Shown: positions 1-64,000 of the stretch, one piece after another
Layout of the letters: the number at the start of each line of letters is the position of its first letter
How positions within the stretch are numbered: position 1 is the first letter of the stretch
Assembly (NCBI RefSeq): GCF_000003815.2
Contig: NC_049996.1
Location: forward strand, 10,066,210 to 10,130,209
Origin: Branchiostoma floridae
Taxonomy: Eukaryota > Chordata > Leptocardii > Amphioxiformes > Branchiostomatidae
Direction of reading: 5' to 3'
Length of the DNA stretch: 64,000 nt
Notes under the pieces: generated by a model
Seen by the model: only the letters and a program-made list of their open reading frames with translations
Told to the model about the DNA's origin: nothing
Databases searched by the model: none
Program-made: the position numbers and the translations under genes

Positions 1-79
1 ATTTGTAACGACAGGGATTCAATTCAACACCGTGTGGCACAAAACGTTGGTAGTGACTTTCTCCCCTCAGCAAAAGAAA

Positions 80-2465
80 ATGGCGTCAAGCAACATGGCG
101 TCCGGAAGGTCAAAGACGCTAGATTGCCTATACCTGTTACACCTCACCCTAGTATTAAGCCTGGGTGCTGGCACGGTCAAGAGCGCCGCAACTCGCTGCC
201 CCGAATTCTGCCACTGTGAGGCTGATGAGGACGGACAGATCGTATCTTGCATCGGGTATGATCTGAAGAACATCCCGAAAGGACTACCAGTGGACACCGT
301 ACAACTGAATATACGGAACAACGATATAGAAATCCTAGACTTGAACGATTTAAAGCCCCTTTTGCGACTGCAAGGGCTGGACGTCTCCGAGAACAATATC
401 AAGGCCATACAAGGAACATTTGAAGACTTTCCCAAGCTAACACAGGTCCAGCTTTACGACAATAAGTTGACAACTTTGTCGCCAGACACGTTCGGCAAGG
501 CTGCTACACGGATGCACTATGTGTCACTGTTCAACAACCCATGGAACTGTGACTGTAACTTGGTATGGGTGAAAACACAGATAGACTCTGAGAATTCTTC
601 CTTGTCTTCCCAAGGAGTGAAATGTGAGACACCAGAAGACTTACATGGTAACTACACCGCAGACATTGATGTGGACAAGCTAGTGTGTAAACAGACGCAA
701 GGTCTGTCCCAACTTCAGATGATACTAATATCATCTATATTGCCAGTAGTTGTCCTTGCCATCATAATAGTTACTGTAATATCCTGTTATTACAAACGCC
801 GTAAGCAATGACGTCAAGCTCTGACACGTGCCCAGCTTGATACAGGACCTGTAGGTTCACCGCACAATCAACCGCTACTCCAGCCTGACGGTCAAGCACA
901 TCCAGTCGAGATACCACAGCTTCCACCAGCACCTGGAAGGCAACCTGGTCTAGATCTGGAGAACCGTGAGCGACAACAGAATAATGATGACCTTGTTGTC
1001 CCTGTCAGGGCCGACGATAGGATTGCCTGTGCACCAAATGCTCCTGATAGTAAGTCACATATTCCTTATGTGTCTATTCATTATGTATGTAGTAATCCAG
1101 TACTTAGTACTAGTAATTGATCATGCTTCCTGTGTCATAAGTCTGATGACAAATATAATGGCACATAGATAAGACAGAATATGATGGACGTCTGGAAGCA
1201 AGTCTGTTGTCAATCCATAGACAAATGGAATAGCAATAATGAAGAGTTAACTCTTTGTCAGCTTTTTTATTTTTTATTGTTCCTACCTATCTATATGTCA
1301 TGATAGGAAAATATAATCAATGTCACAGCTAAACTGATCATTTGGGGCTACAGTCGCGACCAAGATATTGTGGATATTTAAATGATCACATACATGTAGT
1401 AATGTCTGTTTACCCCACAACAGTAGAGACAACACCAACATTCGTCTCACTGGGATGTGTGCCAACAAGCACTACAATCACACTGGAGTGGCGTTTCCAA
1501 GGTGACCGCCAACCGGACTCCTGCGAGTTGCATCACGGGAGGGATTGGATTAAAGGCATTCGGAGGGACGAAAACGGACCCTGGAGGTACACAGTGAACG
1601 TCATGCCGGACACAGAGCACAGTTTCCAAGTCAGAGGCATATTTGATCGACAAGAAGGACGAGTCAGTGAAATCATCCAACTGCAAACCCTTCTTACAGG
1701 TAAAACCATTCACGAGTATCAAAATAAATCTAATACAAAACTAGGACACACACACACACACAAATACCTCCATTTTTCATGGAGGTAAAAGTGGAATAAA
1801 CTCTTTTTATGTAACAGTATTTCTTCTGACTTTATGTTTATCTTGCCCAAGGTAGTAGCACAAATCTTCCTTTAAGTGGTTATTTTTATCTTTAGGCTGA
1901 AATTATGCTAAAACTGAGTTACGATGTAAATCATATACTCCTCCTATTTTCAGACAACTTACAGAAAGAATGCGAAGACGGTTGCACGGCCAGACAGTTC
2001 CTTAAAGACTTCTGCATAATAGGCGACAAGACCTACAAAGACTGGATGGAAAAACTTTGCAAAACGTTAGAAGGGACATGGGGGTTGACCGGCTGGTTAC
2101 TAGACCGTGACTCAGATCCAGGCACATTCAAGCTGGAAAACCTCGAGTGGCAAAAGCTGAATTGTAAGAAAGTCATTTTAGTTTTTGGCGAGAGTTCCGA
2201 CAAAACGTTGTATGAAGAAATGAATCTACAGACAGCTTTAATTGGGTTTCTCAAAGACACCAAGCAAGGAGGGGAACAACGGCTGATACCGATCAAAATG
2301 TCGTCTACAGTGGAGCTTCCTTCATACATGTCTGCTTTGGAGGAGCTTACTTTTGAAAATAACAAATACTTCTGGAAGCGGTTGATCACAGGACTTACAG
2401 ATAAGCATATTTGTGTGATGGATAATAAAAATGGTGAAGTAAAGACCGTAAGCTCTTCTGTATAA
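80..2465 (+). CDS. LRR–TM–FN3–TIR receptor-like protein, gene 1 (in-frame stop or mini-intron)
   Basis: Model: 80–800, 846–1049, 1424–1699, 1954–2465 (570 aa), all internal junctions phase 1. Start ATG 80 lies 10 bases after a cag acceptor (68–70) in a good Kozak context. Domains seen: signal peptide (about 12–33), LRR N-cap cysteines 40–57, two to three LRRs (72–150), LRR C-cap with N-N-P-W-x-C-D-C (152–203), transmembrane helix 214–236 followed by KRRK, a Pro-rich linker, an FN3-like exon (about 309–400, motif GCVPT…LEW), and a TIR-like exon (401–570) with box-2 RDSDPG, a LIPI strand and box-3 YFWKRL. By family knowledge it would be a membrane innate receptor signalling through TIR. A TGA at 809–811 interrupts the open frame after the transmembrane helix unless 801–845 is spliced out. 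Donor 801 may also join directly to 1424 in frame. If neither happens, the product is a truncated receptor of 243 aa. Ligand and pathway are unknown. Confidence 0.8.
801..845 (+). other. Putative 45-nt mini-intron containing an in-frame TGA
   Basis: It begins GTAAGC and ends ACAG, has a CTGAC branch-point-like motif at 821–825, and its length is a multiple of three. The reading frame is open on both sides and the flanking phases match (phase 1). Removing it deletes the TGA at 809–811. It is very short for an animal intron, so a real stop, readthrough or pseudogenisation are alternatives. Confidence 0.45.
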
Positions 2466-3490
2466 CCTTGAAGCCATTGTATACAAGTATGCCAACTTAT
2501 CACTGTGTGACAACAACTAGAAGAAAAGTTTGTAAATGCAAGCCGTGATGTACCTTTTATGATACAGTAATTCTTTTTAGTATGTGAGGTACCGGTATGC
2601 TTCCGATGTTTTCATGAAAGTCGTGTGCCAGATATATGAACTTTTACATGTTCTGAAATTAGTTGCTTGTAAAATGTCACAAATTGCATGATGCTAACTC
2701 TTTGTGTAGAATTTAGGAATGCTTTCTTTTGATAATATGTCTTGAGATCTTAAGTGTGGGTTTGTCATTTTAAAGAACAATGTTTTGCACCAGGACTGCA
2801 GTCATTCGGTGTGATATAATAGAAGCTTTGATATTGTTTGTTTTGAACTGAGTAAGGAATGGAGGAAAAGGTCAGTTTGTTGATACCTCATTTGCTACAC
2901 ACAATGGGGTAAATATGGTAGCCATGGTAGTCTTACTTGATATTCAGTACGAGTGTTCCGTCCATTGTAATTGAATTAAGCTCAGATCTAGTGAGTTCAG
3001 TATAACTAAATAATAGGCGTTCCCTGATAGGCAGAGTTTGATGACTGTGAGGTCAGCCAGATAATTGTTTAGACTAACCTTTACAGACGTGTTTCTATAA
3101 TTACTGGTACCACCTAGAGCTAAATATAGGTGTTTACCAAGATCTGTGCTATGATAACAGAAGATGTAAACATCAGTCTAAGGCTCTAAGCATTAGGCTG
3201 AAAGTCGTGTAGTCTACATGTACGAGTCTGTGTGCAGAAATCAAAAACAGATGACAAATTCAAATGTTATGAGCAAGTACAGCGTACCTTTGTCTTTATT
3301 AAGATCACAGCAAAATAAACCTGAGCTTATTCACATGTACTCATAATTTTTTCAGTAAGACATTTAAGTAGTAGTTATTGAAATACTTGGAAATACAGTT
3401 TTCATTCATATGGGACGCTACATCAAACTCTAAATAAATAACCACAAATTGTCCATAAATAATTCCATTTGAGGTAGATAAATGAGAACA
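2466..3490. other. Intergenic: 3' flank of gene 1, no gene seen
   Basis: AT-rich sequence after the stop of gene 1. No coding exon, RNA gene or clear repeat was recognised. Confidence 0.5.
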
Positions 3491-3590
3491 NNNNNNNNNN
3501 NNNNNNNNNNNNNNNNNNNNNNNNNNNNNNNNNNNNNNNNNNNNNNNNNNNNNNNNNNNNNNNNNNNNNNNNNNNNNNNNNNNNNNNNNN
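3491..3590. other. Assembly gap of 100 N
   Basis: Exactly 100 unknown bases, the usual placeholder for a gap of unknown size. It truncates the LRR gene on the minus strand. Confidence 0.99.
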
Positions 3591-3762
3591 GGTAGACGGC
3601 ACGACGAGGTATGTCCTCGGGTATCTCCGTGAGCCCCATCCCACCACAGGCCACTACCATCTCCCCGTACAGGGATACCGTACACTTACAGGCTGACGGA
3701 CAGGCCTGAACAGTAACAGCCGTCATGGTCATAGACAGGAGGAAAATGTCTCTTAATGTCAT
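3591..3762 (-). CDS. Partial LRR protein, N-terminal part only (runs into assembly gap)
   Basis: ATG at 3762 on the minus strand. About 57 residues are readable: a hydrophobic signal peptide, then an LRR N-terminal cap with cysteines in the order C-x3-C-x-C and a G-E-M-x-V-x-C-G-G-x-G-L segment. The cap is close to that of the LRR–TM gene at 9395–10252, so the two are probably paralogues. A 5' UTR acceptor lies just upstream on the minus strand. The frame beyond the gap (3430–3490) does not look like LRR, so the rest of the gene is in the gap or lost. It is convergent with receptor gene 1, matching the arrangement of the second receptor and its LRR neighbour. TIR or transmembrane content cannot be known. 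Confidence 0.75.
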
Positions 3763-6592
3763 CGCTGGTGTTTTCTTTATCCGTTCACTGTACGATCTGT
3801 AAAGATGAAAAAAATATAAGAATACACGTATGTAGAGTGGGGAGGGGGTAATATTATAGGTCCTGTGTCCACCAGCATTTAGATTTATAACAGAATTGAC
3901 AAGGAATATTCTGTGTCAAATTTTCGAAAATAAACCTTTAGCCATACCTCATAACGGCAGGTTACTTCGGTGCGCTACAATTTTCTTTATTTTCTCCTAA
4001 AAACTACTACTTCAATACAATGAATTTTGAATTGAGTGCCCGTTTTCGAATATATAATATTCCTATAGACAAGCTTTTAAAAGACACAGAAATTCTTGAC
4101 ATAAAAAAGAGACGACGTAATTATACACAAGATGACAAAGTTAGGATTCGTTGTTTGACTAAATTTTAAGCTAACCAACACTTGGTAAATGTGCGTTCTA
4201 ACGAAGTCCCCCTTAATGAGGCCACGTGCTATTTTTTTCACGTGTGCCTCAAGACATTCCCCGTGTCTTTTAAGGATTCAATTTTAAGGAGTCAAAAACA
4301 CAACAGAAAAAGTCATGTTGCCCTACCTTTTTATCAGACGTAAATCCGTTTGATTTCTTGTCTCGCAGCAGAAGAGATTTTTTCTGACCACACGTGGGGT
4401 GCCTCTGTCTGTAAATGCCGCTTCCTACGAGCACATGTCCTTTATATGCTGTCCTACAAATATTTACCTGTTGCCAGGTAGGATAGGGTTACATCTTGAA
4501 CAAAGGGGTTTTCCCGCGTGGAAAAGAACTGATCACGGTTGCATCATGCTGCACATTGTGTTACGGCATGGTGGATCATTACGTTTGAAACCGTCGATGG
4601 CAATCCTGTCTAGTCACGGTGATATGATTGTATGATAATCTAGTGTAGTCATTATGATAATCCAGTATAATCACATGGAATCTAGGGTATCTCCTTAGTG
4701 TTGACAGGCCACGACGTTTGAGAGTACCTACACTGCTTTTAAAAGAGCAATGCTGGTTTATTTTGATAATAAAGTATATGCCCATGGTGCTGTCCAAGAT
4801 ACGGAGATACAGACGTCTTAATATCTATGAAACAAGGCCCACATATATATACGATCTAAACTGTCAGATGTACCCCATATATAGACCTGTAAAAGTGAGG
4901 CTTTACGTCTCAAATAACCGAAATACTGTGCACGATAAATCATAGACAGCCACATTATAAAGGATGTAATCTTGAACATTTGGTATCATTCTATACCTGT
5001 ATAAATAGCCTTTGGATCCTACATTTTATGTGACTGTTCAAAATATTACAATGAAGTCTCATGGAACCTTATAGAATGCGCCTGGTTTGGCTAAGTCTTA
5101 AAAGATTTATTATGTGATCCTTCCGATGTATTATTTGCGAGAAGGAAAGGAAGAGATTGTAAGATCAAAGGCGACAGTCTTCTAATTAATACTATCAATG
5201 GGCAGTATGTCTTATGAGAACTACATGTATGTGTTAAGAGTTACTGTATTGGACATGTACTCGGTGTTTGCAGGGTGTATTGTCTTGTAACTGCACCACG
5301 TTGTTGACAGTGCTGAAAGACAGTAAACACGGCCATTACTAAATTATTCAGAACGGTATCAAATATATTACCTGTCTCGATAATCTCAAGACAGATTGGA
5401 CACATTGGAGTTTACATACACTCAGTCTTATGCGCCATATGTTCCACAGTATGACGTTGTACACAGTGCTGGTAGACAGTAAACACAGCCATTGTAAGTG
5501 TCGCTAGGACGGTATCGGATGTACATGTTTCACCTGTCTTTGTGAGCGATGACCTGTAAAGGTCATAGGTAAGAAGTCGGTCATGTGAGAATCACAGGGT
5601 GACGATATCGTAACATGTTGCAATAAAAAGTCTGGAAACTGTTCGGATCTTATCACAGCAGTCGCTGCATCTGGTACAGCTGTGTACTATAGACGCACGC
5701 AATCAAACTGTTGAGTGTATTTTTGGCCGTTTTACGCCAGAGCTCAGGTGTTAGGTTTACGGTGATCTGAGAACAGCTGGTGTCCTTTAAGATTGCTACG
5801 TCATCCGGAATATTTCTTTCGCACCGCCGTGTGAGGACTGCCGTAAGTAGATTCCAAGAATTCTAAAGAATAATTTGCAAACATATCTGATTTATTTTGG
5901 TTTTCGATTGTTATAGAAATGGGGGAGATCTTAGAAATTAAACAAAACGGAAGGAAACAAATGGTAACTGTCACTGCAACCGGCTGATAGTTCAACTTTG
6001 ACGTCATCAAGTAAAATGTTAAAATATTTGATATACCTAGCTGTAGATTTAGTCGAAAATTCCCCACAATGAATTAAGGAAATCGAGACAAGAAATGTTG
6101 TTTTCAAAATCGATATTTGATTACTCTCTTGTGATATTTGATTACTTCCCGGGAGACAATTTTCCATTACGTCACACATGCGGGGGTTCCCCTTTAATTA
6201 AGCTGTTCAGTTCGTAACGGAAATCACAGTTCGGGATGTAAAAATGACTTATAGACGGAATGATGAGCCAAAGGATGCAAACGAAAACGAAAACATGCAC
6301 AAAGATACATAGATATACGAAGACTAAACGATTTGCCCAATTTTCAAGGTTGTGCTACCAACGAACAGAAACAGGAAGAGTCTTTGTGACTCAGTCGAAC
6401 CGCCATTTTCTACATAAAATGGCCTCGTCACTGCTACCATTTTACCATCTTGCTCTTGCTGGAATTTTTCCAACGAACAAAAATGTAATTTAGCATTATC
6501 ACAAATCATTATCAATACAGAAGACAACCTTTTCAGAGCAAGAAAGAGAAGTGTGAACAGTTCCTTATTCTCTGTTTTTCTGTGTATTTCAG
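3763..6592. other. Intergenic between LRR cassettes, no gene recognised
   Basis: Contains a short diverged direct repeat near 5.3–5.5 kb (listed separately) and the upstream region of receptor gene 2. Short open frames here look like chance. No exon supported. Confidence 0.5.
5290..5550. repeat. Diverged direct repeat, two copies about 150 bp apart
   Basis: The blocks around 5299–5345 and 5451–5498 share a run of the type acgttgt…acagtgctg…agacagtaaacac.gccatt. They are followed in both by an acggtatc..at…acctgtct segment. Likely a small local duplication; no coding content. Confidence 0.55.
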
Positions 6593-6695
6593 ATATTGTT
6601 GACCTAGGTAAAACCGACACAGACAAGTTCGGGCAAGTTCTTAACATCACACCTCGGGGCTTCTTCAGATCAGAACGATACATCCATTCCACACA

Positions 6696-8400
6696 ATGAC
6701 AGGGCTTGGACTGGTGCTCGTCCTGTCTGTACTAGCAGTTCATACTTCGTTCAGTCAGAACGTGACGGACTGCTCGCCGTGCAGCTGTCAGCCAGATCCC
6801 GCCGGGGGAACCAACGTGGACTGCAGCGGGCTGGGTCTCACCGCGCTACCGACCAACCTTCCCAACGATACGGTGTCCCTCGGCTTCAAATACAACAACC
6901 TCACAACATTACACCTGGACGAACTGTGCAAGCTCAGACTCCTTGAAACTGTGGACTTGTCAAAGAACAAAATATCCTCAATACGCGGATCTTTTCGTTG
7001 CTTCGAATATCTTGAGTTTCACTTGTCGAATAATTCGTTAGAAACCCTTGACAGAAAAACGTTTGGGTCTTCACTAACACGGTTAAAGCAGGCGTTCTTG
7101 TTCAATAACCCATGGAAATGTGACTGCCATTTACTATGGTTAAAGTTAGACATGCAGAAATACAAAAACAAGTTTCCACCGAAGGAGGTAAGATGTCAAA
7201 GCCCAGAAAGGCTGAAAGGGAAATTGTTGAAGTATGTCAGCCCTGAGGACTTTACCTGCCCGTTTCCACTTTGGGGTAAGATATTGATCGGTGTGACCTG
7301 TGGACTACCTCTTGTTGGTATAGGAATTGTGTTGGCTTTTCGGTGGAAAAGGAAAACAGAGGAGAAAAAACGGAAACCGGTTTTCATCAAGGACGGGTGC
7401 GTGCCAACAGCCAAATCTCTGATACTAGAATGGACTTTTGCAGAGGGTTACAATCCAAGGTCATGCGTTATTTACATCACCGGTGGAATAGTTAAGACTA
7501 TCACCGTGCCAAACGAGCAATGTATGGATGGGATTTGGATATTAGAAGTGACAGAAGGCATAGCGTGTAATACAGAGTACACCGTTCGTGTGTCTGGGGG
7601 CTCGGAGACAGACCAGGGACCCTCCAGTGACACTATCTGTCTAGTGACCGTTAATCCAGGTAGGACAAGTTTTATACTTTTCTCACTTCTTTTTTTGGCG
7701 GGTGTGTGTGGAGTGTGAAGAGAATCATATTTAAGTTTCCCACTTTTTCTATGCTTATGCAAGAATATAGTATCGCAACATATATAAGCATTGCTGGCTA
7801 AAGTATGAAAGAAAACATGACCTCTATGACACATTCATGGAGGTAATTAACAAATATCGAACGAAAAAGACCCATAGAATGTACTTTACATCACACACAG
7901 GGGTACATGTGGTAGGACAACACGAAGAGCATACAGAATACCAGAGGAACTTCTGGATTATAGGTCACGAGGACGACCAAAGCCGAATAGAGAAACTGTG
8001 CAAAGCTCTGGAGAAACACCACGACCTAACAGGCGGGACGGAGTATAGGGACTTCGCGGGTGGTGACAGTGTTTTCGACAACCTAGATAATGCCATCTCC
8101 ACCTCTAAGATAGTGATTGTTGTGTTAAGCAATAACACCAAGGGGGACTGGGTCAAATACCAGATACAAACAGTCCGCCACTGTCTACTGGGCAGTGATA
8201 AAGAGGTAGACGGAAGTCAAAGATTGATACCAATTAGACTAACATGTTGTCGCATACCGCACTGTTTGCGGACATTAACAACCTTAGATGTGTGGAATAA
8301 GTACTTCTGGAGAAACTTGCTGGCTGCTTTTAACAAGGATACTTGCAATGATGATAATAGCACGGCTGAAAACATACCACTGGTTCAGAACAATGAATAA
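6696..8400 (+). CDS. LRR–TM–FN3–TIR receptor-like protein, gene 2
   Basis: Two coding exons, 6696–7659 and 7901–8400, phase 1 junction, 487 aa. A 5' UTR acceptor sits at 6591–6592. Domains: signal peptide 1–20; LRR N-cap C26–C43; LRRs about 60–137; LRR C-cap N-N-P-W-K-C-D-C to C188; transmembrane helix 195–215 followed by RWKRK; FN3-like domain 228–320 starting right behind the membrane and sharing GCVPT…LEW with gene 1; TIR-like domain 322–487 with box 2 RDFAGG, IVIVVLS, LIPIRL and box 3 YFWRNL. Box 1 is degenerate. Here the FN3 is fused to the LRR–TM exon, whereas in gene 1 it is a separate exon. Family knowledge suggests a membrane innate receptor with TIR signalling. The ectodomain is much shorter than a Toll-like receptor. 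The cytoplasmic FN3 is the oddity. Confidence 0.87.
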
Positions 8401-8430
8401 CTTGTCTTCTAGCATATTATCATGTACGGC

Positions 8431-8525
8431 GAAAGTGAAAGGTACCCAAGTCAGCAGGCAGACACAATGGCGCGCTTTGTGTCGTCATGTTAAAGGTATG
8501 CAGATTTGGTACGAAAGTGAAAGTT
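8431..8525 (+). promoter_or_regulatory. Two IRF/ISRE-like GAAAGTGAAA motifs
   Basis: Exact GAAAGTGAAA at 8431–8440 and again at 8513–8522 (followed by GTT). It fits the IRF-binding consensus GAAANNGAAA known from interferon-responsive promoters. They lie just 3' of receptor gene 2, so the target gene, if any, is unclear. Confidence 0.35.
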
Positions 8526-9394
8526 AATTTGCTAGGTGCATTTTGCGTGATGCTGCTTGTATTTTACAGATCAAATGTTGCGCTTATTTGTACACTTAGA
8601 CCATTATTTTCTTCTTCGACATTTTATGTTGTGAACAGGGATATCAGTGTCTGTGGTCCAACTGTAGACTACGATTTACAAACTTTAACTTTATCAACTG
8701 GAAATGCACGACATTATTCTTATGTTTAATACACTTTGTCTGTATATCACGAAAGTTAAAGCCCACATCATTTCAGTGTTATTAGACGCGTAGCTGAACT
8801 GAAAACCATTTCCTTCCTGTACACCCTTAACACAGTTGTGTACATAAAGTATGCAATATGCATTACCTCATTTCTGAAAAAGTTGTACATTACAGATAAC
8901 CTATTACAATCTTTACCTTACAAATAGATTCTGAACCATTTTAAGAGAAAGACAGTGGCATCTATGTAGTACATGAACACACACCTTGCGAAGTCAGTCC
9001 TTATACGTACTGTACAAAAATGGAATATACGTCAATCGTACAATGTAGACCATACTATCTTGTTAATGTTAACCTAATGTCCATATACAATGGTTGAACA
9101 ACGCTATTCCTGGTCCCTTGTTTCTCTTATAGCTAAGGTAGCTTTGTGATATTAATCACTGTGGCAGTTATTAACTTCAAAGTCAACTAGTGGCAGTATC
9201 TCTCTTATGACAGCTTTAAGGTAACGTTACAGTATTTTGATAAACACAAGCACACAAGACTCTATTGAAAAGGTCCTACCTGCCAGCCCCTACTGACTCT
9301 CTTATGATGGCATTTGCAAATTCTTGGCCAATCTTAGTACAGTATTCATTTACTCCATAGGGGAGTCTAGTTGGTACCATCATGCAGAGCAACT
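8526..9394. other. Intergenic between convergent receptor gene 2 and LRR–TM gene
   Basis: Serves as 3' flank for both neighbours. No further gene or strong repeat seen. Confidence 0.5.
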
Positions 9395-10252
9395 TTACAT
9401 GTAAACTTCTCTGCTATCAGAACGTGTGGGAATCATCGGCCTTGTCTCAACCTCTGTGCCTGTGTCCTGTTTACCCCTGTGGTACTCTTTACCGATTTTA
9501 AACACTATCAGCAAAACAACCAAGACTGCGACTGCCAATACAAGGATGGTCACGATTGTGGCTCCCCTAGACAGGGGTTTCTGGCTTCCCCTTTCAACAC
9601 GTGGGTCGTTTTCGGGAGTGGTGGTATCGTCTCCTTGTTCCGTGTCCACAAATGTGACTTCTGTATCACATTTGAAGTCAGACAGGGGCACGTCTGACAC
9701 GAAAGACCCATTAAGGTTATCGGGACTGTTACAGTACACGAGTCGCTCGCTGTAGACGGTTGTGTCGTTTGCGTACTTTTCCGCCAGCCATTTCAGGTGG
9801 CAGTCACAGCGCCAGGGGTTGTTGGCGAGGAAGACGAAGAACCTTCTTCCGTCTTGGTTTGCCGCGGCAAGAGGGGCTGCAAAGGTTTCCTCAGAGAGAG
9901 CTTGTAAGGCATTACCCGAGAGGTCGATGTTGTCTAGGTGAATAAGATGGCGGAGAGCCCCACGAGAGATTTTGCGGATGTTATTGTTGCTTAGGTCGAT
10001 ACCTTTCAGTTGCTTCAGACCCTTGAAATCGTGGCTGCCGATCTTTTCCAGGTTGTTGTACTTCAGAACAAGCCAAATTGTAGAATCTGGGATGCCGGCT
10101 GGGACTTGGTCGAGGCCTTGGCCGCCACAGGTTACCGTCATCTCACCGTGGGAGTCGACACAGTCACACGGGGCCGGGCATTGTGGAAGTTGTTGGGAGA
10201 ATAGCGGAGTCCACAGCAGCGTGAAAACAAGAAGCACTTTCTTCCTCCCCAT
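9395..10252 (-). CDS. LRR single-pass membrane protein without TIR
   Basis: A single coding exon of 285 aa. ATG at 10252 is preferred over an upstream non-ATG extension because it directly precedes the signal peptide (about 1–20). Then come an LRR N-cap (C-P-A-P-C-D-C…C-G-G), about four LRRs with LxxNN/SGN signatures, a C-cap with N-N-P-W-R-C-D-C, a Thr/Glu-rich stalk, a transmembrane helix (ATIVTILVLAVAVLVVLLIV region) and a tail of about 34 residues ending R-E-V-Y-M. A 5' UTR acceptor (ctag) on the minus strand lies near 10288. It is convergent with receptor gene 2. With no TIR it could be a co-receptor, decoy or adhesion LRR protein; function is unknown. It is paralogous to the partial gene at 3591–3762. 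Confidence 0.87.
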   Translation of the reverse strand: MGRKKVLLVFTLLWTPLFSQQLPQCPAPCDCVDSHGEMTVTCGGQGLDQVPAGIPDSTIWLVLKYNNLEKIGSHDFKGLKQLKGIDLSNNNIRKISRGALRHLIHLDNIDLSGNALQALSEETFAAPLAAANQDGRRFFVFLANNPWRCDCHLKWLAEKYANDTTVYSERLVYCNSPDNLNGSFVSDVPLSDFKCDTEVTFVDTEQGDDTTTPENDPRVERGSQKPLSRGATIVTILVLAVAVLVVLLIVFKIGKEYHRGKQDTGTEVETRPMIPTRSDSREVYM

Positions 10253-10288
10253 GTCGTTGAGTGTGTTTCTCAATGTTGACTTCTCCGC

Positions 10289-13200
10289 CTAGAGGTGTTT
10301 AAAGATAAGAATACTGCAGTCATTTGAAAGATTATCCAGTCTACAATACTGTACATCATTGTCAAATCTGAAGCATTGAATAGCTTACCGGTCCTGCTTC
10401 GTCTCACCGAAACGTCACCAGACGCCTTACGGAACTGATACCGTCTTGTAATCCAACTCTGTGGTTTTCTAATACAGTTAGCTAGCTTTAAAGACACCTA
10501 ATTTTGTTACGCCATGCCCCGTCGGTAGAATGAAAGACTAGTGTGAAAAACAAATCGATGGGAACAGGACACAGCTTGTGTATGTCTACGTGGCACTCAG
10601 GAAACAATCCCCAAACATATCTTAAAAACCAGATTATTATTTAGATCTGAAGAGTTCGGAGCTACCAGTGAGGTTCTAGTAATTGTCACACGAATTGTGA
10701 CTCCTGTGTTTTATTTTATGCAATCACATATACTATTGATTAAGAACAAATATTAGGAACTGGAAAATATCGGTCACCGTTAACAATGGCCAGAGTCGAT
10801 GGGTACCCACAATATTTGATGAGTGAGTAAGTGTAAAGTTAGCCATGTTCGTGTAATTCATTTATGATAAGGTCATAGAATGTTCAACTGAAATGTTTGT
10901 CCTATTCTCTTTTTTGAAGTGATGTTCATTTCATAATTGACTATTTACGTCGCACAGCTCTTAAGAGAAGTGACACCATTTAGAGAAGTTGAGAGGCTTG
11001 TCTAAATAAGTGCCCGCAGGTGGGGAATTTTTGGGTAACGCCATATCGTGGGCTATCGTGAAAGGGCTACACCATAAGAAGGGGCGCCAATATGTCATGT
11101 TACTATATCGAGATAGCCATCGAGACTATGTTAAACTCACAATAGAATTAATATGAAATTACCAGAACCAAAGGGCCATGCTAAGATATGTCAATATTTA
11201 TAGGCCCCGCCCTCGACCGATACCAATCTCTCGAGTGGACAACACGCCTTACTCTAATCAACCGTAAATGTCTCCTAAACAGGCAACTAACTCGTCAGGT
11301 TTTGACAGTTTCAATGGGCATGCTGCCTGAAATGTATACGTCCTGTAAGTTTACTCACATATTAATTCCTATATTCAAACGGCTACAACATAATTCAGCT
11401 GGGTACTTACACAGCTGTGTTAACCCCAACGTTGAGTTTAATAATCCCTCACCCTTGAAATGTCATTCCAAGAACATTGTGTTTGTAACACGGTTTTCAC
11501 TAAAACGTCAAGTAGGCAAAGCATGTCTCCTCTTTTCGCGGAAGATATCCTCCTTCGGTAGTATAGTTGACCGGGCACAAATTATGTGCAGAAAATGACG
11601 TCAAATAAAATGTACTAACTTTGATGAGCCTCTGGTGACTCATGGAGAACTCCAAATCCCTGTAAACGTCCAGCAAATTTTGTCACCTGCCAAGACTGCC
11701 AAACTCTAATTAGACGCCTATTCACTAACAAACTCGATCGTCCAGTCATGCAAGGTGACATTGTTGTTGGGCGACCTCTTGAAACTAAGAGCGTCCATGT
11801 TGTTTATTTACAACGATCATAACTTTCTTCCCATTTCAGCTTGTGAAGAAATCTTTCCCTTCTATTTTCTTTTTATGTGACCTATCTCCAATTAACGTCA
11901 CATTTTACATTCTATTCCGCTCCCAGCTTTGTTAAGCCCATTAAACTAAACCCTTAAGATTGAATGAAATAGCCCGACCATGTGTGTTGACCCATGACCT
12001 GCACTATGGAGACGCGAAACTGGCGGGCTGTTTGGTGTTTACCTGTAACGTTTAACATATAGGGTTTCTCAAGTAGATCTAACAGAGTATAACGGTCGAT
12101 GTGTACTGAAATTTTCAGTCGGTTCGGGGAACTACTAGGTAAATGTACTTCGGATTGAAGAGTTAAAGATTATGTCTAAATTTGAAGTCAGCATTTGTGC
12201 CAGTTTATCGTCCATGAATACGTTCAGGTGACTAACATTTCTGTAACACCACATGTCGGCGGCCCACTCGTCTACATCCTCCCACACTAACATCCCAATG
12301 CCATATTGAGTTCAGAACGTGAGTATTGTGTTAACAATAAATTCTATACCGATGTTAAAATCTAGATTGGTAGTACGTACAATTTCATACTCAGTATAAT
12401 TTCTCAAAGCACGTGTAAAGACAGTACACACCATCCGATATCAGTCCTACAAAATTGTAGCATTTCTAACACAACACTCTAAGTCTAAACATTTGTTACA
12501 TACTTATAGATACTCAAAAGTAATAGTTAAGTGATAGCCTACCTTGATTTACAACAGATTTCGACGAAATAAAGCTGGATATTCTGACCGCAAGTTCAGT
12601 GGCTTGGCTACCATCGTGTGATGTTCTAAACAAAGGATTGCGGTTTGTTTTTTGCCGCTTATTTTCTGTGTCAGGTGATGGTTGTAGCCCAATGGCGACT
12701 TCCGAAAAGGTACATGCGCATTCGCAAAGGCGCACAGCTCTATTGTTTACCAACAAAACTGTTTTGGAATCGGCATTATATTACATTACCATGTAATACA
12801 CTTCGCCTTGTGAATTGTTTCCAAACTCCACCGGGTGAAACACAAATACATCATTGGTTAACAAATTCCCCGTCATATTTTGTCCAATTACCAACAGGAA
12901 ACAAATGGATAGATTTTGTCAATGCTTGAAAACATACCTTTGATATGTCAACAAACAATTATGTGAAACGTACTTTTTGAGTTAAAAATAACTCAAAATA
13001 CACTGTGTAATGGCTTAGTACCTTAAACTGTCAGTGAAGTAGGCTTTTAATATCAATCTTATATGATTTAAACCAAATTATGTCTAACACTAATTCTATA
13101 CATGTATAGCGATAGAGATGTGAAAGAAAGAAAATGGTCTCTTGCTGTTAGCTCATCTGTTGTCTTCGACGACTCCTCCAACAGGACGTAATTACGTAAG

Positions 13201-15400
13201 ATATTATGACGCTAAGCTTGCATCTTTCTTTTCAGTGTCACCATACAAAAATACTGTTGATTTAAACCTTCATCAAAAAGTTGGTAAGTAGTATTTTTGA
13301 TACGTTCAAATATACCGGAGTCCGGGTATATGACCACAGCTTGTAAGGGGTGGCACAATATACCATCAATAATTGATTAGATGTGTCACGTTATTATAAT
13401 GGAACTAAAAATGTATGTGAAAGTGAAAGTGCCCGTCAGTGGTTTAGAGAGGGTTTATGACTATACGTACATACATATGAATCTAAAAATACACTAAATC
13501 TTTAGTGATAAAAAAACAAGACAAGACAAGAAACACCTTGGAAGAAGGAAACTAACTGCTATTTCATTTTATGATACAATAAAACACTGACTTTGATAAC
13601 CCTGACATGACAAATCATTCCATGTCATCATTACTCTCGGGTATATTATTTTTCCCATTATCTTATATATCAGTCACAAATATACCCAGTGACGTAAGTA
13701 AATATATGGACTACAACGGCGATGTTTTCAAGTATCGGAATCGATGTATTCCAAGTATAAAACTGGTTAAAAAGTTCTGAATCCATTTGGAAACGTTCTT
13801 GCTTAATTCGTCGTTATATAAATCAATATGGTCGAGAGTGACAGTTGTATGTTTTAGTTTCCTTACAATTGTCACAGATATTTTACCTAATAGAATATAG
13901 TTTTAAGATATTATGTTCTCTGTTCTAAGACAAAACAGTATCCTTCCAGTATTGAGTGCGAATTCTGTCCGGGGCGGGGCTTAATACATGTAATATATTC
14001 ATAGTCGAAATACTCATGAACAGTGAGTGCAGACACTCAATACGGCCGCACACATCTATCAAATAAACATATCTGCGCATCAAAACGTCAAAGCACAACA
14101 ACACTTTATAGCTAAAAGACCAAGATGGATACAGAGATATGTACCTACCATTAGTCTTCACGACCGTCTGTATTTGTGCCTACAATATTAGAATCTATGT
14201 TTATACAGCTTTGTGAGCCCCGCAAAAATCTGTACCACCATATGCATCAGTACTTGTGTTCGCAAGTGCTGGATGTTTCGGGCACGACTATCAATATATC
14301 GTAGAGCACTGACGTCAGCATTGACATTTCTCTTTGCGTTTCTTTTGTCGAGTTAGCTCCCAGTAACAATTCACACACACAAAGCAGTGGTCGATATAAT
14401 GTTGTTGTAAGTTAATTTTGTTATTTTGATGAATGAATGATAGAGCTTTATGGTTTGTTTACGCTCTTACAAGCTAAATATAGGAAATATTGATATAACA
14501 AAAGTACAATTACAGTATCACGAATGTGATATCTTCCTACATCTGCTGTCTAGTATGCACAGGTTAAACTTCTTTTCGCTCTAAAATTCTCTTCTCCTTT
14601 TGGTCTCTCCCTTACAAAGATTGTAACAAACTTGAACACTTGAAAAATTAAATAATTAGTTAAGTGGGAAATTTCACTGGCGTCAGCATTGCAGCTCTTT
14701 TTACAGCGTGCACGGCAGATAAGCAAACCTCTCATCAAATATAACTGTTACAATGATCACACTTAAATCACACAAGATCTTTATCATACATATCTAAGTT
14801 AGCAAAAGAACAGTGTCCTGTATGAAGTCCTGTATGGCACAAGTGGGGATCGTTGACTGCTACCTTTGGACCAGATAACTGTTCTATCTAACTAACAGAT
14901 AATTCATAAATTCATAAATTTCAGGACATAGCATTTAGTTAACAATGCCAGTCTGTTTGTTTGTTTGTTTGCATAATTGTGTGTTTGAGGAGCAACTGCA
15001 AAGTAACACGTACCCTACAATGCATGTTTTTCTCATCTTGATTTACAATGAAACAACACCCATGAATGAGATGATAGCTGCATAACACCCATTTCACCCA
15101 TTATCACTAGTTGAAATTACTTAATACACATATGTATATCATTAATTTTCATTATGATTAGTAGAGTAGTGCTACATAAAATTATCATTAATGCGTTCAT
15201 GAAAAACTACAAGATACATTGTATATTGAGTATGATAATCATCCTATCCTATTAGTTCCTTAGATGAGTCACAGAGGTTTAGAAGATGTATCAAATGTAT
15301 CAAATCACATGATCCTCAATAGTTTGTATTGCTAACTGTAGCATCCTGAAAGATTAAGATGGAGTATAAAACTCCCCCAATGTGTATTTTCTTTATATGT
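10289..15400. other. Five-kilobase intergenic region, no gene recognised
   Basis: AT-rich with only short chance frames, no exon with plausible family content on either strand. It holds an IRF-like motif at 13419 and a short TTTG microsatellite near 14957–14971. It separates the LRR cluster from the A/B cassettes. Confidence 0.5.
13419..13430 (+). promoter_or_regulatory. IRF/ISRE-like motif GAAAGTGAAAGT
   Basis: Exact GAAAGTGAAA followed by GT, matching GAAANNGAAA. It lies 2 kb from the 3' end of gene A1 with no start nearby, so regulation is speculative. Confidence 0.25.
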
Positions 15401-16663
15401 CTACAGCCAAGTGGACAACGTGGTTGCCGCTGCACCGGCTGCAGCCATGCCGCCTGAGATTGCTGGCCCATAAGCCGGAATGAATGCGGCCACAGGGGCT
15501 CCAATGGCCAATACTTTCCCTGTCGCCATTAGGGCCCCCTTACAGCCGCTGTATGTACATGCCTTCCAGTTCCACCTCTCCCACTTTGGCTCTTCGATGT
15601 TTTGGGCGGTGGCATGGAAGGCGACCTGGTTTGAACGACTCCCGGTGTAGAAGACCCAGCTGCAGGTCCTTCCATAGACTACGAGTTGTAGGTCACACAG
15701 TAACCAGGAACACTGATCACTGACCCATTTACTGGCGGCTCGCAAGAGGTCGGCATCCGACGTGATCGCAAACTCGGTGCCCCGATTCCTTATTTGCTTT
15801 TGTATGACATCAGCTGTCACCTTATCCGAACAGGAAATGGTAACTTCAGTTTCCTGGTACAAAACAAAAGTTCGGAGACTTCATACGTACATGAAATATT
15901 TTGGTTATGGAAATAACTTCGGCATTTACACAATCTAAGCATAGCTATGTGGACCTTCCGTAACTTACACAAGTCATAGGTATGAAATTCCTATCACTTA
16001 CTACTTAATTATGGCACTTGATTATGCACATTAGGTCCTTCGATCTTTGCATAACCTGGTGTAAACGGCTCTCTGATTTATTTATTTATTTATGAATGTA
16101 AAATTTATGTCTGATTATGCTCGTTACTCGTCACAAACGTATCTTGTATAGTCTCATTATGCAAAATAGATCCTTACAGTTACATTTTTTTTACAAATGT
16201 GCAGCACAATCATAATATTTATTCATTAATCATGCAAATAAAGTCTTCCTCACCTAAGCTATATACACAAAGTACACAACAAAGAGTATTCAATAAGCTA
16301 CGGAGGGAGAGGGGTCTATACAACTTATTCGTCCCTAACCAAAAGTAGGCACTCATTTTACCCCGAGTGAAGTGAGGAAAGTCGTGTTAAGTGCCTTTCC
16401 CAAGGACACAAGATCGATGACACGGCAGGATTCGGACCCGGGACCTGTAGGTCCTGAGGCAAAAACGCTGCCGATTACGCCAAGCGATCCCACAATTTGC
16501 GTCGTCAGGTTAAAGGTATTTGCGGTGTATTGACTAAAACTTCGTGTAGTCTTCTTTTCGATTAGCTAAGATAAATAAAACTTCTTGACCTTTAAACAAT
16601 TAACGACTCTGTAAAGTTTCGTTCATTTCGGTCGTTACTTACAGGTAGCTTCCCTACTCCCAT
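15401..16663 (-). CDS. Gene A1: unrecognised small protein with Gly/Ala-rich hydrophobic C-terminus
   Basis: Two exons on the minus strand: 16663–16643 (only MGVGKLP) with donor GTAAGT, and 15853–15401 after a ccag acceptor. Phase 0 junction, 157 aa. The start is chosen because paralogue A2 has the same layout (MGQGTGKIP). An ATG four codons upstream (16675) is an alternative. Seen: a conserved globular part with S-D-A-D-x-L-R-A-A, Y-G…W-x-F-Y-x-G-x-R-S-N-Q-V-A-F and a W-rich stretch, then a Gly/Ala-rich hydrophobic segment of about 40 residues at the end that could enter a membrane. Gly2 allows N-myristoylation, though position 6 is not ideal. No family recognised. It is divergent from gene B1. 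The hydrophobic tail is loosely reminiscent of interferon-induced membrane proteins, but homology is not claimed. Confidence 0.7.
16300..16492 (-). repeat. tRNA-derived SINE, inside the intron of gene A1
   Basis: Read on the minus strand from 16492 the sequence begins GGGATCGCTTGGCG, with an A-box-like TGGCGTAATCGG and a B-box-like GGTCCGAATCC about 45 bases later, then a SINE body with …CTTGGGAAAGGCACTTAAC. The B-box differs from consensus by one base. It resembles the second SINE at 41100–41294 in layout. Confidence 0.65.
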
Positions 16664-18910
16664 GAAGCAGGCCATGATGAACCCCGAGACACTAGCTAGT
16701 TCCTAAGTGCAGATTTGTACCTGGGTAAAACGTGAAATGAACCGTTGAGACAAAGCACATGACATGGATAAAAGTTGTAATTTACGTATTGGTAAAGTAG
16801 TGGAAGTCTGCGGTGCATATATAAAGCACCTTTTCACAGATGCAGAAATTGTAGAATCGAGAGGCGTTTGGAATATCGAGGGTTCGTTCTCATTGAAATG
16901 CGCAAATGCTATTACCAGTCTTTATGACTTGATATGAAGCAAATTACCGGCAACATCAATGCTTTCTTTACTTTCCCACAACACCTACTATGTTGTACGA
17001 AAGATGCACCACATCATTGTTATTATTGGTTGGTTGGTGGGTTGGAATAAATCATAGCCACCGTTAGATCCCACCGACTCAGAACGGATGTCGCCTGAGA
17101 AGACACTATGAATTCAAATAGCACAGTAACAACCGAAAAATGTAACGATTCAGTTCCCAGAATAATAGTTTGGCAGGTGGTGCTAGCTAGCAAGGCCCTC
17201 TGAAGGATCAAGTCAGATCACTAATGTTACTGATCTTGTACTCTGTGTTTGGTGTTTTATGTTTGTAACCAAATTCACTAAAGACATTACCGTTAGAGAA
17301 GGACGGCTGTAACATTTGGACACAAGACAAGACAAGAATTTGCCGTTTTTGTGATGCTTTGCAGTTTTCTGACTTTCATGAAGAAGAAGACAGGATTGTT
17401 TGCTTTCATTTGTGGCACATCTTGCAAACAAAATGTTTTACAATAATGACTGTAATTAACTAACGGTATCATTGTTCAATGCTCTATATGATATTTATTC
17501 AACCTGCATGATGTGTAAAAAAGCTGCCCACTTTTAAATGTCCCTACGTACGTCCTAAGCATACCTTAAATACTGTAGCCAAATTTTCAATGAGATGATC
17601 TATTTTGCACGTGCACATTTCAATGAGAACTACCCTGCATCGATCACGCTCATATATAAAAATCATCTGGTACCTGTTGCCTGTAGATGTGGCGCCTTTC
17701 ACAAGATGAACAAAAAACGGTATATTAAAATTTAGTATAGCGGCACACCCATCACATGACACTGTGTGTATCAGAACACAAAGTAGTTCCTTGGAAGATT
17801 TAAGTTATTTTTTATGATGAAGCCTATGAATGCCATGTGCAAACCTCTGATACACTTGACAATTATGTTAATGTACAAAAACTGTGATATGATGTAAATA
17901 TTTGTGATAGACTCTGGTCGGCGGCAGACTTTGCGCGGTATGCAGTGAAGCATCACGATAGTGATAATGAAAGTGAAATGAAAGTGAAATGCCACATAGA
18001 TTACAGAGGTTCTCAATACTGTCAATACTCGTTGTATTTCAGTTGCTGATCCAATTCTTTGGGGAAGAAGGTATAGTATCTCTAGTTTTTTTTCCTTCCT
18101 TCATATACATTGCTTAATCGAAACATAGGGATTCAGTCATTTGGGAGTGCAAACAACAACACAGTGCATAATATTATGTAATGGCGGGCGGAAGGCACCT
18201 TTCTTTCCATTCGGCGACATCAACTTAGGTAACAGGTAGCAAACAGTGTACGTGTATCATGCCTCTTCAAACATACCGATCAACCAACACAAATCTATGT
18301 TCGACTGCAACCTGTTGCACAACATATAAACCGGCCCCTAGTAAAGGATTGATGGTAGGGATTTTGTCCAAGTTCTGCTTAATACATGAAAGGGACAATG
18401 CGGTCCGGCTACAAGTTCGCGTGCTGAAGACAAAGGGGCAAATTGAGTATCAACAATACGGAAGGTCCAAGGAGACCGTATGTGCCTACGGCAGTAAATT
18501 TGCAACACATTTGGGAAGGGAGATCATTTTCAGCCCAGTCGTCATCGGCCCACACGTAGACATTTAGGCGCCAATTATACCTAATGGCTTAGTAATGCTA
18601 TTTTTACAGCTATGTTGTTAATTATTATTATTGCGTTGTTTCTATGTATGCACATATGCCCAGGATTACCTGAAAAATAGGCCTAGGATGACCTGACCTG
18701 TATTTTTCTTGGTTGAATAAATAAAGTAAAATTAAAGCAGCACGTACGTAGAGATGCCAAATGTAAACGATGTTTCGAAATGCAAATGTCCTGTTTGTTG
18801 AGCTTCTACCTTGATACACAGATTGCACTGAGCTACCAATTTTGAATTATACAATGTATACGGAGCAGAAACTTATAAGCATGCCTTGTTGAACTGGACA
18901 CACAGCAAAC
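16664..18910. other. Divergent intergenic region between gene A1 and gene B1
   Basis: Probably holds both promoters. A paired IRF-like motif is present at 17969–17989. No other gene is supported; the 102-codon frame at 18259–18567 has no recognisable content. Confidence 0.5.
17969..17989 (+). promoter_or_regulatory. Tandem IRF/ISRE-like elements between divergent genes A1 and B1
   Basis: GAAAGTGAAA at 17969–17978 and again at 17980–17989, separated by one T, giving four GAAA half-sites. This is the layout of IRF-bound interferon enhancers. It lies about 1.3 kb upstream of A1 and 0.9 kb upstream of B1, so it could serve both. Confidence 0.45.
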
Positions 18911-20512
18911 ATGGGTCAGTCAATGGGGTCTCCTGAAGGTCAACATCACCAGGCCGATGGCGATGAGTCCGACGGATACCAAGTAATGGTGAGTATGTAA
19001 TGTTCTCTTAAAACTCCGCTTGAATCGTTAGCATGTTTAATAGTGTCTATCTATGATTAATGGCGTTGTATTCAATCTAAGGAAGAACTCGGAGACCACT
19101 TACCGGCATGAGATATTTAGAGCTCTTATGAATCAATTGTTTCATCTCTGATTCTGCAATTAAGCTTGTAATAATCTAGAAGGATTTTAATTGACTGTCT
19201 TCTTTATAGCAATGGAATAATAGATTTTCCCCACCAAATATACAAATTACAAAAAAAAAAAACATTTTCATGAACAAAGTGCGTTTTTTTTCAGACGGTT
19301 GAAGAGATCAACAAAATCCAACTCGGCAAGCTCATCATCAAGTACTGTGGACACGAAGGGACAACAGACAACGAACAAACTGCAAGCCTTCGCAGGTTAC
19401 TGCAGCGGGCAATCACTAACCTGGAACCCCTACAGGAGCAGTACCCGGGGGTATGGAGGGATGCAGAACTCAAGATATTTGACCTGTATGGGAATGGTTA
19501 TGTGGTTAAGTCTGGGCAGGGTTCTGTCAAGTTTGTAGTTCAAATTACAGGAAAAGGTGATGTTGAGCTTAGTAAGATCAAAGAGGAGAGTTGGTGGACC
19601 TCCATGAAAGCTCTTTTTAAGAGGCAAGATACTCAGCAGCTTCAGATAGAGGGTGCCCCTCCTGAACAGAGTAATGCTAGTCAAAGCTGGCTCTCTTCCT
19701 TCCTTTCGTTCTGGCCGTCTAATAGTGGTTCACAACCAAGAGAGGGTCAGGTAGAGGGTGTTTTCCAGATGGTCCCAGGCAACCATGCTGAAGATGGGGA
19801 TGGGACACCTCATGGGGAACCTCAGGCAGAGGCTGTTTCTCCGATGGTCCCGGGCAGCCCTGGTGAAGATGGGGATGGGACACCTCATGGGGGACCTCAG
19901 GCAGAGGCTGTTTCTCCGTTGGTCCCGGGCAACCATGGTGAAAATGGGGATGGGACACCTCATGGGGAACCTCAGGCAGAGGCTGTTTCTCCGATGGTCC
20001 CGGGCAACCATGGTGAAAATGGGGATGGGACACCTCATGGGGAACCTCAGGCAGAGGCTGTTTCTCCGATGGTCCCGGGCAACCATGGTGAAAATGGGGA
20101 TGGGACACCTCATGGGGAACCTCAGGCAGAGGCTGTTTCTCCGATGGTCCCAGGCAGCCCTGGTGAAGATGGGGATGGGACACCTCATGGGGAACCTCAG
20201 GCAGAGGCTGTTTCTCCGATGGTCCCGGGCAACCATGGTGAAAATGGGGATGGGACACCTCATGGGCAACATCTGGACGAGTTGTTGACCGAGCATGATA
20301 AAGGGGATGGGTCACTAAACAATGAGCCCCCCTCGTCAACCTCATTCAACCTCAAACCAGCTGACAATCTGCCAAGCAGTGAGGGTCAAACAGGAGGTAA
20401 TGATATGTCAGGATCAGCTTCTCAGGTCCAGATACAGCCCACTGAAGCTACTGGCGGTATCCAAACTGATAAAAAAGAAGAGGATAACTTTTGCAATTAT
20501 TATGTGGTATGA
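18911..20512 (+). CDS. Gene B1: unrecognised Met-Gly-start protein with 25-residue coding minisatellite
   Basis: Two exons, 18911–18988 (26 codons, MGQSMGSPEG…, donor GTGAGT) and 19295–20512 after a polypyrimidine tract and cag; phase 0, 431 aa. Gly2 with small residues after it makes N-myristoylation plausible. Residues about 27–125 form a conserved domain (T-V-E-E-I-N-K, Y-C-G-x-E-G-T-T, L-Q-x-Q-Y-P-G-V-W, Y-G-N-G-Y-V-V-K-S-G-Q-G-S-V-K-F, S-W-W). Residues about 199–348 are six 25-residue Pro/Gly/Glu-rich repeats, preceded by a degenerate one. The tail is Ser/Gln-rich and ends F-C-N-Y-Y-V-V. The conserved domain is shared with B2 and more weakly with A1/A2. Function unknown. A membrane-tethered adaptor or effector is only inference. 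Confidence 0.78.
19748..20260 (+). repeat. 75-bp coding minisatellite in gene B1
   Basis: Six near-perfect 75-bp units at 19811–20260, preceded by a degenerate 63-bp unit from 19748. Each encodes a 25-residue block with the segments HGEPQAEAVSP, MVPG and NHGENGDGTP (or SPGEDGDGTP). Units alternate between the NHGEN and SPGED types. All other frames through the array are also open, giving long false ORFs on both strands. Gene B2 has only one degenerate unit. Confidence 0.95.
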
Positions 20513-22247
20513 TTTACGAAAAGTTGTAACACATTAACAAACAGACAACAAACAACAAACTAACTTTGATATAGTGTGGCGGTTGAGAAACATTGCTGAA
20601 ACCACGTCAGCATTGAAATAGGGTGCAAACGTTTGAATTTCCAAAGCCCCTTTTATCGCGGGCCAAGCATGGGTGAAATATAACCTGAAGGTGTCAGTTT
20701 TATCTATCTACATGATTAAGGGTCCTATATATAAGTAATTCTTGAAATCGGATCTAACTATACATGGACATCCTTGCTAAAACTATATTCATTTTCTTCT
20801 TTGTGTATGGCCAGGAAAACATGGAAAATTGCATGGCTTTGAATTCCAAAACTGGCTTGTAGCTGTTTATAAGCACGTATATGTATGTATATATTCGCTA
20901 TCCACCACAGCACAAGCAAAGTTAGTTTGTATATCAAGCAAATTCCTTTGCCCTATATCCCTCTAACGATTATGTTTAGGGAGGCTTTTGTACATACAAT
21001 TAATTTCGATTAGATTGTTACTGTATGTTATATACTACTAGTATATGTAATATTCCTGCCTACTGTAGAGACCTGTAAAATAAGGTTATCTGGGTTTAGA
21101 GTATGTACGAAAGAAGGTCATTTCTGACGTTGTGATAAATACAGTAATGAATGCAGACCATGGGTGTGAGTTTTTTAATGTTAAATTGAATTCATTGCAT
21201 GTGCCTTTCTATTTTCTGTTGGTATTATTAGTACGTGGAGCAATCTATAATGATTTCATCGATGAAAGTTAAGATGCTAGGTCAAAAATGATGCATAGTC
21301 AAATTCTTAGGAATAAGATAGGTTCATTGCAATGTTCCCCCAGTGACGTCCTTCATATTGCAAGATTGGTACAATAAGAAACGTCTACTTGACTGACAGG
21401 AACAGTTATATTTACCACCTAGTCGCTATTTTGTCATACATTTTGGCACACAACTTACAAATTGATTTACAATCATATTGCACTTTCGAATTCCTTGATA
21501 TTTGCTCGAAAATCAGCAGCAGAGCAAAATATTATTCACAATGTATATATCTACACGTTAATCAATATCTACAAATGCGGAAGTTATTATATATTAATTG
21601 TATCACATGAAATTGAAACCATTATTGCTTGACACTTTGTTACATTTTCCTCCCTTGACTATCAAGATCACATGAAGTTGATATCGGAAAATTGGACTGT
21701 ATATATGAGTACAACATGTGTTTATATTGAACCTCTTGTCAACTCTACTTAGTGTCATCAAGTGTATTTAGTAGCTACTGCCTTTTTTATCCGATGTATA
21801 TGGATGTCATCATTAAAGGTAATATGCATTAGTACGCATCATGAGAAACAGATTTCATCAATACAATGGATTCCACAAGGCGAGGTGGAAATCATTACAA
21901 AACGTCAGCGAAAAACAATCAGTACCAATGTATATCAGTATGAATTATACTGATATTAGCACAATATGTCATTTACAAGACTATTAGAATTATGATTCAT
22001 TGAGAAAAATCTTTTGTTTCACGTGCCTTTTTGATACCTCTGTTAAGGATGTTAAAGAGGTTGCATTTTCAACTCAAGAAGGTGAATGCATGGTTAGATT
22101 GTCGCCATTTTGTCATTCTGGTAGGCTTTACATATTGAAAGGATTGAGTTACCCAATTCCACTTCGCTAATTGGGTGTATTTCTGTGACCAGTCAAAGGA
22201 ACCGACTACGCCCTATGATCACAGAGGTAGATTATTGTCATTTGTCA
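20513..22247. other. Intergenic between B1 and A2, convergent 3' ends
   Basis: 3' flanks of B1 (plus) and A2 (minus). AT-rich; short frames only; no gene or strong repeat recognised. Confidence 0.5.
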
Positions 22248-23039
22248 TTACATCAATTCAGACCCTAAGCCTGACGTAACACCACCAATAGCCAGTGCAC
22301 CACCGGCTATTGGGTTCGTTGCAACAACCGCACCAGCTAGAGCGAGGAGCGCCTTTGACGCATAGTTAAGGGCTATTTTAACGCCATTATACACGTTAAG
22401 CTTCCACCCCTTTCTCTGCCATGTCGGCTCGTAGACTTTGGAATTATCGTTATAAAATGCAACCTGATTCGAGCGGTTCCCTGAGTAGAAGGTCCAACTG
22501 GAGAGTTTCCCGTAGACTGCAAGCTGAAGATTGCTCTTTACCCAGGAGTGTTCCTGGGTGACATATCTACAGGCTGCCCTCAGATAGTCCGCATCCGATG
22601 ACGTCGCGAAGTCGTCGCCTCTTCTCCTTATTTCAATGCGCAGTCGCTCTTTTATGATGTCCTCCGTGACCTCGCCCCCACAGTGAACCGTAACGTCAGT
22701 ATCCTTCAATGCAAAAAGGGCTGTATCAACAAATTGTAAATTTTGTGCACATGCATACGTATCTATTTGATTATCCATCAATTTTTAACTTTGTCACAAT
22801 GCTGTGAAGAAGGCAGAAAAAATAAAGTATAACACAATACATCTTGTTTTATGGATTCTATCCAACTTAAAATGACACAATCAAAGTATAATTGATAATT
22901 ATACTTAAAGTAGATAAGTAAATTTGTATTAATCATAAGACAAATATATAATGATACAACTTACAAAAGTATAATACAATTAATACATAATGCATAAAAG
23001 GTATTTACTCACAGGAATTTTTCCTGTTCCTTGCCCCAT
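22248..23039 (-). CDS. Gene A2: unrecognised small protein, paralogue of A1
   Basis: Minus-strand exons 23039–23013 (MGQGTGKIP, donor GTGAGT) and 22703–22248 after an aag acceptor; phase 0, 160 aa. It matches A1 along its length: D-T-D-V-T-V-H-C, S-D-A-D-Y-L-R-A-A, S-W-V…L-Q-L-A-V-Y-G, F-Y-S-G-N-R-S-N-Q-V-A-F-Y, then G-W-K. The C-terminal 45 residues are hydrophobic and Gly/Ala-rich with a central N-P-I, compatible with membrane insertion or a hairpin. Gly2 may be myristoylated. An unspliced ATG at 22781 would give a different N-terminus, but the A1 parallel favours the spliced start. It is divergent from B2. Function unknown. Confidence 0.72.
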
Positions 23040-24702
23040 GCTGCACAATACCTGCTACGCACGTCAACGATTCTGGAATGTGTGATCCTAGGTCTGACGG
23101 AAATATAAAGCTGTCAGTAAGTTCGGTAACTCAGCTATTAATTAGTTGTATCATTCTCCGCTGTTATTTTCTGGTTCACATTGTGCCTTACATGGTTTGA
23201 AAGAAAAGCTGTTATATGAATTGTCTTTTCAAAAATGAGCCTTTTATAACGCCAAGTTAGCTTATTCGTCTGCCGATGTGAATATTTTCTATATCAGAAA
23301 TTATACAAAATCTAAGTATACATGCATGGAAATGACTTGCATGTTGCATTCCACTGTGGGGCTTGTGAACTAAATGAGCTTAAACAAACAGAATCGCAAG
23401 CTGGATTTCATGGTGATAAACGCGATGTTTTGGTGATATACGTACACGACACAGACCTTTGTACTTTGAATTTCGTGTGATCGTGTGAATGCCAAGACGA
23501 AGCTGATATTTTCACAGCAACTTTTGACAATGTCCCATGCCATTTATTCCAGGTCAATCTCATAAATGTTGCACAATATGTGCTATTCATTAATGCACTA
23601 TCAAATCTATCCTAAAGAAATAATAAGATAAACTTACCAGTCAATCTGTGCTATTTCGGCGACAGCACCAGCCTCAATTGGTATTTCTAAAAGTTTTGCT
23701 CCAAAAATATTCTGAGCCCTGAGTGCATTCGTAGTGATCCGCCGCAAGAATATAGTTCTCAGTCAGCAAACATGAAATCTCAAAGTTGTTTCGTCAGAAT
23801 GTAAGATCGTTCTCAGAATACAGGTCTTCATTGTATTATACAAAGTACTCTCAGATTAGTACTGATTACAACCTGTACATTATAGAGAAACGACCTAGTG
23901 TTTTGCGTAGTAATTTTAGCTTCGTTTAAAGTGACGCAGTTCGGTGATGACTCACTTTTACGTGCTCACTAGGATTTTCATGGCTGCATTATATACTTTC
24001 ACTTTAAAGTGAGAGTCAGACAGTCCAAGTTTTCTGCTTGGCAGTCCAGTCTCGGGAGACTATCATTTCTGTGCCATCCGCAGAACTTCTCAACAATACA
24101 AGCGTTGAAATATTTCTCGAAAACGACTCTCAATACGGAGAATTCGGCGACGATTTTCTGACAGGAAACAGGTATTTCTATTCTACATCATTTATCGTAT
24201 GTATTGTCTTTGATTAACGGTCAATGTTGACAACAAGTATGTGCTGCAACGAATGCTCAATGTAGGATGGGTGACTAGGTTCCTGAAAAGACAAAAATTC
24301 ATAGACGCTATGCGGTACTGGGTCAAGCGTCATGCTTGAAAGTTGAAACTTAAGTTGCTTGCGTTGTATGGGAGTAACGTGTCGACAAGTATTGAGCTAA
24401 ACTTGTCATGAAACCCAGTGGTGTGTTAGAGGGCTCGGGCGGAGAAAATTATGCAAAATACACGACCTGGTAAAGGGCCATAGTTAGGGCGGTGTGGCTT
24501 GAAGAAAACGTGCATGTGCATGGAAACAGATTGTTTGTAGGAAACAGTAACATTGTTTAACTTTAATGGATCCTGGACCAAAGTTCAAGTCGGCTTCAAT
24601 TGTACATATCATGGCAACATGTTATCAGCTCATGTTAGTACACGCAGCCCATTCTTTGACATCTGTAACAAAATATGTTGAAATCTAGATACACAGCGGA
24701 AA
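23040..24702. other. Divergent intergenic region between A2 and B2
   Basis: Probably holds the promoters of A2 and B2, with the IRF-like element near 24.0 kb. No additional gene seen. Confidence 0.5.
23995..24015 (-). promoter_or_regulatory. IRF-like element between divergent genes A2 and B2
   Basis: The minus strand reads AAAGTGAAAGT here (plus ACTTTCACTTT), one base short of GAAAGTGAAA but keeping the IRF core AANNGAAA; an AAAGTGAG half-palindrome follows. It lies about 0.96 kb upstream of A2 and 0.7 kb upstream of B2, a position like that of the tandem elements between A1 and B1. Confidence 0.35.
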
Positions 24703-25613
24703 ATGGGCCAGTCAATGAGCACTCCCGCGGGGTCAGCGGAAGGTCAACGAAGCCAAGATCAGGCATCCTATGGTTATGGTGTAATGGTAAATATATAACT
24801 TGTTGTTTCTACAGCTTGCTAGTAAAATATGTGAACTTTTACTATATCCCGGACATAATACGGTCTTGACATTTGGGTCTGATAAAAATGAATTCACTTT
24901 TTTAAGAAGCAAAGTTTTTCTTTCAGACGGTTGAAGAGATCAACAAACCTAAACTTGGGAAACTTATCATTGAGTACTGTGGAAACGAGGGGACAACAGA
25001 CGATGAGCGGACAGCAAGCCTTCGCAAGTTACTGCAGCGAGCAATCACTAACCTGGAGCCCCTACAGAAGCAGTACCCGGGGGTATGGAGGGATGCAGAA
25101 CTCAAGATATTTGACCTGTATGGGAATGGGTATGTGGTTAAGTCTGGGCAGGGTTCTGTCAAGTTTGTAGCACTGATTACAGGGAAAGGTGATGTTGAGC
25201 TTAATAAGATCAAAGACGAGAGTTGGTGGGCCTCCATGAAATCTCTGTTTAAGAGTCAAAATACTTCACAGCTTCAGATAGGGGGTGCCCCTACTGACCA
25301 GAGGCCGTCGAATAGTGGTTCACAACCAAAGGAGGGTCAGGTAGATAATGCTTCTCTTATGGTCCCAGGAAGCCCTGGTGAAGATGGGGATGGGGCAGCT
25401 AAAGGGGAACATCAGGACCAGTCACCAAGTGGGCATGGTGGAGGGGATGGGCCACTTAACAATCCGCCCTCCTCATCAAGCTCGTTCAATCCACAACCAA
25501 CTGACAATCAGCCAAGCAGTGAGGGTCAAATAGGAAGTAATGATATATCAGGATCAGCTTCTCAGGTCCAGCTGAAGCTTCTGGGGGTAGCCAAACTGCT
25601 AAGAAAGAATTAG
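24703..25613 (+). CDS. Gene B2: paralogue of B1 with shortened repeat and shifted C-terminus
   Basis: Exons 24703–24786 (28 codons, MGQSMSTPAG…, donor GTAAAT) and 24927–25613; phase 0, 256 aa. Gly2 with Ser6 is a good N-myristoylation context. The conserved domain is nearly identical to B1 (T-V-E-E-I-N-K, Y-C-G-N-E-G-T-T, Y-G-N-G-Y-V-V-K-S-G-Q-G-S-V-K-F, S-W-W). Only one degenerate copy of the 25-residue repeat is present. Compared with B1, ten bases are missing near 25570, so B2 ends in L-L-R-K-N at 25613. The B1-like frame stays open for about 13 more codons beyond this stop and ends in a Cys-rich tail (…C-x-C-Y-I-G). Whether this is a functional change or decay cannot be told. Confidence 0.75.
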
Positions 25614-28516
25614 AAGAGGGTGGCTCTACTATTTGCAGTTGTTACATAGGATAATTCACAGACATCCAACACGACTCTGATACTTCGGCTACCGGAAAGA
25701 CATTTTCCAATCATATGTAAATCATGGAATAACTGTGTATGCCCCATCAATTTCCTTTTGGTGAATAGGAAAAAAAGTCTTATTTGTGGCCACTGTATCC
25801 AACACCGGACGTTATTGTCCTGCTCCCTGTACCTTTAATGGTAAGAAATCACCATTGACAGTACCAGTGCATTTTGCACGGTATTTAATCACAATCAACA
25901 GTGCCTGTGCACTTTTCATGGTACTGAAAGATCATCAGTACCAATGCACTTTTAATAATATCTGGTGTATTTTAATGATGATAAAAGCATCATCATCAGT
26001 ACTGACATGATGCACTTTCCATGGTACTGAGAATCATCATTAATAACGTATTGCTCTTAAATGATAGCCTTTCCCTAAGCCATCTGTCTTAAAGGATTAA
26101 CGTTGCGTGTAATGTGCACCATGCAGGCAACCTCCACAGAACCACATTCAACTGTAAAGAAGTTATGAAAAGTTGCAAAGCTTAAAAATCGTGTCTCAGT
26201 GTCATCATTGTAACTGCTTCCTTGAAAACAATTACGTACACAAGCTGTACCAGTAGCCTATTTTTTTGTCATATACCCCTTGAGGGTGGACATTATATTC
26301 TCCCCTCACCTCAAAGTATATGTATGTATTGTTAAGGCCTAAATATCAGGCACATCGTAAGTAAGAGGATGTTACAACATTCAAAGGCGTCAACTACATG
26401 TACTTTCATCAAGAAGTATACAAAAATGTAGTTGACAACTGAGCAGGGAAAAAACGGGACCTCTTAGTCGAAAATGTGATATTAATACTGTAGGCACGTA
26501 AACCAGGGCATGGTTACATGTACTAGTTGAAGAACAGGGAACACCATGGGGTTCTTTTCCTGAAAATGTCATAGTAGTGTATGACTAGTGGCCTTCAATG
26601 TAGCCTTCCGCATCATAGAAACCGGTGTTTGTACCATTTCCTGTTCATGCTAATATATGCTTACAACACTTTCTGTATAGGTGTACAAATATGTATGTCA
26701 ATAAGTGTGGATTTAGTGTATACTTGCAAGACAGAGGAAAAACAAAGGAAATCATCTTCACTTTAATATCATCCAGAAATTTACAATACTCATACGCAGC
26801 TATATATGTATATATCACATATCATTAGAATTTTATGAGAAGTCTGGCTTTTCTCATGAAAAACATGACCATAGTCATCATTATCTGACTGAAGCAGCAA
26901 GATTAAAACACCAAGAAATAATTAAAAAATCCAACACTTTGATACAATGAGTACTGGTGCAGGAGTAAAATACAATGTTGTTTACTTCAACAAAAGGCAG
27001 ATGTGGGATTGGACTTCTTTTATACATCTGTTATATTTTGTAATGGTCTGCATTTTTGAGGAGAGACAAATGCAGGCCACTTAAGGACAAACTTGATGCA
27101 ACAAGAATGTATGTGACAGATGGACCCTACATTTGACCCTTTGAGATAATATTTTATGTTACGTATGTCTGGTAATTCACTGTTTCTGTTTTCACCATTG
27201 CACCACAGCATAGTATAAACAGCTAAAATCTGAATGGCCACTCAAAATCTTGATGATTTTTATTTGTTGAGCAAAATACTAAAAGACCCACACATTCTAC
27301 TTTTAAGACTATTCTTAATATCCAATTCACTACATATGAATTTACCTACGTGTAAGTGCAATCCAACTATAACTATGCATGTTTTGTTTCGTTTTAGCCC
27401 TTGTGAGAATACGCACTGAAGAATGTCAGGGAATATTTCCATGTATCCCTCCACCACACACAAAAAAGGAAAACATCATGGTAAAAAAGCCGCAGCGCAA
27501 TATGAAAATTATTTGAGGTAGCTTCAGAACTCATTGCCCCATGTGACAATGAGCACAATACTGAAAATGCTCTACCAGTAATTTGGCAGAGCAGAATTTC
27601 AAGGTATACTGAGAACAGCAAGCAGATTGGCAATCCTCACTTCAAGAAAGCAAATTTGCCAAGACTTGCTGATAAGTATTCATGATCATTCTTTTAACAG
27701 CGCAATTTCTAACACAACTTTCAGAAAATGTTTTGATTAGATGTTCAATATCTCTTCCTCTACTGTGAACATATCTTATAGACTTAAGTATCTATTTTCT
27801 TACAAATGTTTTTGAATAATTTGCTTCAAATTGCCCTTTGTTATTAACTACAAGGAGAAAAATCTAAAAGTTTTCAAATTTCAAACTATAATCTAAAATC
27901 AATGATCTTTTGAGAATGTTAGTATGTAAAACTGCCCTCTCCCCCGATACATCCTACTTAGGCCACAAAAACAAATTATAGACATCAGCCTTTACATTTT
28001 GATGTACCTCAACAACAAGCTAAAAAAATTGCTGATACTAATTGGGACAATAGCAACCAATGATACCTTTTTTTTGTTTCAGGTACAAAGAAAATGATCA
28101 TTGGTTGTTACACTCTGTTTTGTCAGCTTGATTCTTGTTACAACATTTGACCATGGAATTCATACGTTTTATACGTGAGTGAGTGAGTTATACGTGAATT
28201 CCACAGCTGAGAAAAAGGATGTTGATTTGACCTTGATTGTAGACATTCCATCCTATTTATGGCTGTAAATACTAGTGTATGATAGGCAAGTAGCCTGGGA
28301 CCCTTACTACTGAAAACATTGCTTCCAGAGAAGGGACTAACGGTTAATAGTTATAAGTTGGTGGTGCACAAGAAGTCCTTTCACAGCCAAGGAATTCCAG
28401 AGTACTGAATTCCCCAACTGTGCAATTTAGCAATCCGTTGTCTCCAGATATACCCACAGGAAACCAAGCTTACATGGCCTTATATGGATAGGATACATGA
28501 TAAAATGGCCTCTATA
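25614..28516. other. Intergenic between B2 and NT5C3
   Basis: AT-rich, with the degenerate repeat listed above and an imperfect palindrome around 28152–28205 (GGAATTC…GAATTCC arms). No gene recognised; includes the 3' flank of NT5C3. Confidence 0.5.
25820..26045. repeat. Degenerate local repeats with motif catggtactga / agtaccaatgcactttt
   Basis: Segments of the type cagtacc.(a/g)tgca(c/t)ttt…atggtactga recur four or so times at irregular spacing, some as near-inverted copies. Probably a decayed tandem or palindromic repeat. Confidence 0.4.
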
Positions 28517-31500
28517 CTATAGAATCTTTTTCATGATAGCATTTGGCACATCCATGGTGTCATCTGACACTAGCACAATGTCATATGCTTCCTTGTATTT
28601 TTCTAACCTCTCCTCAATCTGAAACAAACGAAAAAATTGGCAAACATTAGTGACAATAAATTTGCATGATAAAGTAATCGTTATTTCATGTTATACATCT
28701 TACAACTGACAGAAAATGGCTAAAATACACCACAAAAGTTCATACTTCCCTCCAAAAAGGAATGTTACCAGCACATGTACAGAACAATGATTTTGATTGG
28801 CTCTAATTTTGGTACAAAAGAAACAAGCCAGATGATTGGTTCTGAAGAATCTTGTGTCCAGAATACTACATTACTGCCCTGGGTACAAGATTGACCATTG
28901 CAGCAACCCCACCTAGGAATTTTATCCAGAACTGCAGCCACTCTATTTCTGACTTGCTCTACATCTAGGGCAAAAATCCAAGGAAATAAAGAAGAAGGCT
29001 TTAATGTAACTTATTGGCAGAAAGTCCTCTTTAACTTAGGAAGTCTTCCTTTCTAATGCTACAATTGCAAAAAATAAGAAAACATCATCAAACTCACATT
29101 GTCATTGAGAAACCCTATCTTGAGGATATGTTGCATGTTAGGCACCCCGTCCGCCATCCTGAGATCTCCCATTGAATCCCCCATCAGGATGATGTTGCGG
29201 CGCTCCTTCAGCGTTGTGAAGTAGTCAGAATTCCGCAGGGCCCCCTCGTTCTTGTTGTACGTGTGCACAAGGTCCCCCTTGAAACCCACCAACATACCCT
29301 ATTGACGAAAAGATCAGGTTTAACTTTAACTTACATGTATTTGCAAGGCTCAAAATACTGGGTGCACAAACGTTGGAGCTGTACACCATTAACTGTGGTG
29401 TGAAATTTCAATGTAAGCTACAAAAACATGGGTGATTCATGCAATTTTTCAAAGCTCCAAGTTCAAGCTGTGTTGCCACAGTGCATGCCTCAAACATTGA
29501 GTGCCGCACACCAACTTCCGGATTCTGCCTACAACTCTGGACAAGAAAATCTTTCTTCCCTTATCATTTTGGTGACATTCTACCTTATTCTATGTTGCAT
29601 ACCCAAAATTTTCTATGCACCTAAATTCTTAGGCTACACCTATTCCAAGTATTGAATTTTGTAGCCTTTTTTAGGGTAGGGAGTGTAAGGAGCCCCAGTA
29701 GAACTAGGATGGTACTAGTACCCAGGCTATGAATTTTGAGCCCTAATATGATATTCAAAGTGATATTCTGAGAGGACTACACCCACATCATGGTTGAAGT
29801 CCATGTAGTTGGACACGACCCTCATGTTGGCGTACATCTGGGAGTGCTGCTTGATGATCTCCTCCAGAATGTCCCCGATCCCTGCAGAGAAGATCAACAT
29901 CGGCACGCTGTGCTCGTGGAGCGTGTGGAACTGCCAATCACAGCCATCTCTGGGGGAAAACAAACAAACAAACAAAGGTCAGTGTACTGAAGGTCAGAAT
30001 CTATGGGTTCCAAAGTTTTAGAAAGAGACTTTGGAAAAGGCGGCTGCATATCCCTTTTTCTCTTCTTGTTTTCCATTGAAATTCTAATTCATTTTACCCA
30101 TGGGGTAACTTATATGTGCATGTATATCTATTGCTTTTAAAAACAGGCTATCTAGAGTATCAAGTAAACGGACAGTGGTTTCAAATTGCAATGCATATCT
30201 AACCATCTGTATCTAACCACTTGATATCCCTAAATTCTATTTTTCAAAACAATGGATATAGTTGATGGATGATGGTGAACTTGTGTTTTTTTACACACAC
30301 AAAGAATCAGTGCTCTCACAGCACAAGTAAATCAGACTTAATCTTTACTCTAAGAGAAGGCAAACAATGTTGACAAGATATAAACTATTGTTAAGAATTT
30401 AGTAATTCTCAAACACATCATTGTGAGAATTTTTTTTTACCACGGATATCTCAGATGGGTCTTAGCATAAGAGGCATTATGGAAAATGATGTCAGGGGTC
30501 AGGCATGTAAGGTCATAGGTCAAACCCGAAGGGGGAGGGGAGAACACGCGGTAACAAACCTCATTCGAGCATTTGACTCCTTAACAGCGAGGGATAGATC
30601 AGACTGCTTCAATCCGCACTCAACGAGAACTCCGGTGCCTTTTGTATACCTGATGACACATTGTAAACTTCAACATCACAAACAGTTATCACTTATACAC
30701 TCACATGCACGTGTAAACTGCACTGTTCCCTGACATGGAAAATGTCAAAACTGCCTTTTGTTCAAAAGGCATAATTGAATTTCTTTGCCTTTCTCATCAT
30801 TTCTATTTCTGAGTGACAAAAATTTTTGGTGAAGAAAATGTTTTGAAATACATGACCATTTCTGTTCATTCTTCTACCATGACAGGCAACAAGCAGTTGA
30901 CAGGTACATGTTCTTCATTGTTTCTACTGTGATACAAACCTGAGCATAGCATTAGACTCCCTGACAGCTCTGGTGAGGTCTTCCCTCCGGAAGTTGCATG
31001 CAACAATTGCTGACTGAGCCTTTGTCCACCTAAGTGTGAATTTTTGAAACCTCAGCTCTGTCATAATATCACCAATACAAACTTAGGGAAAAAAGGTTAA
31101 CGTTTTTAGACGTAACATACATAAAAAATTTTGCAATGTTGCAAGATTTGATGTTTTATAATAGATTTTATCATGACTACTGTACTATAAAAGAGAAAGA
31201 AACGTTACGAGAAAAAGCAATTAAAAAAAGATATACTACTTATTAGCCAGTTACTGCTACTCCTTTTCATCTCTTTTTAATACAACACAGAGATATGTCT
31301 GTGAAAGGCAAACTTCTGACTGCCAAAATGCAAATAATACCATACAAAAGTAGCTGAGAACTTACAATTAAGAAAAAATAATTGGTGGAAACTATAAACA
31401 GTGAAATATTTGGAAATGTACAGACAGTTGAACACTGTCAAGCAACATTCTATATGTTTGTTATAAACTTACCACTCCATCATGAAGGGTATCTTTTCCT

Positions 31501-34500
31501 CTATTGTCATCTTGGCATTGATCTCTATAGGGTAGTAGGTATCTCTCAATTCATCCAGCTGAAGAGAAAAACAATTATGAATTTTATGGTAAGTTGTATT
31601 CACTAACAGGTATAATCATCCAGCATGGCAGATAAAACATTTGTACTTAAACCTTACGTCTGTCATAATCATAATTCATATTACAATTCACACAAGTACA
31701 GAAGTAAAAGTAACGACCATTCAAATACATTCTCCTATTCAGAGTCTTGCCTGTGGTCTATAAAATATACCTTGGGAAGTCTCAGCTAAACTCTGATTGG
31801 CTGGCAGTTGGCTAGACGCCATGTCACAAAAGTGGAAACATTTAATCCCAGCCAGTGGTTTGTTACCAAGGTATATTACATAGGACGAGGCAATGGTGAA
31901 GCTCCACATACAAAAATGTTTAAATTTTGAATACTTACAATTTGTTTTTTGGACTCAGGCACCAAGCTGGAGTTCTCTAGTACATCTGAAATGGGACAGG
32001 AGGTTACAGTTTAGTGGAAAAAGTGAGAGAAAAAACACCAAAATTGATATATTTGTCACCAACATTTTGGCATATGGTATTCCGATAAGATCTAACCATT
32101 CCACTATGGTCACCTTACACTGAATTACATGCAAAACAATTCCATTTGCTTGTAATGATTATGGAATGAAACAATACAGCATAAGATATCACATCACAGA
32201 CATGCAACATGCAAAAATGCACTACTCAGCAGTTGTGGGGGGAGGGTGAGGGTGGGGATCTCCAGTTCCAGGATTTGGGAAGAATTACCTCCGCTTAGGC
32301 ATGATAGGTAGATTTTTTTGAAAACTTTTGAATTTCTTCTTCATGGGAAGACTTTACCCCATATCTTTTTGCTTAGCCTGCTGTGCAGCAGTCATAACGA
32401 TAGGCTGCTGTGCAGCAGTGCTCCTGTTGATAATTTCAGAAACTGCAGATAAAAATGATGAACAATATGCTGCCTTGGCGGAGGTTTTGCGCTCTACAAA
32501 TGCATTTTTACTCTTATAATTTTTGCATGTTCCAACTCACTGAAACTTGCAGCAACTCTTGTGCCTTTGTAGGCCCATCTGGTGATTGTGTAGTCAAAAT
32601 CAGTGATGACCTAAGATAAGAATTAACACATATGAAACCATGCGGCTTGCGGGGACGCATTTCCCTAGAGACTTACTGTGACACGTGGCACACCGCTTCC
32701 CATTGATGGAGAAACGAGACAATGTCATGTCAAAGTCCGTGATTATCTGGAAAAACGGTTGGAGAGACAGAACAGTGGTTTATTTTACACTTACAGATAA
32801 TGACTAGAGGCTATGACACTGACATCCCCTTGACTTTGGATTAAGGACACAACAAACTACTTGTGTTTGCCACTGAATTTGAGAGCTAGGAAAATCTATA
32901 ACAGAGGGAGGCATATATTATGAATACACTTAAGGAGAAATGTTTATTTCATTTTTTACATGATACACCACGGTATTGAAGAAAATGCACAAAAGATAAC
33001 TAACACATGAAACACCAGGTTCACAATCAGTTCACAATGACATGATATATTGTATACAATCAGTACTGTCATTGTTAGGGTATTTTGATTTGGCTATCCC
33101 CACTAATATTACTTTTCGAAGACTACTTCATGCTTACTCATTTAAAAAATCTCATCATGTATAACTGTATGTCATGAAAATAATCTTTTTAGTGAGACAT
33201 TAGTTAATGACATGAACTGTATGCCTCAAAGTGTAAGAAATGTTTTTACTTAATTCTTATGACAGACTCTGTCCTTCAGACCACACTACTAGTTAGTAAG
33301 CACCTGTAGTTTACTCTTGCCATCCTGAATCAGCTGACACAGCAGTTTCTCCACTCTCTCTGGATCCCTGATGTGGACATTTTCCTTCTGGAGTTCATCC
33401 ATCTGTGGAGGATGTAAAATCACATTGTGAACCTTAAAGTTTGAAGTTAAACTGATAATAATATGGAAAAACCCTCTAGTTTGGACTGTTTCCAAACTCA
33501 TGTCCAGTTGCTTGAGTACCTGTTTTTGGCACATATTATTAATACCTGGATGTCTGACCTTCTTTAATGTATATATTATTAATTCTCATTATCATAAAAG
33601 AAGATACAGCACTACAAATGAGTGTGGGGTCTAGTGATACCTGTGTCCTTCACATGTAGTAGTTCTTAAACCCGACAATCTCCTTATCCCTCTGACACAA
33701 ATTTTATGCTGAAAGGACGACTCTAGAGGTACTACAGAGGTTTAAAACTGCTTACTAGTAATTTGCATATTGTAAAGTCAATTTACACCTGCAGATTTCT
33801 CGTGCAGATTTTTGGCATGGAGAAAATCCCTGCCCTTCATTTGGGACAACCCCTTGAGGGATCAAGTGCTCATGAATATTCATGACTTCAGCTCCCCTCC
33901 AAAACAGATGATGCAACTGCATCAGCTGTTTCTATAAACAGACCCCACTTCGGTCATTGGCATCACAAACCAAATTAGAACTGACCAAAACAAACCCCCA
34001 ATACCCACTAAACCCCCTTGTTTGTGAGAGCTAGATAGACTAGATGCACATCTTATAGAGGACATCTAACGGTCAAATTCAAAACAAGTTGTCTGTCATG
34101 AATAGCCATTAGAGAAATGAAATTTTGATTGATGCTTGGTCCCATGGAGAAATCGAAGAATTGGTCGATCAATCAACGAGTAAATTACATGTATTATGGA
34201 AATTTAGGCTGATATCTGACCTACATTTTGAGTATCATATTTTTATGCATGACGTATATCACATCAGTTGAATATAGGTTACTAGTACTACTGTAGTCTG
34301 GGAAACATCCTTTCTTTTTACTTTATGCTTGCTCTCTAGAAAGTGAAAATTATTAATTTGCAACATACAAAACCAGCCCCTTGCAAAATCATGCATTTTG
34401 TGTCTGGAACTTTACTACAGAATGCAGTTCTGTATCTGTATCTATATAGCAGCCCCTTGGCACAACACACCAGCTCCAGTGTTGTTGTTTCTAGTTCCAA

Positions 34501-35372
34501 GGTTGGCACGTTGACATTAGGATAAGGTCAGGGTTACAGGGTTCATGATGACCAAAGGTTGCTGCTTTAAACAAAAATAGCAACAATTCCTGCACTGTAA
34601 GCTCTGTGGGCAGTTAGGATGTTTTGGTTGTTGAGCAGAGAGGACAGAACCAGGTGCAGAAGTTGGGGCTTCATTACAATCTAATTCAAATCATTTCATT
34701 GTTATTGATGATCAATTAACATCTAAGGGAATACCTACAGTGCACAAAAAACCTATTGATCCAGTATAATCTCTATTTGCATGTCCCGAGCCCTATTAAA
34801 TAATTAAGTCACAAGGTAAATTTCTAGACAACTAACTATTCCAGTCCTGATCATAATCATTTGCAAGACAAGATTGTAAGGTGTGGTTTCTCCCAGCCAT
34901 ATGCATCATAATCTGATTGTTTGGCAGGGCAATCAGCAACCTGTGTTCTGATCACATTCCTTCAAACTTTCTGTTCTCAAATGAATGGTCTTTTTCTGCT
35001 CTATCGTTTTTACCTAGAAAGTAATGAATGGCACCTGCTATATTTTCGACATAGTTGACGTAACGTCAGTTATAATATTGCGTAAGTTACTGTACAGTAT
35101 TGTTTTCCTTATGACTGTCGTTGAGTATGCAAATGTGCCGTTACGGCATTCGATGTAAACAATGAATAGTGGCCAATTAGTAGTTGAACAAACCGTCAAA
35201 TAAAGCCCTGGTAAACAAACTTTTTTAAATCACCCACCATCTCAATGATCTTGGTCCGTTTCTTTGGGCGCCGGCCGGACAAAAGGTAGCCGGCCAGAGC
35301 GGCCCCGGCCAGGGCACAAGCGGCCCCGGTCACTATTGCTGCCGTGGTGTTCCAGCCCGATGTCCGCGCCAT
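28517..35372 (-). CDS. NT5C3: Cytosolic 5'-nucleotidase III (pyrimidine / 7-methylguanosine nucleotidase)
   Basis: Dephosphorylates nucleoside monophosphates by the HAD mechanism. Minus-strand exons: 35372–35238, 33402–33304, [32746–32677 or 32610–32541], 31985–31939, 31558–31473, [31029–30940 or 30649–30560], 29949–29787, 29298–29098, 28618–28517; 330 aa with one choice from each pair, in frame throughout. HAD motif I DFDxT (D82, D84), motif II S-A-G-I-G-D (about 197–202) and motif III G-D-S-M-G-D-L (about 270–276) are all present. Exon 1 encodes an Ala/Gly-rich hydrophobic N-terminal helix (about 10–31) followed by basic residues, suggesting membrane or organelle anchoring; a start at Met45/46 would give the soluble form. 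Vertebrates have A and B paralogues; which one this matches cannot be settled here. It is divergent from CASD1. Confidence 0.95.
30560..30649 (-). CDS. NT5C3: NT5C3 exon 6b (alternative copy of exon 6)
   Basis: 90 nt, acceptor tcag, donor GTTTGT, same phases as 6a. Encodes (W)Y-T-K-G-T-G-V-L-V…[10 protein letters not shown]. It aligns with 6a without gaps and keeps A-V-x-E-S-N-A. Inclusion of both would keep the frame, so exclusivity is not forced by frame here. Confidence 0.82.
30940..31029 (-). CDS. NT5C3: NT5C3 exon 6a
   Basis: 90 nt, acceptor ttag, donor GTTTGT. Encodes (W)W-T-K-A-Q…[10 protein letters not shown]. Alternative to exon 6b. Confidence 0.88.
32541..32610 (-). CDS. NT5C3: NT5C3 exon 3b (alternative catalytic motif I)
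   Basis: Also 70 nt, flanked by ttag and GTGAGT, same phases as 3a. Encodes [12 protein letters not shown]…V-A-A-S-F: both catalytic Asp kept, the CxxCH end lost, Phe changed to Trp. Including both exons would shift the frame, and the intron between 3a and 3b is only 66 nt, so they should be mutually exclusive. Confidence 0.85.
32677..32746 (-). CDS. NT5C3: NT5C3 exon 3a (catalytic motif I, canonical version)
   Basis: 70 nt, flanked by ccag and GTAAGT, phase 0 to 1. Encodes [12 protein letters not shown]…R-C-A-T-C-H, the usual form for the family. Alternative to exon 3b. Confidence 0.9.
34428..34476. repeat. Dispersed repeat, copy 1 (…TGGCACAACACACCAGC)
   Basis: Shares tctgtatctgtatctatata and a TTGGCAyAACAyACCAGC end with copies at 37.1 and 38.5 kb. 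In NT5C3 intron 1. Confidence 0.6.
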
Positions 35373-36338
35373 AGCTTGTCAGGAAGGAGAAAGAGCTAAC
35401 AGACGGTTCTGCAGGATATTTATAGAGGGAACGGGACGGATAAATACAGCAGAGCGACGCCAGAAATTTTAATCTATGGATTGACCGGTAGACGATACCA
35501 TTCAGAGGTCATCGGATGAACACAACAAAACTATCTTATAAAAGATGAAATAACTATAATCTAATCATTATTTCACTAAGAAATAATTTTATTACACTTA
35601 TACTTAAAAATATAGTATTCTAATGAGTTTAATAGTTCAGACAAGTCTGATTATTCGTTATGAGATGTATTTTGTGATCCCCTACTATAGAATGGACTCA
35701 GCAAATGACCTAGCAGGGATAATGCATTTTATATAGATAAAAACATATTAGAGAATGGGAATGGAGTCTGTTAACTATGATAAACACATTTTGATACACT
35801 GTTGAATCTGTTATGTAGACTTTAAGCCTACTGATATTAAATATCTATATTTGTGACTGATTATTTGTATAGGTAATCCAAGTCTTGTACAGCTAACGGA
35901 ATGTCCCGCTATTTAAGAGGGGCAAACCAAACATAGTGCCTAGGTTTAATAACAATAATAATAAGATTAGAACAGATGAAATAAACAGTCACCATTACAG
36001 AGCTAATAGTTACTACAAATACAAAGTATGGCCTTAATCTTAAACATATCATAAATGTTGACCATTACCTGCGTTCTGCTTAATTTAGCTAATTTTGATC
36101 CCTTCGAGGGGAAGTGAATCGGACCGTCCCTTATTTTGAGCGCATCAAATCAACTGTAGCAAATTGTGATCATATGGATAATCTACATGGCATGTAGCTT
36201 TAATTTTGCTAGATAAAATGCAAATTATATTAATAAAGTTATTATTAAACTTTTTATTCTCCTAAAAATCTGCTGATACTGTCGTTTTTGAGATTACATT
36301 CTTTCCTTACTACTCTTCGTTCCTTTGCGGTAACAAAC
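35373..36338. promoter_or_regulatory. Divergent interval between NT5C3 and CASD1 starts
   Basis: 966 bp separate the two outward-facing start codons, so it must hold both promoters and 5' leaders. No TATA box or CpG-dense block stands out. Regulation in common is only suggested by the arrangement. Confidence 0.45.
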
Positions 36339-39300
36339 ATGGCGGCTATTATGAACACCTGGAAGCTAGAAAACGCGTTGGACTACACCAACATGAACAC
36401 TGCCAAAAAACTCGCTTTTGCCGTGGCCACAGTGTTCATAATCATCCACGGAACACGGGTATACAACAACGGTAAGTTTGATGTCATTTCTTTGAAAGCC
36501 GACCGTCGTAGAATGTCATTTTGTCTGCAGACTATTTGGCCAACATGGCACTTGCTTCAACTGGATTTTCTAGTCGGTCAGGTGGAACAACCAATAGCAA
36601 GGCAGGTGGAAAGGGGCTGCATTCCACAACAAGAAGCAAACAAACAAACAAACAAACAGATAATGTATGGAAATTTCATACTCATTGTTAAATGTGAGCG
36701 ATCGATTTAAAAATCAATAAATTGTTGTATGCAACGTTAACACTATATAACAGGATGTCCAAGATGTTGAACAAACCAGACGTCACCATATTTGTGTGCC
36801 TTGACAGTTGAACAAAGACTGATATTTGTACCAAGGTCACATTAGTACTTTAACCCCAGGAGAGTAAAGAAAAATATTATTTTTTGCATATCTGCCTGTC
36901 TGTTTAACGGTGTCCCAGTAGACACAGGTGATGTTCCTTGGTCTCTGTTTTTTTTTACCTTAACTCATAAAGCACTCAGGGTAAAGGGGGTGAAGTCAGC
37001 CATCTCTGCTTGCTCTAAGCAAGGAGGTTACATCACATGGGATATAACCTCCTTGCTCTGTGTATCTTTGAAGATCTGTATCTGTATAATCAGTATAACC
37101 ACCCTTTGGCATAACACACCAGCTTTACCAACATGCAGCATAAATGCATTACGCTAAACTACCTGTCACACCTAACCTTTGCACATCTAGCTGCAACCGT
37201 TATGCAAAGTTATCTATTGAGAATGCCTCTGCTTCAGTCAAATGTTTACGTTTATTCACTGTTGAGTGTTATAGTACAGTTTAAGCTTAAAAGTTTCCAT
37301 TGCACAAAATAATCTAGTATCCATGCAGTGATGCACACAATCTCAATTTCTTGCAATGATCCTTTTAAGTGTGAAACATTTTTGCTTTGCTCAGCCAATA
37401 GTCTATCTTATAATATGCAAGCTTTATAGACATATAAGAGCTTTGTACAATCTGCACTGTTCATAAATTGCACACAACTTGGCTTTGAAGGCATGTGGTA
37501 AATCAAACATTGGCATTCAAAGCAAAGGTATTCACATGTATTGTGTTTTATATCCAAGAACAAGCTATATACCTGTCACAGAGACCTTTTGTACATAGTA
37601 TCAGTACACATGCAATGGAATTCTTAATGTCAGGTTGGCGTAAAAGTACAGGGCAAAGACAGAAGCTTCCGTTCTCGTGCAATCTGTTTTGAAGCCATCT
37701 GTAAACAAGTTGTTTGCCAAGGATTGTTTTGCTGATCAAGGATTGTCATTAATGTTGTTGTTGTGCTTTTTAGTCACGTAGTCGAGAATTCATGTCCGGA
37801 CAACGTAGATATGTAGAGTCAAAGGTCAGGTTACCAGGTCTACTTTCCACATCTGTTTCTTGGCTCTGAATTTGATAAAGGAAGCTTTGTCATCATTCTC
37901 TGTCAGTCTTACATATACTTCAGAAGTTCAGGCTTTAAAGCATTGTGCCCCAATTCAGCTGTTACTTAGCAAGACTTTAATAATCAGCACATAAAATATG
38001 TTTTTACATGAATAAACTTGATCATGCATATTGTCTGAAATTTGATCCCTAGTCTTTCAAATTTTCATTCACTTGAATCTTTGTTCTATTTCTTCTGTAC
38101 CCATGTGTACATACAGTTGTTAACAATAACAGCTTAGTCATTATCATGACGATGTGATTTCTATTCCCCCTTTTCAGCCATAAAACAGATTTTTAATGTC
38201 AGAGTTATTGAGGTTGCATGCATTTGTTAGTGATAACTGTACGTGTACTCATCTGATGTTATCTTCTCAGGAGGTGACACCTGCAGCAATTTATTGTCAC
38301 GAGGACACCTAGCAGCTGATAAGAAATGGCAGCCAGAAGGATGTATGCTGCACAAGTATTCCAAAATGTAAGGTCTTGTCTAAAAAAAATACTAGTACAT
38401 ACATGTACCCGGTATTGTTTCTTAAGCTACTTTTTAAGCTACTTCATAAATGTATATTGGCCAGAAGGCAAGCCTGTATCTGTATCTGTATCTATATAGC
38501 CGATATAACCGCTGTTTGGCATAACATACCAGCCTGTTTTATTTTACACAATGTTAATGGGGGTAGCCATCTACCGGTAGGTTACCTTTATCAACCAACT
38601 AACACTGGTAAATTCTATTACTGTGACAATTCTTTGTACATTGATGTATTTTGCTGTATTGTTCAACAAATTTATTGAGAAAATCTTTCCTCTTCAGCGA
38701 TATGAGAAAGTGCCTATCAGAGAAAAGTTTTACCTTTGTGGGAGACTCACGACAGAGGCAGCTGTACTTCAAACTAGTCAAGACTATCAGTGTTTCAACA
38801 GTGAAGGAGGGAAAACAGGTAGATACAGCATGTAGATATACTTGTGCTCCAAGTTGGTGGCTTGTAAGCTGTTACTAAGGTTCTATCCTTCCATTCCTTT
38901 GCAAGTTTGAGGTTAATCTTTATGAAGAAAAATTTCTGTAGCTGTGAAGTAGGCTGTGATGTAGTAATTGGTAATCATGCCTTGGTACCATACAGAAAGG
39001 AGTTAGAAATCTAAACTTGTTGTTTGTAAATGTTCAAATCCCACTTGCACTTTTCTGATAGTTACTGTACATAGGGATTGAGTCCTTCCACAGCTTGTAG
39101 ATTGCACAATGTAGGGATAAACATTGTACAATGTGAAAATTACCAGCTCAGAATGTGCAGTTTTGTTATATATCTTGTATATATTTTTCAGCATGAAGAT
39201 ATTGTCTACAATGAAGATGATACAGGCATTTCTGTGGTAAGTTCAATCAACAGAAACACTATCTGATTCTCTGTAGCAACAGTCACAAAATATTTTTGAA

Positions 39301-42300
39301 ATCTATACATGTAGGAGTTATGCACATGATGATTCTGGATTTGTTGCTTGTCCAATCCTGCATCTCATGTTTTCTTCCATTGGTTCCATGTAGAATTTCC
39401 TGTGGCAGCCAATGGTGAATGGGTCCATGGAGAAAGTGTTCAGGGAATGGAAAGAGGTAAGGCATCAAGCATCCTCCTACTAACACAAGTTGTGGGGTTT
39501 CTTCATTGTTTTATTCCTAGATTTTGTTCCAATGTTCTAGTAAGTTGAAGTTTGGTGCTCATGTTTGTTACTTTAGGGCAAGAAGAAGAAGCCTAGCATC
39601 ATCATCACAGGATCTGGAGCAGTAAGTACACATAAGTATTACATGTACATGAAGTGTGATCAGGGTGACACTTACTTATGCCCCTGTCACACCGAATCTG
39701 TTACTAGTGTTAGCTCTAAATGACATTTAAGCAGTAGTAAGTACATCTAGTGCTCTTTTGCTTTCTGTGGGATCTTTAAAGATTTGTCTGAATTTACTTA
39801 TAACTGGTAAAACTAAGCACACAGTAGTAGTTTGTTTATATTACTAGTACATTGAATTAACCGTTACACTGCTTTTTGACATGATTAGCTGTAGTTATCA
39901 AGTCTACATGTACATGACAGAGTGAGTTATAACTGTTTTCTCCTCCCTTATAGTGGACCATCAAGCAAATGAATGCCAGTGGAAAAGCCCTATCAGAGTA
40001 CCAAGGTAAACATGCCTTTAAAAGGGTCTATTTGGAGCCATGCAAACTACAATTTAGAAACTAAATAAAGCCAAAACACGATACCTTTGTCAGCCTCTAT
40101 AGATACGTCGTATCCAATTTTGATTATACTGCTGCTGGGATCCCTGTCACCGGGGTAGGCAGCAGTCGGATAGTCTTCTCACTGTGCTTCCATGCGGCTG
40201 GTCTGTCCAGTGAGTCCAGCTCTGGGCTTCAACTTCATGGTTTGCCTCGATGGCTGGACCCTACCTTCCGCACCCACAAGCTAGCCAAGCCGGCGACACT
40301 ACCGGCTGCTTGTCGGTGACTGTTACGGGCACTGCCTGTGCCTTTGTCTGTATGAAGAAACTTTCCATTTCGGTTTGGATACAGTAGGGCTTAACACCCG
40401 TTTTTTACGGCCGGATATCCTTCCTGATGCCAGCCTCTATAGATACACTGTATGTATATAATATTTGACAGTATTAATTGTTTAGAATAAAGTAAATCCT
40501 TTATTTCAGCTAACCTGACTCTGCTACGACCATTGATGGAGGAGGTTGCTATAGAAACTGATGTGTACTGGATGCTGCAAGGTACTGGATGTTTTGAAAG
40601 TATTTCTGATGATTTCTCATTACGCATGTAAACATCATATTGCTCTATCTTTCTTTCATTTCATTACTTCTCTATTCTATTGCCTCTAATAACAATATAT
40701 ATTGTATCATTATTATCATTACTATGTCACACTCATGAAAAGCAAAAAACAGCAATACATTTGTGTATCTGTTAGTGGACATGAACACTACATGTATGTA
40801 CAAAATGTTAAGTGTGAACAGGTCTGTATTTATTGTATCATCCCATGTTACAGACCCAGTGAACAACACCCAGCTGAGTAAGGAGCGAAAGATGATCACC
40901 AACACCCAGATTGACAGCTACAATGACATTGCCATGGAGATTCTGTGAGTATCATGTTTTGCAAATGATTAATCTGTGATAGGGTTAGTTATTAAACATG
41001 CTGTAGATTCTGTAGCCTAATACCAACTGTACATGTATGTTTGAGCCAATCACACCAGGAAGGAACCATGTTTTTTTATTAAGTGTAGCAGTTTGTTTTT
41101 TACATGCTTGGGGTGTGGCTGTCCTCGAACACTGGACCATCATTTAATGTCCTACCCGAGGGATGTCCCTAACCAAAGCTAGGTAGTCTTTTCCACCAGA
41201 GTTGTATGATGCATAAGGTCAGTGATATGATAGGATTTGAACCCAGGACCTCTGGGTTCTGTTCAAACACCTTGCCATTGCACCACACGACCCCATATCT
41301 AGTTAAGAGATGTTAACAAAAACAACCTCTTGTTGTGCAGTGGTGGCAGCCATGTAGGTATCCTACAGTCCACTCACCAGGCAGCCTCTGAACTGTTACA
41401 TGTGTCCACTGATGGGCTGCATCTGGGGGAACCTGCACTGGATGTGGTGAGTATTGTTTTTTCTGCTACTACTTGAGTAGTTGGGGGCTGCCTGTGCATG
41501 CTGCAAATACAAGTCAATAAAGGAATTTAAAAAAAGTACAGTGTTTCCAGGGTTAGCTATTTACACAGTGTATGTTTGAAACTTTTGCTTTTCACAATTT
41601 TTTAGCCAGTAAGACAGCTTATGTATAAATGGTAAAGGTGTCATGGAAGACAACCTGTGATTTCCTGTCTAGTTGCATTTTTCAAAAGAACTAACAGGGG
41701 GAGCTGCAGTACATTGTCTGACACTGATCTTTTAACTTCTGTATTTTTCTTCTGTTATAAGAATTATCCCTTATTCCTTGTGTCAATGATGACAAAAGAG
41801 CATTTATAAGTTTTAATACAAACTGGCATAGCAACTGATGCCAACCTTCCTATTACATGTATGGATACATCTAGTGTACATTTGTGTACTTAAGTGTATA
41901 TTGTACAAATGTAAGTGAACCAAGAGCATGTTTCACTCCCACCCAGCACCTGTCCCTGCTGCTGAACCTGTTCTGTAATGACAGACTCCGACCCATAGAC
42001 GGGTCCTGCTGCCAGTCCTACCAACCTCCATCACTACTGCAGGTCGCCACGGGGGTCTTCTTTGGTCTCTGGTAAGTATTGATGGTTTATCCCTCTAAAC
42101 CTACTTAGACTTAGGGACCGTACGGCGTTTAGTGAGGGGGGAGGGCCGGTCGCCAGAGGGTCGGGTCAAAAAATTTTTGCTAGGCCCTCCCCCTAGGTAA
42201 AAAAAATTTTGCTAGGCCCTCCCCCCAAGTCAAAATTTTTTTGCTTGGCCCTCCCCCTCCTAACAACTTTGAAAAAAATATTCAAGACGCCAATAAAACA

Positions 42301-45300
42301 CTGCGCTCCCATTTGGAAATGTGCTTTGCGTCATACTTTTTCATGATTTTCATCGAGAAGCAGATCTCTCACCCCTAGTAAAAAAAGGAAAACAGAATGG
42401 CTCAAAATATCTGCTTAATAGAGGGATAAATATCTGCTTCATAGAGGCATAAATATTTGCTTTATAGAAGCTATTTCATTGTTTTGATATTAAAACAACA
42501 CCTAAAAAGCATTTGTATCTGAATTTCTAGTAGATTTGCGCCACGAAGCGGCGCGCGCCCCGCTCCCTAAATTTACGTATTGCAAGCTCGCGGGCCTGAT
42601 CGGCTTGACGGAAACTATTTTTAATTTACATATATTTTGGACTTTTTCTTGGTTCTGTGGTGGTAATAACTTACGGTAAATCGGGGGGAAAAATGAAAAC
42701 CAAAACGACAGCACGATTCGACTAACCAAAACTGTAGTGGGGAGGGGGGCGCCGACGCGTGACGCTGATTTTCCCACGGCGGGATAGACCTGTCGCCTCT
42801 CTCTAGCCGCCGGCGGGCGTGACAACGCAGACTTGCAGGAGATCTTTTACTACCGGTAGTTTTAGAAATGCCACGCTTTTTTGCCACGATTTCCTGCATT
42901 GCTTTAAGTTTTTTTTATGGGAAAATTTGCTGGTTAGATGACATTTCTATGAAAAAAAACCCCGAGGGTTTCAAGTTTTTGAGAACGACGTTCCGAACAC
43001 CATGTCCGGGCGCCAAAGGCACGAAGAATCGCAAGGTAGGTCCGGGAAAATTTTGATATCCTGACCCTCTTAAAAGCTATTTCCTTCAGTTTGAGGGAAA
43101 TATTTTGCTGACAAACAAAGCTGACTTTAATGGCATTTTAATTTAGAAATACAAAATTAAATCCCCCCAAACACATTATCACGATGTCGGTCACCAAAGG
43201 CGCGAGGCCGGTCACGTCAAAAGGGATCCAGGGAAATTTGCAAATATTTACCCTCGAGCTCTGAAATGCCATTTCTTACATTTTGAGGGCAATAAGACAG
43301 GAATAAATTTTGCTGGCAGACTAATCTAGAGTTTAATAACATTTCTGTAAGTGAAAAAGGTTTTCGAGGGCGTCATGCATAAGCCCCGCCCCCTCCCTTT
43401 CGCATTTTCACTGTGTCCCGAGCGCCAACCTTGGGCAATCCCTTGCAGAGGTCCAGAAAAATTTTGAAATCTTTACCCTCTGAAACGCCGTTTCTTGGAT
43501 TTTAAGGGACATATTTTGCTGGCAGACCAAGCTATTTTTTTTTTGCTTGGCCCTCCCCCCAAGTCAAAATTTTTTTGCTTGGCCCTCCCCCTGGCAAAAG
43601 ATTTTTTTGCTTGGCCCTCCCCCCCCTGGCGACCGGCCCTCCCCCCTCGCTAAATGCTGTACGGTCCCTTAGATCCTCCATGTCTAGTGACACATTAGGC
43701 AGCAAGCAGTCTCCATTCAAGCTGGTTTTGGGCAAGCATTTCCACTTCCTTCAGGTGCCTCCAAGTTAATTTTGGTTTCCTTTTCCTTTGTTGTGTTGCC
43801 AGTACAGTGCTGTTTTAGATTGTCTATTCACAGGCATTTAATCCTCTCCCTGCTGCCTGTTCTTGTAACCAATGCAAGTTTGGTACCAAAGGATTACCAT
43901 AGCAGACTGACTAGGTAAACTACCTAGCATGTTAGGTACATTTACAGGTGTACATGTATACAAAATTTGATTGTAAGATTTGTCAGGAAGAGAAATGCTG
44001 TGGCTCAAATGGCAATAGCTTGTGTATGTCAATGTCTTTTCTACGTGACATTTGCTCAAACATGACGCATGTTGTTTACTCCAGTATGGTAGGAGCTATG
44101 CTGTTCTCTGTGACCAGAGGAAGAACACCATCTGTGTCTGAAGGTAAGGTCCTTCATCAGTACTATCTTTTGGTGATGGGCACTCATAGAGCAAGACACG
44201 TCCAGTGGTGCTTCCTAAACAAGAAATTGTACATGTTCACTAAGAGTTCCTTTTTATCATATGCTTTAAACGATGCTTGGACACATACATATAGAAGGCT
44301 TTATTGTCATTGAATTAATTGATGTAATGCATTTGTTGTAAGAGGAAAATTAAGAGTTCATAGTATCTTTGCATTTGCAGTTGAAATAATAGTACATGCA
44401 GCAGCAATAGAAGACAGAGCAAATGCTCAAAGGTGAATTCAAAGATGAATTTCCAAGCTTTTAAAACACTACAAATATGGCAAGCACATGCCTGTGACTA
44501 CGTGTTATAATGTTTCTGATGCCATTAGTAATGTTATTTTCACAGATGCAGAGACAGCTCAGAACCAGAAGAAGACCAAGAGTACTGCAGAGATAGCCAG
44601 AACCACACTTGTGGCCCTCGCCAAGTTTGGGGTTATCATGGCGTACTTCTATCTGTGTGACAGGTCTGTACAATATAAATGTGGTAGGTTATATGTTAAC
44701 ACTTGTATCAACACAGCTTGAAAGTTCATCTTTGTTGGTAAGAATCATTCTGATACTCAGTTAAAGGGTAATTTCCAACCCAAAATTGGATTAAGCCAAA
44801 TTTTCCAATGAACAAATGCAGTCTTTGTCAAGGAATGAGCAATCCACTGCTTCTGCCACGCCATGTTATGCAGAGAGAACACGTGACTTGGTGAGCGGTG
44901 GATTATAGAACCAAACTTTTTGAAGAGGAAAAAAATCCATTTACATAATGACTTTACAACTACATGTTACCTTCTATAACAGAGGCAGGTGCTGTAAACT
45001 TTCTGCAACTCAACTTATGATCCAATGCTCACCAAGTTCTATCTGTTTAACAGCTCAAATGTTACAGAGGCAGTGATCACATCTGTTGGACTAATATATC
45101 CCATGTTGTTTTTCCAGAACACCCCTCTTTATGAAGGAGAACAAACACTACACCCATCTGCAGTTCTTTGTGCCATTTGTCTGGGTACTTCTGGTTGGTC
45201 TATTCTTCCATTCTGACACCAAACAGGTTAGTTGATACATTTCCTACTCACCTAAAGCCTTGTTATAACCAAGCACAAAACTAAGTAATTGATAAGAGCT

Positions 45301-48300
45301 TAACTGGGCCCCAAACCAACATCTGAATTAATCCTTGAAATAGTTAAACTGTAATTTCCAACACCAAAATTGGACTCACCCAAATTTTCGACTGTACAGC
45401 ATCAGTCTTTGTCAAGGAATGAACAATCCACTGCTGTTGTGACGTCACGTTATGTAGATAGAACACATGACTCAGTAAGCAGTGGATTATAGGTTGCAGG
45501 AAGTCTATGGCGCCCACCGTCTCTGTTCAGGGATGGTTGTAGAGCCCGGATGTAGATTGCTTCTTTAATCCCTCTGGCGAAAAAGTCTGGTTCTGTGTCC
45601 AAAATTTCAACTTTGTCTAGTGACACTGAATGACCCGGCGATTCTATGTGTATATGTTGGGAAACTTCTGAGGTTTTTGAACTCTTGCATTTGTGCTCAA
45701 GGAACCTGGTCTTAAGTGATCTTTCAGTCTCCCCAATATAGGTTTCTGTACAAGGGCCCCTAATGTTCTGTCCTTGGCACTTAATATGATAGATGACACC
45801 ACACTTTTGTTCTTTAGGGGTTTTGTCTTTAGGTGCTACAAGGATGTTGCGCAGAGTATTCGCCGGCCTGAAACAGGTTTTTATCCCATGTGAGGTGAAG
45901 ATTCTTCTAAGTCCTTCAGATACACCTTTCACGTAAGGAAGCACAACAATTCCCCTGTTTTTCCCTCTGCTGGCGTTGTTCTGTGTAGTATCACTGGGTG
46001 ATGGGGGTTTGGGTGCTGTGGCCTTCTCTATGGCCCATGTGGGGTATCCGCACGTTTTCAACGCCTGGGTAATGTGAAGTTTCTCCTTCTGTTTGTCTTG
46101 AGGGTCAGTTATCACTGTTTCCGCCCTGTGGAAAAGGGTACGTACAACACTTACTTTGTGTTCTAACGGATGTTCCGACTGGAAGTTCAAATATTGATCA
46201 GTATGAGTAGGTTTGCGGTAGATTGTCACTCGCAGGGACCCGTCTTCTTGAACTGTTGTCAAAGTGTCAAGGAAGGCTAAGGATCTGTTCTCTTCCTTCT
46301 CAAATGTGAACTTTATGTCAGGATCAAGGCTGTTTAGATGATCTGTGAACTCGTCTGCGTACGTCTTCTTAAGTTTGGTATGGGTGTCATCAACATACCT
46401 GTACCACCACAGACGGGGGTGGGGGGCAGTTCTGAGGGCACGTTGTTCTAGATGCTCTAAGTAGAGGTTGCATACAATGGGGGACACAGGTGATCCCATC
46501 GCCGCTCCATGTATTTGTTTGTAGAAGATGCCATCATAAACAAAATAAGTACAATTGAGACACACTCTGAGTAGATCAGCCAACTGTTCTGGTTTCAAAG
46601 TAGTGCGATCAGATAAGGTCTGGTCCTCCTTTAACCTCTGCAAAATCACTTAGACTTCCTGCAACCTATAATCCACTGCTTACTGAGTCACGTGTTCTAT
46701 CTACATAACGTGACGTCACAACAGCAGTGGATTGTTCATTCCTTGACAAAGACTGATGCTGTACAGTCGAAAATTTGGGTGAGTCCAATTTTGGTGTTGG
46801 AAATTACAGTTTAACTATTTCAAGAATGACTTATACCAACACAGATGAACTTTCAAGTTATAATCTGAATTAATGGCAAGATTGTTTAAGGTGACAAATT
46901 GTAAGTTTATATAAATGTATGACATTCTGTGTCAATTTGTGACATGCAGCCATTAAAGAACTAGTATCAAAGAATTTCAACATGTCTTTCTTCAGTAGTT
47001 GTAAAAACATAAAAAAAGAGATACTTTATAGAATTGTTATAAAAGAATAACTTTTTTTACCTGATTCCAGAAAAGGCCTAACGAAAGTAGCAAATTCTAA
47101 AAAGGGAAAAACATTCATTTGTGTGTGTGTGTTTTTGTCATGAATTTCTCCCTCCTCCAGACTTCCATCTTGAACCGTGATCAGACAGATGAATGGAAAG
47201 GCTGGATGCAGCTGGTTATACTCATCTACCACTACACTGGGACCAGCTCTGTAAGGAATTTTTGTATACTGTGCATTCTGTTCTATTGTCTATTGTATGT
47301 CATACCTTTGCTGTGATGATGTTTGATACAGATAATCTGGGCTAGGTAATGTTTTACAGTATCACACAAGCCTCAACCATCTACCATCTACCAATGCATG
47401 AAGAATGATGATTTGATAATTTTCATCATTTTCGTCATTTTTATAGTTTTAATTCTGTCAAAAATGCTGTCAAATACCTGATTATGGTGTTGGAATTGAT
47501 GTCCCATGTAATTTTCTGTCTGAGGGTGCCAAAATTTCTAAATTTCTGGTGCATCAAAATTGCATTGAAATGTGTATTTTCAGTGGCTGGTATGACAAGT
47601 AAAGAATACAATACACAGTATTCCGCATTACCCTCAGCCCCAGCCCCCCTATGGGTCTACCTGTGTTGATATGGAATAAGCTGTGTTGTATTCTAGTTTG
47701 TGTCTTCTTTTATGCTTACCATGCAAATGTATTGTACCATGCAGTACAGATGCTACATTACACAACTGTACATGTACCTCATTTTTCCCCCCAGTACCTC
47801 CCTATCTACATGCACATCCGTATCCTGGTGGCCATGTACCTGTTCCAGACTGGATACGGACACTTCTTCTACTTCTGGATGAAGGGTGACTACGGCATTG
47901 TCAGGCTCTGTCAGGTGGGTAGTTCCCAGGGTCCTTATGTTGTAAGAAGGTCAGAGACATTTTCAGGAGAATAGGGGAGGGTTATACAGTTATAGTAACA
48001 GGCACAACCAGTGACAGAAAGAGCCAGTGACTGCATGAACACTATTGCCAAGTTGCAGTTACCAGACAACAGATGTTAGGGTAGACCAAGTAAATGTTGG
48101 TTGCAGTGTGTCAGGACATCAAAGTGTGCAGACTAACCATTGTGGATCCACAGGACAGTGCTGCCTGGAAACTTGGTGTGAAGACTAGCCAACTGTTGCC
48201 TCAATGTCAGGGTGTCAAACACTAGATACTACTACTAATATGTGTGTTCTAGAAATTTTAGATATGATCAAATTACAAAGAGAGCCTGTAAAGTACCCAT

Positions 48301-51300
48301 AGTCACTAATTATACAATTGTGTATCATTTCTATAACATCTTGTTGAATTTTAAACATTGCAAGTAGAAACTTCAAGCAGCACTTGGCAACCAAAACAGA
48401 TTGTCCAGTGAAGCATATCTGAACAAAAAAGTATTTTTAACCGTGTCTCCAAAGTCCCTCTTGTGTTTTTTTAACCCATCTATTCCCACTTTTGCATTAG
48501 AATCTTGCACTTAACTAGAGAAATTGATTGATGTTTTTACAAATGTTTTCCAGGTGAACTTCCGGCTGAACTTCCTGGTGGTGTTCCTGTGCATGGTGAT
48601 GGACCGGCCGTACCAGTTCTACTACTTCGTGCCGCTGGTCACCTTCTGGTTCTTTGTGGTTTATGGCACCATGGCCGTCCTGCCCAGGGTCACCGCTAAG
48701 TCTTCAGGAGGTACGCTAGTAAACCTAAGACGTGGCATATAGTAGTTCACTATATCTGTAGTGTATGGTGTTTCCCTATCATAATTAGATAGTTGGTAGT
48801 GCATGGTTTCGTGTTGTAGTGCATGGTTTCGTGGTATACACCACTTTTGCTGTATGGCAAAGTATGGTAGGTATGACAGTGTTTTGTATTTTATAAACGG
48901 TTTGCTTATTGGGTTATATACAGCATTTTTGTGAAGTGCCCTGAAATTGCTGGTGTAAATGTCTTTACTTAAAAAATGGATTTCTTTTCAAGGTAGGAAA
49001 GAAAAAGGAGGTTTTCTTGCTGTTTGAATTTCCCAGTTGAAAGAGTTCTATGGAAACTCAAAACAGCAACACATTTGCAGTGTTCTTGTACTGCTGTAAG
49101 AGGTAATAAGGGGAAATAAAATCACCGTGAACATTTCAAGATTTACAGTATGATGATAGCCAAGGGTGCAGGCATGCATGTATAACAGGAGAGTACTGTA
49201 AGTTGTGTATATCATAAATGTGTATGAGGAGGATGCCATGCATGTTATGTCAATAGTGCCTAATATACAAGTTTTGCATTTGACACTAGAGCTAAAGCTG
49301 ACCATCAAACTGTTGACAAATATGTACATTTGATAAAGTCTGTTACCCCTAGAACACTTAATGCCATATGCTGCTATGCTTCATAAGTGTAGATCTATAC
49401 AGCACATGTATCCTCTTATTACTTTGAATAGGCTACCACACAATATTTGTAAGTGTCTCTACCACTATCTGTTCCTGAATCATTTGTCCCAGACAGCCTC
49501 TTATATATCCAATTCGTTATATGCACTATCCGCAATGAAGTCCCCGTACCATTTTGTTCCAGAGTCCACAGTATTGATACTCTATTCCCTTCATATAGTC
49601 CTTTCCCATAGATAGCCTCCAATTATCTGCACATAAAAATTCTCTGCACTTTCTCTGTTCTAAACTTAAGCGTTTTATAGTAGCAATAAACAAATCAGAC
49701 TAGGGAGCATCTATCCTAAAATATGGAAAAGTGGCTTTGAATATGTACAGCACAAGGAAGACATTAACCAAAGACAGGACACTAATAACTTATTTGGTAT
49801 ATTTTGTTGTTTTTTGTAAGTTTTTAGTTTCTTACAGTTATGTTTTTTTGAATGTTATTGTAATGATATCATTAATAAGGATTTTTACTAATCAACCAAC
49901 ATCAAATAAGAAATGTGTCATTTGCAAGCAATCAATACTGACAGTCATATTATTTTATTTTTTTCTTTTATGTGTGAAGATTTGAGTTATTTTGACTGAC
50001 ACTCTCCGTTCTTTGTTTTCCGTGCCGTATTGGAACATGTACTATTCAGGCGCCGCCAACATGCCTGAAGCTTCTGGTTGTACAGCAAAGCTGTCCTTCA
50101 ATGCCACTGGTCAGTTCTACAATGTTATCAGTCACTCAAACTATTAATCCTTAGTCCCTGTTCGCAGTGGCACTGAGCACCCTACCAATGATTAAAAGCA
50201 CAATGTATGTAGCAGTATTCAATACCATAAAGTTATAACTGTAGTATTCATGTAGGTCTACATACCCTTGAAGACCAGTGGTCACTGCTGCACTTCTATT
50301 GTCCAAGGATAGTAACTGGCCAACAACCAGACCTCGTCTGAATTGGATACCCTTGCCCCAACCCCCTATAAGACATTCCTTCCCACAGCCACCTCTTTCC
50401 AACCAAAACCAATACCAGGAATTACCCTTGTTCCAGAGATATCCAAATGTGAACACCCCCCTTCCCCCAATGTTTCCTATAAAGATCATTCCTCAAGTAA
50501 TCCTGTGTTATACTTTCCAACAGCCTCTCCCATGTCTCAGTGCTATGTACATTTGTATGTACATTTACATGTAGGTTCCCCCGTGTTCCGAAAAAATCAT
50601 TTCAAGGAGCCCAAAATATAAACCTTTCAAGAGGCTTTTCACGTTATCTCTCCGACGTTGTGATGCAACTTTGTATGTAAACACGGGTGTTTGTTGTTTA
50701 TTGTTTGTGCAGACAACAGCTCGGGCTTCGTGCTGATGATGTTCAAACTACTGGTACTGTGTGGGATCATCGCCCTCTTAGCCTCCATGCAGGTAAGGGC
50801 ACTTCCCATTGTTAACATTTGGTTTTGAAAAGTTCTAAACTGGAACTATGCGGCTCCAGATGTCTTACTGAGAGATGACTGCTATCACATGGCAAGCCAT
50901 CAAGTCACATGCCATCATCTGGCACACCGTCAACCAGCCCACCATACATGACTGTGTATTCAGTATGTTTGTGCATGCATGCATATGTGTTTGCATAAGT
51001 GTGTGTCACCTACATGTATATGTACATGTGTACATGGTGATTCCACATGATTCCAAAGTGTATGTGTCACCCACATCTTGATTCCACAATTGCATGTAGG
51101 CTTCTGGGTTCTAACACGCATTTTACTAACACAAAGATGAAGAAAATTACAGTATCCAATGGACTGTAACTGCTGTTCCCTTGTTGTACAGGTGCTGTTT
51201 GAGTCGCTGTTCTCCTGGTGGCCAGCTGTGCAGCTGTTCCAGTTGGAAGGTTCCATTAGAGAGTGGTGGTTCAGGTGGCAGTTGGACAGATATGTAAGTT

Positions 51301-53407
51301 TTAAACTGTGGTCCACTCTTCATTTTTTTTTAACTTTCCCAGTTAGTCTATCATAGTTTTGTTACAGTGACAATGATGATTGAGATGTGCTGGTACACAA
51401 TACAACTGATTGTGTTATATTGTAATGTTGTAAGTTGGTCACAGTTTTTATGACATGTTCCTGCATCCATTCACTTAACTTAGATATGTATGTACTGTGT
51501 GTGTCAAAATACAGGGTTGAGGATTCAATCCTGCAGTATCTATAATTTTCATTGAAGACCGCATTCATACCAGTTATCACAAATCAGTATTCACCCAGGC
51601 ACAGAATTGATCCAGATTTGCATATCTTGGTATCGACTCTCTGGCTCTATCCTGTGTTTACACAAGCTCTCGCTGGATGGGCTTAATGACCCCCTCCCCT
51701 AGAGCGGCGGCAATCGTAGGGCCAGCCGTTAAGGGCGCGATTTTTGTCAGGCTACTCTGGCTCCATCTCTAAGGGGAGGGGGTTAATCCTGATACTTAAG
51801 TTAGATTTGGCAGATCAGATTGGGACAAATCCCTTGCCTTGGTGATTCCCAGATTTTGCAAATCCTGGAATGAACAAGTTGCAAGTTACAGAACTGCATT
51901 TACATGTAGTCTTGCTGATAATGATATTCCTCCCCCAGGCGGTGTCCTATGGCATGTTCTTTGCTTTCACATACCTGGGCCTGAAAAAGCTGCAGATTAT
52001 TGACGACAGTTTCCATGGTAACCTCTTCACCCCTTGTGTCACTTACCTGATCGTCACCTTGTCAGTCTGTATCACACTGGTGAGTACTGTATAAATTGAT
52101 GTACATGTGTAATGTAAGTTAATTCTAAAGAAATCAGTTTTACCTCCTTCAAAATGGAGTTATTGTTATCAGTTGATGTTGGAATTTGAATATTACAGAG
52201 TGGCAGCATGTAAGGCAGAATTGGTGTAGTAGGCTACATGGAGAATTGGAAGTACACGTATTTATAGTGAAAAGAGTTGTATTGTGAGAATGTAAGAAGC
52301 TCCAGATAAAGTTGATTTAGACTTCTTTTTTCCGTGTAGTATAATACCTTGTGTCTGAATATCAATTTTATACGTTGTTCCACACATTCATGTATTTTGA
52401 TACCAATCTGTCCCATTGTCTATTTTCAGGGTTACACTATATTTATGACCACTTGTAGCAGTAAAGTGGAGTGTAACAGACTTCACCCTTATATATCCTT
52501 CCTTCCGGTAAGTCGTCAACATTTTCTACATGTTAAACTTTTTTCTGCTGTTTGGTGATTTTTCGTCACTTTCTGCCCTTTTAAATAAAATAAAAAAATG
52601 AAATAAAAATTTCTTTTTTTCCTCCCACAGATCACTTCCTTTATCCTTGTAAGAAATGTGCCAGGTTACCTGAGGTCACGTTACAGCACATTCTTTGCCT
52701 GGTTTGGCAAGATTTCTCTAGAGGTAGGTTGATGACCTCAACACTGTGTTTACATGTCAGTACTGTAAATAAAGATGGTATTGACAGATCTGTGTGCATG
52801 TCCACAGCTTTGGCTCTGGAATATGTGATGTCATGGATACAAAAGCACTGATGTACACATTCAGTCTGATTTAGTAATGTCAATGATGATGTAAGGACTA
52901 GAAAAAACTTCAGTGATGTTGCGATTAATACACAAAAATGTAACACAAGGTCATTGGTTGAACTATTTTTATTGCATGTAGCCTTATCTATGAAATTCAC
53001 ACATACATGTACACATACCCAAGGGAAAGAGATAGAGCGTAATGGGTTAAGGATGCTGTTTTCTTTTGATAATAGACAGAGAAACAATTTTAGAAACATC
53101 ATAAACATCAATATCATGTTACAATTTTCTCTTCCAGTTATTTATAGGGCAGTATCACATCTGGTTAGCTGCGGACACCAAAGGCGTCCTTGTGGTCATA
53201 CCAGGACACCACACCCTCAACATGCTGGTCACTTCCTTCATCTTTGTCTGCATCGCACACGAGATCTCAGCGGTGACCGGAACTCTGGCCACCACACTAG
53301 TCCCCAGGGACTTCAACACTGTTCTGCAGAGGCTGATCATATTTGTGCTGTTCCTCTGTGTAATGCTGCTGTACGGACACTTTGGGGACAAGATACAGCT
53401 GTTCTAG
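36339..53407 (+). CDS. CASD1: N-acetylneuraminate 9-O-acetyltransferase (CAS1 domain-containing 1)
   Basis: Golgi enzyme that transfers acetyl from acetyl-CoA to sialic acid. Exons: 36339–36471, 38271–38367, 38698–38818, 39192–39236, 39394–39456, 39577–39621, 39954–40005, 40510–40581, 40854–40944, 41341–41446, 41947–42071, 44085–44143, 44546–44663, 45118–45226, 47161–47250, 47795–47914, 48554–48710, 50713–50792, 51192–51293, 51939–52079, 52430–52507, 52631–52723, 53138–53407. They sum to 789 codons (788 aa), close to the vertebrate length. Seen: N-terminal signal anchor (about 24–38); SGNH-like lumenal domain with G-D-S-R (Ser94) and D-G-L-H (Asp264, His267); P-I-D-G-S-C-C-Q; then a multi-pass CAS1 acyltransferase domain with conserved [23 protein letters not shown] and [12 protein letters not shown] blocks. 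Catalytic triad intact. Several introns hold mobile elements. Confidence 0.96.
37018..37135. repeat. Hairpin plus dispersed repeat, copy 2
   Basis: A perfect 13-bp inverted repeat (AGCAAGGAGGTTA at 37018–37030, its complement at 37044–37056, 13-nt loop) is followed by the tctgtatctgtat…TTGGCATAACACACCAGC segment shared with 34.4 and 38.5 kb. Likely part of a small transposon. In CASD1 intron 1. Confidence 0.65.
38473..38533. repeat. Dispersed repeat, copy 3
   Basis: Contains tgtatctgtatctatatagc and TTTGGCATAACATACCAGC, the same core as the 34.4 and 37.1 kb copies. In CASD1 intron 2. Confidence 0.6.
40107..40430. mobile_element. Retroposon-like insertion with 16-bp target duplication
   Basis: The 324-bp GC-richer insert in CASD1 intron 7 is flanked by exact direct repeats CAGCCTCTATAGATAC at 40091–40106 and 40431–40446. 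A long duplication of this kind points to target-primed insertion of a SINE or LINE fragment. The right end reads gatatccttcctgatgc. No RT or tRNA boxes recognised. Confidence 0.7.
41100..41294 (-). repeat. tRNA-derived SINE in CASD1 intron 9
   Basis: On the minus strand from 41294: GGGGTCGTGTGGTGC with A-box-like TGGTGCAATGGCA, then B-box GGTTCAAATCC, then a SINE body. Same layout as the 16.3–16.5 kb element, but diverged. Confidence 0.7.
42114..43668. mobile_element. Non-autonomous DNA transposon (Harbinger-like MITE) in CASD1 intron 11
   Basis: Terminal inverted repeats of about 44 bp begin GGGACCGTAC at both ends, with three mismatches, and are flanked by TTA on each side (42111–42113 and 43669–43671), as expected for a 3-bp TWA target duplication. 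Inside lie G/C-rich sub-repeats of the type tttttgcttggccctcccc near both ends and about three diverged blocks of roughly 200 bp (about 42900–43530) sharing ttttgagggaaatattttgctg. No transposase frame, so it would be mobilised in trans. Assignment to PIF/Harbinger rests on TSD and TIR only. Confidence 0.78.
44762..44915. repeat. Diverged solo copy of the Penelope terminal repeat
   Basis: Shares taatttccaac.c.aaaattgga, tctttgtcaaggaatga.caatccactgct and gtggattata with the inverted repeats flanking the element at 45.3–46.8 kb, in the same order as the left one. In CASD1 intron 13. Confidence 0.6.
45334..46824 (-). mobile_element. Penelope-like retroelement with 173-bp inverted terminal repeats, in CASD1 intron 14
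   Basis: Near-identical 173-bp inverted repeats (45334–45506 and 46652–46824) bracket an RT–endonuclease frame on the minus strand. Inverted terminal repeats and a GIY-YIG nuclease are hallmarks of Penelope-like elements. The coding frame overlaps the left repeat at its 3' end and starts directly at the right repeat. It is inserted antisense to CASD1, leaving both neighbouring exons intact. Confidence 0.88.
45450..46649 (-). pseudogene. 5'-truncated Penelope-like reverse transcriptase with GIY-YIG endonuclease
   Basis: An open frame of about 399 codons, without internal stops. It keeps RT motif B ([10 protein letters not shown]), motif C (Y-V-D-D) and the following palm and thumb region, then a linker and a GIY-YIG nuclease (V-I-Y-H-I…T-Y-I-G-E-T, R-F-L-E-H-K, K-E-A-I-Y-I…N-R). 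It begins directly at the right inverted repeat, downstream of where RT motif A with its catalytic Asp should be. The N-terminal RT half is thus missing and the copy cannot be autonomous, yet the remaining frame is undamaged, suggesting recent insertion. Confidence 0.88.
50050..50109 (+). CDS. CASD1: Possible 60-nt cassette exon of CASD1
   Basis: Lies between exons 17 and 18, with acceptor ttcag and donor GTCAGT. It is 60 nt, phase 1 on both sides, and open in the right frame (encodes …[12 protein letters not shown]…N-A-T). Inclusion would add 20 residues in a loop between transmembrane segments. The donor is moderate and there is no homology support, so it may be chance. Confidence 0.35.
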
Positions 53408-53654
53408 TGATGCTGTTTTGTTCTAACTATGTGATAAAATGTATAGACACTTCAAACTCAAAGACAACCTTCTAGCTGTACCTTGCCTTACCTTACCTGT
53501 ACAGACTCTTCAAAAGACAAGCTCTCTGTACAGCAACTGTAAAGTCACTTTGAAGATACTCAGCTATAGAGTCATTGCTAAGACAAGCTACAGCAGGTCT
53601 TCTGCAAGAAATTGTTTAGCTCAGGCTATTCATTTGGTCCATTGTACAAGATAA

Positions 53655-53860
53655 TGTAAATGCATTTAAGTTTGTGGGGATTTAATCTCGCGGTAGCGGG
53701 AAAAATGACTTTTTGCGGTGGTTTAAATTTTGCGGTAACACCATAGACTGCAATCTAAAACCATAATAGAAAAATGTTCGCAGTGGTTTTAAGTTCGCGG
53801 TCAAGTGGTCACCACGAAAACCGTGAACATTTATCCACCGCAAACATTTCTACATTTACA
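53655..53860. mobile_element. Small MITE-like element in the CASD1 3' region
   Basis: Imperfect terminal inverted repeats start TGTAAATG at both ends and continue into G-rich gtttg(c/t)gg blocks; the interior has repeated ttcgcggt / ccgcaaac motifs in both orientations. 206 bp, no coding content. Confidence 0.6.
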
Positions 53861-53867
53861 GTAGTAC

Positions 53868-54260
53868 AGTATACAGCAGTGCGACACTGTTCCCTTTGTC
53901 ATCTGCAAGCTAGACTACAGCTGCTGTAATGCTGTTCTTTAGGCAGTGCTGCTGTACAGTACTTAGAAAATAGACTGCAGCAGCACTTGTGCTGTTCCCT
54001 GTGTCACTGCAAGCCAGATGACAGCTGATGTAATGCTGTTCCTAGGTTGGCACTACTGTACAGTACATAGAAAATAGACTACAACACAAGAACTACTGCG
54101 CTGCTAGTGCTGTCCTGAAGAATTGGTGGGAGCTGTTCCAGTGCTATTCTTTATGTCAGTTGGAGAATACAAGCAGGTTGCAGCTGTTTCAAGGATTATT
54201 TGGAAGCTAGATTATAGCTGGAGTAGTGCTGTTCCTAGGTTGGTACTGCTGTACAAACAT
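53868..54260. repeat. Tandem repeat of about 115 bp, two clear copies and one diverged
   Basis: Blocks with gctgttccct…gtca.ctgcaag…agact/gaca…cagctg.tgtaatgctgttc…gtactg…acagtac recur at about 53.87, 53.98 and, diverged, 54.17 kb. Confidence 0.6.
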
Positions 54261-54764
54261 TACTGTGAGTTCAGTTCATCCTTTGTAGAGAGGTTACACC
54301 ATGCTTTCCACAAAGCCCTGTCCAGCATGACAGAGTGGAGCTCGTTGACTTAAAGACCTGTGTCCTCCATGAGTAAAGTGTCAAGGAAGGGTGACCACGT
54401 CTGTGAGGCTCGTCTGGTTGCCAGAGTATGACCGCTCCAGCTATTTCTTCCATTTCTTCTACTGAGGTTACAATTGTATTAGTACTTAAATTTGGGGTGC
54501 TGCTATTCAACATTATTGTGATTAGTTATAACTGTTGTGAATACTATAATCCTGAGATCAGAACTGATTTCTTAAGAAGTTGGAGCTATGTTAGAACTGT
54601 ATCAAGTTAAAGTTATTCCTAGGTTTTTGCTGCTGTATGATCACATGTTACAAATTTGTGCTGTACAATACATGTGCCATGGTTGCTGCTATGAGAAATA
54701 GCTATAGCCCACTTTTCAAAATTAAGAAGCCTCTACAATAGGACTCATTATGGCTAAATGTTGA

Positions 54765-54770
54765 AATAAA
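54765..54770 (+). terminator. Candidate poly(A) signal AATAAA for CASD1
   Basis: Plus-strand AATAAA 1.36 kb after the CASD1 stop, in AT-rich sequence. Earlier signals may be used; not proven. Confidence 0.3.
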
Positions 54771-56424
54771 TGTAGACTATGGCACATGTACATGTACAGG
54801 CACAAGCAGTCAGGTTAAATAGGTTATCCAAAGTTCCTTTCATTGATTTTCTAGAAGTTTGGTGCCATTACTATGAATTGTGGTATTTGATAATTGTAGA
54901 CATAATCAGTTAGGAATATGCTAAGGAAATGTGTTGCCTTATGTGATACTTCGATGTGATACATCTGTATGAATGTATATACGATGTACATGTAGATGTC
55001 TTAGTACCACTTTTACATAATGGTAATTCCATAATCCGTGATTTAGGTTTTCTTTGTTTATCCTATAGAGTTTATAAAATTCTGCTACCTTGTATAATTT
55101 TTTCTGGTGCAGGTTCCTTACCTCAGAATATGGAGATTTGTTTGACACCAATGTTATGAAGTTGTATAGTTTATTTATATGTATGATATTATATATATAT
55201 GGTGTCTATATGTAAGGTATGAATTCTATGTAGCAAACTTGTGTATTTATGTGTGTATGTTGTTAGACTGTAAGGTGGAAGAAATATGTTATACTATTGG
55301 AGACAGTAGTGATGTGCAGCTATGGCTATTTAGCTTTATGAATGTATATATGATGTACTTAATATGATATGATCACTCTTGAATCTTGTGTGAACAATCA
55401 GGATGTTAAACACAGGTTGTAAGCTACATAATGTGAATGATGGTGTTAAGTGTGAATACACAAGAGGGTGTAACTGATCTTGTAAGGAACAGAAACAAAT
55501 TTTACTTACAAAGCTGTCTTTAATTTCTTTCATTGTGGGACTTCCAGAGTAGATGGTGCCATCTTGTTTTCTTTATATTTTCTTATAACTTGGTTCAATG
55601 ATTTAGAGAAATTCCTGTTTTCCAAGAACTATTGTAGAGTGCAGCTTGTTGCCACCAAATACGTTAGGGGCATTCTCAATAGATAGCTTCATAGTAAAAA
55701 TACAATGCTTACAGCCAGGTATCTTTCAGTGTAATATAACCAGCTGCTGCCGCGCTGCAGGCCTGCAAAGTTGGTAGGGTGGTTACAGCAGCTATACAGA
55801 TACCTTTGCTGTATTTCTATGGCACTCAGCTGGCATACAGTTTTTCCTGGCCTCTGTAGCATAAGGGTTCCTATGTATACTCCTATTAGCCCTTCTGAAA
55901 TATCATCCATAGAATTTCAAAGAATGTTACATTCTTTTATGAAATTCACATGGATTCACAGGCAATGGCAAGTAAGTAAATGTCTCAATTTGTCATGCAA
56001 AGGAGCAACAAACATTTTGTGGTAACATTCCAAAAAGATGGATATCAAATTTGAACTTTACTCCACATACATTATAGCTACTGATGAGGTAAAAGACAAC
56101 AGGTTGTGTAAAATACAACCTTGTTTAGTTTTGTGTGAATTTTGCAACTGTTAGACACTAATCTTACAATCAAATAGATACACCAGTATATAAATTGTAA
56201 ATGAACTATTCATTGTGTGTAAAAAAAAAGCATCAAATCTGCAGATCATGTCATCCTTTGACATTATTTTTTTAACAATCCACAACACTTATTATTTTTC
56301 TTCCTAAAATCAGCTTCTGTATCATAGAAGCAAACGTAGAGTAAGTTGTCAAAAATGCAACATGGATATAAACAGGTCTTTTAAAGACTTTTTTTAGGCA
56401 GATCGATTTTTGGTTTCCAAAGTA

Positions 56425-59400
56425 TTACTTGTGCATCTCGTTATTCCTTGTCAGGCTTTTAAGGCCCTTTTGAAGAATTTTCTTCTCTTCATTCCTCATG
56501 GCGACCACCAGGCGTCTGACGGGAGTGTCGGACTCCGCTAGGATAGCTTCATCGTCCTGAAAATAACGGAATATTGTGACCCGTAGAATTTTCATACTGT
56601 CAAAACAACTGTATCCTATAATTTTCGTCATGTTTTAAAGGACAACTCCAACCCATCCCCACAGATACATGCAGTGTGAAAAGCTACATTGTAGCTCTTG
56701 GAAGGACAAGAGTTAAGGTAGTATATCTCGCCCTTGGATAGTTATGTCCATTTCTGTCAAAGGAACCGGAAAGTATTTCAGCACAAAGGACAGGTTGCTG
56801 CTTCATAATTCACTAGCGTTGATCGGAAAGTATTTCAGCACCAAGGCCAGGTTGTAGCTGCACGGACAAATACTATATTAAGTTGAGTTTTTGTAATCTA
56901 GATACAAATAATTGGCACTTTCTCTTCAATTTGCTGTTTTAAAACGTCGTTCGGCCAGTTGCATTGATTAAAAACTTAATCAGCGTGCCGCAGCACCCCC
57001 TTACGATTAAGGGCCGTAGTCAAAGGCTATCTGTAGAACACTAAAAATTATCAAATTCCCTGACAGATAACAGAATGCTAGGATTTCAGTGTATAACGGA
57101 TATCTTACCATTATCCCGTACGAGAGGAGCCGTCTCTCCAGTAGTTCCTGTGCTAGACTTCTGGCCTGGACTGATACCGGATGGTCCCACGGTAGGTCAT
57201 CCGCTAGGACTCTCTTAAATAACGGTCTGAGGAAAAAAAATTACAGCTATTTAGAGGATTATTTATCAGGAGAGACATTTGTAAGGAGAACCAAATTCTT
57301 ACAGAAAATATAATGTTAATCACGAGAGAGCAGTAATTGGGAAGTTTCTGTTGTATCACAAGCTAACGTATTGTTGGTATCAATTTCAAGCAGGCTGTAA
57401 CAACCAACCACAGACAAGGATCTAAGACAGCCTTTTCCGTAAGAAGGCAGGACACATGTACGGCTATCCTAAGAACGTCCCCATTCTGCGATAGTATGAC
57501 GATCGCACGACATATGTGACCGGCTCCTAAATATTAACGTGATTGATGTATACATGGGCCTGACCTGTCTTCTGAATCACAGACCAGAATTCTCATCACA
57601 GTCATGAGCGTCTTGGAAACGCCTCGGTAATCACACGTCAGGTCACTGGGAACGGTTGGAGAAGTAATTAGTACAATACAATGTATAATCGGAACTATCC
57701 AGCATAAGGTACAAAGACCGCAATCCTTTTGTCGTTGTGATCTTAGGGATGTTACAAGCCCAGCTATGAGTTTTGTAGGCCTTCATGTGAGGAGTAAAGA
57801 CGGTAACGTATCAACCATAGCTTCCGATAGGATGGTGAAGTAATTTAGTGAGTTTGAACTTCGGACAAAGATGAAATGTACCTTGCTGTATATTTTGTAG
57901 CGATGAGGAGTACTTTTCTCCGCCGAAATTTTGGATCTTCCTCTTCAAAATTCATCAGCTCCAAGATTCCAATGATGTCTTTTACTGAAAATAACACCGT
58001 GAAAGTTTATATACTGCATGCAGCATTTCACAGACGTACAGTAAGTAGATTTGCCATGTAGAAGAGTATGCACAATTTTCCTTTTGATAATTGCAGCACA
58101 AAAGACACCAGAAAAATGCATAGATCTAGACATACCGAGGAAGAATTTGATCGTGTCTAGATGGTTGTCGGGAAGAACAAATCCGTAGTTTAGGAGTAAC
58201 GTCTGGTTATCCGCCCGGCGGTAGCAGAACAGGACTTGGTCACCCCTTTTGTAGTCGTCCTCCGCCGTCACCGTATAAAAGTAGTCCCCGTTCTTACAGG
58301 ATTTCTTGATCAGCAAACCAGTCTAGTAAAAGAGATGCAACATTTTTAACATATTACAAATCTCTTATAATCTTTGTTTAAATTGTATGCTTTTGTGACA
58401 AACTCCCGGAATACCATTTCCAATGTGATATTAATTTTTGTTCGTTCGTTCGTTTCTTTCGAGCAATTGATGACCATCTAATTGACAATTTCTACGGTAC
58501 TCCTAACTGACCAATCATAAAACAGGTTCTGACCCGAGCACTGTGGGAGTGGTTCAGGAGGTCCACCATGGGAACGAGAGAGGTCACGCCCAGTCCGCTC
58601 TTGTCCAGGTTTCTCAGGACGGTGCTGCCCTTGTCGTCCACGTACAGAGACCGGGTCTTCACTGTGGACCACGCCCATCTGAAAAATGTAGCTTTTCATC
58701 ATTAAAGATATATAAGAAACTCTGAATGAAAATCGATTAATAGGGAAAAAGGGAAAACAAAGTTTGCCTCATTCGAAAGCACAGAGCACATCTAGCAACT
58801 CACTGCATATATTTGTCATGGCCTGGTATGTACTGTTGAAACTTTCAAAGTTTTTTTTTTCATTTCCCTCTTATAGTTAATGAAAGAAGAAGAAAATTCT
58901 TACCTGTAAGCATCAAACGTGAAGATGCCTTCCCAGTTCGGCAACAACGGCTCAAGACTTGGAAAGAAAGGCTTCAGTTCTTCATAACTCTTTATACATT
59001 CCTGCTTCTTGGCTTTAATGTTAGCCCTTAACGAATGGGGAAGATAAAGAAAGTCTTCTTCGCCAAAGTAAACCGGGTGCGTGTATTCGTTTGGAAGAAT
59101 GTCCAAATATGGTTTCCAAAAAGAGGTCTCGCCTATGTGTTTCTGGTAGATCAGGAAGGTGGTTATGGCCTGGATAGTAGTCAGCTGAGGTTCCGCACTG
59201 CAGTTCGGGGAAAAAGAGATCAGTAGAGAGAGACTTAAAAAAAGACGACGTTCACTATTTTAGATTTTAATAAGAATACTGTAGACGACAAGAAAAAGAC
59301 TGAAAAAGACAGCTTGGTTAAGTTTTCTTTCGGCTGCTTTCAACACCATAATCACTGATGAGTATTAAAATGTTTTTCATGAAACAGCCAGTGCTCCGAA

Positions 59401-60697
59401 AGGCTACCAAACTAGCTTACCTTTCGATGTAAGGTCCCAGCACCGAGTCTAGAACCGTCTTGGTGCTGAGTATCATGTGTTGGGGCATTTTTATCATCGT
59501 CTGTCCTCGCTAAGATAAAAAGAAAAAGAACACAATTCCGTAGTTGTTGCTTAGTACAAACGTTACTAAAATGTGGTTGATCGTAGTGTCTTAGTAAAGA
59601 TAATTGCTTGAATAATAAAGTTACCGTATTTAAAAACGCATGATTTGAAATGCAGGAGTTTCGATGAGTGGATGTTAATGTGAAAGAAAAATACCTTGAT
59701 TTTCCGTGGTACCATAAGACCTCGTCCGGTATCTAAAAGAGGAAAGACAAATCACGTCAGCAAAAGTCAATTTAGAACGTCTGACAATTTAGAAAAGTCT
59801 GACATGATTTGGGGCCATCCAATTACAAGGTACCGCGAACAGACTATCAATATATCATAAAAACATCTGTGATTTACCTGGAAAGAGAGCGGGTCGCAGA
59901 AAGAATCCATCAAGTCCGTTCTTCTTCAAGAAGCGGAAGAACCGTATGTAGTGTTCCTCGTGACAGAGAGATACTGTAATCAGTAAGAAAGAATGGCATT
60001 TAAGTAGTGGGACAAAGTTGATCATTTTTGTTCACTTCTTTCTCTCTCTTTTGCCTATTATTATTTTACAGTACACATTTTGAGGGAAAAATGAATAAAT
60101 TTTGTTTTCCACTTTGGCCAACGACAGCACTTTCTAGAGGTTTTCAAGTTTTCACTGGAATAGATGCAGGTGCAGCAGTAGGTGCAGAACTCTCCTTGAG
60201 ACTCTAGACCTGCCTCACACATGTTCCCATGTACATAGTGAACCCGGAAGTCGTAACCTTTGTGTATGATTTATTGCTATTCTAAGCTGTGCATGGTATA
60301 TGATATATGATATTGCAAGGTCACATACTTGGTCAACAGCTTAACCATTATTCAATGTCATATCTAGCATAGTAAGTACCAAGTCTGTTTATTTTTGGGT
60401 GTGTCTCTAAAAGTAGGATGAGAAAAAGTTATATATCTTTTTGAATTTATGACTTTAGGAAGCATGTCGCCGTACTGCCTCAATAGTTTTAACATCTCAA
60501 ATAACGATGACGATATACAATAATATGATAACATGACAAAATATTGCAGATCACATACAGTTTTTCCCATGCGAGGTATAATCAGCAACAAAGCCAAACA
60601 TAACATGCATTTCATAAACGTATAAAAACTTACCCGGTCGGTGTTCCTTGTTGCGCTGCCTTCTGCGTCTCCAAGTCCGGCCCCGCTTACCTGCCAT
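56425..60697 (-). CDS. SETD4: SET domain-containing protein 4 (lysine methyltransferase)
   Basis: Minus-strand exons: 60697–60634, 59973–59878, 59732–59695, 59509–59421, 59197–58904, 58678–58534, 58322–58136, 57984–57882, 57645–57565, 57226–57109, 56556–56425; 448 aa, in frame, close to the vertebrate length. Seen: a basic N-terminus (KRGRTWRRRRQR), the early SET strand T-G-R-G-L, a long insert with W-K-P-Y-L-D-I-L-P, the R-W-A-W-S-T-V-K-T-R-S segment, the D-L-L-N-H-S motif (about 233–238), D-Q-V-L-F-C-Y and D-N-Q-T-L-L-L-N-Y-G-F, then a helical Rubisco-LSMT-like substrate-binding region. The usual Y-G after the C-Y is Y-R here. The donor of exon 6 (CGG|GTCAGA at 58534) is weak; a donor 36 bases downstream (GTACCG) would add 12 residues. 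It converges on CASD1. Confidence 0.93.
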
Positions 60698-61931
60698 GGC
60701 TGAAGTTTCAGAGAGAGAAAATGGCTTCAAATTTTACCGATCGCGAGTACTTTACATATTCCCCTCTAACTTCAGATGATCGTTGTACACTTACATGTAC
60801 GTCACTCGAACACGAGACTTCACAGCCGTTCTTAATTTCGCGTTGTTGTTACCACCGATAGCGTGACGTGTTGCTAACCAGGCTGTCAGCTATTAGTGAA
60901 CAGTCTGGCCTGTGTCCACCAGACAGTTTGTTATAACTCACCAACACGTCAAAGTTCTGTCAGTAACATATTTGGGCCTGACCCGACCAGGGCTATTTCT
61001 GGACACGGGTCGCCAGCTAAACGCGGTTCCGGTAGTTTTGTGCTGCAATTTTAAATGGTGGCACGTATTTTAAACAGAATACCGTATCCCTTCAGCGTTA
61101 CTGTGTATTTTCAACATAATATCTATATTTATGTATGTATATGTATTGTTTGTTTTTTGGTGTGGAAAATACGCTAACACCCAGGGCACAGAACATTGTA
61201 TATTGCCTCTCCGTGTACAGTATATGCTCACAGTACAGAACCACATAGATCTATGGACAGTAAACAATCTGTCACCCGAAGAGCACAATACATGACTGGT
61301 AAAGGCACATAACTGGCGACAACATTAAACGCCCATGAATGTGATTAGAATAAACATATACGTGCTGCTATTTGAACCCTTACCTCGTTGTTGCCCTGCA
61401 CACTTAAATCCACTAATAGCCGCAGTTGCTGAACATACACCGTCAGGCAGTTCAGCCGGGAGGAATCGTTTCTGTTAGTGTAAGGGATCGCTGATGCTGT
61501 TGTATGGTATGCTGTATATATGACCAGGAGTTGGCGATCGGATGCACCGGTTTGTAAAGTTACTAGTAGTGTGTAGCGCCCTCGATAACAGGTGCAGTAC
61601 TATTGGCAAGCGTACAAGTCAACTTGAATATGATTGAATTCAGTTCTCATCTGTCTCGTGTACTTCTGCTGTAGAGATGTGTGTGCAAGTCAAGTTTATA
61701 TGTATATACGTGTCATTTTATATTAAAGTTAACGACGCAATAATGAGCGTGGTCCCTCTGCCTCCATCATTAATGGATCATCCCGTACCACACACTGATT
61801 GAGACGGTAAACCAGACCCAGGACCAGGACTACCTTTGATAGCCAGAGGCCGAGACAAATATAGACATGTTGGGCGCACAGCTGGTCTTCGCTTCTGAGC
61901 GGTCCGAGCGACTGTCATAATATTTACCGTC
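60698..61931. other. Upstream region of SETD4, no gene recognised
   Basis: Includes the SETD4 5' leader and promoter on the minus strand. Nothing else recognised. Confidence 0.5.
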
Positions 61932-64000
61932 CAGGGCAAATGTCAGTATTTCCGGACTTGCGCAGATGACCCAGTTTTAGTGCCCTCAGAATGCTTAGGT
62001 AGGGTTGGGAAAAGTGGCTGTAAAATTGTTTTTCTTGGGATATGTTTGGATTTTGGGGGTGCATCTTATAGGCAAGGGTTGTAGCTTCTATATTGTGTTG
62101 AAAAAACAGATTTTTAGTGATATTTGTGGTTGCAGTAGGCCTTAGAAGTTAGGTGTTTTGGTGTTGTTTACATGCAGTGAAAGGGGGTGAAAAGGTCTCC
62201 CACCTATGTTTTCATGGCGTATAATATAATTCCGCCGTAAATTTTTTCCCTTTTTTGTCGTTAAATTACTCTTCAGAGGTCGGACAACCTTGCCAATGTG
62301 AGTTTTTCATGTTCTAAAAGTCAGGTAGGTGATTTTTGACAGCCTCTTTCTCCCATGATTCCCATTGTTAAGAATATGCATAGGAAATATTGAAATTTAG
62401 CCTGCATGCTTTCGGTAGGGTATTCTAGTTCAAAATTGGCAAGTGTCAAGACACTCCAAGTGATGCGGGAAGGGTTGTCAAGCATCGTCACAAGTTTCAA
62501 AGACTTCACGGAGACCCTACCCCTAGGATTGGTCCCCAGGGAGCACAGGTGTCAGGAGGCCTGTGGTAAGGCCTGTGGCTTTGATTAGACTTCATATTGC
62601 TTAGCAAAAAGTGACACAAACAGGGGAAAATGGTAAAATCTGCTCACCCTGTCACAAGGAGACTACTCTCCATCAATTTAGACACCAAAATTTGTATCTA
62701 AATGCTGTTCAACCACACTTTGGAGCAGATACTGGGAGTGCACAGAATGGGGGGGGGGGGGGGGGTGTAGGTGTGCCCTTGGGGGCTTATATATCCTTGG
62801 GGGCTAATGTGTTCCCCCAAATTGGTTATGTGGGCAATAGAAGGATTTACCTGACTCAACTGACTGAAATTTCTTAAGAAATTCTGCCATTTTAGTGTTT
62901 TGGGGGCTGATTTCTTACTTTCTGTACCTTTTATTGACAATGCATTATGCACTCTCATAAAATGCTTCAAAGTGTAACCTGAGCGCTTTTCAATACAGCT
63001 TTAGGTGTGTAAATGGTTAGAGACTACTCTCCTTATGCTAGAAAGATCAGCTTTTAACTTTTTCTTCAGTTTGTGTCACTTTTTGGTGAATGCTATGGCG
63101 CCTATCAAATGCCTCAGACCACTGCCAAAGCCTTGAGGAAAGTCCTCTGACACCTGCCATGAGATCTACTCCCCTGGGAGCATTCTTGGTCAGAAAGCTT
63201 TGAAACTTGGGATAATGTTTGACAACTCTTACCCGCATCATGCGAGATGATTGAAATTTGTCAATTCTCAAGTTCAGGGGGGTGACATTGTCAGGGCAAA
63301 TGTCAGTATTTCCGGACTTGCGCAGATGACCCAGTTTTAGTGCCCTCAGAATGCTTAGGTAGGGTTGGGAAAAGTGGCTGTAAAATTGTTTTTCTTGGGA
63401 TATGTTTGGATTTTGGGGGTGCATCTTATAGGCAAGGGTTGTAGCTTCTATATTGTGTTGAAAAAACAGATTTTTAGTGATATTTGTGGTTGCAGTAGGC
63501 CTTAGAAGTTAGGTGTTTTGGTGTTGTTTACATGCAGTGAAAGGGGGTGAAAAGGTCTCCCACCTATGTTTTCATGGCGTATAATATAATTCCGCCGTAA
63601 ATTTTTTCCCTTTTTTGTCGTTAAATTACTCTTCAGAGGTCGGACAACCTTGCCAATGTGAGTTTTTCATGTTCTAAAAGTCAGGTAGGTGATTTTTGAC
63701 AGCCTCTTTCTCCCATGATTCCCATTGTTAAGAATATGCATAGGAAATATTGAAATTTAGCCTGCATGCTTTCGGTAGGGTATTCTAGTTCAAAATTGGC
63801 AAGTGTCAAGACACTCCAAGTGATGCGGGAAGGGTTGTCAAGCATCGTCACAAGTTTCAAAGACTTCACGGAGACCCTACCCCTAGGATTGGTCCCCAGG
63901 GAGCACAGGTGTCACGAGGCCTGTGGTAAGGCCTGTGGCTTTGATTAGACTTCATATTGCTTATCAAAAAGTGACACATACTGGGGAAAATGGTAAAATC
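61932..64000. repeat. 1360-bp tandem direct duplication, second copy cut by window end
   Basis: 61932–62640 recurs at 63292–64000 with an exact offset of 1360 bp and only a few differences, all seen near the end (e.g. gtcagg versus gtcacg, and ttagcaaaaag…aaacagg versus ttatcaaaaag…atactgg). The unit contains a run of 19 or so G near 62750 with ggggg-cttat repeats. Short frames of 60–62 codons recur identically. No transposase or gene recognised. Confidence 0.93.
63045..63260 (-). repeat. Diverged inverted copy of the 62.43–62.63 kb segment
   Basis: The minus strand here aligns with plus 62430–62630: agt(t)gatgcggg…gttgtcaa.cat…caagtttcaaag.ctt…ccccaggg.ag…ggtgtcag.gg, ending in caaaaagtgacacaaac. 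The 1360-bp unit thus carries long, diverged inverted repeats, like a transposon with extended inverted ends or a fold-back element. Confidence 0.6.

Follow-up and report, generated by a model that had tools for sequence, protein, structure and literature searches.

An LRR receptor gene of Branchiostoma floridae with an FN3-like segment between transmembrane helix and TIR domain, and a sister gene with an in-frame stop

Results and Discussion

Within a 64,000-nucleotide stretch of the Branchiostoma floridae genome (the window), gene 2 (6696-7659 joined to 7901-8400) has a frame that is open throughout and encodes 487 amino acids, in which a hydrophobic N-terminus, a small LRR ectodomain, a single transmembrane (TM) helix, basic residues, an FN3-like segment and a TIR domain follow one another. 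A second gene, gene 1 (80-2465), is composed of the same parts, plus an in-frame TGA shortly after the TM helix. Our best reading is that both belong to a family of small LRR-TM receptors whose cytoplasmic tails can be exchanged, among which FN3-like plus TIR is a rare one. The whole explanation, with gene 2 as a receptor bearing a shuffled FN3-like plus TIR tail and gene 1 as its conditional sister, has by our estimate a probability of about 0.64. The features are collected in Table 1.

Table 1. Parts of genes 1 and 2 and neighbouring LRR features in the window.
Feature	Position	Strand	Basis or remark
Gene 1 exon 1: hydrophobic N-terminus, LRRNT-like, LRRs, LRRCT-like, TM helix, basic stop-transfer KRRKQ	80..808	+	Pfam, hydropathy
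Gene 1 candidate alternative donor GCC|GTAAGC, phase 1, upstream of TGA	801..802	+	Score -0.87
Gene 1 in-frame TGA stop, inside exon 1 of the initial annotation	809..811	+	Overlooked in the initial annotation
Gene 1 open proline-rich stretch in exon 1 frame, up to donor 1050: either intron or, beyond the stop, cytoplasmic linker	812..1049	+	GC, codon use, frame length
Gene 1 exon 2: FN3-like segment (GCVPT...LEW)	1424..1699	+	Profile comparisons
Gene 1 exon 3: divergent TIR domain; RDSDPG, KYFW	1954..2465	+	TIR_2 26.3 bits, below Pfam cut-off 28; likeness to gene 2 TIR
Another LRR gene, N-terminal part, broken by a 100-base N run (3491-3590)	3433..3775	-	24 bits
Gene 2 exon 1, first part: hydrophobic N-terminus, LRRNT, LRRs, LRRCT, TM, basic stretch; RWKRKTEEKKRK	6696..7382	+	Pfam, hydropathy
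Gene 2 exon 1, last part: FN3-like segment, exon common to TM	7383..7659	+	Profile comparisons, model
Gene 2 exon 2: TIR domain and stop; RDFAGG, KYFW	7901..8400	+	TIR_2 44.1 bits, above cut-off; TIR 28.4 bits
Neighbour LRR-TM gene, same ectodomain family, frame ending in a short tail	9395..10288	-	140.5 bits to the profile of the gene 1 and gene 2 LRR-TM parts; Pfam LRR

The exon borders proposed initially (1049|1424 and 1699|1954 in gene 1, 7659|7901 in gene 2) are all GT-AG and phase 1, and the TIR of gene 2 lies in frame downstream. As the TM helix and the FN3-like segment of gene 2 share one exon, their order there is independent of splice calls, while the FN3-like segment of gene 1 occupies an exon of its own, a difference already described in the initial annotation. 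Pfam placed LRRNT (30.7 bits) and LRRCT (21.8 bits) of gene 2 above cut-off and the repeat models below; in gene 1, LRR_8 (31.7 bits), LRR_4 (31 bits) and LRR_1 were above, and LRRNT and LRRCT_2 below. By hydropathy only, each gene has one strong TM helix besides its hydrophobic N-terminus, with the 19-mer at 725-781 in gene 1 (mean hydropathy 3.02) and at 7281-7337 in gene 2 (2.43). Moreover, the two genes are homologous in the ectodomain-TM part (34% identity, E 7e-36), the FN3-like segment (30%, E 4e-12) and the TIR (33%, E 3e-18), which rules out a chance resemblance.

The initial annotation had found the same order in both genes and used them as independent witnesses. Domain order and topology were supported in gene 2, and each of the three parts is homologous between the genes; nevertheless, the TGA sits in frame in exon 1 of gene 1, so that the model splicing 1049 to 1424 is interrupted and gene 1 is not a clean second witness. 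Joining donor 801 to 1424 bypasses the stop and gives an open predicted protein of 502 amino acids, with a short TM-FN3 linker like that of gene 2. With a simple donor frequency matrix, donor 801 is placed among the highest 15.7% of the window's 4084 scored GTs and is exceeded by the originally annotated donor at 1050 (3.29); both are phase 1 and compatible with exon 2. Gene 1 would yield the same receptor only through donor 801 or some other donor upstream of the TGA, and would otherwise end after the TM helix as a tailless protein.

The strongest competing explanation, to which we give slightly less than even odds, is that exon 1 does extend to 1049 with a cytoplasmic linker, that the TGA truncates the product, and that gene 1 is a failing or null allele, gene 2 alone being functional. 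The higher score of donor 1050 agrees with this, as do the GC content of the stretch behind the stop (0.54, reached by 2.4% of window segments) and its exon-like codon use. This stretch has 79 open codons (chance expectation 4.5%). Its codon log-odds are 0.23 in frame, but they are also positive in three other frames (0.18, 0.16 and 0.14), and the signal is consequently weak and partly a GC effect. L081, an LRR-TM-Death relative, likewise has 53 open residues between its TM helix and the end of its frame (an open frame, not a donor call), and gene 1 has the longer branch in the TIR tree described below (2.56, versus 0.85 in gene 2); yet in gene 1 both the FN3-like and the TIR exon keep an open frame and intact splice sites, and the gene 2-like linker obtained with donor 801 also argues against a null allele. 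A null gene 1 does not conflict with our preferred account of gene 2.

It is unlikely, in our judgement, that gene 1 is alternatively spliced into a full receptor through donor 801 and a decoy that stops after the TM helix: the two donors fit exon 2 in the same phase, but donor 801 is weak, and two useful isoforms would be required. In the best explanation, gene 1 is described as a fast-evolving sister of gene 2.

We then focused on the middle segment, which the initial annotation had called FN3. Pfam returned no FN3 match for it in either gene. Nevertheless, when PDB was searched with a profile of the segment pair, five RPTP-delta/RPTP-S sequences came first, with a best E of 5.6e-5 for a whole chain with two FN3 matches and of 0.38 for the best single match; the list also holds non-FN3 chains at poor E values (flagellin 0.12, endoglucanase 0.26, among others), and no FN3 chain by name was among the 2 PDB matches listed for the reversed pair. 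When the pair was compared by HHalign with 16 FN3 domains from this genome, the probability was 88.6% over 29 columns, compared with 0.3% for the reversed pair, and none of 500 shuffles reached the score for either gene. An FN3 domain is a seven-strand beta-sandwich; the structure model of the segment has six strands, at low confidence (pLDDT 57.7, pTM 0.47, ends below 50), and a single-sequence AlphaFold model of gene 2 exon 1 was not usable (pLDDT 36). Overall, these comparisons indicate that the segment is probably FN3-like. Its two conserved cysteines would suit an extracellular domain. Glycosylation sequons were dropped as topology evidence, because the gene 2 TIR itself carries two and they are thus no proof of topology.

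In this genome, the searches located the FN3-like segment only in genes 1 and 2. A larger FN3-like plus TIR family was rejected, as the single-protein genome searches gave 2 matches each, both of them the window genes; these searches scored 4 and 2 candidates, and distant copies could escape them. In addition, an FN3-like profile run over open frames of at least 30 residues in 55 loci and the window found nothing beyond genes 1 and 2 at E up to 1, its matches lying in the window and in loci overlapping it.

Regarding the TIR domains, the FW box claimed for both genes is present in both as KYFW, and the accompanying RDxxPG box is complete in gene 1 and altered in gene 2 (Table 1). In a tree of 35 TIRs, genes 1 and 2 join TIR proteins without an evident TM helix, not the TLRs, with support of 91/85, which is below the tool's 95/80 mark and comes with long branches and a warning on joins. 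The tree took 33 of the loci L001-L055, leaving out window-overlapping loci, same-place repeats, larger stretches, L028 (internal stop) and L045 (weak, with internal stops). That both genes are diverged Toll-like receptors whose middle segment is a mere juxtamembrane linker seems a shade less probable still than alternative splicing of gene 1. Toll-receptor-related and TLR structures are indeed the best PDB matches of both TIRs, Pfam sees no FN3, and LRR plus TM plus TIR is the working TLR rule in excerpts of one lancelet survey (PMC6224433); the segment is, however, kept as a unit between the genes, with its own exon in gene 1, the profile comparisons favour FN3, and the TIRs group apart from the sampled TLRs, although without strong support.

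Most of the closest LRR relatives lie on the chromosome that carries genes 1 and 2. Among eight such relatives, four have short tails, as read from open frames that a spliced tail exon could escape, and two have a Death domain. The small LRR-TM-Death receptors L080, L081 and L076, on the same chromosome, are related to genes 1 and 2 in ectodomain and TM helix but end in a Death domain instead of FN3-like plus TIR; none of the gene 1 and gene 2 pieces gave a Death match in Pfam, and the window contains no further FN3-like or TIR frame. It is very improbable that the LRR-TM exon and the FN3-like and TIR exons are separate genes, adjacent and in phase by chance, since in gene 2 a single exon encodes LRR, TM and FN3-like segment and the same order is found twice, even if the stop of gene 1 after the TM helix would agree with a complete LRR-TM gene, as in the short-tailed relatives.

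Based on the best explanation, the gene 2 product would be a type I membrane receptor of the small LRR-TM family, whose short ectodomain may bind a ligand or partner. A single helix would span the membrane, a putative cytoplasmic FN3-like beta-sandwich would serve as spacer or docking module, and the C-terminal TIR would signal through TIR-TIR contact, possibly by way of adaptors. Phase-1 exon shuffling probably joined the FN3-like plus TIR tail to the LRR-TM exon, and a TIR source outside the TLRs may have supplied it; relatives that have the ectodomain in common bear a Death domain or a short tail in its place. What the sequences show directly is the frames, the order of the domains and the kinship within the family, whereas the cytoplasmic placement, the FN3 fold, the use of adaptors, the role of a ligand, and the origin of the tail and direction of its exchange are inferred. 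More tentatively, and with somewhat less confidence than we give to a null gene 1, one small LRR-TM ectodomain may have been combined with Death, FN3-like plus TIR or short tails, the FN3-like plus TIR cassette being an undescribed cytoplasmic signalling module by which TIR receptors arise independently of TLRs.

Genes 1 and 2 share with Toll-like receptors an LRR ectodomain with LRRNT/LRRCT, a single TM helix and a C-terminal TIR, but differ in their very short ectodomain and in the FN3-like segment. In Toll-like receptors the TIR comes after the TM helix with a short linker, whereas some 90 residues, common to both genes, lie between them here. The IL-1 receptor family has an Ig ectodomain, unlike the LRR ectodomain of genes 1 and 2. 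Integrin beta4 has no TIR and is not an LRR receptor. The cytoplasmic tail of this transmembrane receptor has FN3 domains with a docking role (excerpts of PMC4452579), a precedent for the placement proposed for genes 1 and 2. Moreover, a Mnemiopsis leidyi gene combines FN3 and TIR2 in one predicted protein; excerpts of that report describe this FN3 as extracellular and none of the TIR2 proteins as having LRRs (PMC11797021), both in contrast to the layout proposed for genes 1 and 2. For lancelets, 28 TIR domain combinations were reported, 20 of them lancelet-specific, and hybrid genes such as TIR-NACHT, TIR-SAM, TIR-Laminin and others point to lineage-specific TIR shuffling (PMC2575513, in part). 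The LRR–TM–FN3-like–TIR order is not named in the excerpted text of that paper on hybrid TIR genes, nor in any title of our literature search; the paper's supplementary table of TIR partners was outside the search, and a prior mention is therefore possible. A search for a comparison with BCAP/DBB found no paper. The "new receptor class" proposed initially is too strong a term, given the Death and short tails of the LRR-TM family, cytoplasmic FN3 in integrin beta4 and the lancelet TIR combinations; we regard the layout as a variation on the latter two known themes.

Altogether, a TIR receptor may have arisen here by attachment of a tail to an existing LRR-TM exon, and not by TLR descent. As the same ectodomain family also bears Death tails, the wiring of one kind of sensor to different outputs could be tested, and genes 1 and 2 offer a route to asking what role an FN3-like spacer plays between membrane and TIR.

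Architecture of gene 2 and its doubtful second copy

The initial annotation had described two genes sharing one LRR-TM-FN3-TIR layout. Gene 2 is open throughout (487 residues plus stop) and represents the solid case, its architecture being real and unusual. As the TM helix and the FN3-like segment sit in one exon, their order is independent of splice prediction. All these parts recur in gene 1, but an in-frame TGA (809-811) directly behind the TM (KRRKQ*) makes it a doubtful second copy.

Features of gene 2 and of the LRR-TM relatives (window positions, local positions of loci L076, L077, L079 and L080, or kb on contig C18)
Feature	Position	Strand	Remarks
Gene 2 exon 1	6696-7659	+	Stop-free; hydrophobic N-terminus, LRRNT, LRRs, LRRCT, TM helix, basic stretch, FN3-like
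Gene 2 exon 2	7901-8400	+	TIR domain, in frame behind phase-1 intron
Short-tailed LRR-TM frames	window 9395-10288; L076 109-1074; L077 12-899; L079 81-944	(-) for the window frame	Open frames
Death-tailed relative	6969.7k; L080 159-1208	(-)	Single 350-aa frame, Pfam Death 51.6 bits
Death-tailed relative	1504.1k		Death exon, Pfam Death 42.6 bits
TM + Death frame	L076 1867-2499 = C18:10037566-10038198 (10037.6k)	(-)	Death 39.6 bits; LRRCT by eye only

Identity and topology of the domains

Pfam matched LRRs in both genes, with some models under the cut-off in each, and the TIR domain clearly in gene 2 and under the cut-off in gene 1. A genome search with PF01582 gave 85 TIR places, where gene 2 was second to last and gene 1 was missing; the top structure matches of a TIR profile of both genes were Toll-receptor-related 2 and TLR structures. 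The RDxxPG box, previously assigned to both, holds for gene 1 (RDSDPG) but not for gene 2 (RDFAGG), where the box-2 proline is absent. A lancelet TLR22-like receptor has alanine at the corresponding place (proline 681 of human TLR2), which its authors hypothesised to explain the missing MyD88-type signalling of that receptor in HEK293 cells (PMC6224433).

Regarding the middle segment, Pfam was silent on FN3 in both genes, whereas other comparisons support the FN3 assignment. A two-sequence profile searched against the PDB placed RPTP-delta/RPTP-S chains in rows 1-5 of 16 (best E = 5.6e-5, for a chain matched twice, whose best single match had 0.38), followed by more FN3 proteins (FN3con, NCAM2, contactin-1) and also unrelated chains with weak E; the reversed-pair control returned 2 chains, neither named as an FN3 protein. 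Aligned by HHalign with 16 FN3 domains from this genome, the pair gave a probability of 88.6% over 29 columns (reversed pair, 0.3%), and none of 500 shuffles reached the score of either gene (7.4 and 13.1 bits). AlphaFold, run on the two sequences, modelled six strands at pLDDT 57.7, with both ends below 50, while single-sequence folding of gene 2 exon 1 gave no usable model. Overall, profile comparison and a low-confidence model suggest a segment that is FN3-like, and probably FN3. Single-protein searches, which distant copies could escape, found it nowhere else in the genome.

Since each protein has a single strong TM with basic residues on its C-terminal side, the FN3-like segment is predicted to lie on the cytoplasmic side, beside the TIR, as initially proposed. 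Two cysteines conserved in the FN3-like segments count against this placement, and sequons (0 in either segment, 2 in the gene 2 TIR) do not discriminate.

Stop codon and donor choice in gene 1

Exon 1 of gene 1, as first drawn to 1049, contains the TGA, which had been overlooked. Our slight preference is for a message truncated after the TM, in which the exon would originally have ended at 1050 and the TGA would be damage. Donor 1050 outscores donor 801 in a simple matrix of donor-site frequencies. The stretch 812-1049 has a GC content of 0.54, and only 2.4% of segments of the window are as GC-rich; given this composition, 79 open codons would arise by chance with a probability of 4.5%. The codon score of 0.23 in the exon frame is the top of six frames, but this signal is partly GC, as three other frames have scores of 0.14-0.18 and the value is attained by 160 of 3204 stop-free stretches. 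In the Death-tailed relative L081, 53 open residues lie between the TM and the frame end. The reading that remains beside truncation is splicing at donor 801 (GCC|GTAAGC, phase 1), which would render the TGA intronic, open a frame of 502 residues plus stop, and leave a short TM-FN3 linker like that of gene 2.

Relatives and genomic setting

The genome comprises 513 Mb in 431 contigs, and both genes (window C18:10066210-10130209) lie within a cluster of small LRR genes. A search with the gene 2 LRRs scored 150 of 1417 candidates. Of its ten best matches, which include gene 2 itself, nine were on C18 and the remaining one on the small contig C218. With genes 1 and 2 set aside, eight relatives are left: four have short tails after the TM (25-28 residues in the three measured), two have Death tails, and the other two lie at 6977.1k and on C218; short tails were taken from open frames, so that a spliced extra exon could escape, as it would in gene 1. 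Pfam Death matches occur in three small-LRR-family loci on C18 (L080, L081 and L076, the 6969.7k, 1504.1k and 10037.6k genes), and paired matches alone suggest two more Death-tailed genes at 6966.7k and 1484.6k.

The window also contains the N-terminal portion of a further LRR gene (3433-3775, minus strand), interrupted by a 100-base N run (3491-3590). Two related frames, 19274-20512 and 24906-25613 (both plus; 72% identity over 184 residues; nothing over the Pfam cut-off), the former with a 75-base (25-residue) unit repeated in 7 tandem copies at 94% matches, alternate with a second pair, 15401-15880 and 22248-22784 (both minus; 42% identity over 156 residues; no Pfam match). A reverse-transcriptase-like frame (45450-46649, minus; RVT_1 22.6 bits, under cut-off) is followed by a part that looks GIY-YIG-like by eye; we presume that this element is perhaps Penelope-like.

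The nearest TIRs elsewhere in the genome belong to a protein whose TPR matches are weak (27.3 bits; cut-off, 27.8) and to short TIR proteins, with no evident TM (no 19-mer hydropathy above 1.25 in the five frames checked). In a tree of 35 TIRs, genes 1 and 2 grouped with four short TIR proteins, apart from the sampled TLRs, at a support of 91/85, under the tool's 95/80 mark and with a long-branch warning. Separately, contig C17 carries two copies of a pair of oppositely oriented TIR-like frames (L051 at 12.02M, L052 at 2.05M, approximately 10 Mb apart), 88% and 97% identical between copies.

Place among known receptors

By the rule of one survey (at least one LRR, one TM and one TIR; PMC6224433), both genes would count as TLRs; however, plain membership is contradicted by the FN3-like insert and, with less weight, by the way the TIRs group. 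A reported ctenophore FN3+TIR2 gene has its FN3 outside (PMC11797021), in contrast to the predicted inside position here. Among the titles that a literature survey listed, none was on an LRR-TM-FN3-like-TIR layout. The suggested new receptor class overstates the finding, an unusual architecture in gene 2 with a doubtful second copy. An abundance of novel TIR combinations has already been reported for lancelets (28 combinations, 20 of them lancelet-specific; PMC2575513).

As to function, the small LRR domain would pair receptors by binding a ligand or a partner, and the FN3-like module would set spacing or dock a partner, by analogy with integrin beta4, in which a cytoplasmic FN3 domain binds plectin (PMC4452579). 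The TIR would then recruit a TIR adaptor, in gene 2 perhaps other than MyD88, while the gene 1 product, if truncated, could serve as a decoy.
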